Made by a program: the position numbers and the translations under genes
Shown: one piece after another, positions 1 to 64,000 of the stretch
Numbering within the stretch: the first letter of the stretch is position 1
How the letters are laid out: each line of letters opens with the position of its first letter
Notes under the pieces: model-generated
The model's input: only the letters and a program-made list of their open reading frames with translations
Databases searched by the model: none
Told to the model about the DNA's origin: nothing
DNA from: Natronolimnobius sp. AArcel1
GTDB taxonomy: Archaea; Halobacteriota; Halobacteria; Halobacteriales; Natrialbaceae
Reading direction: 5' to 3'
Assembly: GCF_011043775.1 (NCBI RefSeq)
Contig: NZ_JAAKXY010000005.1
Location: forward strand, 248,001 to 312,000
Length of the DNA stretch: 64,000 bases

Positions 1-133
1 TATGTAGATAACTTGCTTTATTAGCTTGTTTTCTCTCAAACGAGCGACGAATAACGCGTGTCTTTCGAAGTGAGACTCGAACGCTTCTCACAAGGTGTTG
101 TCTCCAACCGGTTATAACGCGATCAACGAACGT

Positions 134-790
134 CTACGGCCACCGCTGGAGTTCGACTTCTGGGTATTTGTCGACCCAATCATCGGACTCAACTTTTGCA
201 CGTTCGTGAATGCGGTGCAGTTCGCGTATCGCATCGTCGTGTTCATCCACACGAATGTCGTGATGCAGTGAGGGTGTGTCCGGATCGTACACCTTGATGG
301 CACAACTTTGAGCTGTGTCCCGACGCTTGTCACCTCCTGCCTCTTCACCTGCTCGCAGGGCAGCGAGGAGTCGCTCGTCGAGTGACAGTTCGGAATCCCT
401 CTCAAAGACTTCCGACATCTTCTCAACTACCTCTGGTCCGGCTAGCATATTTCCGGCAACGGTGTACGTCTCACCATCGATGTGACCGAACCAGTCAACA
501 CAGTCATTCCCTGAGAAGACGACCGAATTGCCCCACTGATCAACGCCGTGAACCTGTCGGTGCGACGCATCATCGTCTTTCTCGAGCAGTGTTTCGACTG
601 CATTGTCGATGCTACACTCTTGGTCGAGGAGTCGAGTCGATTTGACACCGATCGGTGTATTGACCATCGACTGTGTCGCAACTACACCGTTGCGCGAAAG
701 AAACGGTGCAGTCGATCCAACACCGATTGCTTTCGTCGCAATCGCGACCCCGTGATTCTCTCCGTCTGTTGCACAGATTGAGTACGTCAT
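134..790 (-). CDS. DUF1028 family protein (Ntn-hydrolase-like)
   Basis: The protein is about 218 residues and matches the DUF1028 pattern: a MTYSI-type start, the stretch GVVATQSMVNTPIG, the motif CVDWFGH and a GNMLAGPEVVE segment. DUF1028 proteins are predicted Ntn-hydrolase-fold enzymes of unknown substrate, often found beside peptide or ureido-compound catabolic genes. A longer upstream reading frame exists, but the ATG at 790 is preceded by a good ribosome site (AAGGAG near 801-806), so I start there. It is the last gene of a run read from about 2466 downwards and begins one base after a 43-residue membrane protein. The family assignment is firm; the reaction is not known. Confidence 0.88.
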   Translation of the reverse strand: MTYSICATDGENHGVAIATKAIGVGSTAPFLSRNGVVATQSMVNTPIGVKSTRLLDQECSIDNAVETLLEKDDDASHRQVHGVDQWGNSVVFSGNDCVDWFGHIDGETYTVAGNMLAGPEVVEKMSEVFERDSELSLDERLLAALRAGEEAGGDKRRDTAQSCAIKVYDPDTPSLHHDIRVDEHDDAIRELHRIHERAKVESDDWVDKYPEVELQRWP

Positions 791-791
791 C

Positions 792-923
792 TTACCAGAT
801 CTCCTTACGACGGAACTCGTAGACAGTGTACGCAATGATGACTGCCGACATAACGACCGTTCCAAGGATGCCTAATAACACCACACCGGTGAATACCTCG
901 AGACTCACTTGTAGCGGAATCAT
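792..923 (-). CDS. 43-residue single-span membrane protein between symporter and DUF1028
   Basis: A small reading frame starts at an ATG whose last bases form the TGA stop of the symporter (ATGA overlap) and ends with TAA one base before the DUF1028 start. The product has one hydrophobic span (about residues 11-33) followed by a basic tail ending FRRKEIW. The tail contains the bases that act as the next gene's ribosome site. The tight packing on both sides argues that it is translated. I do not recognise the family; a small accessory subunit of the symporter is a reasonable inference, not a demonstrated one. Confidence 0.6.
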   Translation of the reverse strand: MIPLQVSLEVFTGVVLLGILGTVVMSAVIIAYTVYEFRRKEIW

Positions 924-2350
924 TCGTTCTCACCTCCGATTGGTGTCCCAACTTCGCGTAGTCGTTCCCACTCGAATTCTCCCGGTCGGAGGAGGGAGAT
1001 ACCGTACGTCAACACGAAGGAGACCCATCCACTCGCGATGACACCCTGGAGATCTCCGACCGTGAAGTACACCCAGTAGCCTACAGTCGTCGCAGCAATG
1101 ACTGCTATCATGACTGCTGTTGGGTTGGTCTTTTCCCACCAGAGACCGGCGATGATTGGGAAGAGGAACGCGGCATTGATAACGCCTAGGAAGACCAACA
1201 TCTGTAACATAGTCAGAATCTGGGGGAGACTCAGCAACAGCCCGAAAATACCGACGGCGACGGTCAGGTATTTCCCGTACTGGAGGAGTTCCTCGCTGGT
1301 TGCGTCCTCATCAACGTTCGAGGCAATATCGTTCATAATGAGCGTTGAGAGTGAATTGATACTTGCGGCAGTCGTGGAACACAACGCGCTCCAAACTGCA
1401 ATAAGGAAGAGCCACCCAGCCATCTCTCCGCCGTATATTTCCGCAACGAGCGGTGCGACCTGATTGATTTGATCAGGGGAATCGCCGAAGGCCAAGGCAA
1501 CGAACGCCAAACTTGCAACGGCAACCGGAACGAGGCTCCATCCGATACCGCTCAGTGAAAACGTTTTCACAACGACGTCACGACGAATCGCGTATGCGCG
1601 CTGCCAGAACGTATTGTCCATAAACACTTCTCCTGTCCCGACTATTGCGAATCCGAACAAGAATAGTAGTGCTGCCGGTTCAAAGAGACTGAGTGTCTCT
1701 GGAGCGTTCTGCATCATTCCCTCGTAAGTGGGCTCAAATCCAACGTTGAGGTACACGAGTGGTGGAACTATGAGGGCTACCAAGAGAATAAGCAGAACCT
1801 GAAAGTATGCTACTCCGGCGACACTCCGAAACCCGCCAAAGTATGAGTAGGTGATAACTGTAATAAAGGTCAAGAAAACAGCGATATAATACGGAATCTC
1901 GAATATTTGCTCGAGTAGCACACCGCCGCCAACGCCTTGAGTAACGATCATTCCAAGAATGTATATGATCAGTAACACGAGGAAGAGATAGTAGTTCCGA
2001 CTGCCGAAACGAGTCCGGTAGTAGTCACCGACAGTCTTCCCGTGTGGGATTATCTGATGAATTCGCTTAGAGAGCATTCCAAACAGGATCACTGCCAATC
2101 CACCAGTGAGACCATATCCAGCCGCACCAATAACCCCGTATAGGTACGCGCTTTCTGGCGCAGCAAGCATGGTATTTCCAGTGATCCAGAACGCCAACAG
2201 CGATGTCATCCCAAATGCGACACCGAGTTTCCCACTCCCAAGAATGTACTCGTCAGCGTCAGACACTTTTTGCGAGAAGTACCAGCCCGCACCGATGAAC
2301 CCGGCACCAAGTAAGAGGACGATCCCGATATTGATCCACGGCAAAGTCAT
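920..2350 (-). CDS. Sodium:solute symporter family (SSS) transporter
   Basis: A 476-residue protein with about 13 hydrophobic segments. Its N-terminus has the usual SSS pattern: a first span, then DADEYILGSGKLG, then AFWITGNTML. The loop HGKTVGDYYRTRFGS is typical of this family. It probably imports an organic anion, amino acid or ureido compound with Na+. The gene overlaps a 39-residue membrane protein upstream (ATGA at 2347-2350) and a 43-residue one downstream (ATGA at 920-923), so all are likely co-translated. The substrate cannot be read from sequence; the M20 amidohydrolase and DUF1028 neighbours suggest a nitrogen-containing metabolite. Confidence 0.9.
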   Translation of the reverse strand: MTLPWINIGIVLLLGAGFIGAGWYFSQKVSDADEYILGSGKLGVAFGMTSLLAFWITGNTMLAAPESAYLYGVIGAAGYGLTGGLAVILFGMLSKRIHQIIPHGKTVGDYYRTRFGSRNYYLFLVLLIIYILGMIVTQGVGGGVLLEQIFEIPYYIAVFLTFITVITYSYFGGFRSVAGVAYFQVLLILLVALIVPPLVYLNVGFEPTYEGMMQNAPETLSLFEPAALLFLFGFAIVGTGEVFMDNTFWQRAYAIRRDVVVKTFSLSGIGWSLVPVAVASLAFVALAFGDSPDQINQVAPLVAEIYGGEMAGWLFLIAVWSALCSTTAASINSLSTLIMNDIASNVDEDATSEELLQYGKYLTVAVGIFGLLLSLPQILTMLQMLVFLGVINAAFLFPIIAGLWWEKTNPTAVMIAVIAATTVGYWVYFTVGDLQGVIASGWVSFVLTYGISLLRPGEFEWERLREVGTPIGGENE

Positions 2351-2466
2351 GTGTGGTCCTCCTCGTTGAACGGTTCACGATTGCCGTATATTCCCGCGTA
2401 CGGTGCTGCTAACAGGAATCCGAGAATTACGATTAATCCTATTGCTGCGTATACCCATACCATCAT
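2347..2466 (-). CDS. 39-residue single-span membrane protein upstream of symporter
   Basis: A tiny frame read MMVWVYAAIGLIVILGFLLA then a short polar tail; its TGA overlaps the symporter ATG (ATGA). An in-frame ATG at 2487 would add seven residues (MVIGIQT). It has one transmembrane span and sits in the position where many SSS transporters have a small partner protein of the DUF3311 type. It is much shorter than typical DUF3311 proteins, and I do not claim membership. The overlap and the upstream AT-rich stretch near 2500-2510 suggest it is the first gene of the transporter transcript. Confidence 0.55.
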   Translation of the reverse strand: MMVWVYAAIGLIVILGFLLAAPYAGIYGNREPFNEEDHT

Positions 2467-2638
2467 GGTCTGTATGCCAATGACCATCAGATCATCTTAA
2501 TACTTTCGGGTAATCGTAACACTCCAATCCTGTGTGTCAACGATTGTTATGACTCTCGTGAAATCGCCAAATATCTGCTGTAGTCGGTATTTCTAACGGA
2601 TCTCCCATTGGAAAGTCTTCGACGCTCCCTCTGCATTC

Positions 2639-3289
2639 TTAGAAGTCTTGACAGTACCGCTCGAACGCGGGAAGTACGGTTGCGGCGGTACACTCAGCAA
2701 ACGAGTGTGGTCCAGGTGACCAATGGGGGAAACACGTCTGAATCGGATCTTGCCAACGGAGGTCCGAGGTAAACTCAGGATGGAATTGGACTGTCCAAAT
2801 CGGTGCGTCTGAATGTCGCGTACAGAAGTATTCGTTGTAGGCAGTCGCTGCGATCGAGCGCATGCCATCCCCTGGGCTGACAACGATATCAGAATGAATG
2901 ACCGGCACGACTGCGGAGACATCATTCAGCAGTGGGTCGCTAGTCTCGTATTCGCTCATTTTCACGAACTGCTCACGCCGCTGGTCCTCAACAACTTCAC
3001 CGCCCAGTGCATAATTGATCAGTTGGTGTCCGTAGCAGATTCCAAGAGTAGGGATCGACCGCGCAAGACATCGGCGTACCACCGTCGTCTGTGAGGCCGT
3101 CCAGTCGTTCGACTCGTCATATACGCTCGCCGTACTGCCACCAAGTATTAGTCCGTCGTACTGCTCGAGCGACAATGTTCCGTCCCGTCCGGGATATACC
3201 CGATACTCGTATTCGTCAAGGTAATCCGTAATCGCAGGCGTGAGACAACGACATGAGGGATCGACCTCGTTGTCGAGGACTAGTATCAT
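2639..3289 (-). CDS. Class I glutamine amidotransferase-like protein
   Basis: A 216-residue stand-alone class I glutamine amidotransferase domain. The nucleophile elbow LGICYGHQ places the catalytic Cys at about residue 85, and VQFHPEF gives the His (170) and Glu (172) of the triad. The early DGLILGGS segment is also typical. Such domains hydrolyse glutamine or gamma-glutamyl compounds. With no partner synthetase nearby, a gamma-glutamyl hydrolase or a GMP-synthase-like amidotransferase are both possible. The start at 3289 is chosen because GGAGGG lies just before it; a longer frame to 3349 exists. It overlaps the stop of a 57-residue gene (ATGA), so expression is coupled to the M20 gene upstream. 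Confidence 0.85.
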   Translation of the reverse strand: MILVLDNEVDPSCRCLTPAITDYLDEYEYRVYPGRDGTLSLEQYDGLILGGSTASVYDESNDWTASQTTVVRRCLARSIPTLGICYGHQLINYALGGEVVEDQRREQFVKMSEYETSDPLLNDVSAVVPVIHSDIVVSPGDGMRSIAATAYNEYFCTRHSDAPIWTVQFHPEFTSDLRWQDPIQTCFPHWSPGPHSFAECTAATVLPAFERYCQDF

Positions 3290-3459
3290 GTTGACCCTCC
3301 CGATACGGTGATTTGGATAGCAGCGCCGGCGACTCCGATAGCAGACCATGGTCCGTCACTGGGCAGTGAGCCGACCACGTCGAGAGCACTGCTTTCGGCT
3401 GACGAGTGAACACTGTTGACGTCCCAACCTAGTCTCATATGTGTCGTCTGATACCCCAT
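3286..3459 (-). CDS. 57-residue protein linking M20 amidohydrolase and amidotransferase
   Basis: The frame starts at ATG 3459, four bases after the M20 stop, with GGTGAG five to ten bases upstream, and ends in ACATGA so that its stop overlaps the amidotransferase start. The product begins MGYQTTHMRLGWDVNSVHSS and ends GAAIQITVSGGST. It is polar and small-residue rich with no clear membrane span. I do not recognise a family. The ribosome site, spacing and overlap argue for translation; it could be a small subunit or simply a coupling leader. Confidence 0.5.
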   Translation of the reverse strand: MGYQTTHMRLGWDVNSVHSSAESSALDVVGSLPSDGPWSAIGVAGAAIQITVSGGST

Positions 3460-3463
3460 CGTC

Positions 3464-4720
3464 TCACCGCTGTGCTAATCGTGCGAGTGCAATTGCTAAG
3501 ATTGTCGTTGCTTTTGTACAATCATCCCACGATGTCCACTCCATCGGGTTATGTGAGATGCCGTCCTCGGACGGAGCAAATAACAGTCCGGCATCGGTCA
3601 CTGTCGCCACGTTCATTGTATCGTGTGCAGCACCGGATGTCATCTCCAGAACGTCGAGTTCGGCGGTAGCTGCAGCCTCTTCAAGGGCATTTCGGCAGCG
3701 ATCTGCCATCGGTTCTGGCGGGAGATCGTATGGCTGCGTGATCGATACGTCGACGCTACGGGTGTCCTCAATCCGGTCTGCGGTCGCTTCTAGCGTCGAG
3801 ACAAGTTCCTCCATCGAAGATCGTTCCACGTCGCGAATGTCTACACCGATGGTAACTGATCCTGGTATAACGTTTGTCGCGTTCGGTTCTACCTGTGCCT
3901 TACCCACGGTTCCGACTGCTGATTCGGAGTGATCTGTTGCGAGTTGGTTCGCTTTCGATTCAATCTCGAGAATGAATTCGCTCGCGGCCGCCAGTGCATC
4001 GGACCGTTCCAGCATGGGTGTCGAACCAGCGTGGTTCGCTTTCCCAGTAATCTCGACGTAGCAGTGGGTAATTCCCGTGATTGTTGTGACGACACCGGCA
4101 TTCTTCCCCGCATCCTCGAGCTTTGTTCCCTGTTCTACGTGTAACTCGAGCCACGAATCCCATTTCGACGCATCGATTCGACCATCTCCCTGGAAACCGA
4201 TTTCCTCGAGTGCGGTGTCGAGCCTCGTTCCCGAGTCGTCCTGGAAGCAGTGGGCGTCCTCAACCGACAGTTGGCCGGTAGCGACGGCCGACCCGAGTAA
4301 TCCGTCGCCGAATCGCTGCCCTTCCTCTTCTGTAAAGCAGACAAGTTGGATCGGCTGGGTAAGCGACACATCGGTTTCCTGCAGCGCTCTGATTGACTCA
4401 AGGCCAGCGAACACTCCGAGCGGCCCGTCAAATATCCCTCCTTCCGGGACTGAGTCGAGATGGCTGCCCGTAACAACGGGTGCAGCATCCGGATCGGCGG
4501 TCTGGGGAACCCAGCGCCCGACGATGTTCCCAACCGAATCTATCCGCGTTTCGAGTCCAGCGTCCTCCATCCGCTCGAGGAGGAACTCCCGGGCGCGACG
4601 GTTCGCCTCTGTGGCTGTCAGAGCGGTCCGACCGTATCCATCTTGGTCTTCGAGAGACCCAAAATCAGCGTTTGTTGAAATATCGTTCTGCAGACGCTGC
4701 TGGGAGATTGGGGGCGTCAT
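3464..4720 (-). CDS. M20-family N-carbamoyl amino acid / allantoate amidohydrolase
   Basis: A 418-residue Zn-dependent amidohydrolase of the HyuC/AllC branch of peptidase family M20. Visible motifs in order are TGSHLDSVPEGG (metal His about 87), IFDGPLGV (bridging Asp about 98), FTEEEGQRF (Glu about 131-133), LELHVEQG (His about 194), NHAGSTPM in the dimerisation lid and GISHNP near the C-terminus (metal His). Family members remove the carbamoyl or ureido group from N-carbamoyl amino acids, ureidopropionate or allantoate. It heads a run continuing into a 57-residue protein and an amidotransferase, and diverges from an IclR regulator that probably controls it. Confidence 0.9.
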   Translation of the reverse strand: MTPPISQQRLQNDISTNADFGSLEDQDGYGRTALTATEANRRAREFLLERMEDAGLETRIDSVGNIVGRWVPQTADPDAAPVVTGSHLDSVPEGGIFDGPLGVFAGLESIRALQETDVSLTQPIQLVCFTEEEGQRFGDGLLGSAVATGQLSVEDAHCFQDDSGTRLDTALEEIGFQGDGRIDASKWDSWLELHVEQGTKLEDAGKNAGVVTTITGITHCYVEITGKANHAGSTPMLERSDALAAASEFILEIESKANQLATDHSESAVGTVGKAQVEPNATNVIPGSVTIGVDIRDVERSSMEELVSTLEATADRIEDTRSVDVSITQPYDLPPEPMADRCRNALEEAAATAELDVLEMTSGAAHDTMNVATVTDAGLLFAPSEDGISHNPMEWTSWDDCTKATTILAIALARLAQR

Positions 4721-4799
4721 GTACTACCGAGTCCGTAATCAGATACCTTAAATGGTCGTATTGATCGCCAGAACGACTCGAATCGTACGCTTTTGTGTT

Positions 4800-4823
4800 C
4801 GTTTACGAAATAAGAACGCTATG
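4800..4823. promoter_or_regulatory. Candidate regulator site, copy 1 of a repeated motif
   Basis: The motif CGTTTACGAAATAAGAAC lies about 80 bases upstream of the M20 amidohydrolase start. A near-identical copy is found at 4948, beside the IclR gene; the two 18-base cores differ at two positions, both A/G changes. Each copy is followed by a TATG. Sharing between divergent promoters fits an operator for the neighbouring IclR protein, which is inference. Confidence 0.45.
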
Positions 4824-4947
4824 AAACCATCTGTCGTCGGTTTTTCAAACGTATTCACGCTATGAATCTCGGTGACGATTCACCGTTTCCGCTATCGCAC
4901 GTAATGTTTCAGAGTAGGCTGACCGGATCCTCAGTCGGTAGTGGTGT

Positions 4948-4972
4948 CGTTTGCGAAATGAGAACAACTATG
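4948..4972. promoter_or_regulatory. Candidate regulator site, copy 2 of a repeated motif
   Basis: The motif CGTTTGCGAAATGAGAAC, second copy of the one at 4800, ends about 20 bases before the IclR gene ATG at 4986. Binding here would block the IclR gene's own promoter, giving autoregulation. Confidence 0.45.
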
Positions 4973-4985
4973 GTGTGGGCATTCT

Positions 4986-5792
4986 ATGGTACACTATCTC
5001 ATGACAAATGACGACACAACCACACACCGAACGCTGGAAACGGTCGCAAGAGCGTGTGATGTCATACAAGTTCTTGCCTCACTCGATGGTGGGGGCGTAA
5101 CTGAGGTCGCAACGGAAATAGGCGTCTCAAAGAGCTCAGCCCATTCGTACCTACGTACCCTTGAAGAGAAACGAATGGTCGTTCAAACCGGGAACGAGTA
5201 TCGGCTTAGCCTTGAATTTCTGTATCTCGGTAATACGATACGTGATCAGCACTGTCTGTACCAATACGGTCGAGAACAAATCGATCAGTTGGCAGCCGAG
5301 AGTGGCGAATATGCTCACCTCATGTGTGAACAACACGGATTAGAACGAAACATCTACAAAGCGACCGGGGAGAAAGCGGTCGGTACTGCGTACCATTCAA
5401 CCAAGGAACAGCAAGCGGATTACCTCCATTTCACTGCAACTGGAAAGGCGGTCCTTGCACATCTGCCACGGAGTCGGGTTGACGAGATCATAAACGAACA
5501 CGGACTTGAGAGCCGAACACCGAAAACGATTGTCGAAAGAGAGGCGCTCTTGGAGGAACTGAATGCGACTCGAGAACGTGGCTACGCCTACAATAATGAA
5601 GAGGAGATCAAAGGGATTAGAGCCGTTGGAGCACCAATTGAAAGTGCAGACGGGCGAGTACTTGGAGCCCTCAGTATTTCTGGTCCCAGCAGTCGGCTTA
5701 GTGGTTCATTCTACCGTGATACCCTTCCTGAACTCGTGACGGAGGGGGCCAATGTTATCGAAGCGAGGATAAACATGTCTGAAGAAAAGTAG
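4986..5792 (+). CDS. IclR-family transcriptional regulator
   Basis: A 268-residue protein with an N-terminal winged helix (about residues 18-75: VARACDVIQVLASL, then VSKSSAHSYLRTLEE as recognition region) and an IclR effector domain (about 85-265: HLMCEQHG, FTATGKAVLAHLP, RERGYAYNNEEEIKGIRAVGAPI, GALSISGP). IclR proteins bind a small metabolite in the C-terminal domain and repress or activate a divergent catabolic operon. An in-frame ATG at 5001 (MTNDD) is an alternative start. It is divergent from the M20 amidohydrolase, with two copies of a shared motif between them. Confidence 0.92.
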   Translation: MVHYLMTNDDTTTHRTLETVARACDVIQVLASLDGGGVTEVATEIGVSKSSAHSYLRTLEEKRMVVQTGNEYRLSLEFLYLGNTIRDQHCLYQYGREQIDQLAAESGEYAHLMCEQHGLERNIYKATGEKAVGTAYHSTKEQQADYLHFTATGKAVLAHLPRSRVDEIINEHGLESRTPKTIVEREALLEELNATRERGYAYNNEEEIKGIRAVGAPIESADGRVLGALSISGPSSRLSGSFYRDTLPELVTEGANVIEARINMSEEK

Positions 5793-6416
5793 TCAAATAG
5801 TCACCACGTGTTGTAGTACTGACCGTTCCCATTTCGTAAACACCTCCTTCTGAGTTACACGGGTATGTCTGTAAATCAGCCAGTCGTAGTGCAAGACTCA
5901 TCGTGCTACTACTTCCACAAACAAAATCAGAGGACTGATGGTCCAATTTGAAGGCCAGCGTATACAGTTGCCCCAGAACGTGACGTATGATGATGTTCGA
6001 ACGAGGTGAACTGATTGCGCGCCGTTACACTGTCACTGACTCGATCTCCCACTCCGAAAGCGGAGTAAACTGCGTTGACTCGAGTTCAACGTTCCGATCA
6101 AACGGAGCGTCAACTGCGCTGTCACATCCATCTATCAGGCTCGTTAGACAGGACAGCGTACAATATGTGCGTATAGGGATCCCATCTGGAAGATGAGAGC
6201 TATGACATCGTTATCCAGAACTTGTGGTCATAGTGCCCCTCAATTCTGTATAGCACTATGGGGTTTATTTTGGGTTTGCTATACTCTGATAACCACGACA
6301 TTAGGTCTTTCACGGCTTCTACTCAGTAAATTGGTCCAACTACCTTTGCACTCCACATTACTCGAATAATGTGCGGTAGTATTTTCAGGGGCGGCGCCCT
6401 CTGGTAAGCTAAGTCG
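5793..6416. other. Gene-poor stretch with a possible decayed coding tail
   Basis: No intact gene is visible. On the minus strand, about 6025-6190, one open frame ends with an acidic tail (NVELESTQFTPLSEWEIE then SVTV and a stop) that looks like the end of a haloarchaeal protein but has no start. I could not identify it. The rest is AT-richer than the flanking genes. Confidence 0.4.
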
Positions 6417-7565
6417 ATGGAATCCAGCAATTCCGGGGCCACACCCCAGGGAAAACCACTCGAGACGGCACTGACTGAATGCATCCAGTCGTACGATCAG
6501 AGCTACACTGGACCAGGCGACGAGATCGACGGCAACTACCCAAAAAACCTCCACCGGGTGGTGAGCAACTGGATTGAGTGGTGTCGAAAGCAGGAGACGA
6601 CAACGCTCGAGGACGTCTCAACGCGTACGATGCAACGGTATGCTTCCCGACTGCAACAACGGGTTCGGGCACAGCAAGCTGACTCGAGCAACGGCATTAG
6701 CGCCGCTAGTGCGTGGACGTACTACAATGTCGTCTCTGCGTTTCTGTCTTGGGCCGTTCGCTGGGAATATCTCACGGAAAACCCCGCCGAAAAGGAACGT
6801 GCCAAGAAGGAACTCCCGGCTCGGCCCTCGAGCAACAGCGGTGACCAACAGTTCTGGTCAGCCAACCAGCGCCAGGCGATTGTCAGGTACGTCGGCGAAC
6901 AGGCCCGAAACGCAATCGACGACCCCGAAACCGACCCATTTGACGCTGTTCGTAATCGAGCAGTGGTGACGACACTTGCGTACACGGGCGTTCGCGGTTC
7001 AGAAGTACTGGCTGATTACCGTGATGACCGCCGCAACGGCCTCCGATGGGACAGCGTTGATCTCGAGCAGGGCGTGATCACCGTACTCGGCAAGAATCAG
7101 CAGCGCGAACAAACGGCGCTGCCGGACCAGGCGGTTGCCCCACTCGAGCGTCTCCGGACGCTTGTCGATCCACCTGCGGAGAGGTGGCCGGTTTTCCCCT
7201 CACGACACCCGCCGTCGCTGTATGAACGAATTGACGCCGCTGGATACGAGAACCCGGACGCTGACCCGTGGCAGTTCGTGCTCGAGAAAGGGATTGAACC
7301 GCCGTCGATGAGCACCTCCGGTGCACGAACGCTGTTGAAACGGCTTTCTGATGAGGCCCCGATTCCTGACCTCGAGGGTGATGGGTATCTCACACTGCAT
7401 GGTGCCCGCCGCGGGGTTGGCGAGACGTTGTATCGTGAGCGTGGGGCTGCTGCTGCCCAACGGACGTTGCGTCACGCGGATCCACAGACGACCTCTGAGA
7501 TGTACTCTCATATTGAGGCGAGTGAGCTGGCTGCGGACAATACGGCTGTGTTCGATACTGAATAA
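6417..7565 (+). CDS. Tyrosine recombinase / phage-type integrase
   Basis: A 382-residue site-specific recombinase. The N-terminal half (about 15-135) is a core-binding SAM-like domain. The catalytic domain shows all the expected residues: Arg193 in TGVRGSEVL, Lys226 in VLGKNQQ, His328 and Arg331 in LHGARRG, His353 in LRHADPQTTS and the nucleophile Tyr363 in EMYSHIE. It should cut and rejoin DNA at a specific site. No tRNA gene, att-like repeat or phage gene cluster is visible next to it, so it may be a relic of a former integrated element. The flanks are decayed, with a frameshifted aminotransferase on the right, which fits past insertion and loss. Confidence 0.9.
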   Translation: MESSNSGATPQGKPLETALTECIQSYDQSYTGPGDEIDGNYPKNLHRVVSNWIEWCRKQETTTLEDVSTRTMQRYASRLQQRVRAQQADSSNGISAASAWTYYNVVSAFLSWAVRWEYLTENPAEKERAKKELPARPSSNSGDQQFWSANQRQAIVRYVGEQARNAIDDPETDPFDAVRNRAVVTTLAYTGVRGSEVLADYRDDRRNGLRWDSVDLEQGVITVLGKNQQREQTALPDQAVAPLERLRTLVDPPAERWPVFPSRHPPSLYERIDAAGYENPDADPWQFVLEKGIEPPSMSTSGARTLLKRLSDEAPIPDLEGDGYLTLHGARRGVGETLYRERGAAAAQRTLRHADPQTTSEMYSHIEASELAADNTAVFDTE

Positions 7566-7840
7566 GCGGTTGTCGTGTGAACGGTGAGTAGTGGCGATCT
7601 CTATACGTCATCTGGGGATATACTGCATGATGATATATCTTTATACGATGTAGAAGGCAGGCATATGGCCAAATGATCGGTTGGGTGGCTGTTTTACTCA
7701 CGTCAATATATCTGTACGAAATGGATGGTAGAACAGAACGAGGTGGCCACTATAGGAACAGGCGAGAATTCGTCAAAACAGGGGATGCAGAACAGCGCCG
7801 CCACTCAGGAGTCAGCGGACACGGAACGATTCTGATTCGG

Positions 7841-8958
7841 TTACCATTCCTCGGCAAGCACGTCGAGAACCGCGTCTATTTCGGCAGCTGTGTTGACGGC
7901 GTGAACCGAAACCCGAACCGCGTTCGGGGACGGAAGTGCTCGGACAACGATCCCGTCCTCACCGAGGCGAGTGACGCTTTCATCGGGTGAATCAACGGCT
8001 ATCGTTACGAGACCCGATTCTGGGGACGCCGGACTGAAAGGCGGTTGTCGGGGACGTTTGATGCCAGTCGACTGGCGAGGTTCTGGATTCGGCGTTCGAT
8101 AGTGTCAAGACCGACGTCTGAGACCGTCTGAATGGCCTCCTGCAACGCGACGTGTGGGGCTGGATTCGCAGACCCGATCTCGAAGCGCCGAGCACCAGCA
8201 GCGAAAGTTGGTTGGGCTGCCGTGGGCGTCTCGACGCTTCGGTAACCGACCGCCCGCGGTTCGAGCTTCTCGGCGATGTCGTGATCGACGTACAGGAAGC
8301 CGCTCCCCCAGAGACCGAGCAACCACTTGTGCCCGGCAGCGGCAACGATATCTGCATCCCATTCGGCGACGTCCATCGGCAGCTGTCCCGGCACCTGTAC
8401 GGCGTCGACGAGAGTGAGTGTGCCCGCATCGTGCGCGATGTCGACGAGTTCCGATACCGGGAGTTTCGTTCCGTGGGTCCAGGTGACGGCGCTGAACGAG
8501 ACGAGTCTCGCGTCGGCAACTGCCTCGGTGTATGCCTCGCGATCGAGACGCCCATCGCTGGTCTCGAGGGTCCGAACCTCGATACCCTCCTGCTCGAGGC
8601 GTTGCCAGGGAAGAATCCCGGCCGGATGCTCGAGGTCGGTTCGAACCACGACATCGCCGGGTTGCCAGTCGATCGCGCCGGCGATTGCGTTGATTCCGGC
8701 GGACGTACTCTCTGTAAGGGCAATCTCGTCCGGCTGTGCGCCGATAAACGAAGCGACCTGGTTTCTCGTTTCGTCAAACTCGCCGAACGCCGTTTCGTAC
8801 GGGTCGCCCACCGCAGGCACGTCGTACTCGTGTCGTTGAATGAACTCCGTCGCAGCCTCGACTACGTACTGCGGACTCGGCCCATGTGCGCCGTAATTCA
8901 GATACGTCGCATCCTGTAGCGTTGGGATATCAGCCCGGAGTTCTGTCGGCGTTAGCAT
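7841..8958 (-). pseudogene. Class V aminotransferase (cysteine-desulfurase-like), frameshifted
   Basis: The first about 307 residues read cleanly as a PLP-dependent class V aminotransferase: ESTSAGINAIAG, DLEHPAGILPWQRL, SFSAVTWTHGTKLPV, LVDAVQVPGQLP and the PLP-Lys motif AAGHKWLLG. Near 8034-8042 the frame is lost and stops at 8005. The next frame carries the missing C-terminus (ESGLVTIAVDSPDES, then VRALPSPNAVRVSVHAVNTA, ending VLAEEW at 7841). One missing base explains it: total length 1118 is one short of 373 codons. It would be a normal full-length gene without the shift. A sequencing error, a recent mutation or programmed frameshifting cannot be told apart here. Confidence 0.8.
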
Positions 8959-9621
8959 CGAATCAGCCCTGTCATGGACAACTCCATATCAAATGGAAGG
9001 CGCTGGTCGCACAATATCTTTGGGTTACCCATACAATACAGCATGGAAAACCATCTGGACTGACAGCTACGTCGGACAACGTTCCTAGTACAAATGTCTG
9101 GATAGTGGCTGTAATTCCTATATGAATGCAATTCTACTATCGAACTCTCTCGGTACCGTTTCAGTACTGGAGCCTGCAGCGATTTCCCCAGCATATATGC
9201 TACAAGATTGGGAGACGCACAACAATTTTTACCCTGTCGCTCAACACAGTATTGCATGTCGATAGAAACACCAACATGAATGGCGTTCGATTACGAGTGG
9301 GAGTACTCTCCGTGAATTAGGGAACTAGTCGGAGTATTCACGCTCGTCGCGGTTCTCGGCTGACTCGTCAGCCCGTTCTGTATGGTATCTGCCGCAGCGA
9401 CGGTCATCCTGTTCGCTCTCGAGTTGGTGATTTTTCGCCAGAGTACGACGACGCCGCTGTCCAACATGGGTAGTGCCCTTGGTCGCGTCCTCGAGAAGAC
9501 AAACTACGTACTCGTCCCCACGCCGTTCAGCAGTGGCGTCGGCGAACCGTTGCCCTCGAGCAGCGACAGGGACGGGGTCAGACGGAGAACGGACAATCGA
9601 AGCGAGTCGGTTCCGGGCCGA
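8959..9621. other. Non-coding or decayed stretch of about 660 bases
   Basis: I see no intact gene. On the plus strand from about 9322 a frame encodes two hydrophobic stretches (ELVGVFTLVAVLG, then a stop, then MVSAAATVILFALELVIF) that could be the remains of a membrane-protein gene. It then runs without support into the region opposite the M20 peptidase gene. The 8959-9300 part shows nothing recognisable. Confidence 0.35.
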
Positions 9622-10872
9622 TCACTCGCCGACGTCTCGGCGTGCGAGTGCGTTCGGGAGCCGAGCGTACACCGCTGCCGTCGCCTCGAGTGCGTCGACC
9701 GTCGTGTATTCGTCGCAGGCATGGACCGTATCAGTCCCAACTGCAAACTCGACAGTAGGTATTCCGGCGTTGCGGAGTCGCTTCGCATCGCCACCGCCGG
9801 TCGCGCTGCGTCGGTGAATCTGGCCGTCAAGAACCGCGGTTGCCGCGGCTGTCGTCGCATCCACAAGCGCTGATTCGGGCGCTTCGTACGTTCCAATGCT
9901 CCAGCTGGCGTCAGCGATAGATGTTGCCGCGTGTTCTCGGAGCCACTCTCTGACGTCCTCGAGCACAGCTTCCGTGTCTACCCCTGCAGGAAGCCGAACG
10001 TCGAGCTCCGCACGGGCAAACCGAGGGACGCTATTGACGGCCTCCCCGCCCTCGATCGTCCCGAGGTTTACTGTCGGTCGGTCGAACAGCCGTCGAGCGG
10101 CGTCGGCGTCGTCCATCGACGTTCTGTAGTAGTCGATCGACTCCTCGAGAATCGGATTGACCGGCCTGGGGGCTGTGATGGGATAGTCCACGAGTCGTGC
10201 CCGAATCGTCTCGAGGGCGTCCCAGAGCGCATCAATCGCATTAGTACCGAGCATCGGCCGCGAACCGTGGGCCGATTCACCGGTCGCCTCGAGTGTCAGC
10301 CAGAGACTGCCCTTGTCGGCGACGGTGATTGACGGTGTGTCGGCTGAGCCGGTCGGTTCGCCGATTACGCAGGCATCGGCCTCGAGGCGATCCGCGTCGA
10401 GTACTGCCTGCAGGCCGGCGTCGCCGGCAACTTCCTCGTCGCTGACGAACGCGAACGCGAGCGTCACGGGCGGGCGTCGATCGGCCACGACGTAAGCGCG
10501 GACGAGTTCGAGCATTGTGGCAACTCCGCCTTTCATGTCCGTCGTCCCTCTCCCGTAGAGGCGATTATCGATGCGTTCGCCGAGCGGGTCGTACGACCAG
10601 CCGTCGGGATCGTACGGGACCGTGTCGAGATGCCCGCTGTACAGCAGCGTCGTCGATCGCTTGCCGGGGAGCGCCGCAAGCAGGTTCGGTTTCGTCGGAT
10701 CGGTCGCCACCCGTTCGGTTTCGAGGCCGAGGTCGGTGAGTGTCGATTCGATCCAGTCGACGATTTCGCGGGTATCACCTGGCGGGTTCGACGTATCGAA
10801 GGAGACGAGGTCAAGCGTTGTCTCGACCAACCGGTCCCGAGAAATTTCGAGCGGACGTTCGCGACTGGACAT
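9622..10872 (-). CDS. M20 family ArgE/DapE-type deacylase
   Basis: A 416-residue metallopeptidase-fold amidohydrolase. Motifs in order are YSGHLDTVP (metal His/Asp), LYGRGTTDMKGG (bridging Asp), VSDEEVAGDAG (catalytic Glu pair), VIGEPTG, ATGESAHGSRP (lid-domain His) and DTVHACDEY (last metal His). Members remove an acyl group from acetylornithine, succinyl-diaminopimelate or similar compounds; the exact substrate is not shown. An upstream in-frame TTG overlaps the regulator's stop, but the ATG at 10872 (MSSRERP) is the better start, eight bases after that stop. It forms a two-gene unit with the HTH regulator upstream. Confidence 0.88.
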   Translation of the reverse strand: MSSRERPLEISRDRLVETTLDLVSFDTSNPPGDTREIVDWIESTLTDLGLETERVATDPTKPNLLAALPGKRSTTLLYSGHLDTVPYDPDGWSYDPLGERIDNRLYGRGTTDMKGGVATMLELVRAYVVADRRPPVTLAFAFVSDEEVAGDAGLQAVLDADRLEADACVIGEPTGSADTPSITVADKGSLWLTLEATGESAHGSRPMLGTNAIDALWDALETIRARLVDYPITAPRPVNPILEESIDYYRTSMDDADAARRLFDRPTVNLGTIEGGEAVNSVPRFARAELDVRLPAGVDTEAVLEDVREWLREHAATSIADASWSIGTYEAPESALVDATTAAATAVLDGQIHRRSATGGGDAKRLRNAGIPTVEFAVGTDTVHACDEYTTVDALEATAAVYARLPNALARRDVGE

Positions 10873-10880
10873 GGAGTCAG

Positions 10881-11291
10881 TCAAAACGCCTCATCTGGCG
10901 TCGGTTCGTCGATGGAGTCGTATCTGTCCTCGAACTCTTGGACGAGTTGACCCATCTTTGCGTACCAGTCGTTGAGTTGGTGTCGCATGTCGGTTGCAAC
11001 TTGCTCGGGATCAGTCGGTGAGTAGACGTGGTAGTAGCCGCCTTGATCATAGTTGATCTGTTCTTTTTCGAGCAGCCCACGTCCTAGCAACCGCTGGATC
11101 GAGCGGTATGCGGTCGAGCGTTCGCGGTCGATACGGTCGGCAACCGCATCGATGGTGAGTGGATCGTCGCTCTCGACCATCACCCGGTAGCACTCCCTGT
11201 CGAGTGGTTTGAGTCCGTGTAAGCATTCGAGCAGCCCTTCACAGGCTATTTCTCGTTCGAGTTGATCGGTTATCGACGACTGTCTAGTCAT
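10881..11291 (-). CDS. Winged-helix (TrmB-like) transcriptional regulator
   Basis: A 136-residue protein beginning MTRQSSITDQ. Residues about 25-90 form a winged helix (ECLHGLKPLDRECYRVMVE, then DAVADRIDRERSTAYRSIQ as the recognition helix). The tail (DMRHQLNDWYAKMGQLVQEF) looks helical and may dimerise. No ribosome site precedes the ATG at 11291, which fits a leaderless haloarchaeal transcript. It is co-oriented with the M20 deacylase and sits between it and the sulfur genes at 12.1-15.7 kb, so it might act on either; that is inference. A longer frame to 11354 lacks support. Confidence 0.8.
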   Translation of the reverse strand: MTRQSSITDQLEREIACEGLLECLHGLKPLDRECYRVMVESDDPLTIDAVADRIDRERSTAYRSIQRLLGRGLLEKEQINYDQGGYYHVYSPTDPEQVATDMRHQLNDWYAKMGQLVQEFEDRYDSIDEPTPDEAF

Positions 11292-11320
11292 ACTCGAACG
11301 TAAGCGGCGCGCTGGCATAA

Positions 11321-11336
11321 GAATTTCGCGAATTTC
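11321..11336. promoter_or_regulatory. Palindromic candidate operator upstream of HTH gene
   Basis: GAATTTCGCGAATTTC contains the perfect palindrome TTCGCGAA and sits about 35 bases upstream of the regulator start, where a haloarchaeal promoter element is expected. It may be an autoregulatory site; no second copy was noticed near the flanking genes. Confidence 0.3.
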
Positions 11337-11547
11337 ACAATACTGTCTCGACAAGCGCCGAGAACGATGATCGAACCTTCCAACGCAGATAAGTTAACGT
11401 AAATTGAAACACCGTCCAGAATGGTAGATGCGGAACATATTGGAATCAGCGTGCAGCATCCAGAAGGTGAGTTTAGGACGAATGGTTTGTTTGTTCTATG
11501 CTAAGGGCAATGAACTATCCACTCAGTCAATTTCTGAATTGAGCGCT

Positions 11548-11706
11548 TCAAATGAGTCCACGAAGAATATCAACTGCTGCAGATATGCTTGGTTGCTCGT
11601 CTTCATGATACGAACGAAGGGCCAGCGATGTGCCCAATAACGAGCCGATAGTGATGAATGCGAACGAAACAACACTCACCATCAGGAAAGTAACGATGTC
11701 TATCAT
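11548..11706 (-). CDS. Possible 52-residue small membrane protein
   Basis: The frame starts at ATG 11706 with GAAGG just upstream. It encodes MIDIVTFLMVSVVSFAFITI, then GSLLGTSLALRSYHEDEQPS and a short helix ending DILRGLI. It has one long hydrophobic span (about residues 4-31) and a polar C-terminus. Its composition is typical of small haloarchaeal membrane proteins, but there is no operon context to support it and I do not recognise a family. Confidence 0.4.
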   Translation of the reverse strand: MIDIVTFLMVSVVSFAFITIGSLLGTSLALRSYHEDEQPSISAAVDILRGLI

Positions 11707-11765
11707 ACCTTCATTCCCAACTGTCAATTGATGTCGCTTTCGGTCACTATGGATCCGGTGCCCAG

Positions 11766-11963
11766 TGTCGTCGCGCGGAGCGCCCCTGGTGCGGTGGTGA
11801 CAGTAACCGCCGGGTTCGTTCCGGCCTCGTCAATGAGGTAACCGTCCGACGCGTTCCGACGTTGGTCGTCCTACAAGGCGGCGAGGAAGTCGACCGACTC
11901 GATGACGGCTCCCAGTCCGTAGGCACGCTCGTTGACGTCCTCAAAATGCACACTGACGAGTGA
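11766..11963 (+). pseudogene. Remnant of a thioredoxin-like gene (C-terminal part)
   Basis: A plus-strand frame ending at TGA 11963 reads NEVTVRRVPTLVVLQGGEEV then DRLDD and a final VGTLVDVLK. This matches the C-terminal half of thioredoxins: the cis-Pro beta strand VPTLVVLQ-GGEEVDRL and last helix. A WC pair lies upstream in the same frame, but the normal CxxC helix and the N-terminal strand are missing. There is no start codon or ribosome site in a sensible place. I read it as a truncated, dead copy that once belonged to the adjacent sulfur module. Confidence 0.55.
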
Positions 11964-12152
11964 AGATAACGGATGGGTTGAATTATAAAATAGTACTCAC
12001 CGAGCACGACGTCATCCTCGTCGACTGATTTGGGCCCTCTCAGATACTCGAGTCAGCACCGATAACCCAAGCCATGAACAAACTCGAGAGCGCGGCACGG
12101 ACAAACTGGAGTATCGTTGTGAGTCTCATTGATTTTGAAACGTGTAACAGCG

Positions 12153-12614
12153 TCAGTCAGCGCCTGTGGCCGACGTCTTTGACGCGGTGTGCTGGCTTCG
12201 CCAGTAGCCCTGGATATACGCGCCGATGAACATCCCGGCGAGCGCCCACAGGATCGTGATGTTCCCGACCCCGAGGCTGGCGTAGGCCGCGCCGGGACAA
12301 ATCCCAGAGAGGCCCCAGCCAACGCCGAAGATCGCACCGCCGATCAGGACGTTTCGGTCGAACGATTTCAGTCGCCGACCATAGGTGTCTCCTGTCAGAG
12401 GAGCGCGTTTGCGAAGTCGCGGCACCAACGCGAACGCAATACCCGTAACGACTGCCGCGCCGCCCATGACGAACAGCAGTCCGAAGTCCTCGAACTGCAG
12501 GAAGTTCAAGACGACCTCGGGGCGAGCCATGTGGCTGAAGCCGAGCCCGAAGCCGAAGATTAGGCCGCCGACGAAGATCAGCGGCATGAACAGGGGATGT
12601 CTTTGCTGGCTCAT
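12153..12614 (-). CDS. YeeE/YedE family half-transporter (C-terminal-type half)
   Basis: A 153-residue membrane protein with about four to five spans and the family motif GLSGICPGAAYASLG near residues 101-115, containing the conserved Cys of the transport path. YeeE/YedE (TsuA) proteins import thiosulfate or pass sulfane sulfur. In haloarchaea the transporter is often split in two genes as here. It starts immediately after the stop of the partner at 12615, so the pair is co-translated. The run then continues from the persulfide dioxygenase gene upstream. Confidence 0.88.
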   Translation of the reverse strand: MSQQRHPLFMPLIFVGGLIFGFGLGFSHMARPEVVLNFLQFEDFGLLFVMGGAAVVTGIAFALVPRLRKRAPLTGDTYGRRLKSFDRNVLIGGAIFGVGWGLSGICPGAAYASLGVGNITILWALAGMFIGAYIQGYWRSQHTASKTSATGAD

Positions 12615-13172
12615 CTATGGTGTCACCCCCAGTGCCATCACGACCTGGGCAGTCCCGATCGCCACGATCAGAAACGTAATCACGCCCACGATCGACGTTT
12701 TCGAGGCAGAGCCGACGCCACAGACCCCGTGGCCCGACGTACAGCCTTTCCCGATTCGGGTGCCGATTCCAACGAGGATTCCGCCGAGGAACAGCCGCCA
12801 CGGCTGGACGTCCGTCAGCCAGAGTGTGACACCGCCGATGTCGTACAACTGGCCGGTCGTCCCGGACGCGTACAGCCCGCTCGAGACCAGTCCCGACTGG
12901 AACGTCAGCGCGTAGACGAACGCACCGGCGATGATCCCGAGCGTGAAGACGACGCGCCAGTCCCGGGAGCTGACATACCGCTGGAACCGCGACTGATCCG
13001 AGACGTACGACAGCGTCGACTCGAGGAACGTACTCGCACCGGCCGGAATGCCGGTGCCGAGGTAGATGACGACGGCTCCAAGGCCGACGAGTAGACCACC
13101 GACGGCGTAGCGGCTGATGCCGACGGGGAACAGCGTCTCGTACAGCGCGGGTGCGAAGAGTTCAGTTACCAT
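12615..13172 (-). CDS. YeeE/YedE family half-transporter (N-terminal-type half)
   Basis: A 185-residue membrane protein with the YeeE/YedE signature GIGTRIGKGCTSGHGVCG (about residues 135-152) carrying conserved Cys residues, followed by another span (IVGVITFLIVAIGTAQVVM). With its partner at 12153 it would build a complete thiosulfate/sulfane-sulfur importer. It lies 19 bases downstream of the rhodanese-persulfide dioxygenase gene on the same strand, so import and oxidation of sulfane sulfur are probably co-expressed. Confidence 0.88.
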   Translation of the reverse strand: MVTELFAPALYETLFPVGISRYAVGGLLVGLGAVVIYLGTGIPAGASTFLESTLSYVSDQSRFQRYVSSRDWRVVFTLGIIAGAFVYALTFQSGLVSSGLYASGTTGQLYDIGGVTLWLTDVQPWRLFLGGILVGIGTRIGKGCTSGHGVCGVGSASKTSIVGVITFLIVAIGTAQVVMALGVTP

Positions 13173-13191
13173 TCAACGTGGGTTGAGTGAG

Positions 13192-14385
13192 TTAGTCACC
13201 TGCCAGCGACTCCTGGCTGGCAGCGCAGTTGTTCGGCCCGAGCTCGAGTTCGAACGCTTCCTCGTCGCCGGTCTCCTGTTGACCGAGGTTCGTCGCGATG
13301 ATCTCCTCGTAGTTGGCCGGACGGGGTGGCATGTCCGAGAGGATCAACTCGACGAACTCGGCTTCGTCCATCGTGAGAGCGGCCATCTCCTCCTCGAGCT
13401 GGCCAATCGGTGCCGTGTACGTCCCGTCTTCGGCGGGAGCGGCCGAGTCGCTGAAGTGGGCGCCGCCGACGAGGGTTTCGTCGGGCAGCGAAAGCACGCG
13501 TTCCTGTAGGGACTCGTAGAGCTGTTTGGCGGCGTCTTCGGCGCCCGCATCGCCCTCCTCTAAGTCCGGGCGGGCAACGCTTTCGACGAACAGCCCGTCG
13601 CCGGTCGCGAGTAGTTCGCCGTCGATCAGGTACGAGGTCATCCCGGAGGTATGGCCGGGCGTGGAGACGGTTTCGATGGTTGCGTCGCCGACCTGGAACT
13701 CGTCGCCATCCTCGGCCAGCGTCAATTCGTCGGCGTAGGTGACGCCACGGTCGACGGCGGCCGCGGGGATGACGCCTTCGACGCCCTCCTCGGCGAGGTT
13801 TCGAAGGCCCGAGATGTGGTCCGCGTGGATGTGCGTGTCGATTGCGTATGTTAGGTCAACGTCGAGTTCTGCGGCGTCCTCAAAGTAGCGGTCCGTGAAC
13901 GCACGCAGCGGGTCGATGACGGCCGCCTCGTCGCCGTCAATGACGAGATAGCCCAGGCAACCACTCGAGGGGCGTTGATACTGGTACAGCGTTCCCGCAC
14001 CGTCGTAGCGATTGACCTCGACGGCCTCGTAGATGCGCGCCCAGCCGTTCATTCCGTCCTCGAGATGGTTGACGTCGTAACCACGCTCTTTGAGCGCGCC
14101 CGCAACGAACTCGCTGGCGCCGCCTTTCGCACAGAGGACCGTGACCTCACGGTCGTCCGGAATCTCTGCAAGGACGTCGTCGTCGATATCCTCGTCCAGA
14201 AAGTGGAAGTACGGTACGTTGACTGACTCGACGGTTTCGCCGTCGATCTTCCACTCCTCGTATTCCGACTCCATCCGAGCATCGAGGAGCGTGACGTCTT
14301 CGCCCGCATCGATGCGCCCTTTCAACTCGTCCGGCGTCACCGACTCGATTTCGACGTCTGGCGTTGGAAAGTCCATGTCGTCCAT
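13192..14385 (-). CDS. Rhodanese-metallo-beta-lactamase fusion (persulfide dioxygenase type)
   Basis: A 397-residue two-domain protein. Residues about 10-120 are a rhodanese domain with the active-site loop LLCAKGG-type (VLCAKGGASE, Cys85). Residues about 125-390 are a metallo-beta-lactamase fold with THIHADH (His185, His187, Asp189, His190), TPGHTSGM (His245) and TGDGLF (Asp263), as in ETHE1-like persulfide dioxygenases. The likely job is to pass sulfane sulfur from the rhodanese site to oxidation. An upstream GTG at 14394 is possible, but ATG 14385 fits a leaderless start with the TATA-like CTTAAGG about 30 bases upstream. It is divergent from TusA and heads the YeeE/YedE run. Confidence 0.88.
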   Translation of the reverse strand: MDDMDFPTPDVEIESVTPDELKGRIDAGEDVTLLDARMESEYEEWKIDGETVESVNVPYFHFLDEDIDDDVLAEIPDDREVTVLCAKGGASEFVAGALKERGYDVNHLEDGMNGWARIYEAVEVNRYDGAGTLYQYQRPSSGCLGYLVIDGDEAAVIDPLRAFTDRYFEDAAELDVDLTYAIDTHIHADHISGLRNLAEEGVEGVIPAAAVDRGVTYADELTLAEDGDEFQVGDATIETVSTPGHTSGMTSYLIDGELLATGDGLFVESVARPDLEEGDAGAEDAAKQLYESLQERVLSLPDETLVGGAHFSDSAAPAEDGTYTAPIGQLEEEMAALTMDEAEFVELILSDMPPRPANYEEIIATNLGQQETGDEEAFELELGPNNCAASQESLAGD

Positions 14386-14629
14386 ATTGTACACTACACA
14401 GTAGCGGCCACGAGCCCTTAAGCGTTTGCATGGTCTTTCCTAAACTACACAATACAGTTGAACGTCCAAATCGAATAATGACCTAACTAATGCGCGTATG
14501 GGCCCAACACACAGATATTCTCCACTCTCTCAAATCTCGGGTGTTCTTATACTGTGCAATAATCGATATCCTTTTATGGGTGTATACGATATTGTATGGT
14601 AGCTCCAATACAGAGCATAGTAATTGACC
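14386..14629. promoter_or_regulatory. Divergent sulfur promoter region with repeated motif
   Basis: Three related sites occur between the divergent sulfur operons: TATTGTACACTACACAGTA at 14385-14403 (over the dioxygenase start), ACTACACAATACAGT at 14444-14458, and, in the opposite sense, TACTGTGCAATA at 14550-14561. All share TACTGTGyA/TGyACAATA-like halves. A TATA-like TTTTATGGG lies near 14572-14580 for the TusA side. Such an arrangement fits one regulator controlling both directions. Confidence 0.4.
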
Positions 14630-14875
14630 ATGAGTTCGCAATACGACACCACGGAGACGCTCGACGTGAAAGGACAGTCCTGCCCAATGCCCATCGTCAA
14701 GACGAAGCAGGCCATCGACGACCTCGAGGCCGGCGACGTCCTAGAAGTAGTCGCAACCGATTCGGGCAGCATCAGCGACATTCAAGGCTGGGCCGACGGC
14801 ACCAATGGGGTTGAACTCCTCGATCAGGTCGAGGACAGCGATCTCTACACCCACTACGTGAAGAAAACGGAATAA
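14630..14875 (+). CDS. TusA-like sulfurtransferase
   Basis: An 81-residue protein with the TusA motif KGQSCPMPIVKT, catalytic Cys18 followed by P-x-P. TusA proteins carry persulfide sulfur between enzymes. The ATG at 14630 is chosen; a TTG two codons upstream is in frame. It is followed after one base by a DsrE-like gene and then a HalOD1 gene, and it faces the rhodanese-dioxygenase/YeeE operon. The context supports a role in relaying imported sulfane sulfur. Confidence 0.9.
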   Translation: MSSQYDTTETLDVKGQSCPMPIVKTKQAIDDLEAGDVLEVVATDSGSISDIQGWADGTNGVELLDQVEDSDLYTHYVKKTE

Positions 14876-14876
14876 C

Positions 14877-15473
14877 ATGAGCACGGATAACCAACCGACA
14901 TCGGTCGACGACGCCGATCCCGACGCCGAGTTCGACCCTGCAGAACTGCAAGCGCTGCGCGAGCGCGTCGACGAGCTCGAGGCGTCTCTCGCCGATAGCG
15001 ACACAGGCGACGACCAGAAGAAGATGACCATCGTCGCCACACAGGGGAGTTTCGACATGGCGTACCCGCCGCTCATCCTCGGGAGCACAGCCGCCGCCTT
15101 CGGCTGGGACGTCGTCGTCTTCCACACGTTCTGGGGACTCGACATCCTTCACGAAGAGAAGTCGAAGAATCTCAAGCTTTCTGCCGTCGGCAACCCGAAT
15201 ATGCCGGTCCCGAACGCTGTCGCCGCGATCCCCGGCATGGACCGGATGGCGACGCGCATGATGGAAAAGAAAATCGACGAGAACGGGACTGCCACCATCG
15301 AAGAGTTGATTGACCTTTCACTCGAAAGCGGCGTCGACTTGCAGGCCTGTCAGATGACTATCGAGTTGATGGACTACGACGACGATGACTTCTACGACGG
15401 CGTCACCACGGGTGTCGGTGCGGCGACTGCGATCCAGCATATGGCCGAGTCCGACATCCAGTTACTCGTCTGA
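14877..15473 (+). CDS. DsrE/DsrF/DrsH-like family protein
   Basis: A 198-residue protein with an acidic N-terminal extension (about 1-48) and a DsrE-type fold starting KKMTIVATQGSFDMAYPPL. It has the typical segments FGWDVVVFHTFWGLDIL and LQACQMTIELM, where Cys158 is the candidate persulfide-carrying residue. This family (often annotated peroxiredoxin-like DsrE) partners TusA and YeeE/YedE in sulfur trafficking. It starts one base after TusA and its TGA overlaps the next gene's ATG, so the three are translated as a unit. Confidence 0.87.
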   Translation: MSTDNQPTSVDDADPDAEFDPAELQALRERVDELEASLADSDTGDDQKKMTIVATQGSFDMAYPPLILGSTAAAFGWDVVVFHTFWGLDILHEEKSKNLKLSAVGNPNMPVPNAVAAIPGMDRMATRMMEKKIDENGTATIEELIDLSLESGVDLQACQMTIELMDYDDDDFYDGVTTGVGAATAIQHMAESDIQLLV

Positions 15474-15727
15474 TGACGGGAACAAAACAACGCTACGGGC
15501 CGCCGGGGCGACCGAGTCTGCGCGTCCTCGAACGGATCGCCGAAGCGGATGGCGTCGATCTGGTCGACATGGAACCGCCGCTTCACGATGTCGTCGATAC
15601 TGATGCGCTCGATCGGCTGTTCGAGTCGACTCACCAAGACGGCCCAATCCGTCGCGGCAGCGTCTCGTTTCGCTACCGGGAGCACGACGTGACAGTCCAC
15701 GCAGACGGTCGCGTCGTCCTCGAGTAA
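15473..15727 (+). CDS. HalOD1 output-domain protein
   Basis: An 84-residue protein made of one HalOD1 domain: SLRVLERIAEADGVDLVDME, then PPLHDVVDTDALDRLF and a beta hairpin VSFRYREHDVTVHADGRVVLE. HalOD1 is found only in haloarchaea, often as an output module of signalling proteins and as small stand-alone proteins; its function is unknown. The TGATG overlap with the DsrE-like gene ties it to the sulfur operon, which is unusual context and suggests a sensing or modulating role there. Confidence 0.85.
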   Translation: MTGTKQRYGPPGRPSLRVLERIAEADGVDLVDMEPPLHDVVDTDALDRLFESTHQDGPIRRGSVSFRYREHDVTVHADGRVVLE

Positions 15728-15863
15728 CGAATCAGTGAGGGTCACTCGAGGGATCGAGGTTGTCGTCCATGAGTGCACCGAGCCGTTCTTCGAGAACCTG
15801 TCGACTACCGAAAGGAACTGAACGGTCGCCTCGAGTTGGACTGCAACCGAGAGGGGGTGGACG

Positions 15864-15948
15864 TCCGATCCAACTGTTCTGCAAGATCGAAGCCATGGTG
15901 TGCACCGGCTTCTGCTGGGTCGCTTCTGTCAGTTGGAATCAAGAGTAT
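15864..15948 (-). pseudogene. Remnant of a universal stress protein gene (N-terminal piece)
   Basis: A minus-strand frame encodes ILLIPTDRSDPAEAGAHHGF then DLAEQLD, which follows the N-terminal strand and first helix of UspA proteins (VLVPTDGSDPAEAA-type), but without a start codon and without the rest of the domain. Another short open piece (LEERLGALMDD) follows in a different frame. It is a fragment, not a working gene. Confidence 0.45.
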
Positions 15949-15966
15949 GTCGACTGGCTTTGATGA

Positions 15967-17148
15967 TCAGTCGTCGCCTGTTTTTGACGAGGACACGTCC
16001 TTGTCTGTGGGTTTCGTACTCTCGAGTTGACCTGTTTCGTAGCCAGCCCAGTCGAATCGCTGCTGGAAGTAGACGGCTACGTTGACCAAGGCCAACAGGA
16101 CCGGCACTTCGATTAGTGGGCCGACAACGGTGGCGAATGCAACACCGGACCCGACACCGAAGACGGCGACGGCGACCGCAATTGCGAGTTCGAAGTTGTT
16201 CGACGCCGCAGTGAAGCCAATCGCGGTGGTCGTCGAGTAGTCTGCCCCGATACTGCGTCCCATCGCGAAGCTCACGAGGAACATTAGTACAAAGTAGATC
16301 GTCAGCGGGACCGCGATCCAGACAACGTCGGTCGGCTGAGCGAGGATGTTCTCGCCTTGTGTGGCGAACATCACGACGACAGTAAACAGGAGCGCGATCA
16401 GCGTGACAGGGCTGATCTTCGGGACAAACTGTTCTTCATACCACTCCTCTCCTTTGGACCGCACGCCACCGACTCGAGTCAGGATCCCACCGGCGAAGGG
16501 AATGCCGAGGAAAACCGCAATCGCCCAGAACACCTGTGTAACCGTGATGTCGAACGTGCCAATACCAGCAACCAGCGCGTCCATCCCTAGTAGCGGCGGC
16601 AAGAACAGTGCGAAGAACCAGATGTACACTCCGTAGGTAATGATCTGGAAGACGCTGTTGAACGCGACCAGACCCGCAGCGTACTCACTCGAGCCATCGG
16701 CAAGGTCATTCCAGACGAGAACCATTGCGATACACCGGGCCATCCCGATAAAGATCAACCCGAGGAAGTACTCAGGATGGGCTGGGAACGGCGGGACGAG
16801 GCCACTGAAGAAAATCACTGCGAGCAGGAACATCAGCGTCGGCCCGATGAGCCAGTTCTGGATAAGACTCAAACTGAGTACGCGCCACGCGCTGAACACC
16901 CGCGGCAACTGGCCGTAGTTGACCTTCGCCAGCGGCGGGTACATCATCGCAATCAGGCCGATTTCGACGAGGTAATACTCCTGAATCAGACCAACTATCC
17001 CTGGAGCGACGTACCCCAAGCCGACGCCCAGCCCCATCGCGAGGAAGATCCAGACGGTCAGGTACTTATCGAGGAAATCCATCGACCGCGGATCACCACA
17101 ATCTGGACAGCTGCAGTCCTGCCCGTGTTCGTGTTCATGGCTACTCAC
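15967..17148 (-). CDS. arsB: ACR3-family arsenite efflux transporter
   Basis: A 393-residue membrane protein of the ACR3 (BASS superfamily) type with about ten spans. Visible family landmarks are MYPPLAKVNYGQL, the conserved Cys in FIGMARCIAMVLVWNDLADG, and TAIGFTAASNNFELAIAVAV. It exports arsenite (antimonite) using the proton motive force. GTG at 17148 is chosen because GGAGGT lies eight bases upstream; an in-frame GTG at 17178 is also possible. The N-terminus before the first span is His/Cys-rich (HEHEHGQDCSCPDCGD) and could bind metal. It is downstream of RidA and an ArsR gene on the same strand. Confidence 0.9.
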   Translation of the reverse strand: MSSHEHEHGQDCSCPDCGDPRSMDFLDKYLTVWIFLAMGLGVGLGYVAPGIVGLIQEYYLVEIGLIAMMYPPLAKVNYGQLPRVFSAWRVLSLSLIQNWLIGPTLMFLLAVIFFSGLVPPFPAHPEYFLGLIFIGMARCIAMVLVWNDLADGSSEYAAGLVAFNSVFQIITYGVYIWFFALFLPPLLGMDALVAGIGTFDITVTQVFWAIAVFLGIPFAGGILTRVGGVRSKGEEWYEEQFVPKISPVTLIALLFTVVVMFATQGENILAQPTDVVWIAVPLTIYFVLMFLVSFAMGRSIGADYSTTTAIGFTAASNNFELAIAVAVAVFGVGSGVAFATVVGPLIEVPVLLALVNVAVYFQQRFDWAGYETGQLESTKPTDKDVSSSKTGDD

Positions 17149-17246
17149 CGTGACCGACCTCCGGCCGATGGTGGCCACCCGTCATATCAATTCGACACGC
17201 TCCCCCTCTCGTAAGAGTGTTTGTACTCATCACCATTGCTGATATG

Positions 17247-17702
17247 TTATTCGTCAGCAGCGATGACGTCGAGTTGTACGGCAGCGTTGCCAGGGAGCGA
17301 GCAGACACCATCGGTCGTACGCGGTGGATACGTCCCGTCGAATTTGGCCTGGTACACCTCATCAACGGCCCTCCGTCCGTCCATATCGGTCAACTGTACC
17401 TCGATTTTCATCACATCTTCAACTGCGGCATCCCGTATCGACAGCAACGACTCGAGTCGCTCGAGACACAGGTCTGTCTGCTCTTTAATTGAGCGGTCGC
17501 TCATAACAGCCCCAGACTCTTCGGGAAGGATTCCCTCAAAGAAGAGCAAGTCAGACTCACCTGTTCGGACGCCGTAGGCTGATCCGTTCCCAGCCCTCTC
17601 GCGCTGTCGTTTACTTTCGCTGCTGATTCTATCGAACTCGGCTGCCTCCGGTTCGGCGGACACGGCATCTACCACCTGATCATCGTGCCTTGATTGAGCC
17701 AT
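17247..17702 (-). CDS. RidA family protein (YjgF/YER057c/UK114)
   Basis: A 151-residue protein with a polar N-terminal extension (about 1-38) and a RidA fold: YGVRTGESDLLFFEGILPEE, then CLERLESLLSIRDAAVEDVMKIEV-type helix-strand, and PPRTTDGVCSLPGNAAVQLD at the C-terminus. RidA proteins deaminate reactive enamines or act as chaperone-like proteins. The usual substrate-binding Arg is present in the PPRTTDGV segment (Arg127 area). Its place between ArsR and ACR3 is odd. A perfect palindrome overlaps its promoter region. Confidence 0.82.
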   Translation of the reverse strand: MAQSRHDDQVVDAVSAEPEAAEFDRISSESKRQRERAGNGSAYGVRTGESDLLFFEGILPEESGAVMSDRSIKEQTDLCLERLESLLSIRDAAVEDVMKIEVQLTDMDGRRAVDEVYQAKFDGTYPPRTTDGVCSLPGNAAVQLDVIAADE

Positions 17703-17703
17703 G

Positions 17704-17715
17704 GTTCAATTGAAC
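17704..17715. promoter_or_regulatory. 12-base perfect palindrome at the RidA/ACR3 start
   Basis: GTTCAATTGAAC lies immediately upstream of the RidA ATG (17702), with a TATA-like ATTTATATG (minus strand) near 17722-17732. A factor bound here would lie between TATA box and coding start, suitable for repression. ArsR is the obvious candidate, by position only. Confidence 0.45.
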
Positions 17716-17795
17716 AAACGCTCATATAAATATGCACTGGTACGGATTTGGCCGGGTAGCCAATCCGCATTTTCGGCTAGTAATCGACGACGTAA

Positions 17796-18185
17796 TCAAC
17801 GAGATCCATCGAGAACCGTCAATAGTGCACTTGCACGGCTTGTAGCCTGATACTTCCGCCACCGTCCGTCTTTTTGCTTTGTGACGAGTCCAGCGTCGAC
17901 AAGCGTCGAAAGCGCATGACTCACGGCACTATCGCTGACATCAACGAGCGGTGTGATTTCACATACACAAAGTGCGTCGTCTGCTTCAACTAGGAGCCGT
18001 ACGAGTCGATATCGCGTCTCATTCCCAAGGGCAGTTACTGTTTGAACATCTTTTGAAACAACCTGGTCATCAAGCACTGATTCCAAGTTGTCGAGTTCAG
18101 CAATGCGGTTCTGAAGATCCTCATTTCGGCACTCACCGAGTTCGTCCTCGAGATAGCGACGGAGTCGGTCAGCTGTTTCTGCCAT
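17796..18185 (-). CDS. arsR: ArsR-family metalloregulator
   Basis: A 129-residue ArsR/SmtB winged-helix protein: ALGNETRYRLVRLLVEADDA, the metal/metalloid motif LCVCEI (Cys-Val-Cys, as in As(III)-sensing ArsR), then the recognition helix DSAVSHALSTLVDAGLV and wing KDGRWRKYQ. The N-terminus (MAETADRLRRYLEDEL) is helical and extended relative to short ArsR proteins. A longer frame to 18311 lacks support. It lies upstream of RidA and ACR3, so it most likely controls arsenite export and itself; the TATA-like CTTATTT lies near 18208-18214. Confidence 0.9.
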   Translation of the reverse strand: MAETADRLRRYLEDELGECRNEDLQNRIAELDNLESVLDDQVVSKDVQTVTALGNETRYRLVRLLVEADDALCVCEITPLVDVSDSAVSHALSTLVDAGLVTKQKDGRWRKYQATSRASALLTVLDGSR

Positions 18186-18442
18186 ACGAAGATAGTTGTG
18201 GAGACACTCAAATAAGAGTTCTGTCGAGGGAACAGGCCCTACGTGGCACAACTTCGAAAATTCCCAGCATTCAGCCCCGAGCACAGTGGCTCGGGGCACT
18301 CTGCCTGCCACCTATGTAGACTGAACCCTTGGACGAGACACTTTCGCTGATCAGTCATTGAGACAACTGCGTACGTGTCTCTCACATATCCGTATTCACT
18401 GGCTCCCGGAACTCTTATTTCACGTCACACTAATGTGTATAT

Positions 18443-18736
18443 ATGTACGACCTCACAAAGTTCCAGCGAGATTTACTGTACGTAATCGCCAGTCAGGACA
18501 AACCTCACGGGCTTGCGATCAAAGATGAACTCGAGAAGTACTACGAGAAAGACATCCACCACGGTCGACTGTATCCAAACCTGGATATCGTCGTCGAAAA
18601 GGGTCTCGTTGAGAAGGGCAAAGCCGATAAGCGAACAAATTATTACACCATCACTGCCCGTGGTCACCGCGAACTCGAGGCCCGTCGTGACTGGGAAGAT
18701 CAGTACATCGATACACTGCTTCTCGCAGTGAAATGA
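18443..18736 (+). CDS. PadR-family transcriptional regulator
   Basis: A 97-residue PadR winged helix: LTKFQRDLLYVIAS, HGLAIKDELEKYY, the recognition region HHGRLYPNLDIVVEKGLVEKG and the wing RTNYYTITARGHRELEARRDW. Haloarchaea carry many stand-alone small PadR proteins. The ATG at 18443 is about 27 bases after a TATA-like TCTTATTT, which fits a leaderless transcript. No target is evident. A gene-free stretch with hairpins follows. Confidence 0.88.
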   Translation: MYDLTKFQRDLLYVIASQDKPHGLAIKDELEKYYEKDIHHGRLYPNLDIVVEKGLVEKGKADKRTNYYTITARGHRELEARRDWEDQYIDTLLLAVK

Positions 18737-18851
18737 GTAGGAAACTGTCATAGAAGTGAGCAGAGGGGGGCTTCTTGTTTCTACGATACGCGTTGCTGAC
18801 ACTTCAGAAAACGCCGGAGCATTCGTAGGGTGCGCAGTCTTTACAGGCGTT

Positions 18852-18926
18852 CGAAAATCGGTGTGCGATTTTCGTAGCCTCTTCGAGAGCAGTGCTCTCC
18901 AACGGTCGGCGAATCTTTGATTCGCC
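18852..18926. repeat. Cluster of three perfect hairpins
   Basis: Three perfect inverted repeats stand in a row within 75 bases: CGAAAATCG/CGATTTTCG with a 5-base loop (18852-18874), GAGAGC/GCTCTC with a 3-base loop (18885-18899) and GGCGAATC/GATTCGCC with a 3-base loop (18908-18926). No gene fits the 18737-19023 interval. The structure could be a small RNA, a transcription end shared by the convergent genes on either side, or a piece of a mobile element. Confidence 0.55.
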
Positions 18927-19023
18927 TCGACACCAGACTCGCACGGCGATTCTGAGGACGTTGATTCGTGCTCTTGGCACTCGCAACCGTACTTTTCGAG
19001 GCCAAACACGCGATCGGACCGAT

Positions 19024-20328
19024 CTACTGGTCGTCGTCCTCCAGAGCGAACCGTTCCTCGAGGTGGCTGGCGAGGGTCTCGGAAACTTCCGTGAGATACA
19101 CTGTGCCCCACGTTGCGACGATGAGTGCGCCGAGTGTGTTGAACAGCATGTCGACGATTGTGTCGTCAATACCGTGTTGAGCGAGGATAGGCTCCATTCC
19201 CAGTGTGAGCGCACCCTGGTCGACGAAGAATTCCAGAATCTCCCAGATGACACCCATTGCGAGGACGAACACCAGTGTGAACGCGAACATCGCCCACCGT
19301 GGGAGGTGGATCGTTGGATCGTGCAGGTGGACTCCTCGAATCGCAGCGTAACCGGCGGCGGCGACGACCGTGGCTGAGAGCGTGTGCGTGAGGTGGTCGT
19401 AGGGGGCGATTGCGTCGTACAGGCCTGCGGTTCCGAGCGCATGCAAGAAGACGGCGCTTGCTACCCACAACGCGAGTCCTGGCTCAATCGCAATATGGTA
19501 ATCACGCTCCAGTACGGCCGGGATGAACGTAATCACGAGCGCGAGTGCGGCATTGGTGGCAACAGGAACCTGGAGCATCCACACACCGTAGAGCAACAGG
19601 CCGACGAGTACGACCTGCATAAATCGGACCAGTTGAATCTGCCGTGTCACCGAAATTCCCAGGCGGTCGCTCAGGACGACCCCTTCCACGTTCTCCGCTG
19701 CAGATTGTGATACCGGTGGGGCAGCCATCGGCGAGTCGGACTGCGAAGTGGCCGTTCGAAAGTACAGATAAAAGATACCCCCCGCGAGGATGCCGGCAAT
19801 TGTTACGTAGATGAGTTCGATCATTACCGCTGCGTTGATCGCATCTTGCGTCCGGCCATCGAGCAGAAACGCCGTTTCGAACAGGACGTCCGACGACCAG
19901 CGAAGGATATTCAGGAGTCCGCCCATCGCAAGGGCGAACAACACAGTGAGCGTGACGGCAAACCACGGGACGAGACGAAGTTTCGTGAAGCGATGGAGTT
20001 CGACTGCGAGCAGCAATCCGAGCGTGGCAACCGCCAAACTCGGCGCGATTGCCGTCGTCAACGGCTGCGGGGCGAACGCCTCCCACAGGACAGGCAGACA
20101 GATCAGCCCGACAAAATACCACGGCGGCATAATCATCGGATCGCGAAATTTGATCGCCGGCGCGACGATAACACCGATAGCGCCCGCACCGAGCAGTACT
20201 GGCTCGTACCGCTCGAAAATACCACCACCGAGGAGACTCATCCCAAGGACGACAACGAGTAGCCACGAGAGGACCGTATTCCGTGACGACCCGTTGAACA
20301 CCGCAGCGAGAGAATTCGTCCGACCCAT
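19024..20328 (-). CDS. Multi-span membrane protein with an internal duplication
   Basis: A 434-residue integral membrane protein with about ten to twelve spans. The C-terminal half has the pattern YDHLTHTLSATVVA, then GVIWEILEFFVDQG and DTIVDMLFNTLGA, resembling DUF2238/YjdF-type proteins. The N-terminal half carries a degenerate copy (RLVPWFAVTLTVLFALAMGG, then a D-rich turn and a last span) that lacks the conserved acidic residues. A polar linker of about 40 residues joins them. Function is unknown. It begins at ATG 20328. Confidence 0.72.
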   Translation of the reverse strand: MGRTNSLAAVFNGSSRNTVLSWLLVVVLGMSLLGGGIFERYEPVLLGAGAIGVIVAPAIKFRDPMIMPPWYFVGLICLPVLWEAFAPQPLTTAIAPSLAVATLGLLLAVELHRFTKLRLVPWFAVTLTVLFALAMGGLLNILRWSSDVLFETAFLLDGRTQDAINAAVMIELIYVTIAGILAGGIFYLYFRTATSQSDSPMAAPPVSQSAAENVEGVVLSDRLGISVTRQIQLVRFMQVVLVGLLLYGVWMLQVPVATNAALALVITFIPAVLERDYHIAIEPGLALWVASAVFLHALGTAGLYDAIAPYDHLTHTLSATVVAAAGYAAIRGVHLHDPTIHLPRWAMFAFTLVFVLAMGVIWEILEFFVDQGALTLGMEPILAQHGIDDTIVDMLFNTLGALIVATWGTVYLTEVSETLASHLEERFALEDDDQ

Positions 20329-20532
20329 TAGCTACGTGAACCACGTCGTTCGTTGCCTATGACCATTATGACTTTCAATTCCTGAGTCCGGGGTCGATCT
20401 CGAGTAGCGTATTGTGCTTGCTGCGACTGCTATCCTCTGATTTCACGCACAACACCTTGAAGTGATGAGTGACTCACTTGCTACCGTGCCACAGATACGT
20501 TGAAGATGTTCTGTCCCTTTTAGAAGGACACG

Positions 20533-21156
20533 ATGATGCTTCCAACGCATGCGCTTGGCGGGATGGTACTCGCACTCCCGCTTTTCGCCGTGGCTCCGGA
20601 GTACGCATCCGTTGCCCTCGTTGCAGGATTGGTCGGCGGAATCTTCCCTGATCTAGATTTGTATGTCGGTCATCGAAAGACCCTCCACTACCCGGTCTAC
20701 TACAGCGCGTTTGCCGTAGTTGCAGCAGTCATTGCACTCTTCGTGCCAACGATAGCAACTGTCAGTGTCACCGTATTCCTGCTCGGTGCCGCCGTCCACT
20801 GTCTGAGCGATATCCTCGGAAGTGGACTCGAGTTGCGCCCGTGGGAGGGAACCTCCGAGCGAGCCGTCTACGATCATTATCGCGATACGTGGATCGCACC
20901 CCGCCAACTGATCACGTACGACGGGTCCCCAGCAGACCTGTGCCTGTCGGGGGTGCTTGCGATTCCGCTGTTGTACGCCCTCGATGGGTTCTTTCAGTGG
21001 ATCGTGATCGGCGCTATTGCCGTTGCAGTCGTCTACACCGCGCTCAGACGTCTCCTTGCCGACCTTGCAGCCGTTGTGTTTGGAGTACTCCCGAAGACCG
21101 TCCGTCCGTACGTCCCGGAACGCTATCTCGAGGATCTCGAGGCACCTCCCACGTGA
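20533..21156 (+). CDS. Membrane-bound metal-dependent hydrolase (YdjM/DUF457-like)
   Basis: A 207-residue membrane protein. It starts MMLPTHALGGMVLALPLF, and has FPDLDLYVGHRKTLHYPVYY, AAVHCLSDILGSGLELRPWEG and a C-terminal basic tail. The conserved His and Asp residues (THALGG, FPDLDL, HRKTLHYP, HCLSD) are those of the YdjM/LexA-induced inner-membrane hydrolase family. The substrate is unknown. The upstream AAGGACAC may serve as ribosome site. Confidence 0.8.
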   Translation: MMLPTHALGGMVLALPLFAVAPEYASVALVAGLVGGIFPDLDLYVGHRKTLHYPVYYSAFAVVAAVIALFVPTIATVSVTVFLLGAAVHCLSDILGSGLELRPWEGTSERAVYDHYRDTWIAPRQLITYDGSPADLCLSGVLAIPLLYALDGFFQWIVIGAIAVAVVYTALRRLLADLAAVVFGVLPKTVRPYVPERYLEDLEAPPT

Positions 21157-21299
21157 ACTATTCAGCCGACTCGCTTCTCTCGGTTGCTCATTACGGAAGG
21201 GGGATTCGCACCGAAATATAGAAATCCGAGACAGTCATCTATCTCACACAGTCATCGAAAATTCAATAAGCAGACACACCTTTCTCGAAACGCATAGAT

Positions 21300-22376
21300 A
21301 TGGATCTTCGAGTCGGGTTTCTGGCAGCCCTCGTGGTACTTCTCGGTGGGGTCGGTACACTGGTCGTCCTTCCACTCTTGCAGTATCTGTTGGCCGCTGC
21401 GTTGCTTGCTTTCGTCTTGTTCCCACTTCACGACGCGCTTGCACACCGAACGGTGTCGATCCGGGAAACCTCGATTACGATCACACCACGTCTCTCCGCG
21501 GTCGTCGTCACCATTTTTGGGCTCTTCGCAACGGTACTTCCGTTGCTCGTCCTTTCGCTCGTCGTCCTCCAGACTGTTCTCTCGTTCGTTGAGGACTTCG
21601 ACGAGATGGCAATCACCGAGGTCGTTCACGGAGCGCTCGACGAACTTGGCTTTGACGAGAGCGCTATTACCGACCTAGAGACGTATCTCAGTGCCGAAAC
21701 CGAAGGATTCCTGGATCGAAGTGTCGAACTCGCTCTTCAGGAACTACTTGGATTGTTGAATACGAGTTTTCAGGTTGCGTTGGGGCTGCTGGTACTGGTG
21801 TTCTTGCTGTATTACTTTCTTGTTGATGGTCGACGATTGGTCGGCTGGATCGGATCGGTCGCGCCGATCAGGGACGATGTCCGGAAAGAACTGATTGGCG
21901 AAATCGAAGACGTGACATGGGCGGTGCTGATGAGTCACGTCCTCGTCGCGTTCGCAGAGGGTATCCTCGGCGGAATCGGGCTCTACCTTCTCGACGTTCC
22001 AAACGCTGCGTTTTGGACGATCATCATGATCGTCGTCTCGTTCCTTCCCGCGATCGGCATCTGGCTGGTCTGGGCGCCAGTCGTCGGCTACCTCTTCCTG
22101 ATGGGAGAGCCTCTCAGTGCAGTGTTGCTTCTGGCGTACGGAATCACCGTGCTCTCCGTCGTGGACAACTACCTACGTGCCGTACTAGTCGACATGGGTT
22201 CCGGTGTCCATCCAGGGACAGTTCTCGTGGGTGTCATCGGTGGGCTCTACCTCTTTGGGTTTCTGGGACTGCTACTCGGACCGGTGCTCTTGGCGATGTT
22301 CAAGGCCGTTGTAGAGGTGTTCAGCGAGGTCTACGACGCGAGTGACAACCCATCTGAGGAGATTCTTTCACCCTGA
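21300..22376 (+). CDS. AI-2E family transporter
   Basis: A 358-residue membrane protein of the AI-2E/YdgG family with about eight spans. It has a soluble insert (about residues 92-150) and the family's C-terminal segments AFWTIIMIVVSFLPAIGIWL, VVDNYLRAVLV and HPGTVLVGVIGGLYLFGFLG. Members range from signal export to Na+/H+ exchange, so the substrate is undefined. The ATG at 21300 has an AT-rich box (CAATAAGC) about 30 bases upstream and no ribosome site. Confidence 0.88.
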   Translation: MDLRVGFLAALVVLLGGVGTLVVLPLLQYLLAAALLAFVLFPLHDALAHRTVSIRETSITITPRLSAVVVTIFGLFATVLPLLVLSLVVLQTVLSFVEDFDEMAITEVVHGALDELGFDESAITDLETYLSAETEGFLDRSVELALQELLGLLNTSFQVALGLLVLVFLLYYFLVDGRRLVGWIGSVAPIRDDVRKELIGEIEDVTWAVLMSHVLVAFAEGILGGIGLYLLDVPNAAFWTIIMIVVSFLPAIGIWLVWAPVVGYLFLMGEPLSAVLLLAYGITVLSVVDNYLRAVLVDMGSGVHPGTVLVGVIGGLYLFGFLGLLLGPVLLAMFKAVVEVFSEVYDASDNPSEEILSP

Positions 22377-22467
22377 AGGTTGATTTAGTGTCGAATGTTC
22401 GCAGATTCCATCGCCGGTGGTTGCTCCTAGCACTTAACTTTCTCGAGCGACTTTCTCTAAGAGCTTA

Positions 22468-23433
22468 ATGGAACGCTTGTCACACGAAAAGGAGGGTGAT
22501 GAATCAATAGAGCACGACGCGACTGAGCAAGAGGGAGTTCAAACCTGTCCTGAATGCGAGTCAAGTGCGCTCACACGGAGTGCAGATGGGAGCGAGGTGA
22601 GTTGTGCAGAGTGTGGACTGATTCTTGAAGAGGAGACGATTGACCGAGGGCCAGAGTGGCGAGCGTTCAATGCCGCTGAGCGAGACAGCAAATCTCGTGT
22701 TGGTGCACCAACCACCCAGACGATGCATGATAAGGGTCTAACGACCACAATCGACTGGAAAAATAAAGACGCTTACGGCCGGTCTCTTTCCTCGGAAAAG
22801 CGGACGCAAATGAGCCGACTGCGGAAATGGCAAGAGCGTATTCGGACAAAAGATGCTGGCGAACGAAATCTGCAGTTCGCTCTTTCCGAAACCGATCGGA
22901 TGGCATCTGCGTTGGGGGTCCCCAGATCTGTGCGGGAAGTTGCAAGCGTCCTGTACCGACGCGCACTCGACGAGGACCTCATTCGCGGCCGGTCAATCGA
23001 AGGCGTCGCAACGAGTACACTATACGCAGCCTGCCGAATGGAAGGCATTCCACGGTCATTGGACGAAGTTGCCGCAGTGTCCCGTGTCGAACGTATGGAA
23101 ATCGGACGGACGTATCGGTATATTTCACAGCAACTCAGTCTCGAGATGCAACCCGTCGACCCGAAAAAATACGTTCCGCGCTTCTGTTCTGAACTCGAGG
23201 TCTCCGAAGAGGTGCAGTCGAAGGCGAACGAAATTATTGATACAACAGCCGAGCAGGGAATGTTGTCAGGAAAATCTCCAACTGGATATGCTGCTGCCGC
23301 GATCTATGCGAGTGCACTCCTTTGCAACGAGAAAAAGACACAGGCAGAAGTCGCATCGGTCGCGCAAGTAACTGAGGTCACGATTCGGAATCGATATCAA
23401 GAGCAAATCGCTGCTATTGGGATTCATCAGTAG
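22468..23433 (+). CDS. tfb: Transcription initiation factor IIB (TFB)
   Basis: A 321-residue archaeal TFB. It has an N-terminal zinc ribbon (Cys27, Cys30, Cys46, Cys49 in CPEC...CAEC), the B-reader/linker region (DRGPEWRAFNA, then SRVGAPTTQTMHDKGLTTTI) and two cyclin-like repeats (about 120-215 and 220-315). It bridges TBP and RNA polymerase and sets start-site choice. Haloarchaea carry several TFBs for different regulons; this one sits alone between a transporter and an oxidoreductase gene. The N-terminal 20 residues are an acidic extension. Confidence 0.95.
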   Translation: MERLSHEKEGDESIEHDATEQEGVQTCPECESSALTRSADGSEVSCAECGLILEEETIDRGPEWRAFNAAERDSKSRVGAPTTQTMHDKGLTTTIDWKNKDAYGRSLSSEKRTQMSRLRKWQERIRTKDAGERNLQFALSETDRMASALGVPRSVREVASVLYRRALDEDLIRGRSIEGVATSTLYAACRMEGIPRSLDEVAAVSRVERMEIGRTYRYISQQLSLEMQPVDPKKYVPRFCSELEVSEEVQSKANEIIDTTAEQGMLSGKSPTGYAAAAIYASALLCNEKKTQAEVASVAQVTEVTIRNRYQEQIAAIGIHQ

Positions 23434-23452
23434 TCCACGATCGATATCGGGG

Positions 23453-24724
23453 CTACAATGGCTGATCGGGGTTCCATTCACCCACTTCTACGGTCAGTCC
23501 TGCCCGGCGTAACCCGTCGGCGAGCGGGTCGCCGATAGCTGCCGCTGGGGTGAGGATGCCGCCCTCGAGCGGCGAGTCGATCCGATCGCACACAAGACAC
23601 AGCGCCGCCTCGCCGAGCATCTTCGCAGTTGCGCCGTAACCTGGGTCCTGGTCGGCGCTGATTCGACTCTCTACGACGAACGGCCCGTCGGTGGCGGTTC
23701 CGCGACCGAGCACACGAATCGTGAAGTAGCCATTCTCTATTTCCTCTTTTGTTGGTCCCTCACCCGGTTCTGGGAACGCAAAGCGACGGAGAGCTTCCCG
23801 TGTCGGGTGGAACGTCAGTGCTGCAGTCGCCAATCCGAGCCCGGCCGAAACGGCGCTTGCACCTACCAGACCAACGAGGCCCGGTCCGATGGGGACGACC
23901 TCCGTACACTCGAATTCGCGGCTCCACGGATACTCGAGGAGGGCGTTACTCCGTCGAATCACTCGCTCGTTCATGACTGCCATCGGCGACGGGGCTGTCC
24001 ACTCCCCTCGCAACGGATCATTTTGTGGGAGTGACTGTGCACCCGGATCGACGCCGTCACGCTCACCCGGCGGTGCCAGCGAGTACGGATTCCGAAGCGT
24101 CTGCCGAGCGACCGGATCGGTGGACGCAGCCCGGAACACTTCGAGGATGCTCGAGGCCGTGCCGCCGCTTACCCCGCCACGACCGTCCTCGAGATAGATT
24201 CGAACGAGATCGCAGGGAGTCCCGAACTCGTCGATGGCGAACGACTGTACGAGTTTCGTACCGAGGTCAGCTGGGATTGAATCGAATCCGCAACTGTGGA
24301 CGATACGGGCCCCCGCATCGACTGCATCGTCGTGGTAGCGATCGATCATCTCCCGGACCCAGTTTATCTCCCCGGTGAGATCGCAGTAGTCCGTTCCAGC
24401 TGAGACACACGCTTCGACAAGCGGCGTGCCGTACGTGGTGTATGGGCCGACAGTCGTACAAACGACGCGGGTATCCTCGGCAAGCGCATGCAGGCTCTCC
24501 GGCTCTGTTGCATCGCCGATGACGATTGGGATCTCTTTCCATCCGGAACGGCGCTCCACGAGTGCAGCTTCTAGTTCGCGAAGCCGCGTCTCGTCGCGCC
24601 CACCGAGTGCGAGCGAGAGGTCGTCCGACGTGTACTGTTCGGTGAGGTATTCGGCGACGAGGCGGCCGGCGAACCCGGTTGCACCCCAGACGACGAGATC
24701 GTGTGTCCGGTCAATGTTCGACAC
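23453..24724 (-). CDS. Saccharopine dehydrogenase-like NAD(P)-binding protein
   Basis: A 423-residue protein with an N-terminal Rossmann fold (LVVWGATGFAGRLVAEYL). It has the saccharopine-dehydrogenase/trans-acting enoyl reductase landmarks TVGPYTTYGTPLVEACVSAG, YCDLTGEINWVREMI and VHSCGFDSIPADLG. The C-terminal part carries a hydrophobic segment (GLVGLVGASAVSAGLGLATA) as in membrane-associated homologues. It may reduce a lipid-like substrate; lysine metabolism is unlikely. The start is GTG at 24724. It is convergent with TFB, 20 bases apart. Confidence 0.83.
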   Translation of the reverse strand: MSNIDRTHDLVVWGATGFAGRLVAEYLTEQYTSDDLSLALGGRDETRLRELEAALVERRSGWKEIPIVIGDATEPESLHALAEDTRVVCTTVGPYTTYGTPLVEACVSAGTDYCDLTGEINWVREMIDRYHDDAVDAGARIVHSCGFDSIPADLGTKLVQSFAIDEFGTPCDLVRIYLEDGRGGVSGGTASSILEVFRAASTDPVARQTLRNPYSLAPPGERDGVDPGAQSLPQNDPLRGEWTAPSPMAVMNERVIRRSNALLEYPWSREFECTEVVPIGPGLVGLVGASAVSAGLGLATAALTFHPTREALRRFAFPEPGEGPTKEEIENGYFTIRVLGRGTATDGPFVVESRISADQDPGYGATAKMLGEAALCLVCDRIDSPLEGGILTPAAAIGDPLADGLRRAGLTVEVGEWNPDQPL

Positions 24725-25173
24725 GAGTATCAGTCGCTTCGTGGCCTATCGCCCTTAGCCGTTCGGTGGTCTCCACACTGAACTCACACATTTGGCAGAA
24801 TGTAGTCCTCAACTGGGATGGCGGTACGGTTTTGATTTTTATCTGTGTCCGAATACCATCATTCAATGCTTCTTTCCCCTGACTTGTGATTGTACTGATG
24901 GTTACTGACAGTGCCTTACTTGAGCATAATCTGCGCAATAGTTTTTGTACCGGACTGTGTAACCGTTGTGCCCACCACAACCGGCCATTGAACCGATGAT
25001 TTCGCTTCCGACCTGGAAATACGCGACACGGACTGCTTTCGCCACCAAATACAAATCTATCGATGATTTTCGATCCGGCCTGTTTTGTCCAACTGGGTCT
25101 ACGTACCCGTTGAGTATCCCGTAGGAGGAGTGTCTCGGGATGGCCCCGACGGAGAGCGCCAACTCCAGAGCCG
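24725..25173. other. About 450 bases without a recognisable gene
   Basis: Several frames stay open for 60-180 codons on the minus strand, but none has a ribosome site, a haloarchaeal acidic composition or a family I recognise. It probably contains the promoter of the saccharopine-dehydrogenase-like gene and decayed sequence. Confidence 0.4.
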
Positions 25174-26004
25174 TTAGCTGAGGCCTGTACAGACATCTGT
25201 GATGAGTCCGTCAACGCCACTCGAACGGAGCTGATCGCCAACTTCAACCGTATCAACCGTCCAAGGCTCGACTCGGAGGTCCCGCTCGTGTGCGCGCTCC
25301 ACCAGCGACGTTCGGAGACAAAGTTCGAGTCGCGGATGGATTGCGACGCAGTCGAGTGATACGGCCTGGTCGATCATCCCGGCGACATCCTGACGAGGGT
25401 AGATCGGGACCGTTGTTCCAACCAACCGAAATGGTCGTGCTATCATCGATTCACGGAGAATAAGTGCCGTATCAGCACCTGCTTTGGTCGCCGTCCGAAC
25501 GATTGATGGCTCGAACGACGATAGAAGGACATCATGTGGATGGGCTGCGACCGTCTCGAGAACGTCGTCGACAAGTCCGGAGACCTTGAGGTCGAGGACG
25601 ACGTCGACGGCCGCTGGGACGACCTCGAAGATGTCCTCGAGCAGTGGAACCCCTACGTCGGTCTCGAGCACAGAGAGGGTTTGTAGTTCGGAGGCGGTGA
25701 GATCGGCCACTGCACCGGTTCCGTTGGTGACCCGATCGACCGTTGCATCGTGGATGACGACAACCTCACCCGTGGCGGCCCGTCGGAGATCAATCTCGAT
25801 CGCGTCGACGGTTTCGGCGGCGTTCTCGACCGCTATCAGTGTGTTTTCGGGGAATTCTGCGGCACAACCTCGATGGCCGATAAGACGAGGTTCGGTTTGC
25901 TCGCCCGTCCGCAATCGCGAGAACGAGAGATGCGTGAGCACCGACGCGGCTGCGAGTGCACCACCTCCGTCACGCAGAACGTCTCGTCTTCCTCGAGTGC
26001 TCAT
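25174..26004 (-). CDS. Glycerophosphodiester phosphodiesterase, Tat-exported type
   Basis: A 276-residue GDPD TIM barrel preceded by a twin-arginine-like leader (MSTRGRRDVLRDGGGALAAA). Catalytic and metal residues are visible in LIGHRGCAAEFPENT (His, Arg, Glu, Asn), DAIEIDLRR (Glu, Asp) and VVIHDATVDR (His, Asp); the C-terminus has EPWTVDTVE and GVDGLITDV. It would release glycerol 3-phosphate from glycerophosphodiesters, probably outside the membrane. A second GDPD gene lies at 26780 on the other strand, with a dead IS6-family copy between them. The Ugp-type importer downstream could take up the product. Confidence 0.88.
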   Translation of the reverse strand: MSTRGRRDVLRDGGGALAAASVLTHLSFSRLRTGEQTEPRLIGHRGCAAEFPENTLIAVENAAETVDAIEIDLRRAATGEVVVIHDATVDRVTNGTGAVADLTASELQTLSVLETDVGVPLLEDIFEVVPAAVDVVLDLKVSGLVDDVLETVAAHPHDVLLSSFEPSIVRTATKAGADTALILRESMIARPFRLVGTTVPIYPRQDVAGMIDQAVSLDCVAIHPRLELCLRTSLVERAHERDLRVEPWTVDTVEVGDQLRSSGVDGLITDVCTGLS

Positions 26005-26066
26005 AGGATACTAGCCTTGGAGTTGGTCCTTAATTGTTTTTGGTAAGATCGTCTATAGAGTATTGT

Positions 26067-26520
26067 CTAGTTTCGCACCTCGTCAACTGGTGTCTTTCCA
26101 TTGAGCGATTGAGGCGGTCTCTGATGGTTACAGTAATGTATAAATTTATCAATATATTTGCGACCATTTCGACGACTGTCTACCCACGAGGTATGGAAAC
26201 GGTCAACACACACTCTGAGGGTGCGAAACCACTTTTCGATGAGGTTTCGATCGGTATAGTCAACCCGGGCGTTCAATCTAAATCGCCCAAGAGAAGTCCG
26301 GTACCCACACTGATCGACGAGAAACACGGTTTCGAAGAGATTGTGTTTCTCACGAAGTCCATACAGGAACGCAGCCGCCAAATCGGTGCCATGGTGGCGG
26401 AATAACTGGGGGTTGAGAGTAAACTTGGTATCGATGTATATTGCAACACTCAACCAAGACTATTCGCTGTTACTCTTGACAGCGGTCTCGTCAACCGCGA
26501 CCCGCAAGGGAGAAGCCTTC
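26067..26520 (-). mobile_element. Degenerate IS6-family transposase remnant
   Basis: The frame at 26067-26453 encodes the C-terminal part of an IS6-type DDE transposase: FLVDQCGYRTSLGR (second Asp), DYTDRNLIEKWF (catalytic Glu) and the family's ending YCNHQRPPQSLNGKTPVDEV. Reading on in the same frame past a stop gives RVAVDETAVKSNSE, which contains the first Asp (VDET). So the body is intact except for a nonsense codon and the loss of the N-terminal helix-turn-helix. Terminal inverted repeats are not obvious. It is inactive, and it lies exactly between two GDPD genes. Confidence 0.8.
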
Positions 26521-26779
26521 GACGGGCCTGGTTACATATACGATAGATGGGGGACGCAGTTCTAAACGGACTCATGAGGGCGTTCCACGCCTAATTTAGC
26601 GAGTATTGTCGTTATCACACAACGTACCTATCTGGTCGCGTGGAGGCAGACGGCGAACACCCTGTCGGGGCGTCCTCTGAACGCAAAGCGTTCTGGTTGG
26701 CTCGATAAGAGCTACTATGTTTTGCGATTGTGCGCGGGCGAGGAAGCGTTCAAGAACTTGGCGACCATCTGTAGACGTG

Positions 26780-27616
26780 ATGTCATCGCCTGAAGTTCTC
26801 GCACACCGCGGTTTCGCGGGGATCTATCCCGAGAATACTATCGGTGCTGCGACCGACGCTGCCGCCTATGAGGAGACGACGATGATTGAAATCGATGTCC
26901 AACCGGCTAGTTGTGGCACACCGGTCGTCTTCCACGACGACCGACTGGATAACACGCGGGATGGACAACCAGTGACAGACGGCTCAGGACTCGTCTGGGA
27001 AACATCGCTTGAGGAACTTGCCGAGACCCGCGTGCTCGGGACAGAAGAATCTGTTCCGACATTGTCGGCGTTTCTCGAGGCACTTCCAGAAACGGTGGGC
27101 GTGAACGTCGAACTAAAAAATCCGGGTCGTTCTGACCTCCGGTTCGCCGAATCTCTTGCTGAATCGGACCGCAAGGAGCAACGGGCACACTGGGCTCCGT
27201 TCGTCGAGCGCGTCGTCACTGACTGTGATGCATTCAGCGGCGAGATTCTTTTTTCGTCGTTCTACGAGGGGGCGCTGGCCGCCGCCAGGAATATCGCGCC
27301 CGACTACTCGGCCGCAGTATTGCTTGCTGACTCGGTCAAAACCGGTCTCGAAATTGCCCGCCGATACGATTGCGAAGCTATCCATCCGCCGCGGAATCAG
27401 GTCCGTGGAACTGAACTCGCAAGCGAGCCTTACGGTTCGATTCCTGCTGACGAACCGGATATCGATCTCCTCGAGATTGCCCATGATGAGGGACGGGCGG
27501 TTAACGTCTGGACCGTTGACACATGGGTACAGTTCACGCAACTGGCTGAGGTTGGTGTCGACGGTATTATTGTTGATTATCCAGGGCTGGGACAGTCGGC
27601 CAGACCGCAGGAGTGA
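26780..27616 (+). CDS. Glycerophosphodiester phosphodiesterase, cytoplasmic type
   Basis: A 278-residue GDPD enzyme without leader peptide. Motifs are LAHRGFAGIYPENT, MIEIDVQPA, VFHDDRLDNTRDG and, near the end, VNVWTVDTWVQF and GVDGIIVDYPG. The start is set at ATG 26780 (MSSPEVLAHRG); the longer frame to 26717 adds an unlikely basic extension. It should hydrolyse glycerophosphodiesters inside the cell to glycerol 3-phosphate and an alcohol. The sequence is clearly divergent from the exported paralogue at 25174, so it is not a recent duplicate. Confidence 0.88.
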   Translation: MSSPEVLAHRGFAGIYPENTIGAATDAAAYEETTMIEIDVQPASCGTPVVFHDDRLDNTRDGQPVTDGSGLVWETSLEELAETRVLGTEESVPTLSAFLEALPETVGVNVELKNPGRSDLRFAESLAESDRKEQRAHWAPFVERVVTDCDAFSGEILFSSFYEGALAAARNIAPDYSAAVLLADSVKTGLEIARRYDCEAIHPPRNQVRGTELASEPYGSIPADEPDIDLLEIAHDEGRAVNVWTVDTWVQFTQLAEVGVDGIIVDYPGLGQSARPQE

Positions 27617-27621
27617 GGTAA

Positions 27622-27706
27622 TATAGTAGCCACTGACAGTCAGTGCACACCCAATCGCATGACAGCTATACGATTGGTATGTAAACAGTTTCAGTTGTTA
27701 CTATAG
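27622..27706. repeat. Miniature inverted-repeat element, copy A
   Basis: About 85 bases bounded by inverted ends of the form CTATAGTARCMACTGCAA (left end TATAGTAGCCACTGACA, right end CAGTTGTTACTATAG). An inner inverted repeat centres on CCAATCGC/CGATTGG. Two closely related copies lie at 49486-49570 (opposite orientation) and 51636-51721. It is directly downstream of the GDPD gene. Confidence 0.65.
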
Positions 27707-28049
27707 ACTGTGTCAGCCTGCCGGTGCCGGTTCTTTCGTAGCCCGACGGAACAGCCGCTGCACTGACAACAGGGCCGGCCGATATCCTCTCGTTTTCAAT
27801 TGCGCCTTCCCGGGCACAACTGCATAACTCTTTTTGGGCATCTCTTGTGACAGCGTAGACAGTTTCGTGGTCCGTACGATAGTTCGAAGGGCCATTTGTG
27901 GTCAAGCCGACCGATAGCTACATATACTATATATCTCTATATAGTAGGCTATAGTCGCACGGAGTTAACAGTATGTTGGAAATACGACGTATGGTTGGAC
28001 GAGCGGCGAATCGACTCTCAAGCAGACGGCGAGCTCTAGGTGATCATGG
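27707..28049. other. Intergenic region before the HAD/MgtC operon
   Basis: No supported gene. A minus-strand frame (to 27905) runs through the miniature element and is probably an accident, although its upstream part (DHETVYAVTRDAQKEL) looks protein-like. Very AT-rich TATA-like runs (near 27921-27950) may be promoter elements. Confidence 0.35.
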
Positions 28050-28853
28050 ATGACCAGCGAGACTGTCTCAGATGCAATAGCAGGTGCTGTCGTCGACCTC
28101 GACGGGACAGTGTATCGTGGCGATGAACCGATCGACGGGGCCGTCAGAGGAATCGAACGACTCCAATCGGCGGGAATCGACGTTGTGTTCCTCTCAAATA
28201 AGGCCTTCGAGCAGCGAGCCGCTCATCGAGAGCGCCTGGCGTCGTTCGGCCTTGACGTTGACCTCGAACACATCGTCAACTCGGCATCAATCGCGGCCGA
28301 CTTCTTGGCGCGACGCCATAGCTCGGATCCGGTATATGTCGTCGGTGAAGATCCACTCGTCGTCGAACTCGAACGGGCGGACCTCAAGGTGGCATCCAAT
28401 CCGTCGACTGCAGAGGTCATACTCGTCTCCATGGACCGGTCGTTCGCCTATGACACCCTGGTAGACGTACTCGAGGCCTTCGAGAATGAACCAGCAATGT
28501 ACGCGACGAATCCTGACCGGACCTGTCCGGTTGCTGACGGTGAGATTCCGGACGCCGGTGCGATTATCGGTGCTATCGAGGGTCTGACCGGGAAAGAACT
28601 TGACGGCGTCCTCGGAAAACCCTCGCGCACCGCTCTTGAAACCGCAACAAATCGACTCGGCGTTTCGCCGAAACGGTGTCTCATGATCGGCGACCGACTC
28701 GAGACAGACGTTCGAATGGGCCACCAAGCAGGTATGACAACTGTTCTCGTCGAATCTGGCGTCACTGACCGAGCGGCCCTTGAGGAATCGACGGTGCGTC
28801 CCAATTATGTTGTGGACTCGCTGGGAACGATCGACGCCGTTATCGATTCATGA
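28050..28853 (+). CDS. HAD-IIA family sugar-phosphate phosphatase (NagD-like)
   Basis: A 267-residue HAD hydrolase with motif I GAVVDLDGTVYRG, motif II VFLSNKAFEQR, the C2-type cap (about 85-180) and motifs III/IV (LGKPSRTALE, CLMIGDRLETDVRMGHQAGM). HAD-IIA enzymes dephosphorylate p-nitrophenyl phosphate, glycerol phosphate, phosphoglycolate or sugar phosphates. AGGTGA precedes ATG 28050. The gene overlaps MgtC/DUF4010 by ATGA. Its location between GDPD and Ugp genes makes glycerol 3-phosphate a plausible substrate, by inference only. Confidence 0.87.
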   Translation: MTSETVSDAIAGAVVDLDGTVYRGDEPIDGAVRGIERLQSAGIDVVFLSNKAFEQRAAHRERLASFGLDVDLEHIVNSASIAADFLARRHSSDPVYVVGEDPLVVELERADLKVASNPSTAEVILVSMDRSFAYDTLVDVLEAFENEPAMYATNPDRTCPVADGEIPDAGAIIGAIEGLTGKELDGVLGKPSRTALETATNRLGVSPKRCLMIGDRLETDVRMGHQAGMTTVLVESGVTDRAALEESTVRPNYVVDSLGTIDAVIDS

Positions 28854-30094
28854 TCGAGTTCGAACCGCTCGCACACGTTGATGACTCGGTCGCAAAGCTG
28901 GTGCTGGCGACGCTGCTGGGGATGTTCCTCGGACTTGAACGAGAGTGGTCCCAGAAGTCGGCAGGCATCCGGACGTTCGCCTTAATCAGCCTGCTCGCAG
29001 CGGTGTTCACGATTATCGGTGACAACGGTCTATTGTTGATTGGCGGACTATTGATCATTGCCCATGCGATCTTGCTCGCTGTTCAGAGTTTCATCGAAGA
29101 GGACGTCGACGGGCTATCGCTGACAACATCAGTGTCGATGCTGGTTGCGTATAGTATTGGTGCGCTCGTTGCCGAAGGCTACTTTATCGAGTCGGTGACT
29201 GTCGCAGTACTGTCGTCACTGTTGCTCGTCCTGAAACGCGAACTCCACCAGTTCGCGTGGGGACTCTCGAGAGAAGAGGTTCGGAGCGCCGTTGAATTCG
29301 TTATCCTCGCGTTCGTTATCTATCCGCTTCTCCCCGCTGAGACGGTCGATCCATGGGGAGCGGTGCAGCCACAGTTGATCTGGTCGCTCGTGATTGCTAT
29401 CAGTGCGATCGGATTCGTCAACTATGTGCTGGTGAAAAAATACCAGGGAATGGGCGTCGCTGTCACCGGCTTTTTCGGCGGGCTTGTCAACTCAACGGCC
29501 GTTGTGGCCGAGATGGCGAAACGGGCGACCGACCAGAGGGGAATGTTTGACCTCGCTGTGGGAGCTATCCTGCTCGCGAACGCGGCGATGGCCTTTCGGA
29601 ACGGGGTCATCGTGGTCGCGTTCGTCCCCGAGGCCGCGCTGGTGATCGGTGCCCCTCTCGGTGCGATTACGATCGCCGGTATCGCAATCGCAGTCACGAT
29701 GAGCGACTGGCGGGCGGATTTCGAAGCGGATCTCACCTCTCCGTTTAGTCTTCGCAACGCCCTCTCGTTCGGCGCGCTATTCTTGCTCGTCTTGCTCGTC
29801 TCCGTCGGTGCCGAACAGGCCTTCGGTGCGACCGGCTTCCTCGCGACGACGTTCTTCGCCGGCTTGGTCTCGAGTGGCACCGCGACGACCACTGCGGTCA
29901 CGCTCGTCAGCACCGGTCAGATCACGACTGAGACTGCCGTGGCGGGCGTTCTTGCTGGTACCGCTGCAAGCATCCTCGTCAAGACGGTGTTCGCAGCGTC
30001 TATCGCTCGAGAGTTGGTCCGGCCGGTGTTGCTTTGGAATCTGGTGTTAATTGGTGTCGGTGTGCTCGTTGGAATGCCGTTACTCTTGCGTTGA
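28850..30094 (+). CDS. MgtC/SapB-DUF4010 membrane protein
   Basis: A 414-residue membrane protein with about twelve spans. The N-terminal part (about 1-145) is MgtC/SapB-like with the signature LGMFLGLEREWSQKSAGIRT. The remainder is DUF4010 (YPLLPAETVDPWGAVQPQLIW, GFFGGLVNSTAVVAEMAK, GLVSSGTATTTAVTLVSTG). Such fusions are widespread; their role in magnesium or envelope homeostasis is not settled. It is translationally coupled to the HAD phosphatase (ATGA). Confidence 0.87.
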   Translation: MIEFEPLAHVDDSVAKLVLATLLGMFLGLEREWSQKSAGIRTFALISLLAAVFTIIGDNGLLLIGGLLIIAHAILLAVQSFIEEDVDGLSLTTSVSMLVAYSIGALVAEGYFIESVTVAVLSSLLLVLKRELHQFAWGLSREEVRSAVEFVILAFVIYPLLPAETVDPWGAVQPQLIWSLVIAISAIGFVNYVLVKKYQGMGVAVTGFFGGLVNSTAVVAEMAKRATDQRGMFDLAVGAILLANAAMAFRNGVIVVAFVPEAALVIGAPLGAITIAGIAIAVTMSDWRADFEADLTSPFSLRNALSFGALFLLVLLVSVGAEQAFGATGFLATTFFAGLVSSGTATTTAVTLVSTGQITTETAVAGVLAGTAASILVKTVFAASIARELVRPVLLWNLVLIGVGVLVGMPLLLR

Positions 30095-30247
30095 ATCGCA
30101 GGACGAGATGGCACCGACGCCCATTCAACGACATATAAATGGTAGCGATTATTTTGTTATCATAGACTCCGCATTGTCAGTGAACAAAACTACCACCTAT
30201 TGTTTCCATGTGTATTTTCACTGCGCAATATACTCTCCAACCGGTAC

Positions 30248-30256
30248 TTTTATAAT
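30248..30256 (+). promoter_or_regulatory. TATA-like box of the Ugp-type operon
   Basis: TTTTATAAT lies about 25-32 bases before the ATG at 30280 and overlaps the region of the longer alternative start at 30259. Its position predicts a nearly leaderless mRNA and supports the ATG at 30280. Confidence 0.55.
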
Positions 30257-30279
30257 CTATGTGTTCTAAACGGTTGTTT

Positions 30280-31665
30280 ATGTACGACAATCAATCGCGT
30301 AGAAATGTACTGAAAACCACGGGGGTTGTCACTGCAGCTGGACTCGCTGGCTGTATGGGCAACGGAAACGGGGATGCCGACGATGCTGAGGACATCGACG
30401 ACGACGTATTAACTGCTTGGCACGCAATGGGTGGCGGGTCGGGCGAACTGCTGGACGATATGGTCGAGCGCTTTGAGGGTGCCGACAGCGAATCGGAGTA
30501 CCAGGGAAGTTACGAAGATATCCTGAATAGTCTGTTCGGCGCAATTGAGGCCGACCAGATTCCCGACGTCGTGATGATTGACAGCCTGCACAACCAGCAG
30601 GTGCTCGATACAGAGGCGATGCAGTCCGCCGAAGGGCTACTGCCCGATGACTATCCAACCGACGACCTCGTCGAAACCGTCCAGGACTTCTTCCGCGTCG
30701 ACGGCGAGTTGTTCTCGATGCCGTTCAACAACTCGAACTGCATCCTCTACTACAACAGAGATGCGTACGAGGAGGCCGGCCTCGATCCCGACCAGCCCCC
30801 CGAAACACTTGAGGAGGTTAGAGAACACAGTGAAGCACTCGTCGATTCAGGTGCGGTTAACTACGGTATCACGTGGCCAAACCATGTCTGGTTCATTGAG
30901 ACCTGGTTCTCGCTGGCTAATGAACTCATTCTCGACAACGAAAACGGTCACGACGGTGCACCGACGACGATGCACACCGACACTGACTTCGCTGAGGATC
31001 TCTGGAGTTGGTGGCGTGACCTCTACGAGGATGATCTCTTCTTGAACCCCGGCATCGAAGCCTGGGACGAGGCACGAAACGCCTTCCTTGCAGAAGAAGT
31101 CGGAATCAAACTCGACTCGACGGCCGCAGTCGAAGCGACCGTTTCGGGTGCTGAGGGTGATATCGAAGATGAAGAGGACCTTGATGATGATGACGTCGAC
31201 GGGTTCGAACTCGGAACCGGCTTCTATCCCTCTCCAACTGAGGACCGAACGGGCGTCGTCATCGGTGGGGCGTCGCTGTTCATCAGCGGCGATATGGACG
31301 ACCAGCGCGAGGAGGAAGTCGGTGAACTGCTCGCCTACCTTGGTTCGGTGGAAAACCAGATTGAGTGGCACCAGGGAAGCGGTTATTACCCGATTCGCGA
31401 GGAAGCTATTGACGAACTTGAAGACGAGGGCTGGTTCGAGGACGAACCTCACTACGCAACGGCGTTCGATCAGTTGCTCGAGTCTGAGACGACGCCGGCA
31501 ACCCGCCGGATGCTCGTCGGCCCCGCTCGCGAGGTGCAGCTGACGGTCCAGGAAGAGTCCCAGGAAATCTTCTCCGGCAGCGTCAGCGTCGAGGACGGGC
31601 TCGCGAACATGAAAGAGAGTGTCGAAGAAGAGCTCGATCGTTACTCCCGAGTTGCAGGCGAGTAA
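30280..31665 (+). CDS. ugpB: ABC transporter substrate-binding lipoprotein (UgpB-like)
   Basis: A 461-residue extracytoplasmic binding protein. The Tat-type leader (QSRRNVLKTTGVVTAAG) ends in lipobox LAGC, so the mature protein is anchored by the Cys at about residue 25. The body is a family-1 binding protein: DVVMIDSLHNQQVLD, FFRVDGELFSMPFNNSNCIL, YYNRDAYEEAGLDP and a DYTY-type C-terminal helix region. The order binding protein, two permeases and ATPase, and the nearby GDPD genes, match glycerol-3-phosphate/glycerophosphodiester importers. A sugar substrate is the alternative. Confidence 0.85.
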   Translation: MYDNQSRRNVLKTTGVVTAAGLAGCMGNGNGDADDAEDIDDDVLTAWHAMGGGSGELLDDMVERFEGADSESEYQGSYEDILNSLFGAIEADQIPDVVMIDSLHNQQVLDTEAMQSAEGLLPDDYPTDDLVETVQDFFRVDGELFSMPFNNSNCILYYNRDAYEEAGLDPDQPPETLEEVREHSEALVDSGAVNYGITWPNHVWFIETWFSLANELILDNENGHDGAPTTMHTDTDFAEDLWSWWRDLYEDDLFLNPGIEAWDEARNAFLAEEVGIKLDSTAAVEATVSGAEGDIEDEEDLDDDDVDGFELGTGFYPSPTEDRTGVVIGGASLFISGDMDDQREEEVGELLAYLGSVENQIEWHQGSGYYPIREEAIDELEDEGWFEDEPHYATAFDQLLESETTPATRRMLVGPAREVQLTVQEESQEIFSGSVSVEDGLANMKESVEEELDRYSRVAGE

Positions 31666-31694
31666 GATAAACTGAACTATCACGTTTCAGATAA

Positions 31695-32579
31695 ATGTCA
31701 AGAGAGATTTACAACCGCTCGTGGCTTGCCTACCTCCTGTTACTGCCGACGATCGTCGTCTCGGCCGTTTTCCTCTACTACCCGGCTGCACAGGCGGTCA
31801 ACCTCAGCCTATATGAGACCCTACAGTTCGGTACTCAACGGGTCTGGGCCGGCTTCGGCAACTACAGTTACTTGCTCACCTCGAGCGACTATCACAGCAG
31901 CATCGTCGTCACGATTGTATTCTCGTTGATCGTCATCATCGGTGTGATGGCCATCTCGCTGGTCGTCTCGTATCTGATCTATGAAGTGAACATCGGCACA
32001 TCGTCGTATCTGATTGCGGCGATCTGGCCGTACGCCCTGCCACCGGCAGTTGCAGGAATTGTCTTTTTCTACATCATCCATCCTAGCCTCGGCGTGCTTA
32101 CCCAACCAATTCAGGCTATCTTTGGCGTCAATATCGATTGGTTTACGCAGGGTGGGCAGGCGTTCATTGTGGTGACTGTTGCGGTCATTTGGAAGCAGAT
32201 TGGCTACAATGTCATCTTCATGATCGCCGCGCTCAACAACGTCCCTGATGCTCTCGGTGAGGTTGCCGATCTTGATGGCGTTGGTCGCTTCCAGCGGCTA
32301 GTACGGGTCTACATGCCGCTGATCTCGCCGACGCTCATCTTCCTCGTTGTGATGAACACGATCTATGCGTTCTTCCACACATTCGCGTTCATCGATATCC
32401 TCACTCAAGGCGGTCCAGGTGGGGCAACCAACATCATGATCTACGATCTGTATCGTAATGCGTTCGAATTCAACAACCATGGACTGGCGTCGGCACAGTC
32501 GGTCATCCTGTTCCTCGTCGTTGGCCTGCTGATGTTCGCGCAGTTGCGCCTGTCCGACAAATACGCACACTATGGGTGA
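31695..32579 (+). CDS. ugpA: ABC transporter permease (UgpA-like)
   Basis: A 294-residue permease with six spans and the ABC coupling motif (EA-loop) in DALGEVADLDGVGRFQRLVRVYMPLISP. The first span follows the short leader MSREIYNRSWLAYLLLLPTI. It starts 29 bases after the binding protein and ends 6 bases before the second permease. Family assignment follows MalF/UgpA proteins. Together with the next gene it forms the membrane pore. Confidence 0.88.
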   Translation: MSREIYNRSWLAYLLLLPTIVVSAVFLYYPAAQAVNLSLYETLQFGTQRVWAGFGNYSYLLTSSDYHSSIVVTIVFSLIVIIGVMAISLVVSYLIYEVNIGTSSYLIAAIWPYALPPAVAGIVFFYIIHPSLGVLTQPIQAIFGVNIDWFTQGGQAFIVVTVAVIWKQIGYNVIFMIAALNNVPDALGEVADLDGVGRFQRLVRVYMPLISPTLIFLVVMNTIYAFFHTFAFIDILTQGGPGGATNIMIYDLYRNAFEFNNHGLASAQSVILFLVVGLLMFAQLRLSDKYAHYG

Positions 32580-32585
32580 GAACAC

Positions 32586-33461
32586 GTGAGTACAGACACT
32601 CAATCCACGATCGACCGAGTCGCCGAATCGCTCGAAAAACCGACAACGGATCGAACCCAGTTGCTGGTCCACGTCGGACTCGGGGTTTCGGTGTTCTTGA
32701 TGGCGTTTCCGATTCTGATCGCGTTGCTCGTGAGCACGCAAGAACAGGGCGTCATCAACAGCGTGGGCGACCTCGCCCCGGGCAGTCACATGGTCGAGAA
32801 CTACGAAACGGTGATGACCGACTACAACTTCGGTGTCTACCTGCTGAACTCGTTTATCATGTCGATCATTATTGTCGTCGGCAAACTCGCAATCTCGCTT
32901 TTGGCGGCGCTCGCCATCGTCTACTATCGGTTCCCGTTCAAGAACCTGATGTTTATGTTGATCCTCTTTACGCTGATGCTGCCGGTGCCGGTCCGGTTCG
33001 TGCCGCTTTTCAACATCGTCACGGACTTAGGGTGGTACAACAGCATGCTCGCGCTCACTATCCCATATCTGGCGAGCGCGACCACCGTCTTCCTGTTGCG
33101 CCAGCACTTCCTCTCGATCCCCGCGTCGATCGTCGAGCAGGCAAAACTCGATGGGATCGGGCCGCTGAAGTTCCTCATCTACGTCCTGATACCGATGTCG
33201 AAGGGAATGCTCGCTGGCGTCTCCGTCATCATGTTCATCTACGCCTGGAACCAGTACCTCTGGCCGCTGGTTATCATTGATTCGCAGGCCCAGCAGGTCA
33301 CACAGGTCGGGATTACCCTCTTGCAGGGAGACATTCAGGCCGGCGAATTGCAGTGGTCCATTGTGATGGCAGGTGCCATCATCACGCTCATCCCGCCGCT
33401 GCTCGCACTGATCGCATTCCGAAAACCACTCCTCGAGACCTTCGGGGTCCAACAGAAGTGA
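32586..33461 (+). CDS. ugpE: ABC transporter permease (UgpE-like)
   Basis: A 291-residue permease with six spans and the EA-loop EQAKLDGIGPLKFLIYVLIPMSKG. It has the MalG/UgpE-type C-terminal ending (FRKPLLETFGVQQK). The start is GTG at 32586, six bases after the previous stop. It follows UgpA and precedes the ATPase by seven bases, so all are on one transcript. Confidence 0.88.
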   Translation: MSTDTQSTIDRVAESLEKPTTDRTQLLVHVGLGVSVFLMAFPILIALLVSTQEQGVINSVGDLAPGSHMVENYETVMTDYNFGVYLLNSFIMSIIIVVGKLAISLLAALAIVYYRFPFKNLMFMLILFTLMLPVPVRFVPLFNIVTDLGWYNSMLALTIPYLASATTVFLLRQHFLSIPASIVEQAKLDGIGPLKFLIYVLIPMSKGMLAGVSVIMFIYAWNQYLWPLVIIDSQAQQVTQVGITLLQGDIQAGELQWSIVMAGAIITLIPPLLALIAFRKPLLETFGVQQK

Positions 33462-33468
33462 GCTATCA

Positions 33469-34599
33469 ATGACTGATATTACACTCGACAACATTACGAA
33501 ACGGTTCGAAGATGTCACGGCGGTCGACTCGCTCGACTTAGAGATTGATGACGGCGAATTCCTCGTCCTCGTCGGCCCCTCGGGTTGTGGGAAGTCGACA
33601 ACGTTGCGGATGCTCGCCGGACTTGAAAGCGTTACTGACGGTGATATTCTCGCCAACAGCGAACCGATCACCGATCTAGTGCCAAAAAACCGCAACGTCG
33701 CGATGGTGTTCCAGAACTACGCGCTCTACCCACATATGTCGGCGAAGCGAAACATGACGTTCGGCATGAAGTCAGCAGGCAGCTACACTGACGAGGAGAT
33801 TGAAGACCTCGTCACCGAAGCGGCGGCGATCCTTGACATTGAGGATCTCCTTGAACGCAAGCCGAAAGCGCTCTCAGGTGGGGAACGTCAGCGTGTCGCG
33901 ATCGGCCGCGCGCTCGTCCGTGATCCGGATTATCTCCTGATGGACGAGCCACTGTCAAATCTCGACGCAAAGTTGCGAATCCAGATGCGCGCCGAGTTGA
34001 GCGAACTCCATGACGAACTCGAGACGACAACCATCTACGTCACACACGACCAGACCGAGGCCATGACGCTTGGCGATCGTGTTGCCGTAATGAACGCTGG
34101 GGAACTCCAGCAGGTCGCTCACCCACAGGAGTTGTACGATTATCCAGCCAACCGGTTCGTCGCTGAGTTCATTGGGAGTCCGGCGATGAACACACTACCG
34201 GTCGAAATCCGGAAAGACGGTGACGGCTACGTGGCAACCGGTACCGACGTTGACGTCCAGTTGCCACAGGCCGACGGTCTGGCCGATTTCGAAGGTGATC
34301 GTTTGCTCCTTGGCGTCCGGCCAGAGGACCTCCACGAGGACGCGGCTGATGCGGACACGTCAATCCAAGCAGAAGTCACCGTGACCGAACCTCTTGGCGA
34401 CACGACGTTGATTCACGGCGAGGTTGCCGGCACGATGGCGAAGTTCAAGGTCAGTGCTCGCTCATCGCTTCGACAGGGTGATATCGTCGAGTTCGGAGCC
34501 GACCTTGACCGACTCCACCTCTTTGACGACGAAACCGGAACGACGATCTACCACTCCGATCGATCACTCGAAACCGCTGAGAAACAGCTCTCGCAGTAA
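33469..34599 (+). CDS. ugpC: ABC transporter ATP-binding protein (UgpC/MalK type)
   Basis: A 376-residue ATPase with Walker A GPSGCGKST, Q-loop VFQNYALYPHMS, signature LSGGERQR, Walker B YLLMDEPLSNLD and H-loop YVTHDQTEAM, plus a C-terminal TOBE/regulatory domain (about 240-370). It powers the UgpAE permease. The C-terminal domain often binds regulators in MalK-type proteins. It is followed after 13 bases by an Orc1/Cdc6-like ATPase gene. Confidence 0.92.
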   Translation: MTDITLDNITKRFEDVTAVDSLDLEIDDGEFLVLVGPSGCGKSTTLRMLAGLESVTDGDILANSEPITDLVPKNRNVAMVFQNYALYPHMSAKRNMTFGMKSAGSYTDEEIEDLVTEAAAILDIEDLLERKPKALSGGERQRVAIGRALVRDPDYLLMDEPLSNLDAKLRIQMRAELSELHDELETTTIYVTHDQTEAMTLGDRVAVMNAGELQQVAHPQELYDYPANRFVAEFIGSPAMNTLPVEIRKDGDGYVATGTDVDVQLPQADGLADFEGDRLLLGVRPEDLHEDAADADTSIQAEVTVTEPLGDTTLIHGEVAGTMAKFKVSARSSLRQGDIVEFGADLDRLHLFDDETGTTIYHSDRSLETAEKQLSQ

Positions 34600-34612
34600 T
34601 CAACACGCAGGA

Positions 34613-35797
34613 ATGAAGATCGATACGCGTATCGACCGTCGGATCAGAAACGAAACATCTGATCTGATCGTCCGTGATCGAGCGGTTCTCGATCCGACAG
34701 CCTGTCGAACCGATGTTCAAGATCGCGGACGGTACGTTGAGCGTTTGCTCGACGCGATAGAGCCCGTGTTCTCGGGTTCGACCCCACCGACATTGTACGT
34801 ATGGGGACCGAAAGGGGCTGGGAAGACGACGCTCATGACTGCCATCACCGGACGGCTTAACACGCTCAATGGCGATGGCGGTACCACGATGCACACGACG
34901 ACGCGAACAGCCCACCGACAACTGCCGCGCGTCGCTTCCGTCGACCTTCGGCAGATATCGAGCGAGTTTACGTTCTATCGGCGGGCGTTGATGTCTTTGC
35001 TTGGTCCTGAGGCTGTGCCATCAAACGGCGTGAGTACGGACGCGCTCCGGGACCGACTCGGTAAACGGCTCACTGCTAAGCCATCGTTCATCGTGATTGA
35101 CCATATAGACGATACAATGGGCCCATCAATGGAGACGGTCACACAGTGGCTCTCCCAGATCAAAGGCGAACATCCGTGGATAGGAATTGGGCGCACGAAC
35201 CCGGACGAACTTTGCGTGGATGTCCCTCGGATGGTTAAGATTCCAGCTTACAGGACCCATACGCTCGTCGACATACTCAGTTCACGGACCGAAGCCGGAC
35301 TCGCGCCGGATGCTGTCACACGTGAGCAACTACATGTGATCGCTGATTGGGCCCATGGTGATGCCCACGACGCAATCTCGGCGCTGTTCTCGGCGTCGCT
35401 CCTTGCCGAGTCGGCGGGGCGCGATCAACTCTTGGAAGACGACATCAGCGACGGGACTGAGGCGGTTCCATACCCTTCCTCAGCGCTTCACCGAGTCTTC
35501 ACACTTGAGGAGAGCCGACAGGAACTGTTGTATCAGTATCTCTCACTTCCGGAATCCCAGCGACGATCTATCGGCGATACCGCGAGTACGCTGGCTGACG
35601 CCGACTCTGTCGATTTCAAACAATCGACTGTTAGACGAGTGTTGTACGAACTTGCCGACAACAGGGTTCTCCGACGGGTAGAACACCGAGATCCAGATCA
35701 CAGCTACGGTCGCGGACGGGGGCGGCCCCCGAGTCATGTCGAACCGACGTTTCCGCCGCTCGTCTTTCGGGCGCTCTACTCGAGAAATGGGGGTTGA
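34613..35797 (+). CDS. Orc1/Cdc6-like AAA ATPase, divergent
   Basis: A 394-residue AAA protein with an N-terminal ATPase domain and a C-terminal winged helix. Walker A is GPKGAGKT (65-72); the Walker B-like strand is SFIVIDHID (158-166), where the usual acidic pair DE is replaced by DH. Sensor-1 region is WIGIGRTN. The fold order (LLDAI.P, GPKGAGKT, ADWAHGDAHDAISAL as the lid, and a wHTH with STVRRVLYELADNRVL) is that of Orc1/Cdc6. It starts 13 bases after ugpC with GCAGGA upstream, so it probably shares the operon. No origin-like repeats are evident; a regulatory role rather than replication initiation is a guess. Confidence 0.8.
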   Translation: MKIDTRIDRRIRNETSDLIVRDRAVLDPTACRTDVQDRGRYVERLLDAIEPVFSGSTPPTLYVWGPKGAGKTTLMTAITGRLNTLNGDGGTTMHTTTRTAHRQLPRVASVDLRQISSEFTFYRRALMSLLGPEAVPSNGVSTDALRDRLGKRLTAKPSFIVIDHIDDTMGPSMETVTQWLSQIKGEHPWIGIGRTNPDELCVDVPRMVKIPAYRTHTLVDILSSRTEAGLAPDAVTREQLHVIADWAHGDAHDAISALFSASLLAESAGRDQLLEDDISDGTEAVPYPSSALHRVFTLEESRQELLYQYLSLPESQRRSIGDTASTLADADSVDFKQSTVRRVLYELADNRVLRRVEHRDPDHSYGRGRGRPPSHVEPTFPPLVFRALYSRNGG

Positions 35798-36062
35798 TAT
35801 CCTCCACACGATGTACGGCGCGGTTTCCTCGCCGTTGTGGGAGTTTCAGACTACTTGACACGGATTGCTGTAATGACTTACCGACACAACTGCAGTACGC
35901 GTCGAGGTTCCACCAGAAATGACTGACGGCAGTCCGTATGAGTGTCTCCAGAGGCAACATTCCGTCTCGGTTGACGGTACTCGGGTTTGTGCGCTGTTCG
36001 TTGGAACTGCTTCGAGGACTGTGCTGATCACAAATGAAACACACCCGAGAGCAGTGTATCCG

Positions 36063-37169
36063 TTAGTCGTCACTGCGGACCGGTTCAAGAGACTGGCCCA
36101 GTTCTACGGGTCGATTCTGGTCGGACGATTCGAATATTGAATCAACAACGCGTTGTACGGCGATGCCTTCGGTGACCGTATTCTGGCCAGGGTGTTTCCC
36201 GGCGCGAACGCCCTCGAGGAATACAGATTGTTCGATACGATGCGTATTTTGCTGAGCGATGTCGATGTCACTCTCGATGAGATGGTCGGTCCCGTCGGAG
36301 CTCGTGTCGTAGATCGTTAATTCCTGCTCAGAGCCGTCGAGGCCAGGGCGAACACGTGCCCCTGCTTTGGTTCCGCGGATGAGGAATTCGTCGTTCGGTG
36401 GCCGGTTCGCCGCCCAGGCAACTTCGAGCGAGATGGTACGGCCGTTCGCACACCGAATAAATGCACTCACCGAATCGTCAACATTGAAGCTGTCAGGCCC
36501 TGCATCATCTCCGTACATCTCGAGGTAGGTATAGTCCTCGCGACCGCCGAACTGTGAGCGTGTTGCACCGGAGACATCGACGACTTCGGGAAACTCCATG
36601 AAGTGCAGTGCGAGATCGATCGCGTGAATCCCCAGATCAATGAGTGCCCCACCGCCCGCGACTGATTTTGTGGTGAACCACGAGCCACGACCTGGAATGC
36701 CACGTCTCCGAACGTAGTTTGCTTCGATGTGTGTTATCTCACCTAGTGTTCCCCGATCCTGGTACGCTTTCGCGACAGTGACTGCGTTACTAAACCGGTT
36801 ATTGAACCCGACCATACAGAACCCATCAGCCGCGGCCGCAGCGTCTGCGATACGGCGGGCACTCTCGAGGGAATGGGCGAGGGGTTTCTCGAGAAGGACG
36901 TCGAGTCCTGCCTCGAGTGCGCCGACAGCGTACTCCTCGTGGAACCGGTTTGGTGTTGTCACGATGACTGCATCAACTACGTCGTAGAAGTCTGCAGGTG
37001 TTTCGAACGTTTCGACGCCGTATGCCTCACGAAACTCGTCGCGGGCAGTCTCGTCAATATCGAGTCCAGCAGTGAGGTTTGCACCGAGTTCTACAAGTTG
37101 GTCCGCATGGTGGCAGCCGATGTTGCCCAATCCAACGAGGCCGACTCGCGCTTGAGTAGGTGCGTTCAT
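36063..37169 (-). CDS. Gfo/Idh/MocA family oxidoreductase
   Basis: A 368-residue NAD(P)-dependent oxidoreductase. The N-terminal Rossmann motif is GLVGLGNIGCHHADQL, the catalytic Lys lies in LLEKPLAH (EKP motif), and the C-terminal domain has GGGALIDLGIHAIDLALHFM with the conserved Asp/His pair. Members oxidise sugars, inositols or sugar acids. It is on the same strand as the downstream-read Opp operon, but separated by about 330 bases. A role in converting the imported carbohydrate is likely by context. Confidence 0.88.
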   Translation of the reverse strand: MNAPTQARVGLVGLGNIGCHHADQLVELGANLTAGLDIDETARDEFREAYGVETFETPADFYDVVDAVIVTTPNRFHEEYAVGALEAGLDVLLEKPLAHSLESARRIADAAAAADGFCMVGFNNRFSNAVTVAKAYQDRGTLGEITHIEANYVRRRGIPGRGSWFTTKSVAGGGALIDLGIHAIDLALHFMEFPEVVDVSGATRSQFGGREDYTYLEMYGDDAGPDSFNVDDSVSAFIRCANGRTISLEVAWAANRPPNDEFLIRGTKAGARVRPGLDGSEQELTIYDTSSDGTDHLIESDIDIAQQNTHRIEQSVFLEGVRAGKHPGQNTVTEGIAVQRVVDSIFESSDQNRPVELGQSLEPVRSDD

Positions 37170-37501
37170 TCAATCCTCCGGCGCCCGTTCGAGTTTGTGA
37201 TCACGTTCGAATGCGACTTCGAGGATGCGTTCGTGGAGCGACCGACGGACTTTGCCATAATTTGTACACTGTGGTGGTAGTTTGTCTCTGTCATGGTATC
37301 TCTTGTATCAGTAAACAAGTCTGTAATTCACGATATAATATGTCGATGGCTACTATTTAGTCTTTCGGGCCAGTACCCTATTCCCAACCACCGTGTATAC
37401 TGATCATGGGGCTTCGCTTTGAGTTCCAGAGGTCGGTTTGGTTCAGGCTCGTGGCAATCCTGTCCGGTACACTTATGCAACGTTCAGTTCTTGCTTGGTG
37501 T

Positions 37502-37690
37502 ATGAAACGGTATTTGTTCTTTTTCTGCGTAGTACTCCTTGTACTGCTTGCGTTTAGCGCACCGTTTGTCGAACCGGGAAGCGGTGAATTCGTTGTCTTC
37601 GTGCTGAGCCTCGTGTTCATTGGTGCAACATTCATTGGAATTGCACTTCTCTCGCGTCTCGAATCGGATCCGTTTGACCGACTATTCTAG
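37502..37690 (+). CDS. Small two-span membrane protein, 62 residues
   Basis: The product starts MKRYLFFFCVVLLVLLAFSA and has two hydrophobic spans (about 4-22 and 31-50), with a polar C-terminus. ATG 37502 is preferred because a TATA-like ACTTATGC lies about 28 bases upstream. A longer frame to 37406 adds a basic stretch with no promoter support. It runs convergent with the Opp ATPase gene. I do not recognise a family. Confidence 0.5.
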   Translation: MKRYLFFFCVVLLVLLAFSAPFVEPGSGEFVVFVLSLVFIGATFIGIALLSRLESDPFDRLF

Positions 37691-37752
37691 CCGGCCTCAC
37701 AGCGAACACGGATCAAAATTGGACCGCACGACGCACCGCTTTTCAAGAGCGA

Positions 37753-38859
37753 TCAGTCGTCGGCTGTCCCCTCAGTATCCGTTACGTGATCAGCGTCGAG
37801 TTCATCATCAACGATTGAATCGCTCTCCCAGTAGTCGTGCTCTGGCTGCTGGCGGAAGCAACTCACCTGATGGTCAGTATCGTCGGCGACAAGTTCCGGA
37901 CGAGCGTTGCGACATGCCTCGCGGGCCTCCGGACAGCGAGTATGGAATCGACAGCCCGACGGCGGATTCACTGGATCCGGAATGTCAATGCTTCGAATCG
38001 GCGGAGACTCCGCCTCAGCAGTGCCATCCATGTCCGCAGTTGCCCACTTCAACACTTTCGTGTAGGGATGTTGCGGGTTGCCGATCACCTCTTCAGGCGT
38101 TCCGAGCTCGACGATTTCACCGAGGTACATCACTCCGATTCGTCCGCCGGACTGACCCGCAAGGTACCGCGCGTTCGAGAGGTTGTGAGATATAAATAGG
38201 AACGAAGTGCCAAACTGTTCCTGGAGTTCGAGCATGAGATCCATCATCTCGACGCGCAGGGAGACATCGAGTGCTGAGACGGCCTCGTCGGCCAGAATCA
38301 GGTCGGGATTCATAAACAGCGCTCGAATCAACGCACAGCGCTGTTTTTCTCCGCCAGAGAGTTGATGTGGATATCGCTGGGCATAATCCTCTGGTGGTGT
38401 CATCCCAACGTGCTCGAGCATACCAATCACTCGATCTCGGCGGTCATTCGCGTTCAGGTCATCCCGCCATCGTTTGAGTGGTGCCTCGAGACTAGCGAGG
38501 ATTGGGCGGTTCGGGTTGAGTGATGCGCCAGGGTCTTGATGAATAATCTGGAGCGATTTTCGAATCTCGTCCCACGAAATGTCCGGGTCACGTCCGTCTT
38601 TCGCGGCCCAGACATCTTGCCCACGGTAACTGACCGTTCCACCAGTCGGACGTTGTAGCGCAATTGCAGTCTTGCCGAGAGTAGTTTTTCCGCACCCGGA
38701 CTCTCCGACCAGTGCAACGACGTCGTTCTCTTCAATCTCGAGGTCGACGCCGTCAACGGCGCTGACGGAGTCTGGCTCGGATCGACTTAGCAGTCCAGCG
38801 TTCCCCTTCTCGAAGTGAACATCCACGTTCGAGAGGGTAACGACTGGCTCCTCATGCAT
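37753..38859 (-). CDS. oppF: Oligopeptide-type ABC transporter ATP-binding protein (OppF-like)
   Basis: A 368-residue ATPase with Walker A GESGCGKT, signature LSGGEKQRCALIRAL, Walker B LILADEAVSALD (degenerate Glu position kept), H-loop FISHNLS and the C-terminal Fe-S/oligopeptide domain with Cys-rich CRFHTRCPEAREACRNA. The ATG at 38859 (MHEEPVV) overlaps the preceding oppD stop by eight bases. The long upstream frame is not needed. With OppD it energises the permease pair. Confidence 0.88.
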   Translation of the reverse strand: MHEEPVVTLSNVDVHFEKGNAGLLSRSEPDSVSAVDGVDLEIEENDVVALVGESGCGKTTLGKTAIALQRPTGGTVSYRGQDVWAAKDGRDPDISWDEIRKSLQIIHQDPGASLNPNRPILASLEAPLKRWRDDLNANDRRDRVIGMLEHVGMTPPEDYAQRYPHQLSGGEKQRCALIRALFMNPDLILADEAVSALDVSLRVEMMDLMLELQEQFGTSFLFISHNLSNARYLAGQSGGRIGVMYLGEIVELGTPEEVIGNPQHPYTKVLKWATADMDGTAEAESPPIRSIDIPDPVNPPSGCRFHTRCPEAREACRNARPELVADDTDHQVSCFRQQPEHDYWESDSIVDDELDADHVTDTEGTADD

Positions 38860-39925
38860 CGGTCTCACCTCCGCGCTCAGTGTCACCGGTGTCAAACGGG
38901 AGTGCATCGGTTGCATCTTCCCAGTGGTGGCAGGCAACGCGGTGACCGTTGCTGTCGATTGCATCGAGGGGCGGATCGTCAGACTCACAGGTTACATCCG
39001 ACAGTGGGCATCGCGGGTGATACGAACACCCCTCCGGAATGTTCACTGGGTCAGGGCTCGAGCCCTCGATCGGCCGCATTTCGTCGAGATCAATCTCGAG
39101 GTTGGGGACGGCTTTTAGCAACGCTCGAGTATAGGGGTGATCAGGGTCGTCGATTGTCTCGGCCGGTCCAACTTCGACGAACTCAAAGGCATAGAGGACG
39201 GCGAGTCGATCGGCCAGTCCAGCTACCAGCGGCAAGTCGTGCGTGATGAAGACGATGGTCAACGCGTACTTCGACTGCAGGTCACGCAGCAAGCTAAGGA
39301 TCGACCGTTGCATCAAGAGGTCGAGTGCGGCGGTTGGTTCGTCCATCACGAGCACATCTGGCTCGAGAACGAGGCTGAGTGCGATCAACGCCCGCTGTTT
39401 CATGCCACCGGAGAGTTCGTGTGGATACGACTCGAGGATTCGGTCGGGGTCAAGGTAGACATCGGCAAGGAGTTCGCGCGCACGTTCCATCCCTGCCTCC
39501 ACATCTGCATTGTGAGCTTCGAGCGTTTCGACGAAGTGGCCGCCGACTGCCATCGTCGGGTTGAACGAGTTCAATGCCCCTTGGAACACCATTGAAATCT
39601 CTTCCCAGCGGACGTCTCGAAGTGCCGATCCCTCGAGTTCGAGGATGTCGATCACGTCGCCGTCGGCAGTGTGGTAGTCGATCTGTCCGCTGGCGACGCC
39701 AGGATCGACAACGGCGTTGAGGAGTGAGTCTGCGAACATCGATTTTCCGCTGCCGGATTCCCCGACGATGCCGAGGATTTCCTCACGATGCACGTCGATA
39801 TCAACGTCGTTGAGGACGTGTGAAACGCCTCGGTCCATCCCGAACGTTACCGAGAGGTTTCGCGCCTCGATAATGACGTCGGTTTCCTGTTCGTCAGGTG
39901 TGGCAATTGTTTCTGTCGCTGTCAT
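38852..39925 (-). CDS. oppD: Oligopeptide-type ABC transporter ATP-binding protein (OppD-like)
   Basis: A 357-residue ATPase: Walker A GESGSGKSM, Q-loop MVFQGALNSFNP, signature LSGGMKQRALIALSL, Walker B VLVMDEPTAALD and H-loop FITHDLPLV. The C-terminal region has the OppD Cys motif CSYHPRCPLSDVTC. The ATG at 39925 overlaps the oppC stop by four bases. Confidence 0.9.
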   Translation of the reverse strand: MTATETIATPDEQETDVIIEARNLSVTFGMDRGVSHVLNDVDIDVHREEILGIVGESGSGKSMFADSLLNAVVDPGVASGQIDYHTADGDVIDILELEGSALRDVRWEEISMVFQGALNSFNPTMAVGGHFVETLEAHNADVEAGMERARELLADVYLDPDRILESYPHELSGGMKQRALIALSLVLEPDVLVMDEPTAALDLLMQRSILSLLRDLQSKYALTIVFITHDLPLVAGLADRLAVLYAFEFVEVGPAETIDDPDHPYTRALLKAVPNLEIDLDEMRPIEGSSPDPVNIPEGCSYHPRCPLSDVTCESDDPPLDAIDSNGHRVACHHWEDATDALPFDTGDTERGGETDA

Positions 39926-41097
39926 AGTCCTTTGTTCACTGACATAGAGTCTGTTTCTGCGTCGCTATCGCTTGTGCTACTTCCACCAGCATCGTGATTT
40001 GTCTTCATGTGTTTCGCTCGAACTCGTGGGTTGAAGACACGATCGAGTGCTTGAGAGAGCAATAACAGTGCGAACGACAGCAAGATGATCGCGATCATTG
40101 GGACGATCAGCCAGTGGGCTGCATCCCACGAGTGCATCGCACCGCCGGTACTGTAGGCTCTGTTCAATGTCAGCCCCCAGTTCGCACCGGTCACCGGGAG
40201 AACGCCGAGGAAGTACAGTCCAACGGACGCGTAGATAACACCGCGAGCGTGGCCGACCATACTAACGAGAATATACGGCATCAGGTTCGGCGTCACGTCT
40301 TTGAGCATAATCGTCCGTCTCGAGATCCCCATCGTTCGGGAGGCTTCCACATACTCGACGTCCCGCAGCGTAAGCACCTGCGAGCGGATCGAGCGGGCGA
40401 GGCCTGCCCAGGCTGTCAGCGACAGCAAGACGCCGATTGTCACTGGATGGGATGGTTCAACGGCGGCCGCGAGAACGATCAACAACGGGAGACCGGGGAT
40501 CGTCATCGCGATGTCGGATACGGTCATCAACGCCTGGTCAACGTTTCCGCCGATGTAGCCCGAACCGACGCCGACGATCGTCGCGACGGTCGTCGCGAAG
40601 ACCGCCCCTGCGGTGATCATAATCAACATCATCGGTGTCGCGTGGACTGTCAACGAGACGATATCCTGTCCGTTCCCGTCGGTTCCAAGCGGATGCTCGA
40701 GTGTCTCAAAGGGGCCAAGCAGGTTTGGTCCCTGATTGACCTGTGGAGCGTCGACGAGGACAACCCCAGCTGTCGCCATCAGTACGTACCCGAGTAACAG
40801 AGCCAGTCCAACGAGTGCCCGCCAGTCTTGCCGAAGCACACGCGCGGGTGATGCGATCCAGCGATCGTAGATCACTTTTGCCCGCTCCTGTCTACTCATC
40901 GTCGTTCCGCTTGCACTCGAGAAGGCAGCGATTGGTGACTCCGTTCTCCCACCATCAGGAAGTGGACGATCGGCATCGGACTCGGTCGTGCTCGCTGAAT
41001 CGTCACCGAGCAGATGCTCGAGATCACCGGTGGCTTCTCGATTGCTCGAGTCGTCTGTCTGTGGTTGTGATTGTCCGTTCTGGTCAGTAGGTTTCAC
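39922..41097 (-). CDS. oppC: Oligopeptide-type ABC transporter permease (OppC-like)
   Basis: A permease of about 391 residues with a long, polar, acidic N-terminal tail (about 85 residues), then the OppC core with FETLEHPLGTDGNGQDIVS, GVGSGYIGG and the EA-loop EYVEASRTMGISRRTIMLKD. GTG at 41097 is preferred, since GGAGGTGA lies five bases upstream; other in-frame GTGs at 41106 and 41121 are possible. It overlaps the OppB end by about 14 bases. Confidence 0.87.
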   Translation of the reverse strand: MKPTDQNGQSQPQTDDSSNREATGDLEHLLGDDSASTTESDADRPLPDGGRTESPIAAFSSASGTTMSRQERAKVIYDRWIASPARVLRQDWRALVGLALLLGYVLMATAGVVLVDAPQVNQGPNLLGPFETLEHPLGTDGNGQDIVSLTVHATPMMLIMITAGAVFATTVATIVGVGSGYIGGNVDQALMTVSDIAMTIPGLPLLIVLAAAVEPSHPVTIGVLLSLTAWAGLARSIRSQVLTLRDVEYVEASRTMGISRRTIMLKDVTPNLMPYILVSMVGHARGVIYASVGLYFLGVLPVTGANWGLTLNRAYSTGGAMHSWDAAHWLIVPMIAIILLSFALLLLSQALDRVFNPRVRAKHMKTNHDAGGSSTSDSDAETDSMSVNKGL

Positions 41098-42097
41098 TGT
41101 CCTCACCTCCGCTTTCTGCACGTGGATCTATCTTGCCGTAGGTCAGGTCGGCAATGAACACGGCGATGACGACGCCGAGGGTGATGATGAGGAACGCACC
41201 CATCATTACTGGGTAGTCGCCGCGTTCGATCGCTTGGAACATGTAGTAGCCGACGCCGGGATAGGCGAAGATTTCCTCGATAATGATCGAGCCGCCGAAG
41301 ACGAAGCCGAACGCAATCATCAGGCCGGTGTACATCGGCAAGATTGCATTGCGAGCGACGTATCGCAGGGCGATTCGACGTTCGGAAAGGCCCCGGAGTC
41401 GAGCAACGCGCATGTAGTCTTCGCCCAAGACCTGAATGCTGTTGCCTCGCATCGACAGTGCAACGCCGCCGAATCCGGTGATCACAATCGAAATGATCGG
41501 GAGTGCTCCGTGGTGGAGCACGCTTCCGAGGTACTCGGGGCTGAAACCGGCGGCGATGTCGTAGTTGACTCGTCCACGTGTTGGGAAGAGCTCAAACCCG
41601 TAGCCGAGGAAATACACGAGTAACAACGCGGCGATGTAGTTTGGCGTCGAATTGAGTAGCAGCGAGATGACGGTCGATCCGACGTCGAAGCGACTGCCTT
41701 CCCAGTAGGCCATCACCGAACCGAGCGCAACTCCGATCAGGAACATGAGGAACGTTGCAACGGACATATAAAACACCGTCCAGGGCAACGCCGGAAAGAG
41801 TACGTCGGCAACAGGCTGGCTGAGCCACATGGATTCTCCCAGATCCGCTTGCAGGAGACTCACCATGTACTCGACGTACTGTTGCCAGAGCGGTTCCTCT
41901 GGGTTGACGTTCGTGTAAGCCTCGACGAGGTTGTTGATCTGTTCCTGGTCGATGTCGCCGGATTGCTCCTGGCGAAGTTGTGTCCGAAGGTGATCGACCG
42001 GACCGCCTGGTAAATACCGGATCAGTACGAACGACAGCGTCATCACTGCGAACACAGTGAACAACGCTTGGATTGTTCGCTTTGCGTAGTAATGCAT
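41084..42097 (-). CDS. oppB: Oligopeptide-type ABC transporter permease (OppB-like)
   Basis: A 337-residue permease with six spans, the first starting MHYYAKRTIQALFTVFAVMT. OppB landmarks are LIRYLPGGPVDHL, then QPVADVLFPALPWTV and the EA-loop EDYMRVARLRGLSERRIALR. It lies 21 bases after the substrate-binding protein gene on the same strand and heads the permease pair. Confidence 0.9.
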   Translation of the reverse strand: MHYYAKRTIQALFTVFAVMTLSFVLIRYLPGGPVDHLRTQLRQEQSGDIDQEQINNLVEAYTNVNPEEPLWQQYVEYMVSLLQADLGESMWLSQPVADVLFPALPWTVFYMSVATFLMFLIGVALGSVMAYWEGSRFDVGSTVISLLLNSTPNYIAALLLVYFLGYGFELFPTRGRVNYDIAAGFSPEYLGSVLHHGALPIISIVITGFGGVALSMRGNSIQVLGEDYMRVARLRGLSERRIALRYVARNAILPMYTGLMIAFGFVFGGSIIIEEIFAYPGVGYYMFQAIERGDYPVMMGAFLIITLGVVIAVFIADLTYGKIDPRAESGGEDSETY

Positions 42098-42118
42098 AGA
42101 TGGCGGATACTCTCACTG

Positions 42119-43906
42119 TTACTCTTGTCGTTGCAACTCGCCCTCGCGAACGAGATACCAAGCCGGGAACGGAATCTGCATTATCGATTCGTCTGTGTCC
42201 GGAATGTCCCAGTCGTGGGTCGTCATCACTGCTTGGTCAAGTTTCTCTGCAACTGGAATTATCGGCAGCGACTGATTGTACGCGAACGCAATCTCTTGAA
42301 TTAGTTGATGCTCTTCATCCTCATCGTGTGTGCGCTCGAGTTCGGTGAGCGCCTCGTCGAAGTCGAACTCCTCGGATTCGCCATCGGGGTCATCGAGCGC
42401 CGGCACGTCGAAGTCTGTTGGCGCGTCATTATGATTTTGCGGAATGCTGCCGACAACCTGGTCGTTCCACGCTTCATATGGATGGCCGGTTGCACCGTAG
42501 AAGTCAGCGGCGATTTCGAAGTCGCCGCTATCCCAGTCGTCGGCCCAGTAGGCGTCGTCGTCACGAGCGCGCAGTTCCGAGTCGAATCCGAACTCCTCGA
42601 GGTGCTGGGCAACGGTCTCGAGTCCGTCGATCCAGTCGCTGAACCCTGCTGGTCCACGAATCTCGACTGAAAATGGCTCGCCATCGTCGTCGAGCCATTG
42701 GTCGTCATCATCGCGTTCGTAGCCGGCCTCTTGCATGAGCTCTTCTGCACGGTCCGTATCCTGGCTGTAGTCGGTGAAATCGTCGAGAACGTCCTCTAGG
42801 TACTCCTCTTCGTGAAGTTCTGCGAGCCCCGTCGGGTGAGAGACTCCCTCGTAAACCGGTCCGCCAGCATTCTGTGCGACATCCTCCTGATCGATCGCAA
42901 ATGCAATCGCTTGTCGAACGCGAACGTCCTGAAACCGCTCGTGGCTGTGCTGTGGATAGATGGCGAGCCCTTCGTTTGCCGGAATCAACCACACTTCCAC
43001 GTGATCTGGGAACCCCTCGAGGACGTGTTCCGGGATGAACAGCGTCGAAAAGCCATCGAGTTCGTCCTCGATGAATCCTTGCCAGCGCGCTTCGTTATCT
43101 GGGAAGTGATAGAACGCGTACCCAGCGAAATTCAGCTCGTCCGTATGTGGGTACTCCTCGAACACGTCGAAATACGCCGCTTCGGGATTGGCTTCCGAAA
43201 ACGCGAACGGACCGTTCCCGACGGGTTCGTCGGGGGCAAAATCGAGGAGTTCCCCGAGGTGTTCGTCATGCTCGTCCGACTCGAGTTCGGTGTCCTCGAG
43301 TGGATCGAGGTACTCCTCGTAGACATCTGCTTTCGTATCGATCTGGAACTCGAGGAGAACGTTCTCGAACAATGCCGGGTTGACGTCGCCATCGAAACTG
43401 AAGTACAGCGTGTGGTCATCTTCAATTTCGATTTCGTCAACATATCGCCAGATGTTCGAATCACCGAAGCCGTGATGATACTCGAGTCGGAACTTCGTGT
43501 AGACGTCTTCTGCGGTGAGTTCGTCCCCATCGTGCCAGACGTAGTTCTCGTTGAGAAAGAGGCGAAGTCCGTCCTCGTCAACTTCCCAGTCGTCACCGAT
43601 TAGCGGCCGGAAATCGTCTGTCTCCGGCTCGTACTGGAATAGCTGGTCGGTCGCCATCTCCATCATATCTGCATCGTAGCTCGTTGGATTGTATGGATTA
43701 AATTGCACCTGATCGGGTTGATCCCACGCTGGAATTCTAAAGTACCGTTCGTCCCCGTTTCCACCTGTTCCCCCTTCCTCACCGGCCGGCTCTTCGTCTG
43801 AACAGCCGGCAAACCCGGCGGCAAGTCCGGCTGCTCCAACTGCATGGAGGAGTCGACGGCGCGAAACTGGTGAGTCATTCGACTGGCGCTTGGTATTACT
43901 CGGCAT
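42119..43906 (-). CDS. Oligopeptide-type ABC substrate-binding lipoprotein
   Basis: A 595-residue family-5 binding protein. A Tat leader (SRRRLLHAVGAAGLAAG) ends in lipobox FAGC; the mature protein begins with an acidic, Gly-rich linker. The core has VRQAIAFAIDQEDVAQ and GFSDWIDGLETVAQHLE, typical of DppA/OppA folds. Similar binding proteins in haloarchaea take peptides, but also oligosaccharides. The neighbouring TrmB regulator, ThuA-like protein and Gfo/Idh/MocA enzyme favour a sugar here. The start is ATG 43906. Confidence 0.88.
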   Translation of the reverse strand: MPSNTKRQSNDSPVSRRRLLHAVGAAGLAAGFAGCSDEEPAGEEGGTGGNGDERYFRIPAWDQPDQVQFNPYNPTSYDADMMEMATDQLFQYEPETDDFRPLIGDDWEVDEDGLRLFLNENYVWHDGDELTAEDVYTKFRLEYHHGFGDSNIWRYVDEIEIEDDHTLYFSFDGDVNPALFENVLLEFQIDTKADVYEEYLDPLEDTELESDEHDEHLGELLDFAPDEPVGNGPFAFSEANPEAAYFDVFEEYPHTDELNFAGYAFYHFPDNEARWQGFIEDELDGFSTLFIPEHVLEGFPDHVEVWLIPANEGLAIYPQHSHERFQDVRVRQAIAFAIDQEDVAQNAGGPVYEGVSHPTGLAELHEEEYLEDVLDDFTDYSQDTDRAEELMQEAGYERDDDDQWLDDDGEPFSVEIRGPAGFSDWIDGLETVAQHLEEFGFDSELRARDDDAYWADDWDSGDFEIAADFYGATGHPYEAWNDQVVGSIPQNHNDAPTDFDVPALDDPDGESEEFDFDEALTELERTHDEDEEHQLIQEIAFAYNQSLPIIPVAEKLDQAVMTTHDWDIPDTDESIMQIPFPAWYLVREGELQRQE

Positions 43907-44580
43907 ACTCCAACACAACCGTTGATCTATCGTTAAATAAAGATTATGGTGGGTGACATCCTCCCCGGTACAGTAGACAAAATGCCCTTTTCAGTGTGTA
44001 TAGGGCTCGAGACGTACCTTTATGATCATCTCTCACTGTATTTTGTACGCTCTGTGTCATCGGTGGGCCACGGCAATGATTGATGGCTACTCGAATCTGT
44101 GTAATTTCTTTTCTTTCCCGTGAATTCGCCTTTCAGTCGTCGACTTCCGCAGGATCTCGAGAATATACCAGTGCAATAGTTTACACTGGTACACTCGTAA
44201 TTAGCTGTGTCTCTATTACGAGTGGCGAGATACCAATTAACATGAATTCTATACTGAGACGGGTATTCAAAACGATTTATCACAACATAGTCGTCGGCCA
44301 ATTGATTATTGTGTCGATGTTCGATGTCAAAATAAGTGGTGAAATTTTGCTTCGCAGATTATATTTTGTTGTCTGGCCACCTGTATCAGGGAGTTCACAT
44401 CACTGGTTGGCAATCTATCTACACAACTTTCAAAATGCTGCTCAATATGTAGTATCGATTGTAGATAACTCAGCGCCAACTAACAGAACTGGCTATGGAT
44501 GACTCAGACAGTTAACCCCTGCCAATTATCACTTTTCCTCGAGCGACCGTTCAGTTCGACAGAGGGCGTATCACAGCAAA
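43907..44580. other. AT-rich intergenic region of about 670 bases
   Basis: The region holds the promoter side of the Opp operon and the downstream side of the TrmB gene. A plus-strand frame of 140 codons (44080-44502) is open but has basic, non-haloarchaeal composition, no ribosome site and no family I recognise. The sequence is far more AT-rich than the genes on either side and could be imported or decayed. Confidence 0.4.
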
Positions 44581-45645
44581 TTAGCGCTTATCTATTTCGA
44601 GTCTGGTCAGGATCGCCTCGTATTCCTCCTTGAACGCCCCTTTCCCACCGATACTTACGACTCCGTCAGCAGTTTCGATATCGAGTGCGCATTCGATGAC
44701 CGCGCCTTTTGTCGGTTCGACGAGTTGCTGACGGATATCGGTAATTTGGCCGGAAAATTGCTTTTGGGTCGTTGTATCGGTCGTTGAGCGTGCTTCAACC
44801 GTTGCGAATAGCGATTCACCGTTGGTCGCGTGGACGGCAGCTTCCATGACTGCGTACTGAAAGCACGAGTACGTCTTTGGAAGTGAATTTGGTTGCCTGA
44901 CGTTCGTCTCTTCAGCGAACTTCCACTCGTTACTTAGAAAATTTCCGTAGACGACCGGTTCGATGTAGGACTGGCCGAACGCGACCGCTTTTGTTTGTTC
45001 AGATGGATTCGTGAGCAATGATCGGGGTGCAAGTAGTCCAAAACTGCCATCGACAGCGAGTTGAATCGGTACTTCCGTTTGTTGTGTACGCGTAACGTGT
45101 GCAATCTCGTCGAGATCAAACGCGTCTACAGCAAGTTGTTCTTTCAAGTTGCCGTATGTTACCAACAAGACAAACACATCTCTGTCAACTGCAGCAGCGA
45201 GCGCATCGGTTAATTCTGCAAGAAGGACTGGCGGAACGATAATTGAAATGATTTGATCCGCTTCGTCGATGAACTTCTGGATTCGCTTTTTCAGACTGGG
45301 GCCTGATTTAATCACCTGAACGGTTTCGAGATCCGCTTTCGCTCCGTTGTATTGATCGGCCAACTGCTCGTGGAGGTGATCGATATTCGACCTGTATCGT
45401 TCTTTGACACGGTCCGGCGGCGTTGGGCGCAACAGCGTTGGGGTAACAAAATCAACCATTTCAACAAGTCCATGTGTCTCGAGGCGTTCAGCGGTATTGT
45501 AGACGTGGCGCTTTGAGACACCAGCTTCCTGTGAAACCTCTTTTGCAGTCGTTTCTCCGTGCTGGAGAATCGTGGTGTACGTGTCGGCCTCCTTTTTTGT
45601 CAACCCAAACGATTGCAACAGATCCGTAAGCCCCGAGTCGTCCAT
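44581..45645 (-). CDS. TrmB-family sugar-responsive regulator
   Basis: A 354-residue regulator: N-terminal winged helix (LTDLLQSFGLTKKEADTYTT, then VSQEAGVSKRHVYNTAERLE) followed by a helical linker and a TrmB effector-binding region (about 110-350, with SIIVPPVLLAELTDAL and SFGLLAPRS). TrmB proteins bind maltose/trehalose or other sugars and control ABC transporters and sugar genes in archaea. It is divergent from the ThuA-like gene and upstream of the Opp-type operon on the same strand, so it probably controls one or both. Confidence 0.9.
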   Translation of the reverse strand: MDDSGLTDLLQSFGLTKKEADTYTTILQHGETTAKEVSQEAGVSKRHVYNTAERLETHGLVEMVDFVTPTLLRPTPPDRVKERYRSNIDHLHEQLADQYNGAKADLETVQVIKSGPSLKKRIQKFIDEADQIISIIVPPVLLAELTDALAAAVDRDVFVLLVTYGNLKEQLAVDAFDLDEIAHVTRTQQTEVPIQLAVDGSFGLLAPRSLLTNPSEQTKAVAFGQSYIEPVVYGNFLSNEWKFAEETNVRQPNSLPKTYSCFQYAVMEAAVHATNGESLFATVEARSTTDTTTQKQFSGQITDIRQQLVEPTKGAVIECALDIETADGVVSIGGKGAFKEEYEAILTRLEIDKR

Positions 45646-45788
45646 ACCTCGAGGTAGTCACTGCCCCATGAAAGTTCTACCCTAAACTCTAATTTCGATG
45701 AGATGTGTCCAGTCGCTCCGTTTTGTCAGATACACCGCAATCTTGCCGCTTCAGAAACGGGCTTTCACAGGAGGTGTGAGGAACTAGT

Positions 45789-46538
45789 ATGGCATCGACA
45801 CGTGTCACCGTCTGGAACGAATTCGTTCACGAGCAGGAAAACGACACCGTCGCGGAGCTCTATCCCAATGGGATCCATGCAACGATCGCTGACGCCCTTG
45901 AGGAGCATGGCTTTGAAACACAGACTGCAACCCTCCAACAATCTGAGCATGGACTCACCGAGGACGTCCTCGCAGAAACGGACGTGCTCACTTGGTGGGG
46001 CCACACGGCCCATGACGAAGTCGACGACGAAATCGTCGAGCGGGTCAAAGAGCACGTCCTCGAGGGAATGGGACTGCTCGTCTTGCACTCGGGACACTTC
46101 TCGAAAATTTTCCGCGAACTGATGGGCACCACCTGCGCGCTCAAATGGCGCGAGGCCGCCGAACGCGAGCGCCTGTGGGTCGTCGAACCAAGCCACCCAA
46201 TCGCCGACGGCATCAACGAGTACATCCAACTCGAGGAAGCAGAAATGTACGGTGAGCACTTCGACATCCCACAACCCGAGACGCTCGTCTTCAATTCGTG
46301 GTTCGAAGGCGGCGAAGTGTTCCGCTCGGGCTGTTGTTACCGCCGCGGTAGCGGGAAGATTTTCTACTTCCGACCGGGCCACGAGACGTATCCCGTCTAT
46401 CACAACGAGGAGATTCAGCGGGTCCTCGCAAACGCCGTCGAGTGGGCCGCACCCAGTGACGACCGCTCGGAGCCAGTTCGTGGCAATCACGACCCACTCG
46501 AGGAGATCGACACGAGCGACGATCGAACCGTTCACTGA
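45789..46538 (+). CDS. ThuA-like domain protein
   Basis: A 249-residue ThuA-like protein (class I amidotransferase-like flavodoxin fold). Landmarks are [80 protein letters not shown] and ETYPVYHN. ThuA was linked to trehalose utilisation in rhizobia, and this clade is common beside sugar ABC genes and Gfo/Idh/MocA enzymes. It has no obvious nucleophile of amidotransferases. It lies divergent from TrmB with a 143-base promoter gap. Confidence 0.88.
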
Positions 46539-46985
46539 TCCGCTCGTGTCCATTTCGCCCTCTCGGTAGTGTTAAGGGAAACTGTCGGAGTAGGGCGACG
46601 TATATTTGATCACCATCCATCCGAAAGTGGTTTTACCATCTGTGCTACGAGTTCCTCCACCAAATCATATGGTGTGAATAATACTATTTTTATCGACAAG
46701 TCTGGGGGACAGATCGAGCTAAAATAGTAAAATAGTCTAACCTTGGATAAAACCCTGCCTAATATCCCGACTTCCATCTCCATAGGCCTACTGTGGTCTA
46801 AATCATCACATATCGGTTGATGATATGCGGGTCTGATTCACACCTATCTATCAGATATGTGTTGTATATGTCTATTTCTATATTTGAAGTTATTTTATCC
46901 ACTTACTCTCATGATTTCCGATACATGAGCGTTCGCTTTCGACCTCTGCCGTAAGTAACTCTCTATAAGCGGTCAAGGCAGAGTA
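46539..46985. other. AT-rich stretch before the TnpB element
   Basis: No gene is supported. A minus-strand frame reading MDGDQIYVALLRQF starts at 46620 but soon runs opposite the ThuA gene and is probably accidental. The 46650-46930 part is strongly AT-rich. Confidence 0.4.
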
Positions 46986-47007
46986 CCACGGGTCACCTGA
47001 CCCGTGG
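46986..47007. repeat. Left-end hairpin of the TnpB element
   Basis: Perfect 9-base inverted repeat with a 4-base loop, 47 bases before the tnpB start. It matches the right-end hairpin in arm length and in the GTCACCTGAC core. Y1-type transposases recognise such subterminal hairpins. Confidence 0.7.
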
Positions 47008-47054
47008 GTGAATGCCGACCAATCACTACCTTTACAACGGTTCACGACAAGAAT

Positions 47055-48398
47055 ATGATAATGCAAGATGCAGGACTCACTCAGACACTTTCTTTTGGAT
47101 TAACTATCCAAACGGGGAGTTCTGACAACTTGCACGAAGGATGTCTCGAAGCCAGACGAGTCCGTAACGAAGTCAACCGACTCGACAAACACGGGTGGAA
47201 TTGGGACGACATCCACGATACTGTCGTTGACAACGCCAACCTCATTAAAAACACGACGCAACTTCTCGTCCAGAAAGCTCTCGGAGAGCTTGAGACGTAC
47301 CACGACCACAAAAATGAGGGTTGGGGTCGCCCGTTCCCCTATATCGACGAGGCGTATCCGATGCGGATGAACCACGACGAAGGATACGCGCTCAACGTGG
47401 ATGATTCGGGAGACGTTCGGTTCCGCATCAGCTACAAACCGTACAACCACGTCAAAGGCGTACTTCGTGGCAGTCCCAACCACCTCGAACAAGTGAAAAA
47501 CGCGCTCGAATCCGAAGCGTGGCGAGTGGGAGTGGCCGAACTTGTGTACAAACACGGTGAATGGCGACTGCATGTCACTGTAACCCACAAAACACGCACA
47601 GTATCGTCCCCAGACAATGCTGGAACTGTTGTGGGTGTAGACATCAACGAGGACTGTGTGGCACTTGCCGCTATGTGTCGAGACACGGGCGACGTACTTG
47701 ATTCAGTCGTCATCGAGTACCCGGACATCAAGTGGGTTCGCCACGAGTTCTTCACCAAACGCAAGCGGATGCAGACAGTCAGGCAGACTGCGTTTGAAAA
47801 CGTTGTCCGAACCGAAGAACGGGACTTCGTTCACGACCAACTCCACAAAGTATCGCGTGATGTGACCCAATGGGTTTCGCAATTCAACAACCCAGTAATT
47901 GTCTTTGAAGACCTCAAAGACATGCGAGACTCAATTGATTACGGCACGCGGATGAACCGTCGCTTACACTCCTTGCCGTTCGCGACACTCCGTGAAATGA
48001 TAGCGTACAAATCCGCATGGAACGGTGTTCCGTCGGATGACGTGAATCCAGAGTACACGTCCCAGCGGTGCCCTCGCACGGAGTGTTTGCATACGGAACG
48101 AGCTAATCGAGACAAGAAACGGTTCAAGTGCAAGGAGTGTGGATTCCAAGACCATGCAGACCGGAAAGCGGCAGTGTGCGTGGCGCAAGAATGGTTTGAC
48201 GACCACGATGAGAATGTGCTGTCTCTCGAAACCTTTCCTCGAGTTCGGAAGGTGAGACGGACAGTATCGGGCCTGTGTGAAGAGGCCGACGCTCACGGAG
48301 CAGTTTTCGCTTCGGGTGTTACCGACACGGAGTCGGCGCAAGACTCACAGAGTCGAGCGCGAGCGGAATTAAAGACTGTTGCGTCCACGGCGGACTAG
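47055..48398 (+). CDS. tnpB: TnpB-family RNA-guided nuclease-like protein
   Basis: A 447-residue TnpB/OrfB protein. The RuvC-like site is visible as VVGVDINEDCVALA (first Asp), PVIVFEDLKDMRDS (Glu) and QDHADRKAA (last Asp). The zinc-binding part is CPRTECLH...FKCKECGF. ATG 47055 (MIMQDAGLTQ) is chosen; a frame to 47004 would begin inside the left hairpin. TnpB proteins use an omega RNA transcribed from the element's 3' end to cut DNA. All catalytic acidic residues are present, so the gene looks intact. The C-terminal about 60 residues after the last Asp are long and may overlap the omega RNA scaffold. Confidence 0.88.
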   Translation: MIMQDAGLTQTLSFGLTIQTGSSDNLHEGCLEARRVRNEVNRLDKHGWNWDDIHDTVVDNANLIKNTTQLLVQKALGELETYHDHKNEGWGRPFPYIDEAYPMRMNHDEGYALNVDDSGDVRFRISYKPYNHVKGVLRGSPNHLEQVKNALESEAWRVGVAELVYKHGEWRLHVTVTHKTRTVSSPDNAGTVVGVDINEDCVALAAMCRDTGDVLDSVVIEYPDIKWVRHEFFTKRKRMQTVRQTAFENVVRTEERDFVHDQLHKVSRDVTQWVSQFNNPVIVFEDLKDMRDSIDYGTRMNRRLHSLPFATLREMIAYKSAWNGVPSDDVNPEYTSQRCPRTECLHTERANRDKKRFKCKECGFQDHADRKAAVCVAQEWFDDHDENVLSLETFPRVRKVRRTVSGLCEEADAHGAVFASGVTDTESAQDSQSRARAELKTVASTAD

Positions 48399-48407
48399 AC
48401 ACAGACG

Positions 48408-48429
48408 CCCCGCGTCACCCGACGCGGGG
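48408..48429. repeat. Right-end hairpin of the TnpB element
   Basis: Perfect 9-base inverted repeat (CCCCGCGTC/GACGCGGGG) nine bases after the tnpB stop. In such elements the omega RNA ends at this side and the bases beyond the right end act as guide; here the flank begins TACTTCACCTCAG. Confidence 0.7.
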
Positions 48430-48653
48430 TACTTCACCTCAGTTCGTTGTTAGTGATGTACGCTAATCGACTGCATTTGTGAATTGCAAATATAATCGAA
48501 TCTGACTCGCGGCAAAGAAACTAGATAGCTATTTAACCAGGTATACCAAAGTTTGGCACACGAGAAACGCACCTGATACGGAACTGACCGACCCACAATT
48601 ACACGGAATCCACCCACTCAATTCGTTGAAATTGAATCTCACGGTGATAATTG

Positions 48654-49091
48654 ATGACACAACCACTACTCAAGCGCATACTTGTTCCAGTCGCCAACGA
48701 AGACGATGCATATACAACCTGTCATGGAATCAAAAACCACCTTGACGGCTGTACGGAATTGCACGCCATCCATATCATCAAGAAAGGCGGTGGTGCCCCC
48801 GATAAAGCACCGATCGATCTCCGTCGCGAGCAGGCCGAGGCTCTTTTTGAAATCCTTGAGACCGAACTGGCAGACACAGCGTGCGAGCTTTCGACAGAAC
48901 TTCGATATGGAACAAATGTTCTAACCGAAATCATCGCAGCTGCCGAGGAGAATGATGCGACAGCGATCGCTTTCACACCGCGATCCAGTGGCCGAATTAC
49001 GAAAGTACTCACTGGAAACAAAACTCAGAAACTCGTTTCCAAAAATCACGTTCCTGTAATCGTCCTCCCAACAGATAGCGAACAGGGATGA
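48654..49091 (+). CDS. Universal stress protein (UspA family)
   Basis: A 145-residue single-domain USP: KRILVPVANEDDAYTTCHGI, IHIIKKGGG, and the nucleotide-loop region IAFTPRSSGRITKVLTGNKT. The standard GxxGxnG(S/T) ATP motif is changed (RSSGRITKVLTGN), so nucleotide binding may be altered. ATG 48654 is used; TTG 48651 is adjacent in frame. It starts the stress-protein region just after the TnpB element. Confidence 0.85.
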   Translation: MTQPLLKRILVPVANEDDAYTTCHGIKNHLDGCTELHAIHIIKKGGGAPDKAPIDLRREQAEALFEILETELADTACELSTELRYGTNVLTEIIAAAEENDATAIAFTPRSSGRITKVLTGNKTQKLVSKNHVPVIVLPTDSEQG

Positions 49092-49622
49092 CGACTGACA
49101 GCGAGTCTGTGAAGTGGCCGTCCGTCCGAAAACATATTCGGTAATATACTATTTCGCTCGAGTTCGTCTTGGCTATCGCTGACAATATCTTGTTGTCGCC
49201 GGAAACATATTATGACTGTACGATTGTATACCAACATAAATACCCCTGTATCTGTACAGACAAACTCGTATTAGGTGGTGCGAACATGCCAAAACGATAT
49301 TAGTATGTTAATCTCGTTATATTTGATGTTGATGAAGTGGCCGACTCCCATAACGCATTGCACAACGTTGGGCAGTCATCAACGTACTACCGACACCGCT
49401 GGATCGTCGCTTAGTGACATCGACCAATCCCACGATGGCCTTGAGTGCAAGTACGGGACCGTGCGAGCTGCCGTGGTCAGTTACTCTATAGTAACAACTG
49501 CAACTATGTACACCTAATCGCATGATGGCCGTGCGATCAGGTGTGCAGTGACTTGCAGTGACTACTCTAGTCGCGGCCAAACTGAACTCGGCGGTCGGCG
49601 TACGGGAAACTTGCAATCCGCC
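49092..49622. other. Intergenic region with a miniature element
   Basis: No gene is supported. The region carries copy B of the miniature inverted-repeat element at 49486-49570. Several short overlapping frames exist on both strands without ribosome sites. Confidence 0.45.
49486..49570. repeat. Miniature inverted-repeat element, copy B
   Basis: About 85 bases, in the opposite orientation to copies A and C: begins CTATAGTAACAACTGCAA and ends TTGCAGTGACTACTCTAG. The inner arms CACCTAATCGCA and TGCGATCAGGTG form a long imperfect hairpin. Confidence 0.65.
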
Positions 49623-49871
49623 TCATGAAAACACGGCGACAGCGAGGATGGCGAGCAACGCATGCCAGACGATGGCCGTCGCTACGACCCGCGGATCTGA
49701 CGCTGGGAGCGGCGGGTTGCGAAAGATTGCATCATAGACAAACAGCGTCGCGATGACCGTCCCAACGAACAGGCCGGTCTGGAATCCGATTGCGGTCAGA
49801 CTCCCTAGAACGACCCCAATCAGCAGGCTCCCAGCGATGCCAACAATGATTTTGTCGTAGTAGTCGAGCAT
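49623..49871 (-). CDS. Small membrane protein, 82 residues
   Basis: Three hydrophobic spans (about 8-25, 28-48, 62-81). The sequence begins MLDYYDKIIVGIAGSLLIGV and contains FRNPPLPASDPRVVATAIVW. AAGGGGA precedes ATG 49871. A longer frame to 50306 runs through the region opposite the USP gene and is rejected. The fold resembles small conserved haloarchaeal membrane proteins often found beside USP genes; function is unknown. It is divergent from the USP at 49974. Confidence 0.7.
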   Translation of the reverse strand: MLDYYDKIIVGIAGSLLIGVVLGSLTAIGFQTGLFVGTVIATLFVYDAIFRNPPLPASDPRVVATAIVWHALLAILAVAVFS

Positions 49872-49973
49872 GGTATTCCCCTTGGGCGAGTATACGGCCC
49901 CAACCAGTAGTAATCTGCTGTCAGTTAGCGCCGGGCAGGAATACATTTCTGTTGGGCCCACGACCACGACGGT

Positions 49974-50396
49974 ATGCACATCCTCGTTCCAATTGACGAC
50001 AGTGAACCTGCTAAGAAGGCATTGAAACGCGCGGTAACAACGTATCCTGATGCAACTTTCACCGCGCTCCACGTCGTAGAGCCGTCGGTTGCAACTTACA
50101 AGAGTGCCACGTCGAATCACTACGACTTGCAGTTGCCCGTCACTGCCGAGGATACAAACGTCGATCCCATATTTGTTGACGTCTCGACGCTCGCAGACGA
50201 CCACGATACCACCATCGAAACCGAAATTCTCGTCGGGTCGCCCGCTCGAGCCATCGTACAGTTTGCTGAGACGAGCGACGCGGAGCAGATCGTCATGGGG
50301 TCTCACGGCCGTACTGGCGTGTCTCGTGTGCTGCTTGGCAGCGTGGCAGAGCGGGTCGTGCGTCGTGCGCCGATTTCAGTAACGGTTGTGAGATGA
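49974..50396 (+). CDS. Universal stress protein (UspA family)
   Basis: A 140-residue USP with the N-terminal strand MHILVPIDDSEPAKKALKRA and the complete ATP-loop motif MGSHGRTGVSRVLLGSVAERV. It is expected to bind ATP and dimerise under stress. It is divergent from the small membrane protein at 49623, with a 100-base gap holding both promoters. Confidence 0.92.
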   Translation: MHILVPIDDSEPAKKALKRAVTTYPDATFTALHVVEPSVATYKSATSNHYDLQLPVTAEDTNVDPIFVDVSTLADDHDTTIETEILVGSPARAIVQFAETSDAEQIVMGSHGRTGVSRVLLGSVAERVVRRAPISVTVVR

Positions 50397-50453
50397 GCGC
50401 ACGCTGGGACGTTTCGGCCGTGGTAGTGCCCAGACACGCTGTGGGTGCGTTGG

Positions 50454-50747
50454 TCATCTGGAACAGGCGTCGACGAGTGTCTCTGCATTATGAACGCGAT
50501 CAGCAAGCGTCTCGAGAAATCGCGCGGCGTCGGCACCGTCGAGCGGCCGATGGTCGAACGTGAGATCGACGGTCATGCGACGGCGAACGGCAACGTCTCC
50601 ATCGTTCCCGTCGGGGACGACTCGTTCGCGGACGCGATTGACTCCGAGAATGGCGACCTCTGGGGGGTTGCTGACAGGACTGAAAGAATCGAGGCCCAGC
50701 GGACTGAGGTTCGTTACCGTGAACGTGCTTCTTTGCAGATGGCTCAT
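50454..50747 (-). pseudogene. Remnant of a 2-oxoacid dehydrogenase E2 (acyltransferase) gene
   Basis: About 97 residues correspond to the extreme C-terminus of dihydrolipoamide acyltransferases: STFTVTNLSPLGLDSFSPV, NPPEVAILGVNRV and the active-site HxxxDG motif in DHRPLDGADAARFLETL. The lipoyl, E1/E3-binding and most of the catalytic domains (normally 400 or more residues) are absent, and no upstream coding continuation is visible on the minus strand to 51088. It is a dead 3' fragment. Confidence 0.8.
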
Positions 50748-51088
50748 CGAGTGGTCTCACGCCTGCACGAGGCCCCGACAGTCGTCATGTCGATGGCGTC
50801 GATGCCGTGGCCATGGTGGTGCGTCTGCGCCCACTCGACGTCGCACGAGACGCCAGTGTGAGACAGCAAGGTTGGAGTGCGTTCGAGCGGCCGCGAGTGA
50901 GACAGCAGAGTGGCGCTCGGTGAGCCGCACGCGGCAGGATACTCTGGCATCCAGCCCGGACAAATGACCTTTCCACGTTCTCCAGGACTGTCTCGAGCAA
51001 AAACGAGTTCTCGAGTGCAACCGATCCAGCGGACTTCTCGAGGGTGTCTCAGCGGATCGTCCCCGTTCGGAACTGATGTCGAAACCGG
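50748..51088. other. Decayed stretch between E2 remnant and CBS gene
   Basis: High-GC sequence with many accidental frames, none recognisable. It is probably the degraded middle of the former E2 gene region. Confidence 0.4.
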
Positions 51089-51511
51089 TCAGTACGGCGG
51101 CCGCTGTGCCTGCACGACATCCGCGAGTTGCTGGTGTTCGTCGGCGAGCAACTCGTTGAGGTCGTCGACCGTGATGATGCCGCTCAGTTGGCCATCGTCG
51201 TCGACGACCGGCAATCGACGGACGCCGTGCTCGCTCATCAGCTCTGTCGCCTGATAGAAACCGTCGTCGTGGGCAACCGTACACAGGTCTGTCGACATCA
51301 CGTTCTCGGCGGTGACGTCGTCTGGGTGCTCGCCGTCGCCGATCACCTGCAGCGTGAGGTCGCGATCGGTGACGATCCCGACCGGTTCGTCGTCGTCACA
51401 GATGACGATACTCCCGACGCTCTCGTCGTCCATCGTCGACGCGAGTTCTTGGACTCCGGTCTCGGTGGTCGCCGTTACGACGTCACTGCGGGCGAGATTG
51501 TCAACTGGCAT
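51089..51511 (-). CDS. Two-CBS-domain protein
   Basis: A 140-residue Bateman module: CBS1 (about 5-60: VVTATTETGVQELASTMDDE, GSIVICDDDEPVGIVTDRDL) and CBS2 (about 68-125: MSTDLCTVAHDDGFYQATEL, GVRRLPVVDDDGQLSGIITV, DDLNELL). CBS pairs bind adenosine nucleotides. Stand-alone pairs in haloarchaea usually lie near USP genes, as here. It starts at ATG 51511. Confidence 0.9.
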   Translation of the reverse strand: MPVDNLARSDVVTATTETGVQELASTMDDESVGSIVICDDDEPVGIVTDRDLTLQVIGDGEHPDDVTAENVMSTDLCTVAHDDGFYQATELMSEHGVRRLPVVDDDGQLSGIITVDDLNELLADEHQQLADVVQAQRPPY

Positions 51512-51635
51512 GATTCCTGTTATCGTTCCACGCTTGCGACTATAATACCGGGTGGTGTCCGTCCCTGACCCGTACTGTCACGAGTATCGACTGCTCCCGT
51601 GTCCAGCAGTCTGGGCCATCGATATCCGTCGCTCA

Positions 51636-51721
51636 CTATAGTAGCCACTGCAAGTCACTGCACATCTGATCGCTGGACGGGTCGGCGATCAGTGTGTACA
51701 TAGTTGCAGTTGTTACTATAA
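51636..51721. repeat. Miniature inverted-repeat element, copy C
   Basis: About 85 bases; begins CTATAGTAGCCACTGCAAGT and ends GTTGCAGTTGTTACTATA. Inner arms CTGATCGC and GCGATCAG surround a short GC-rich loop. It is the best-preserved of the three copies and lies between the CBS and USP genes. Confidence 0.65.
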
Positions 51722-51802
51722 CGGCCACTATTCACGTGACCGAGTTCACGGCAGTTCGAGCCAGAATAAGTGGCTCGGAACCGTTCGACGGCGACTCGAG
51801 GG

Positions 51803-52312
51803 TCATCCGGGATAGTAGAAGTCCGATTTTGGGGAGTCGTACGCCGAGGCAGTCCTGAGTGTCGAGATCTTCGTCGGCCGACGATGGCGAACGATAACGA
51901 CGTCGTAGGCAGTATCCGTGGCAACGGAGCCGCCCACGCTACTCACTGCCGTGACGAGCCGACCCGCGTTCTCGCTCCCGATGAAGACCATCGAGGCGTC
52001 CTCGTTCCGCGCGACCTTCCGCAACCGTTTCGCGATCGAGCCAGGCGGAGCACGGCGATCGACGACGGTGTGACGAAAATTCGCGCTCGGGCAGAGACTC
52101 GTCACCTGTTCGTGCAACGTCGAGACGACGGTCTCCATATCGAACGCGTCATCCGTCCCGAGCCAGCCGCGTTCTCTGGCGTAGTCCGTATTTCCCTTCG
52201 GAATCACGCTCACGGCCACGACGATTTCGTCGAAGACGTTCCCGAACTCGGTGGCTCGGACGAGTGCCGCCTCGGCTAACTCCGACCCGTCGAATGGAAC
52301 GATCAGTGTCAT
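51803..52312 (-). CDS. Universal stress protein (UspA family), divergent
   Basis: A 169-residue USP: MTLIVPFDGSELAEAALVRA, a long middle helix, and a changed nucleotide loop (VFIGSENAGRLVTAVSSVGG) lacking the standard Gly spacing. The C-terminal about 25 residues form an unusual tail (TKISTLRTASAYDSPKSD). It is divergent from the USP at 52552. Confidence 0.87.
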   Translation of the reverse strand: MTLIVPFDGSELAEAALVRATEFGNVFDEIVVAVSVIPKGNTDYARERGWLGTDDAFDMETVVSTLHEQVTSLCPSANFRHTVVDRRAPPGSIAKRLRKVARNEDASMVFIGSENAGRLVTAVSSVGGSVATDTAYDVVIVRHRRPTKISTLRTASAYDSPKSDFYYPG

Positions 52313-52551
52313 ATATGACTACTTTCACCCAGTATTGAAAACTCGACCGCCACTTTCCACGCAGCGGGAATCCACCAGTCCGGCTGCGAGCAGTCGGCGC
52401 TACCGCTGGGACGGCACGTTCGACGTGACCGTCCTCGAGTGATCGGCTCTGTCGGCGAGTGGTTGCCTCACGACGACCGACGGTAGCGTGGTTCGTGGTT
52501 CGTGCCCTGCCGGGGCCATCGTTTATTTTTGTGCGAGTCGACAGGACTGCC

Positions 52552-52995
52552 ATGAACTGCCTCGTCGCTATTGATGGCTCTGACGCTTCGAAGAACGCAC
52601 TCATTCACGCGATTGACGTCGCAGACGCAATGAACGGCTCGGTTACAGCCGTTTACTCCGTCGATCCATCCGTCTTCGAGGAGGGCGGCAGCGAACCGAT
52701 CAGCGGTCTCGGTGATGCCGACAACCGACTTATTATTGAACGCCTCGACGACGCCGAAGCACGCAGGTTGGACATCCTCGAGGATGCGGAACGAGTCGCC
52801 AGCGAACGCGAGGTGAGCGTTGAGACGGAACTGCTGTACGGGAACCCAGTTGTAGCGGTCGCGGACTACGCCGAGGCGTTCGACGCGCTCTTCGTCGGCC
52901 ATCGAGGACGGTCCGAGCGCGCAGATCTGCTGCTTGGCAGCGTCGCGAAGTCGATTGTCGAGCGGGCACCGATTCCTGTGACGGTCGTTAGATGA
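52552..52995 (+). CDS. Universal stress protein (UspA family)
   Basis: A 147-residue USP: MNCLVAIDGSDASKNALIHA at the start and VGHRGRSERADLLLGSVAKSIVE as the nucleotide loop. ATG 52552 is preferred over the longer frame (52459) because a TATA-like TTTATTTT lies about 27 bases upstream. It is convergent with the CBS-HPF gene, ending 16 bases before that gene's end. Confidence 0.9.
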   Translation: MNCLVAIDGSDASKNALIHAIDVADAMNGSVTAVYSVDPSVFEEGGSEPISGLGDADNRLIIERLDDAEARRLDILEDAERVASEREVSVETELLYGNPVVAVADYAEAFDALFVGHRGRSERADLLLGSVAKSIVERAPIPVTVVR

Positions 52996-53011
52996 GACCG
53001 CTAGCCGTCGA

Positions 53012-54235
53012 TTACTCCTCGAGCAGCCAGCCGAAGCGTTTCTCCCAAAACTCCTCGCCCGGCGGCTTCTTCGTCCGGCCGTGGGTCTTTGCGTCGCGGA
53101 TCTGGCGCTCGAGGACGTCTCGAGCCTCGTTGATTGCGTGCTTGGCTCCGTAGCCCTCTCCGGATGCGATGAACAGTCCACTGTCGGTGTAAAGCCGAAC
53201 ACGGGCGAGCAGGAGCGACCGGCCGCGCCGTGTTTCGTCGTGTTCTTGGAGGTGGACCTTTGCATCGAGGATGTTCATCCCGTGATCTCGGTCGTCGAAC
53301 TTCTCGACCATCGCGACAATATCGTCGTACGAGAGATCGTCGATCAGGCTGGCTCCGTAGAGTTGGACGCTGCGGTTGCCACCGGCTTCCCAGGTGAGCG
53401 AGTCCAGCACGTCGGTCTTCGTCACGATTCCGTAGGGTGAGCCGTCACTGGTCACGACCAGCGAGGAGCCGTCGATCTCGAACATCTCCTCGACAGCCGT
53501 CTCGAGCGTTTCGGACGGCGAAATGGTCCGAACCGGCGACGCCATGACGTCCTGAATCGGCAGATCGAGCATCCGCTCGAGTTCGCCTTCCCGCGCACCG
53601 AATCCACCGCGACGTGCACGCGCCGTGCTCGAGGATATTTCGCCACCGAAGGGGTCGACGCCACCGGCATCGCCGCCCTGGCTCTGGACTTCGGCCCGCA
53701 CTGTGAGATCGGTAATGTCGTAGAGACTCAGGATGCCGACTGCGGTCCCGTCTTCGACGACCGGCAGGTGCGTGATACGGTGCTCTCGGAACGTGTGCAG
53801 CGCCTCGCCGAGTCGCGACTCCGGCGAGAGCGTGATCAGGTCCCTCGAGGCTGCCTCCGAAACGGTCGCTGCATCGAGGTACGGTGTCACCGCCTCGAGG
53901 ATGCCGTCGACGGTGACGACACCGCGAAAGTCGCTGTCCTCGAAGACGGGCAGCAACTGTGAGTCGCTGTCGATCATCAGTTGTGCGACTTTGCGGATGT
54001 CTTCGTCGGGCGTCAGCCGAGGGACGTGCCAGACCAGCGAGCCGAGCTTTTCGTTTGGCTGGCGGTGCGACGTGGCCAGTTGTCTGCGGGTGACGACGCC
54101 CTCGAATTCGTCACCGCGAACAATGACGCCGTTGACAGCGGTGTCTGCGAACGTGCCGACGAGCTTCGAGACAGTGGTATCCGGGGCGAACTCGACATAG
54201 TCTTCGGAAATGATGTCTTCAATGTTCATGGTCAT
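53012..54235 (-). CDS. Four-CBS protein with HPF-like C-terminal domain
   Basis: A 407-residue protein: four CBS motifs (about 5-58, 66-118, 124-178, 225-282) followed by a C-terminal domain of about 120 residues (NRSVQLYGASLIDDLSYDDI, VHLQEHDETRRGRSLLLARV, GEGYGAKHAINEARDVLERQ). That domain resembles the ribosome hibernation promoting factor (HPF/S30AE) fold. This pairing suggests that adenine-nucleotide state sensed by CBS domains controls ribosome idling; the interpretation is inference. Start at ATG 54235 (or MNIEDI at 54229). Confidence 0.85.
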   Translation of the reverse strand: MTMNIEDIISEDYVEFAPDTTVSKLVGTFADTAVNGVIVRGDEFEGVVTRRQLATSHRQPNEKLGSLVWHVPRLTPDEDIRKVAQLMIDSDSQLLPVFEDSDFRGVVTVDGILEAVTPYLDAATVSEAASRDLITLSPESRLGEALHTFREHRITHLPVVEDGTAVGILSLYDITDLTVRAEVQSQGGDAGGVDPFGGEISSSTARARRGGFGAREGELERMLDLPIQDVMASPVRTISPSETLETAVEEMFEIDGSSLVVTSDGSPYGIVTKTDVLDSLTWEAGGNRSVQLYGASLIDDLSYDDIVAMVEKFDDRDHGMNILDAKVHLQEHDETRRGRSLLLARVRLYTDSGLFIASGEGYGAKHAINEARDVLERQIRDAKTHGRTKKPPGEEFWEKRFGWLLEE

Positions 54236-54382
54236 GATCGTGCGTGGGGTGTGCTCTTACATGCGGTCCTGTAGCAGGCGTTCTCTCGCAGTCGATAGTT
54301 TGCTGGACAGTACCAAATACCCGGTGGTGATTCCCGATCTCTGGTCAGTCTGGTCTATCGGCACCTCGAGATTGGCTCTCGC

Positions 54383-55021
54383 TTACGATTCGAGATACGC
54401 CATTGCCTCCTCGTCGGTCACCTGCCCGAAGTCAGCGTAGAACTGTCCAACACCCCTGAATCCGACGGGAGTCTCGAGACAGACGACTTCGTCGACCTGC
54501 GCCTCAAGGTCGGCGATCGTGTCCGGCGGGCCGACCGGGACGGCGAGGACGACCCGGGCGGCGTCGGATCCCTGGAGTTTCGAGAGGCAGGCCCTAACGG
54601 TCGATCCCGTTGCGATGCCATCATCGACGACGACCACTGTGTTACCGGTCAGTTCGGGAGCGGATCGACCGCCGCGGTAGCGATCGGCCTTTTGCCGGGC
54701 GTTCTCGGCTTCGATCTCACGTCGTTCCTGAAAGTACTCCTCGTCGGTCCGCGTCCCACCGATTGCCTGTTCGTTTCGCCAGACGCTGCCGTCGCTCGCC
54801 ACGGCACCGACAGCGTATTCTGGATTCCCCGGCGCGCCAATCTTCTTCGCGACGACGATATCAAGCGGTGCCTCGAGCGCGTCCGCGACTGCACGGCCGA
54901 GCGGGAGACCGCCACGCGGAATCGCGAGGACGAGGTCGGCGTCGAGCCCGCGCTCGAGCAGGGCCTCGCCGAGGCGTTCGCCGGCGTCGGTTCTATCGGT
55001 GAACTGTCGTGTGCTAGCCAT
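54383..55021 (-). CDS. Phosphoribosyltransferase domain protein
   Basis: A 212-residue PRTase: DADLVLAIPRGGLPLGRAVA, DIVVAKKIGAPGNPEYAVGA, the PRPP-binding loop TVVVVDDGIATGSTVRA and a C-terminal hood with PVGPPDTIADLEAQVDEVVC. Proteins of this clade are frequently fused to, or paired with, dienelactone-hydrolase-like proteins; here the partner is divergent at 55115. The substrate base is unknown. ATG 55021 (MASTRQFTD) begins the protein; the much longer frame to 55774 is opposite the hydrolase gene. Confidence 0.88.
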   Translation of the reverse strand: MASTRQFTDRTDAGERLGEALLERGLDADLVLAIPRGGLPLGRAVADALEAPLDIVVAKKIGAPGNPEYAVGAVASDGSVWRNEQAIGGTRTDEEYFQERREIEAENARQKADRYRGGRSAPELTGNTVVVVDDGIATGSTVRACLSKLQGSDAARVVLAVPVGPPDTIADLEAQVDEVVCLETPVGFRGVGQFYADFGQVTDEEAMAYLES

Positions 55022-55114
55022 CGTCCTAGACGAATCCACGAGACGAGAGACTATATAACGGACCGTCGAACGCAACGCCCCCACCATCAAGGTCGTTGGC
55101 GGTGTCGTCCCACT

Positions 55115-55768
55115 ATGGCCCACGAGACCGAAACTGACAGCGTCGTCTCTATCCCGGTCGGCGACGGCGACATCGAACTCGAGGGAGCGCTTGAGGTGCC
55201 GGCGGATGCACCAGGGATCGTCGTCTTCGCCCACGGCAGCGGCTCGAGTCGGAAGAGTCCGCGAAACAACTACGTCGCGAGCGTGATCCGCGACCGCGGA
55301 CTCGGGACGCTGCTGTTCGATCTCCTGACTGAGGCTGAAGACCAGCGACGCGAGAATCGGTTCGACATCCCACTGCTTACGGATCGGCTCGTCGCGGTGA
55401 CCGAGTGGCTGTGGACTCGCGAGACGACACCGACTGCCAGCGTTGGCTACTTCGGCTCGAGTACGGGTGCTGCGGCCGCACTCCGGGCGGCCGCCCGCCT
55501 CGAGAACGATGTCGATGCCGTCGTTTCTCGCGGTGGGCGCGTCGACATGGCCGAGGAGACTCTCGACGAGGTCCGCGCATCGACGCTGTTCATCGTCGGC
55601 GGCGAAGACACGCAGGTACTCGAGTACAACCGCGAGGCGCGCACACAACTCGACTGCGAGAACGACCTTCACGTTGTCGAGGGTGCAGGCCACCTCTTCG
55701 AGGGCGACGGTGAACTCGAGGAAGTCGCCGACGTGGCGGCTGATTGGTTCGCCGACACGGTAGCGTGA
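55115..55768 (+). CDS. Dienelactone-hydrolase-like alpha/beta hydrolase
   Basis: A 217-residue alpha/beta hydrolase with oxyanion region IVVFAHGSGSSRKSPRNNYV, nucleophile elbow GYFGSSTGAAAALRA (Ser in G-S-S-T-G), acid FIVGGEDTQVLEYN and His in VEGAGHLFEGDGEL. The catalytic triad is complete. It is divergent from the PRTase by 93 bases, the same two-domain set that is fused in some bacteria. The substrate is unknown. Confidence 0.88.
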   Translation: MAHETETDSVVSIPVGDGDIELEGALEVPADAPGIVVFAHGSGSSRKSPRNNYVASVIRDRGLGTLLFDLLTEAEDQRRENRFDIPLLTDRLVAVTEWLWTRETTPTASVGYFGSSTGAAAALRAAARLENDVDAVVSRGGRVDMAEETLDEVRASTLFIVGGEDTQVLEYNREARTQLDCENDLHVVEGAGHLFEGDGELEEVADVAADWFADTVA

Positions 55769-55948
55769 TCTCATCGGCTAACGAAACGGTTCATACGGAT
55801 CGTTGTAGCGTTTTACCGGTGATCGCTCGGACGAGGTCAACGATCACCGGTAACGAACTACAACGGACCGTATCAATGCTCGAGACGGTACTCGAGCATA
55901 CACCGGACCCCTAGATTGACACCCTTGCTCGAGGAGTGAACGAGTGCA

Positions 55949-56419
55949 ATGAATTTCGATGAGTTCACCGGCGAGATACAGCACCGACTCGAGTTCCCTG
56001 ATACTGGCCGAACTGTGCGGGCAATCCGAGCGACGCTCATGACGCTTGGCGAGCGGATTCCAGAGGGTGCGGCCGAGGACCTCGCGGCATCGTTGCCGAT
56101 GGAGATCAAGTGGTACATGACGGGTGCGGTACAGGACCACGGCCAGCGGTTCGACTGGCAGGAGTTCATCTCGCGGGTCAGCGACCGCGAAGGCGACCGA
56201 ACCGACCGCTCGGAGGCCGCCTACCACTCCCGGATCGTCGTCGATTTCGTGGAATCACAGGTGCCGCCGTCGGACTTCCAGCAGCTTCGCGATCAGCTGC
56301 CCGAAAGCGCGGACGACGAGAATTGGGGCACGCTGTTCGAGGTGGTTGACAGCGGCGGCTGGGGCGATGCCCAGGAGGCCCAGACCGGCGGCGGTCCACA
56401 GCCGGAGATCGATGAATGA
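55949..56419 (+). CDS. DUF2267 family protein
   Basis: A 156-residue mostly helical protein matching DUF2267: MNFDEFTGEIQHRLEF, GRTVRAIRATLMTLGERIPE, AEDLAASLPMEIKWYM and FISRVSDREG. DUF2267 proteins are often found in stress or anaerobic-adaptation islands with USPs. The second half is acidic and ends with a disordered tail. Function is unknown. Confidence 0.87.
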   Translation: MNFDEFTGEIQHRLEFPDTGRTVRAIRATLMTLGERIPEGAAEDLAASLPMEIKWYMTGAVQDHGQRFDWQEFISRVSDREGDRTDRSEAAYHSRIVVDFVESQVPPSDFQQLRDQLPESADDENWGTLFEVVDSGGWGDAQEAQTGGGPQPEIDE

Positions 56420-56469
56420 GCCCCTCGTACACTACTCTCACGTCCAATCTGCGACGCGAATAAGCCACG

Positions 56470-56928
56470 ATGTACAACACCATTCTCGTTCCGACCGATG
56501 GCAGTCCCGGTGTTGAACCGGCAATCGACAACGCACTCGAGCTCGCACAGCGGTACGACGCGTCCGTCCATGCAATCAGCGTGATCGACAGTGCTGAACT
56601 CATGGAACTGGACTATCTCGGCGATCGGACTGCCTTCGAGCAGACGATCGAACCCCTCGAGGACGCGGCCAAAGACGCGGTCCAAACGGTCGAGGCGCGA
56701 GCGCGGGCGGAAGACGCCGATCTCGAGGTCGTCACCGTGGTCCGCCAGGGAACGCCCTTCGAGACGATCCTCGAGTACGCCGACCACGTCGATGCCGATC
56801 TGATCGTGATGGGGACTCACGGTCGCCGCGGGCTGTCACGATACCTCCTTGGGAGCACGACCGAGCGAATCGTGCGGGCTTCACCCGTCCCCGTGCTCAC
56901 CGTCCGGTTCTCCGTGGATGGTGAGTGA
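56470..56928 (+). CDS. Universal stress protein (UspA family)
   Basis: A 152-residue USP with the start MYNTILVPTDGSPGVEPAID and full ATP loop VMGTHGRRGLSRYLLGSTTE. It follows DUF2267 by 50 bases on the same strand and could share its transcript. Confidence 0.92.
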   Translation: MYNTILVPTDGSPGVEPAIDNALELAQRYDASVHAISVIDSAELMELDYLGDRTAFEQTIEPLEDAAKDAVQTVEARARAEDADLEVVTVVRQGTPFETILEYADHVDADLIVMGTHGRRGLSRYLLGSTTERIVRASPVPVLTVRFSVDGE

Positions 56929-56979
56929 AACGGGCCTTGAAGTCGTCTCCCCGACTTCCAGCCGCCGGATCGACGCACG

Positions 56980-57468
56980 TTACTCGGTTTCGACCTCGAT
57001 ATCACCAACCTGCGTTGCCTCGTGGTACGTACAGATGTAGACGTCCATTTCCTCGGAGGCGACGACGCCCTCGAGCGTCGTCTCCTCACCCTCTTCTTCG
57101 ACATCATCGCTCTGGTAGTCGTCGATAATCTCGTCGTCCTCGTCCCTGATCTCGAGGTTGTGGACCACGCCGTCGGCATTGATCCAGGTGAAGTCGTACT
57201 CCTGGCCTTCGATAAGCGTAATCGTTGGGTTCTCGTCGCCCTCGATGAACGCCGGTTCGACGCCGGTCCACGCCTGGACTTCCCCCTCGAAGACGAATTC
57301 ATCGACGGCGCCCCAGTCTTCGTCCTCGTCTTCGTCCTCGTCGTTATCGACATCGTTGTTGTCGTCGGGCTCCTCGTCCGCACAGCCCGCGAACACTGCC
57401 AGACTGGACGCGCCGCCGATCCGTAACAGCGTTCGCCGGGACAATCGACTCGCAGTCTGCTCCCTCAT
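56980..57468 (-). CDS. Cupredoxin (halocyanin-like) lipoprotein
   Basis: A 162-residue protein: Tat-type leader (RLSRRTLLRIGGASSLAV), lipobox FAGC (Cys29), an extremely acidic linker (about 30-50), and a cupredoxin domain. Copper ligands are His103 (VVHNLEI), Cys146 and His149 (YICTYHEATQ). The usual axial Met after the second His is missing; Gln153 is the nearest candidate, as in stellacyanin-type sites. It probably carries electrons at the outer membrane face. It is convergent with the USP gene at 56470. Confidence 0.87.
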   Translation of the reverse strand: MREQTASRLSRRTLLRIGGASSLAVFAGCADEEPDDNNDVDNDEDEDEDEDWGAVDEFVFEGEVQAWTGVEPAFIEGDENPTITLIEGQEYDFTWINADGVVHNLEIRDEDDEIIDDYQSDDVEEEGEETTLEGVVASEEMDVYICTYHEATQVGDIEVETE

Positions 57469-57636
57469 AGCCGGTCCTATGCCAACCCAGTAATTAATGT
57501 CAATTCATCATAGGAGCGACTGTTCAGCGTTCGGACACGCTCGAGCAGCCTCTGAACTGTTTCACTCTCTCCCTCAGCCATACTTCTACTCCCACTCGAG
57601 TACTCGAGTGCCGGAGTCTCAATTCCGCCACTTCTC

Positions 57637-58749
57637 TCACTCCCCGTCGCGTCCGACCGCCGAGAGACGGTGGCCGATCGCGTCCGCGCCAACGAGTGCG
57701 TCGCGCACGTCCGCGGGTGTCACCGGGAAGGGCTCGTTGTGAATCGTCTCCTCTGTGGCGCAGGCCGCCTCCGCGACGACCTCGAGGTCCTCTGTCGAGG
57801 GGTTCTCGAGCCCGATTTCGGCGAGCGTCGTCGGCAGCCCCACCGATGCTGCGAAGCCAGCGACGTCTTCAATGAACGCGTCGTCACGTCCCTCGAGAAC
57901 GAGCTGTGTGATCGTCCCGATTGTCACTTTCTCACCGTGGGTTGCGTCGTGAGTCGCCTCGAGTTGGGTCAGGCCGTTGTGGACCGCGTGCGCGGCAGCG
58001 AGTCCGCCGCTTTCGAAGCCGAGGCCGCTGAGCAGGGTGTTGGCCTCGACGACGGCCTCGACGCTGTCGGTGACGGCGTCGCGTTCGACGGCGTCGACTG
58101 CCGACCGACCGTGTTCTCGCAACGTCGTGTACGCGAGTCTGGCGATCTGCTGGGCCGTTCGCGTCGAGCGCGTTCCGAAGATTGTGGTCGCCCCCGACTG
58201 GTGGGCTGCTTCTGCCTCGAACCAGGTCGCGAGCGCGTCGCCGATCCCGCCCCGAAATAGTCGCGTCGGTGCCTCGGCGACGATCTCGGTATCGACGAGG
58301 ACGAGTTCGGGGTGGCGCTCGTAGACGTGAAACTCGACGAACTCGCCGTCTTCGGTGTAGATGACGGCGACGGAACTCGTCGGCGCGTCGGTCGAAGCGA
58401 CCGTCGGCAGCGAGACGAGTGCCCCGCCAGTGTGTTCGCGGGCGGCCCGCGCGGTGTCGATGGCCTTTCCGCCCCCAGCGCCGACGATCACGTCGGCACC
58501 GAACTCCTCGTGGACGTTGGCGACCCGCTCGATTTCGGCCTCGGAGCACTCACCGGTGAACTCCTCGAGCGTGACGTCGAATCCGCCCGCCTCGAGTCCA
58601 TCCTGAATGCGGTCACCGAAGAGATCGAGGACGAGCTCGTCCCCGAGAACGACGGCGCTATCCCCAAGATCTGCGGCGTGGTCGCCGAGTTCATCGATAG
58701 CGTTGCGGCCCTGTACGTATCCTGCTGGAGATCTGAATACCTGTGTCAC
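57637..58749 (-). CDS. gldA: Glycerol dehydrogenase (iron-containing ADH family)
   Basis: A 370-residue GldA-type dehydrogenase. NAD-binding is shown by VIVGAGGGKAIDTARAA, and metal ligands by Asp171 (GGIGDALATWFE), His254 (AAHAVHNGL) and His271 (THDATHGEKV). It should interconvert glycerol and dihydroxyacetone; glycerol-1-phosphate dehydrogenase is a related alternative, but the ligand spacing and GIGDALATW favour GldA. GTG 58749 is the start, since GAGGAG lies six bases upstream; the longer frame to 58809 is not needed. Confidence 0.87.
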   Translation of the reverse strand: MTQVFRSPAGYVQGRNAIDELGDHAADLGDSAVVLGDELVLDLFGDRIQDGLEAGGFDVTLEEFTGECSEAEIERVANVHEEFGADVIVGAGGGKAIDTARAAREHTGGALVSLPTVASTDAPTSSVAVIYTEDGEFVEFHVYERHPELVLVDTEIVAEAPTRLFRGGIGDALATWFEAEAAHQSGATTIFGTRSTRTAQQIARLAYTTLREHGRSAVDAVERDAVTDSVEAVVEANTLLSGLGFESGGLAAAHAVHNGLTQLEATHDATHGEKVTIGTITQLVLEGRDDAFIEDVAGFAASVGLPTTLAEIGLENPSTEDLEVVAEAACATEETIHNEPFPVTPADVRDALVGADAIGHRLSAVGRDGE

Positions 58750-58888
58750 GTATACTCCTCGAGACTGGTGTCTCGAATCCACACTATCCGCTATGACCGG
58801 GGCGACCAAATAAGCGGGCGTTTGTCACCCTTGCAATAAAAGGTGGCTCGATCCAGGGATACAGCCCCTCAGAGACACCGCTACTGAG

Positions 58889-60118
58889 CTACTGATCGCG
58901 AACGGGACTCTCAGGGCCGACCAGCACGGACAGACTTCGCTCGCGAATCGACACCTCGAGGTCGGTCGCCGAGAGGGGTTCGCCGTCGAGACTGAAGTTC
59001 ACGGGCTCCTGATCGTCTTCACGAGTCGTGATCGACACCGACGACGCCTCGACCCTGGTGATCGGCCCCGGAATCGCGTCGAGATCGGTGTCGAACACGC
59101 TCGCTGTGCCCTTGTCGTCGACTGCGAGCGACTCGCCGTCGCGCCCCCGCTCGAGGATGACCAGCTCGAGGGCGGCGTCCGCGATAGGAGTCCGTGAGCG
59201 TCTCCTGACTGTCGGGAGCCGGAAGGCATTCCCGACGAGGACGAGCAACGCGTTTCCTCGCCACGTCGACGTCGTTCCGTCATCGTCGTCATGGGCGTCA
59301 TCGGCGTCCGTAGCATTAGTGGCGTCATCGTTACCATCAACGCCAGTATCGGTATTGTCACCGGACTCTAACTCCACACTGGCACCGGAACCGAAACCGC
59401 CACCGGTACCAGCATCGCCGTCAACTTCTGTCTCGTCGTACCGAATCTCGAGCGGGAGCCCCTCGTACTCGGGGAGGAATCGAAGCGTCGTGAGGACATA
59501 GGCGAGCGGTCCGAACTGGCGCTTCCACTCGTCGGGCGTCGACGCGTTCGCATCGGCGGAGAGCCCGGCCAGACAGGTGTTGAGGAACGGGCGTCCGTCG
59601 GCGACGCCGACATCAACCCGTCGGCTGGTGCCGTCATCGATCACCTCGAATCCGGCATCGAGGTCTGGAATGCCGAGCGTTCTGGCGAAGACGTTGGCAG
59701 TGCCCGTCGGAAGCACCGCGATATCGACTCGCTCGAGCGCGTCCGCCTCGAGGAGGCCGTGGATGACTTCGTTGACAGTGCCGTCGCCGCCCGCGACGGC
59801 GATCAGTGAGACGGGACTGGTAGCGCTGCCGCCGTCGACGGTCTCGTCACCCTCACCGTCGCTCTCATCGGTATCACCGCCATCGTCGTCGACGGCCGCC
59901 TCGCGAGCGAACCGGCGCGCGTCGCCCGCTGCCTCGGTCTCGCGAACGACGAAGCCACGTTTCTCGCCCCGTGTTCGAACGTCGGAGGTGTGATCAGCCG
60001 ACCCGCTCGCGGGATTGCAGACGAGCAGCCGATCGGTGCGGGATTTCGACTCGGACCCGGACGCGGATTCGGATTCAGGGGAGGACACGGACATTGACTC
60101 GGACCGCCGCTCGTTCAT
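58889..60118 (-). CDS. Diacylglycerol/lipid kinase family protein (YegS-like)
   Basis: A 409-residue lipid kinase with LLVCNPASGS at the N-terminal domain, GGDGTVNEVIHGL (110-122) as nucleotide/substrate loop, AVLPTGTANVFARTLGIP and the C-terminal VNFSLDGEPL. It has two insertions absent from typical members: an acidic Ser/Asp-rich N-terminus (1-28) and an acidic low-complexity loop (about 243-275). It is likely to phosphorylate diacylglycerol-like or archaeol-related lipids; the substrate is not proven. Confidence 0.86.
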   Translation of the reverse strand: MNERRSESMSVSSPESESASGSESKSRTDRLLVCNPASGSADHTSDVRTRGEKRGFVVRETEAAGDARRFAREAAVDDDGGDTDESDGEGDETVDGGSATSPVSLIAVAGGDGTVNEVIHGLLEADALERVDIAVLPTGTANVFARTLGIPDLDAGFEVIDDGTSRRVDVGVADGRPFLNTCLAGLSADANASTPDEWKRQFGPLAYVLTTLRFLPEYEGLPLEIRYDETEVDGDAGTGGGFGSGASVELESGDNTDTGVDGNDDATNATDADDAHDDDDGTTSTWRGNALLVLVGNAFRLPTVRRRSRTPIADAALELVILERGRDGESLAVDDKGTASVFDTDLDAIPGPITRVEASSVSITTREDDQEPVNFSLDGEPLSATDLEVSIRERSLSVLVGPESPVRDQ

Positions 60119-60233
60119 AGCCGTCGTTGCATTCGATGCATCATAGGAGCGGCGATCGGGCGATCAGACGATCGAACGACCCGTGACTGGAGTCGGAGCC
60201 ATCGACGCCCGGGACGAGACGGGAACCGAACGG

Positions 60234-60995
60234 CTACTGAAACATCCCCGTCTGCATTTGCTGTTGCTGCTGGCCCTGTTCCTCGGCCATCTGCTGGTAC
60301 TGCTGGGCGACCTGTCGCATCCGCTGTTGGATCTCGTCGGCCTGCTCGTCCAGCGCAGTCGTGTCAATTTCGAACTCAACGAGAGGCTCAAGCGCAGTCT
60401 CGATTACCGATTTGGCGGCCTGTGGGTCGGGCAAGAACGGATGGGAGCGGACGATCAACAGGGCAGCGGGTACATCAGCCTGGTAGCACTCTCGGACCAG
60501 TGAGCCCGTTATCCCGCTGACCAGCCCTCGCTCGTCCGGGACTGCAATGTCTGCCTTGAGCAGATCCTCGCGTATCTCGTCGGTCGTCGCGACGCCAGTC
60601 ACGTCGCCGATCTCGTCCTCGGACTGGGCCGGCGCGCCCGCAAGGAAAATCGCCCGACCGAAGTCGTCGGCCAGTTCCTCGAGCACGCATCGCGAGAGGG
60701 GTTCGAACGCCGGCTCTGGGAGTGCGAGATCGCTCTCGAGGGTCATCACGGCCGGGTCGTCGCTGGCGTAGACCCGGACCAGATCCTGCACGAGGCCGTC
60801 CTCGAAGGTCACGACGGGTGGGAACTCGTCCGACGCAACGTTCCCGTAATGTTCGAGGTCGAGCTGGTCGGTGATCTGATCGACGGCGATGGCTGCAACG
60901 AGCCCGTGTCCCGGGAGTCCCTCAATCAGCGTCGGGGCCTTCGTGGAGATATCTGCGACCTGTTCGAACGACGCGGGTACAGTCTGATCGGCCAT
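60234..60995 (-). CDS. PAC2 family (proteasome assembly chaperone-like) protein
   Basis: A 253-residue PAC2-domain protein: TLIEGLPGHGLVAAIAVDQI, DLEHYGNVASDEFPPVVTFE, AGAPAQSEDEIGDVTGVATT and ITGSLVRECYQADVPAALLI. The tail is a Gln/Met-rich coiled coil (QQYQQMAEEQGQQQQQMQTG). PAC2 proteins in archaea are thought to assist protein complexes such as the proteasome. It starts at ATG 60995. Confidence 0.9.
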   Translation of the reverse strand: MADQTVPASFEQVADISTKAPTLIEGLPGHGLVAAIAVDQITDQLDLEHYGNVASDEFPPVVTFEDGLVQDLVRVYASDDPAVMTLESDLALPEPAFEPLSRCVLEELADDFGRAIFLAGAPAQSEDEIGDVTGVATTDEIREDLLKADIAVPDERGLVSGITGSLVRECYQADVPAALLIVRSHPFLPDPQAAKSVIETALEPLVEFEIDTTALDEQADEIQQRMRQVAQQYQQMAEEQGQQQQQMQTGMFQ

Positions 60996-61115
60996 GTGTA
61001 GGCGGAGCTACAGCCTCGATGACTATGATCGTATGGCTGGCCTCGACCTGCTTGATAGGTCGGTCTAAAGCGAGCAAACGGCCAGCACCCGTCGCAGACA
61101 GTACGACACCGCGTC

Positions 61116-61364
61116 TCAATCCCGACGCGTGGACTCGCCGTCCAGTTCGAACTCGAGTGCACGCTCGTGGATTGATGGGCCGTCCTCGTCGTCGAGTCGC
61201 CAACTGGTTCCCTCGCGGTCGAGGAGTTGCACGTCGGCACAGCGAACGCATCGGAGCGGGTAGACCGGACCGACGTCGTCCGTGACGACGACCTCGTGGT
61301 GCCACGGGTGGTGCCAGTCGTGGCCGTACAGCCGGCATTGCCAGTTGCTGTTCAGGTAGCCCAT
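61116..61364 (-). CDS. Small zinc-finger-like protein, 82 residues
   Basis: The N-terminal half has MGYLNSNWQCRLYGHDWHHP with Cys9 and His15, later LRCVRCADVQ (CxxC at about 39-42). That arrangement suggests a single zinc site, possibly with the HHPWHH residues. The rest is acidic. The family looks like small haloarchaeal zinc proteins of unknown role. It has no operon partner; it is divergent from the USP-ferredoxin gene. Confidence 0.7.
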   Translation of the reverse strand: MGYLNSNWQCRLYGHDWHHPWHHEVVVTDDVGPVYPLRCVRCADVQLLDREGTSWRLDDEDGPSIHERALEFELDGESTRRD

Positions 61365-61545
61365 ACTGTGAGAGACGCACTCACGGATAGTAAGTTGCTC
61401 GCCGACTGTGGTGTCATACGGATTCCTGTAACAATTTACCGGCGCAACCGCGACACTGGCGGCGGTTGCGCCGGAAATGACGTACAGGAAACCGTATCAG
61501 AGTGGAGTGAACCTACTTGTACACGAGTGTGGTAGGGTCCGTTCG

Positions 61546-62775
61546 ATGTACGACACGATTCTCGTACCGACCGACGGGAGTTCCGTGGCAGAAGACGCCG
61601 GAACGTACGCGATCCGACTCGCTGAGCGCTTCGACGCGGCCCTGCACGTCGTCTCGGTTCTCGAGCGTGGACTCATTGGCGGCGACGACGAAAACGGGGG
61701 CGAACGGGCCGTCGAAGAACTAGCCGATCAAGCGCGGGACCGCGACCTCGAGGTGACGACCGAACTTCGCGAGCAGGACGACGACGTGCACGAAGAGATT
61801 CTCGCATCGGCCGACGAACACGATTTGGACCTGATCGTGATGGGAACGACCGGCCGCAGCGGAATCGGCCGGTTCCTCCTGGGCAGCGTTGCCGAGCAGA
61901 CACTGCAAGAGTCGTCCGTTCCGGTCGCGACAGTCCACGAAGAGACGAACCTCGAGGGCGAGTTCGATCGCATCCTGGTACCGACAGACGGGAGCCACAG
62001 CGCGGAACGGGCCCTCGAGCACGCCGTTGACCTTGCGGTCGAAACGGGTTCGCGGCTCCACATCGTTCACGTCAGTGACGAGGAAGCCGTCGACGGCGCC
62101 GAGACAATCGACCTCTCGAGCGACGACGAGGTCGGCCTTGAGCCGGTCGACGACGCACTCGAGCAGTTGCGCGAGTCACCGCTGGAGACCGTCGACATCT
62201 CGGTACCCGACGGTCGTGTCGACCAGCAGATTTTGGCGGTCGCGGCCACGCACGACGCCGACTGCATCGTGATGGGGACCCACGGCGAGACCGGCCTGCG
62301 GCGCTACCTCCTTGGGAGCACGACCGAACGCGTCGTCCGCTTTGCCGGCGTGCCGGTGATCGGCATCAGTGCACCGCGAGCCGAGGCCGTGACCGTCGAA
62401 TACCTCGATTACCAGGTCGTCGACGAACGCGGGTGGTCACTCGAGGATGCCGACCTCCTCGAGCGGGCTGCGGAGGCTGACCTCGACAAGACGGCACACG
62501 GCACCCTCGAGGTGTCTCGCGACGAGTACATCCTCGACGCGTCCGAGGCGGCGGGGCACGACTGGCCGTTTCACTGCCGGGCCGGTGGCTGCGTGAACTG
62601 TGCTGCCGTGTTGCTCGAGGGGGAAGTCGAGATGGACGTTCAGCGGAGCCTCTCGGAGGACGAAGTCGAAGAAAAGAGGTTCCGGTTGACATGCGTGGCC
62701 ACGCCAGCGAGCGACTCCATCAAACTGGTCTACGGGGCGAAACACCTCGACGAGCTTCGAGATCGTGTCATCTAG
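61546..62775 (+). CDS. USP-USP-2Fe-2S ferredoxin fusion protein
   Basis: A 409-residue three-domain protein. USP1 is residues 1-133 (ILVPTDGSS, loop VMGTTGRSGIGRFLLGSVAE); USP2 is about 141-275 (ILVPTDGSHSAERALEHAVD, loop MGTHGETGLRRYLLGSTTER); the C-terminal about 282-409 is a halobacterial plant-type ferredoxin. The ferredoxin begins VEYLDYQVVDERGW and keeps all four Fe-S cysteines: Cys344, Cys349, Cys352 (CRAGGCVNC) and Cys383 (RLTC). ATG 61546 is used. Both USP domains keep the full ATP loop. A heme membrane protein gene follows 74 bases later. A link between ATP-sensing and electron transfer is likely but unproven. Confidence 0.9.
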   Translation: MYDTILVPTDGSSVAEDAGTYAIRLAERFDAALHVVSVLERGLIGGDDENGGERAVEELADQARDRDLEVTTELREQDDDVHEEILASADEHDLDLIVMGTTGRSGIGRFLLGSVAEQTLQESSVPVATVHEETNLEGEFDRILVPTDGSHSAERALEHAVDLAVETGSRLHIVHVSDEEAVDGAETIDLSSDDEVGLEPVDDALEQLRESPLETVDISVPDGRVDQQILAVAATHDADCIVMGTHGETGLRRYLLGSTTERVVRFAGVPVIGISAPRAEAVTVEYLDYQVVDERGWSLEDADLLERAAEADLDKTAHGTLEVSRDEYILDASEAAGHDWPFHCRAGGCVNCAAVLLEGEVEMDVQRSLSEDEVEEKRFRLTCVATPASDSIKLVYGAKHLDELRDRVI

Positions 62776-62849
62776 TGGTTCGTACCGGGAATAGTTTTAT
62801 TCGAGCGATCGGTGATCGTGTGATCACAACCATGTGATACGGTACTATC

Positions 62850-63500
62850 ATGACGGCAGATACCAATAACGAACTCACCCATCACCTGGGCGTGGCGGTC
62901 GGTAGCATCGTCGTAGCGATCCTGCTGTGGGTCGTCGGATACGGGGAGCAGCGCGTCGTCGCAGCGATTCCCTTCTTCATCCTGTTTGTGGTGATGATTA
63001 TCGGCCCGCTGGTCCGCATCCGGCCGTCGATTAGGCGTCGGTTTTCCGGAAACTTCCCCGTCAACTGGCGATCGGAACTGGGCATCTGGTTTGCCATCTG
63101 GTCGGTCGTCCATGTGCTGTTCGTCTTCTGGGCCCGCGACTGGGACGTCGTCGGCTACCTGGTCGATATGAGTCCGTGGGCGTTCGGTGCCATGGTCGCC
63201 GTCCTCATCGCGATCGTGCTGGCGGTTACGTCCAACAACAAGGCCTACGACTATCTCGGGCCGAAAGCCTGGAAGTGGCACCAGAGCCACGGCACCTACG
63301 TCATCTTCTGGCTCGTTGCCGTCCACGGCTACGATCGGGCGTACCTCCGGCCGTACGAGGAGCTAGGGTTTCTCTCGGATGATCCGCTCCACCTGCTTTA
63401 CCTCGCGATGATCGTCATCGTCGTCGCGCTCCACGTGATCGCGTTCGCTGCGGTCGTCTCCGAGTACCGGAAGACCGGCGAGTACCCGCCAGATCTGTGA
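62850..63500 (+). CDS. Ferric-reductase-like heme membrane protein
   Basis: A 216-residue membrane protein with about six spans. Histidines in AIWSVVHVLFVFW, WKWHQSHGTYVIFWLVAVHG and VVALHVIAF are placed like the heme ligands of the ferric reductase-like/YedZ (MsrQ) domain. There is no FAD/NAD module, so it would pass electrons between quinones or a soluble carrier and another partner. It lies 74 bases after the USP-USP-ferredoxin gene on the same strand, making that ferredoxin a candidate electron donor. Confidence 0.82.
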   Translation: MTADTNNELTHHLGVAVGSIVVAILLWVVGYGEQRVVAAIPFFILFVVMIIGPLVRIRPSIRRRFSGNFPVNWRSELGIWFAIWSVVHVLFVFWARDWDVVGYLVDMSPWAFGAMVAVLIAIVLAVTSNNKAYDYLGPKAWKWHQSHGTYVIFWLVAVHGYDRAYLRPYEELGFLSDDPLHLLYLAMIVIVVALHVIAFAAVVSEYRKTGEYPPDL

Positions 63501-63628
63501 TTTCGGTCAGAACAGCCGCCTCGAGTCGACCTCGACCCCGCTCTGGAGTGAAACCGAAGGCCGCGTCGCCAAGGTCGATGCGGCGGTCGCGAACGTCTCA
63601 ACCCGAACCGCCGAAGCGATCCGACGGA

Positions 63629-64000
63629 TCAGTACCGTTCGAAGTATCGATCCTGAACCTTCACGAAGACGGCCATCAGTAATGCAAAGAGTATCGCTGC
63701 GACGGCTATTTGGACCCAGTGGACGAGCGCGAGCGGTTCGACGTCGAACAGGAGTTGGCCAGTCGACGTGTAGAGGACGAGCAACTGGAGCGTGACGGCA
63801 ACGGCCACCGCGATCACGAGCCAGCGGTTCGTAAAGAGCCCAAGCCCGTAGCGGTAGCGGATTGCCTGAATACGGACGATTTCGAAGACGACAAAGCCGG
63901 TAAACACCATCGTCTGGGCGAGTTCGCGGCTGGGCTCGTAATCGGGGCTCCAGCCGATGACTGCACCAAGCACGTCGTATCCCGGCACGAGTTCACCGTA
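63629..64000 (-). CDS. Cation-transporting P-type ATPase, C-terminal part (gene runs off window)
   Basis: The frame is open to the window edge and encodes the last transmembrane helices of a P-type cation ATPase: TMVFTGFVVFEIVRIQAIRY, LGLFTNRWLVIAVAVAVTLQ and LLFDVEPLALVHWVQIAVAA. The start is beyond 64000. This C-terminal pattern (an ARTMVFTG-type helix, then NRWL) is that of Ca2+/Na+-type (P2) ATPases. It is incomplete, so the ion cannot be stated. Confidence 0.85.
   Translation of the reverse strand, partial: YGELVPGYDVLGAVIGWSPDYEPSRELAQTMVFTGFVVFEIVRIQAIRYRYGLGLFTNRWLVIAVAVAVTLQLLVLYTSTGQLLFDVEPLALVHWVQIAVAAILFALLMAVFVKVQDRYFERY

Follow-up and report, generated by a model that had tools for sequence, protein, structure and literature searches.

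Glycerol ranks among the main sources of carbon in hypersaline water. A 2025 paper describes the way in which haloarchaea turn on its metabolism as not fully understood (PMC12853182). Local control of glycerol and glycerol-3-phosphate (G3P) genes is the province of GlpR, a DeoR-family regulator of Bacteria and haloarchaea; in haloarchaea, its reported targets are genes for fructose and glucose (PMC12853182). The archaeal sugar regulators of the TrmB family are metabolite-responsive, and recognize a partly palindromic operator set relative to the TATA box (PMC10817205).

The closest described system is Orc1-2 of Sulfolobus islandicus, a non-initiator Orc that regulates transcription in the DNA-damage response (PMC9738581). 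Orc-derived regulators are therefore already known as a kind. Orc1-2 has intact Walker A and Walker B motifs, binds a 6-bp motif, and is on when ATP is bound and off after hydrolysis. Its Walker B mutation E154A was unobtainable alone, being lethal unless DNA binding was lost (PMC9738581). Other Orc genes are not linked to origins: a review lists 12 in Haloferax volcanii, and such "orphan" genes are considered dormant (PMC7776575).

Here we describe a family of haloarchaeal Orc-like proteins, one of which is encoded beside a Ugp transport operon in the window, a 64,000-nucleotide stretch of the Natronolimnobius sp. AArcel1 genome. Like Orc1-2, these proteins have an Orc1/Cdc6-type AAA+ body and a winged helix, appear not to be initiators, and are predicted to act at promoters. 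Unlike Orc1-2, they always carry His in place of the Walker B Glu, have lost the sensor-2 Arg and the Arg-finger loop, and have as predicted site a 29-bp inverted repeat that would serve one metabolic pathway. They share domain order and full-length fold with canonical archaeal Orc1/Cdc6 proteins (TIGR02928; structures 2v1u and 2qby). If our proposal is correct, they also resemble GlpR, an unrelated protein, in the pathway that they control. TrmB proteins have another fold and another site, and Pfam and NCBIfam searches found no sequence relationship between them and the Orc-like protein.

Our literature search, which took in few of the subscription journals, found nothing published on regulation by this family, on its operator, or on a role in glycerol metabolism. 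The family would provide a candidate regulator, with its DNA site and targets, for glycerol metabolism in most haloarchaea. It would also assign a function to one class of the orphan Orc genes thought dormant (PMC7776575). We propose that the body of a replication initiator has been reused as a pathway-specific switch that works without ATP hydrolysis.

An Orc-like protein with altered catalytic residues

The ugp-linked gene starts 13 nt past the ugpC stop (34599), as the original prediction stated. Among the proteins of the operon, UgpC alone exceeds its curated NCBIfam cut-off; UgpB, UgpA and UgpE score below theirs. The Orc-like protein matches TIGR02928 over its full length (83.5 bits, E 1.3e-23) and misses the cut-off of 181.3 bits, as does the glpC-linked paralogue in the same genome. 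An AAA+, Cdc6 lid and winged-helix architecture is indicated by a Pfam Cdc6_lid match (4.5e-9) and by an AlphaFold2 model built from 52 relatives (pLDDT 90, pTM 0.87), which resembles the Aeropyrum pernix Orc1-DNA structure 2v1u over its full length (E 2.8e-17) and 2qby end to end. Pfam and NCBIfam searches of the protein found neither the helix-turn-helix nor the sensor domain of DeoR regulators.

Features of the ugp locus, in window coordinates
Feature	Position	Strand	Remarks
Distal TATA box, TATAAA	30134..30139	+	16 nt 5' of the predicted operator; geometry resembles glpK promoters
Predicted operator, GTTAT-N19-GTGAA	30156..30184	.	Half-sites 30156-30160 and 30180-30184; p=0.001 vs shuffles
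Proximal TATA-like site	30251..30255	+	About 27 nt 5' of the probable UgpB ATG at 30280
UgpB-like solute-binding protein	30280..31665	+	Frame open from 30259; ATG at 30280 likelier
UgpA-like permease	31695..32579	+	Best NCBIfam match
UgpE-like permease	32586..33461	+	Best NCBIfam match
UgpC ATP-binding subunit	33469..34599	+	NCBIfam 447 bits, above the cut-off of 432
Orc1/Cdc6-derived pseudo-ATPase, candidate regulator, ugp-linked subclade	34613..35797	+	394 aa, ATG to TGA
Walker A, GPKGAGKTT	34805..34831	+	Intact in the ugp-linked protein
Walker B, VIDHID	35093..35110	+	Residues 161-166; catalytic Glu to His, invariant across the family
Sensor 2, GDAH	35357..35368	+	GDAR in canonical proteins
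C-terminal winged-helix domain	35486..35794	+	Conserved G-R-x-P wing (GRGRPPS); predicted DNA-binding part

The Walker B motif had been read as DH rather than DE, and this reading is confirmed. We aligned 62 family members with 36 canonical Orcs. DH occurs in 62/62 family members and DE in 36/36 canonical proteins, a difference far beyond chance, which makes DH a family signature and not a mutation of a single gene. Two further elements are lost. At sensor 2, the Arg of the GxAR motif, present in all 36 canonical proteins, occurs in 0/62 family members and is replaced by His in 60. Between sensor 1 and the lid, where Orcs have their Arg finger, family members mostly have 14-22 residues (26 in one case) vs 25-27 in the canonical proteins, all 36 of which have the full loop. 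The Walker A Lys is kept in 45/62 members; the other 17, which carry Thr (GxxGxGTS), make up the glpC-linked subclade (e.g., L040:7761-8909). New residues have become fixed in the family: D163-H164 is invariant and H252 nearly so. The winged helix keeps its G-R-x-P wing.

AAA+ proteins altered in this way are predicted to bind nucleotide at most, and not to hydrolyze it. With the Walker B Glu, the sensor-2 Arg and the Arg-finger loop lost, the same is predicted for the Orc-like family. The residues thus support the earlier suggestion that ATP hydrolysis may be impaired. That suggestion named Walker B alone; this part stands, and was incomplete in leaving out the changes at sensor 2 and in the Arg-finger loop, as well as the loss of the Walker A Lys in one subclade. 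With the ATP site degenerate, hydrolysis of ATP does not seem to be what switches these proteins, in contrast to Sulfolobus Orc1-2.

Some members have extra residues in the middle of the protein. In genomes G044-G047 and G076 (loci L158 and L159 among them), the gene is one open frame encoding 462-626 aa, and the matches split near residue 200.

Distribution, gene linkage and phylogeny of the family

Orc-like family members are widespread among haloarchaea and are mainly found at glycerol genes. We detected a member in 102/125 genomes of the host's family and in 297/391 genomes of the class. The host genome itself has a second copy, 37% identical, directly 3' of glpC in glpABC, the operon for anaerobic glycerol-3-phosphate dehydrogenase. 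Among 60 fetched family loci, 51 lie at glp genes, five directly 3' of ugpC and four elsewhere. The typical glp arrangements are glpABC-orc and glpK-X-orc, the latter adjoining glpK with glpABC divergent. The same linkage is seen in 74 of 80 family loci from named organisms (Halorubrum, Haloarcula, Halococcus, Haloferax gibbonsii and others), which were retrieved with the family alignment as query; a single-protein query gave none. Across the 391 genomes, the family and GlpK occur together in 294, GlpK alone in 45, and neither in 49. Three genomes (G174, G215 and G353) have the family and no full GlpK; G353 has a partial one.

In H. gibbonsii (L297), glpK is followed by a gene for a 359-aa protein and then by the Orc-like gene, with gaps of 2 and 47 bases. 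The intervening protein (L297:4874-5953) has no Pfam match and appears to be membrane-embedded. A 695-aa protein encoded 3' of another Orc-like gene (L040:5547-7634) likewise has no Pfam match. Three family members adjoin ABC transporters of the phosphonate-binding type (L065:7688-8806, L067:7422-8540 and L099:6763-7926). The last also adjoins a glpK paralogue and a binding protein of the sugar/G3P type, which widens the organophosphate theme.

The Orc-like family is phylogenetically distinct from canonical Orc1/Cdc6. We built a tree from the family and 23 canonical Orcs, taken from the host genome and from further genomes of its order and phylum. A single branch (SH-aLRT 100, length about 1) has the family as one of its sides, with the ugp-linked protein inside a ugp-linked subclade. 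Taken with the gene linkage, this comparison indicates that the family is old, monophyletic and haloarchaea-wide, with the glpABC/glpK cluster as its main home and the ugp copy as a second subclade. The original prediction had tied a special event to the Ugp operon. This is not so, as both DH and the predicted regulatory role are traits of the haloarchaea-wide family.

The full-length Orc1/Cdc6 fold could be taken to mean that the protein truly initiates replication, or licenses origins, and sits in a transport operon by chance. We regard this as extremely improbable. A long stem branch sets the protein apart from the canonical clade, its catalytic, sensor-2 and Arg-finger positions are gone, and it scores below the TIGR02928 cut-off, which about 10 intact canonical Orcs of the same genome exceed. 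We found no origin-type repeat arrays at 34300-37300, the region flanking the gene; several canonical orc loci of this genome have arrays with 5-7 copies. The phylogeny and origin-repeat checks suggested with the original prediction thus both favor its idea of a move from replication to regulation.

The loss of several catalytic residues would also be expected of a decaying, functionless orphan Orc, as proposed for the unlinked Orc genes of H. volcanii (PMC7776575). Decay is hardly credible for a single clade that is retained in 297/391 genomes with new invariant or near-invariant residues, open frames, conserved operon positions and co-evolving operators.

An inverted repeat at glp and ugp promoters

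Genomes with the Orc-like gene share an inverted repeat at the glpK promoter. In all haloarchaeal families sampled, glpK promoters of these gene-plus genomes have a TATA box followed by TTTAC-N19-GTAAA. The spacing is 19 in 48/48 matches, in a search that allowed 12-22. A weight matrix, cross-validated by training on half of the taxa and running on the other half, finds the repeat in 58/66 gene-plus promoters and in 0/39 promoters from gene-minus genomes, which keep glpK and lack the Orc-like gene (Fisher 3e-21, ignoring ancestry). A relaxed pattern gives 59/66 gene-plus promoters (7 lacking it), 67/70 in the named set, 0/39 gene-minus promoters, and 2% in shuffled sequence. At glpA the repeat recurs, again with a spacing of 19, in 40/55 and 18/26 gene-plus promoters (15 of the 55 lacking it) and in 0/20 gene-minus promoters.

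The repeat changes symmetrically. A strict pattern misses it at glpK in Halorubrum, where an alignment of leaders exposes two altered half-sites: 28 promoters have TTCAC/GTGAA and two have the intermediate TTCAC/GTAAA, with unchanged spacing. Joint alteration of the half-sites fits a symmetric protein site. We also considered an RNA element as an explanation for the conserved leader of glpK. A DNA operator is preferred because the spacing is fixed at 19 bp, glpA and ugpB have copies too, and the Halorubrum half-sites changed symmetrically. An Rfam search gave no match. A kinship of the half-sites with origin boxes, which in this genome contain TTTCACCGGAAAC, was likewise set aside, the resemblance being too weak to claim. 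About 40-60 nt 5' of glpK, some leaders (e.g., L072, L156 and L052) have a predicted hairpin that encloses the right half-site. Its arms vary and stay complementary (mean stem 6.0 vs 4.5 with arms swapped between genomes), so glpK possibly has a structured 5' leader besides the DNA operator.

Gene and repeat appear to be lost together. Eight genera are represented by both gene-plus and gene-minus genomes in the set of fetched promoters; seven agree with the association (g15, g17, g40, g44, g49, g52 and g66), g50 is uninformative, and none opposes it. A short GlpK tree gives, at well-supported branches, five independent pairs, about four agreeing and none opposing, which are too few for significance. 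Joint loss could stem from replacement of the whole glp cluster. In genome G396 (L100), a frameshifted Orc-like gene stands beside glpK with a weakened operator, gene and site apparently decaying together.

The same repeat is found at the ugp operon. In the ugpB promoters of ugp-linked copies it is significant in 4/5 cases (p 0.0005-0.0055 each), with identical spacing of 19 in L042, L046 and L048; the L044 promoter has a spacing of 20 and is not significant. The window's own copy is a weak version of the family repeat. It lies within 30095-30279, the region that had been named as the target promoter, a choice that this predicted operator supports. The exact core GTTTAY-N19-RTAAA occurs three times in the 4.56 Mb of the host genome, including once at glpK, against two in the control. 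This count is near chance, so flanking bases must contribute to specificity.

We consider it very likely that the repeat is the operator of the Orc-like regulator. The repeat might instead belong to another regulator, with the Orc-like protein linked to glp genes in some other capacity, such as an enzyme-associated or signalling role. Binding of the protein to the repeat is a prediction, and haloarchaea do have the sugar regulators TrmB, GfcR and GlpR (PMC12853182, PMC10817205). This alternative is improbable given that the repeat is absent from all 39 glpK promoters where the Orc-like gene is missing, that the ugp copies are accompanied by this repeat at another operon, and that the fetched loci, with Pfam searches, revealed no other predicted DNA-binding protein recurring in all cluster types.

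At the glycerol-inducible gpdA1 and glpK promoters of Haloferax, a shared inverted repeat was reportedly described by Rawls et al. (2011, J Bacteriol 193:4469). If so, the operator is partly known and the protein alone is new.

Proposed mechanism of regulation

The Orc-like proteins are probably dedicated transcription regulators of G3P uptake and breakdown that derive from Orc1/Cdc6 and work without ATP hydrolysis. The ugp-linked protein would be a sequence-specific regulator of ugpBAEC, and its sister paralogue of glpK and glpABC. Each would keep the AAA+-lid-winged-helix body without the residues that serve ATP hydrolysis and ATP-driven assembly. A dimer would hold a TTTAC and a GTAAA half-site with exactly 19 bp between them. 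Bound just 3' of the TATA box, on the expected start, it would block transcription at glpK and at the distal ugpB promoter; at glpA it would do so with the right half-site over an A/T-rich, TATA-like stretch. A pathway metabolite would then free the repressor. As the Orc-like gene is inside an operon under its own control, the loop would be self-limiting.

Repression is the mode that we favor, with fair confidence, because the glpK repeat lies just 3' of TATA and over the expected start. It occupies the interval between TATA and about +25, at a fixed distance even in very distant genomes. Archaeal regulators bound 3' of TATA inhibit polymerase recruitment, and TrmB systems repress in this way (PMC10817205). 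A non-initiator Orc that regulates transcription has a precedent in S. islandicus Orc1-2 (PMC9738581).

The same regulator might instead be an activator that binds when glycerol or G3P is present and brings in the basal transcription machinery. Activation of repair genes at high level is described for Sulfolobus Orc1-2 (PMC9738581), and the activation of glycerol metabolism in Haloferax is described as incompletely understood (PMC12853182). Furthermore, the glpA repeat begins 5' of the TATA-like stretch, which its right half overlaps, and a second TATA-like site near the ugpB start codon would let the repeat act from upstream. We nonetheless think activation unlikely, as a site in the position of the glpK repeat usually blocks RNA polymerase (PMC10817205).

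For the proposed repressor, G3P is the simplest ligand, since it is made by glpK, consumed by glpABC and imported by ugp; we name it tentatively. Rather doubtful is the further idea that the ATP pocket itself has turned into a G3P sensor, in which the P-loop, His164, His252 and an Arg/Gln by sensor 1 would hold the phosphate of G3P and not ATP. If this were true, a replication initiator would have become a one-component metabolite-sensing repressor. In one subclade even the P-loop Lys is gone.

The ugpB gene may have two promoters. The proximal TATA-like site, with the ATG at 30280, suggests a possible leaderless transcript in addition to that from the distal TATA box. Beside the Ugp operon, the minus strand at 36063-42097 carries a gene for an oxidoreductase and an operon for an ABC transporter of the peptide type.
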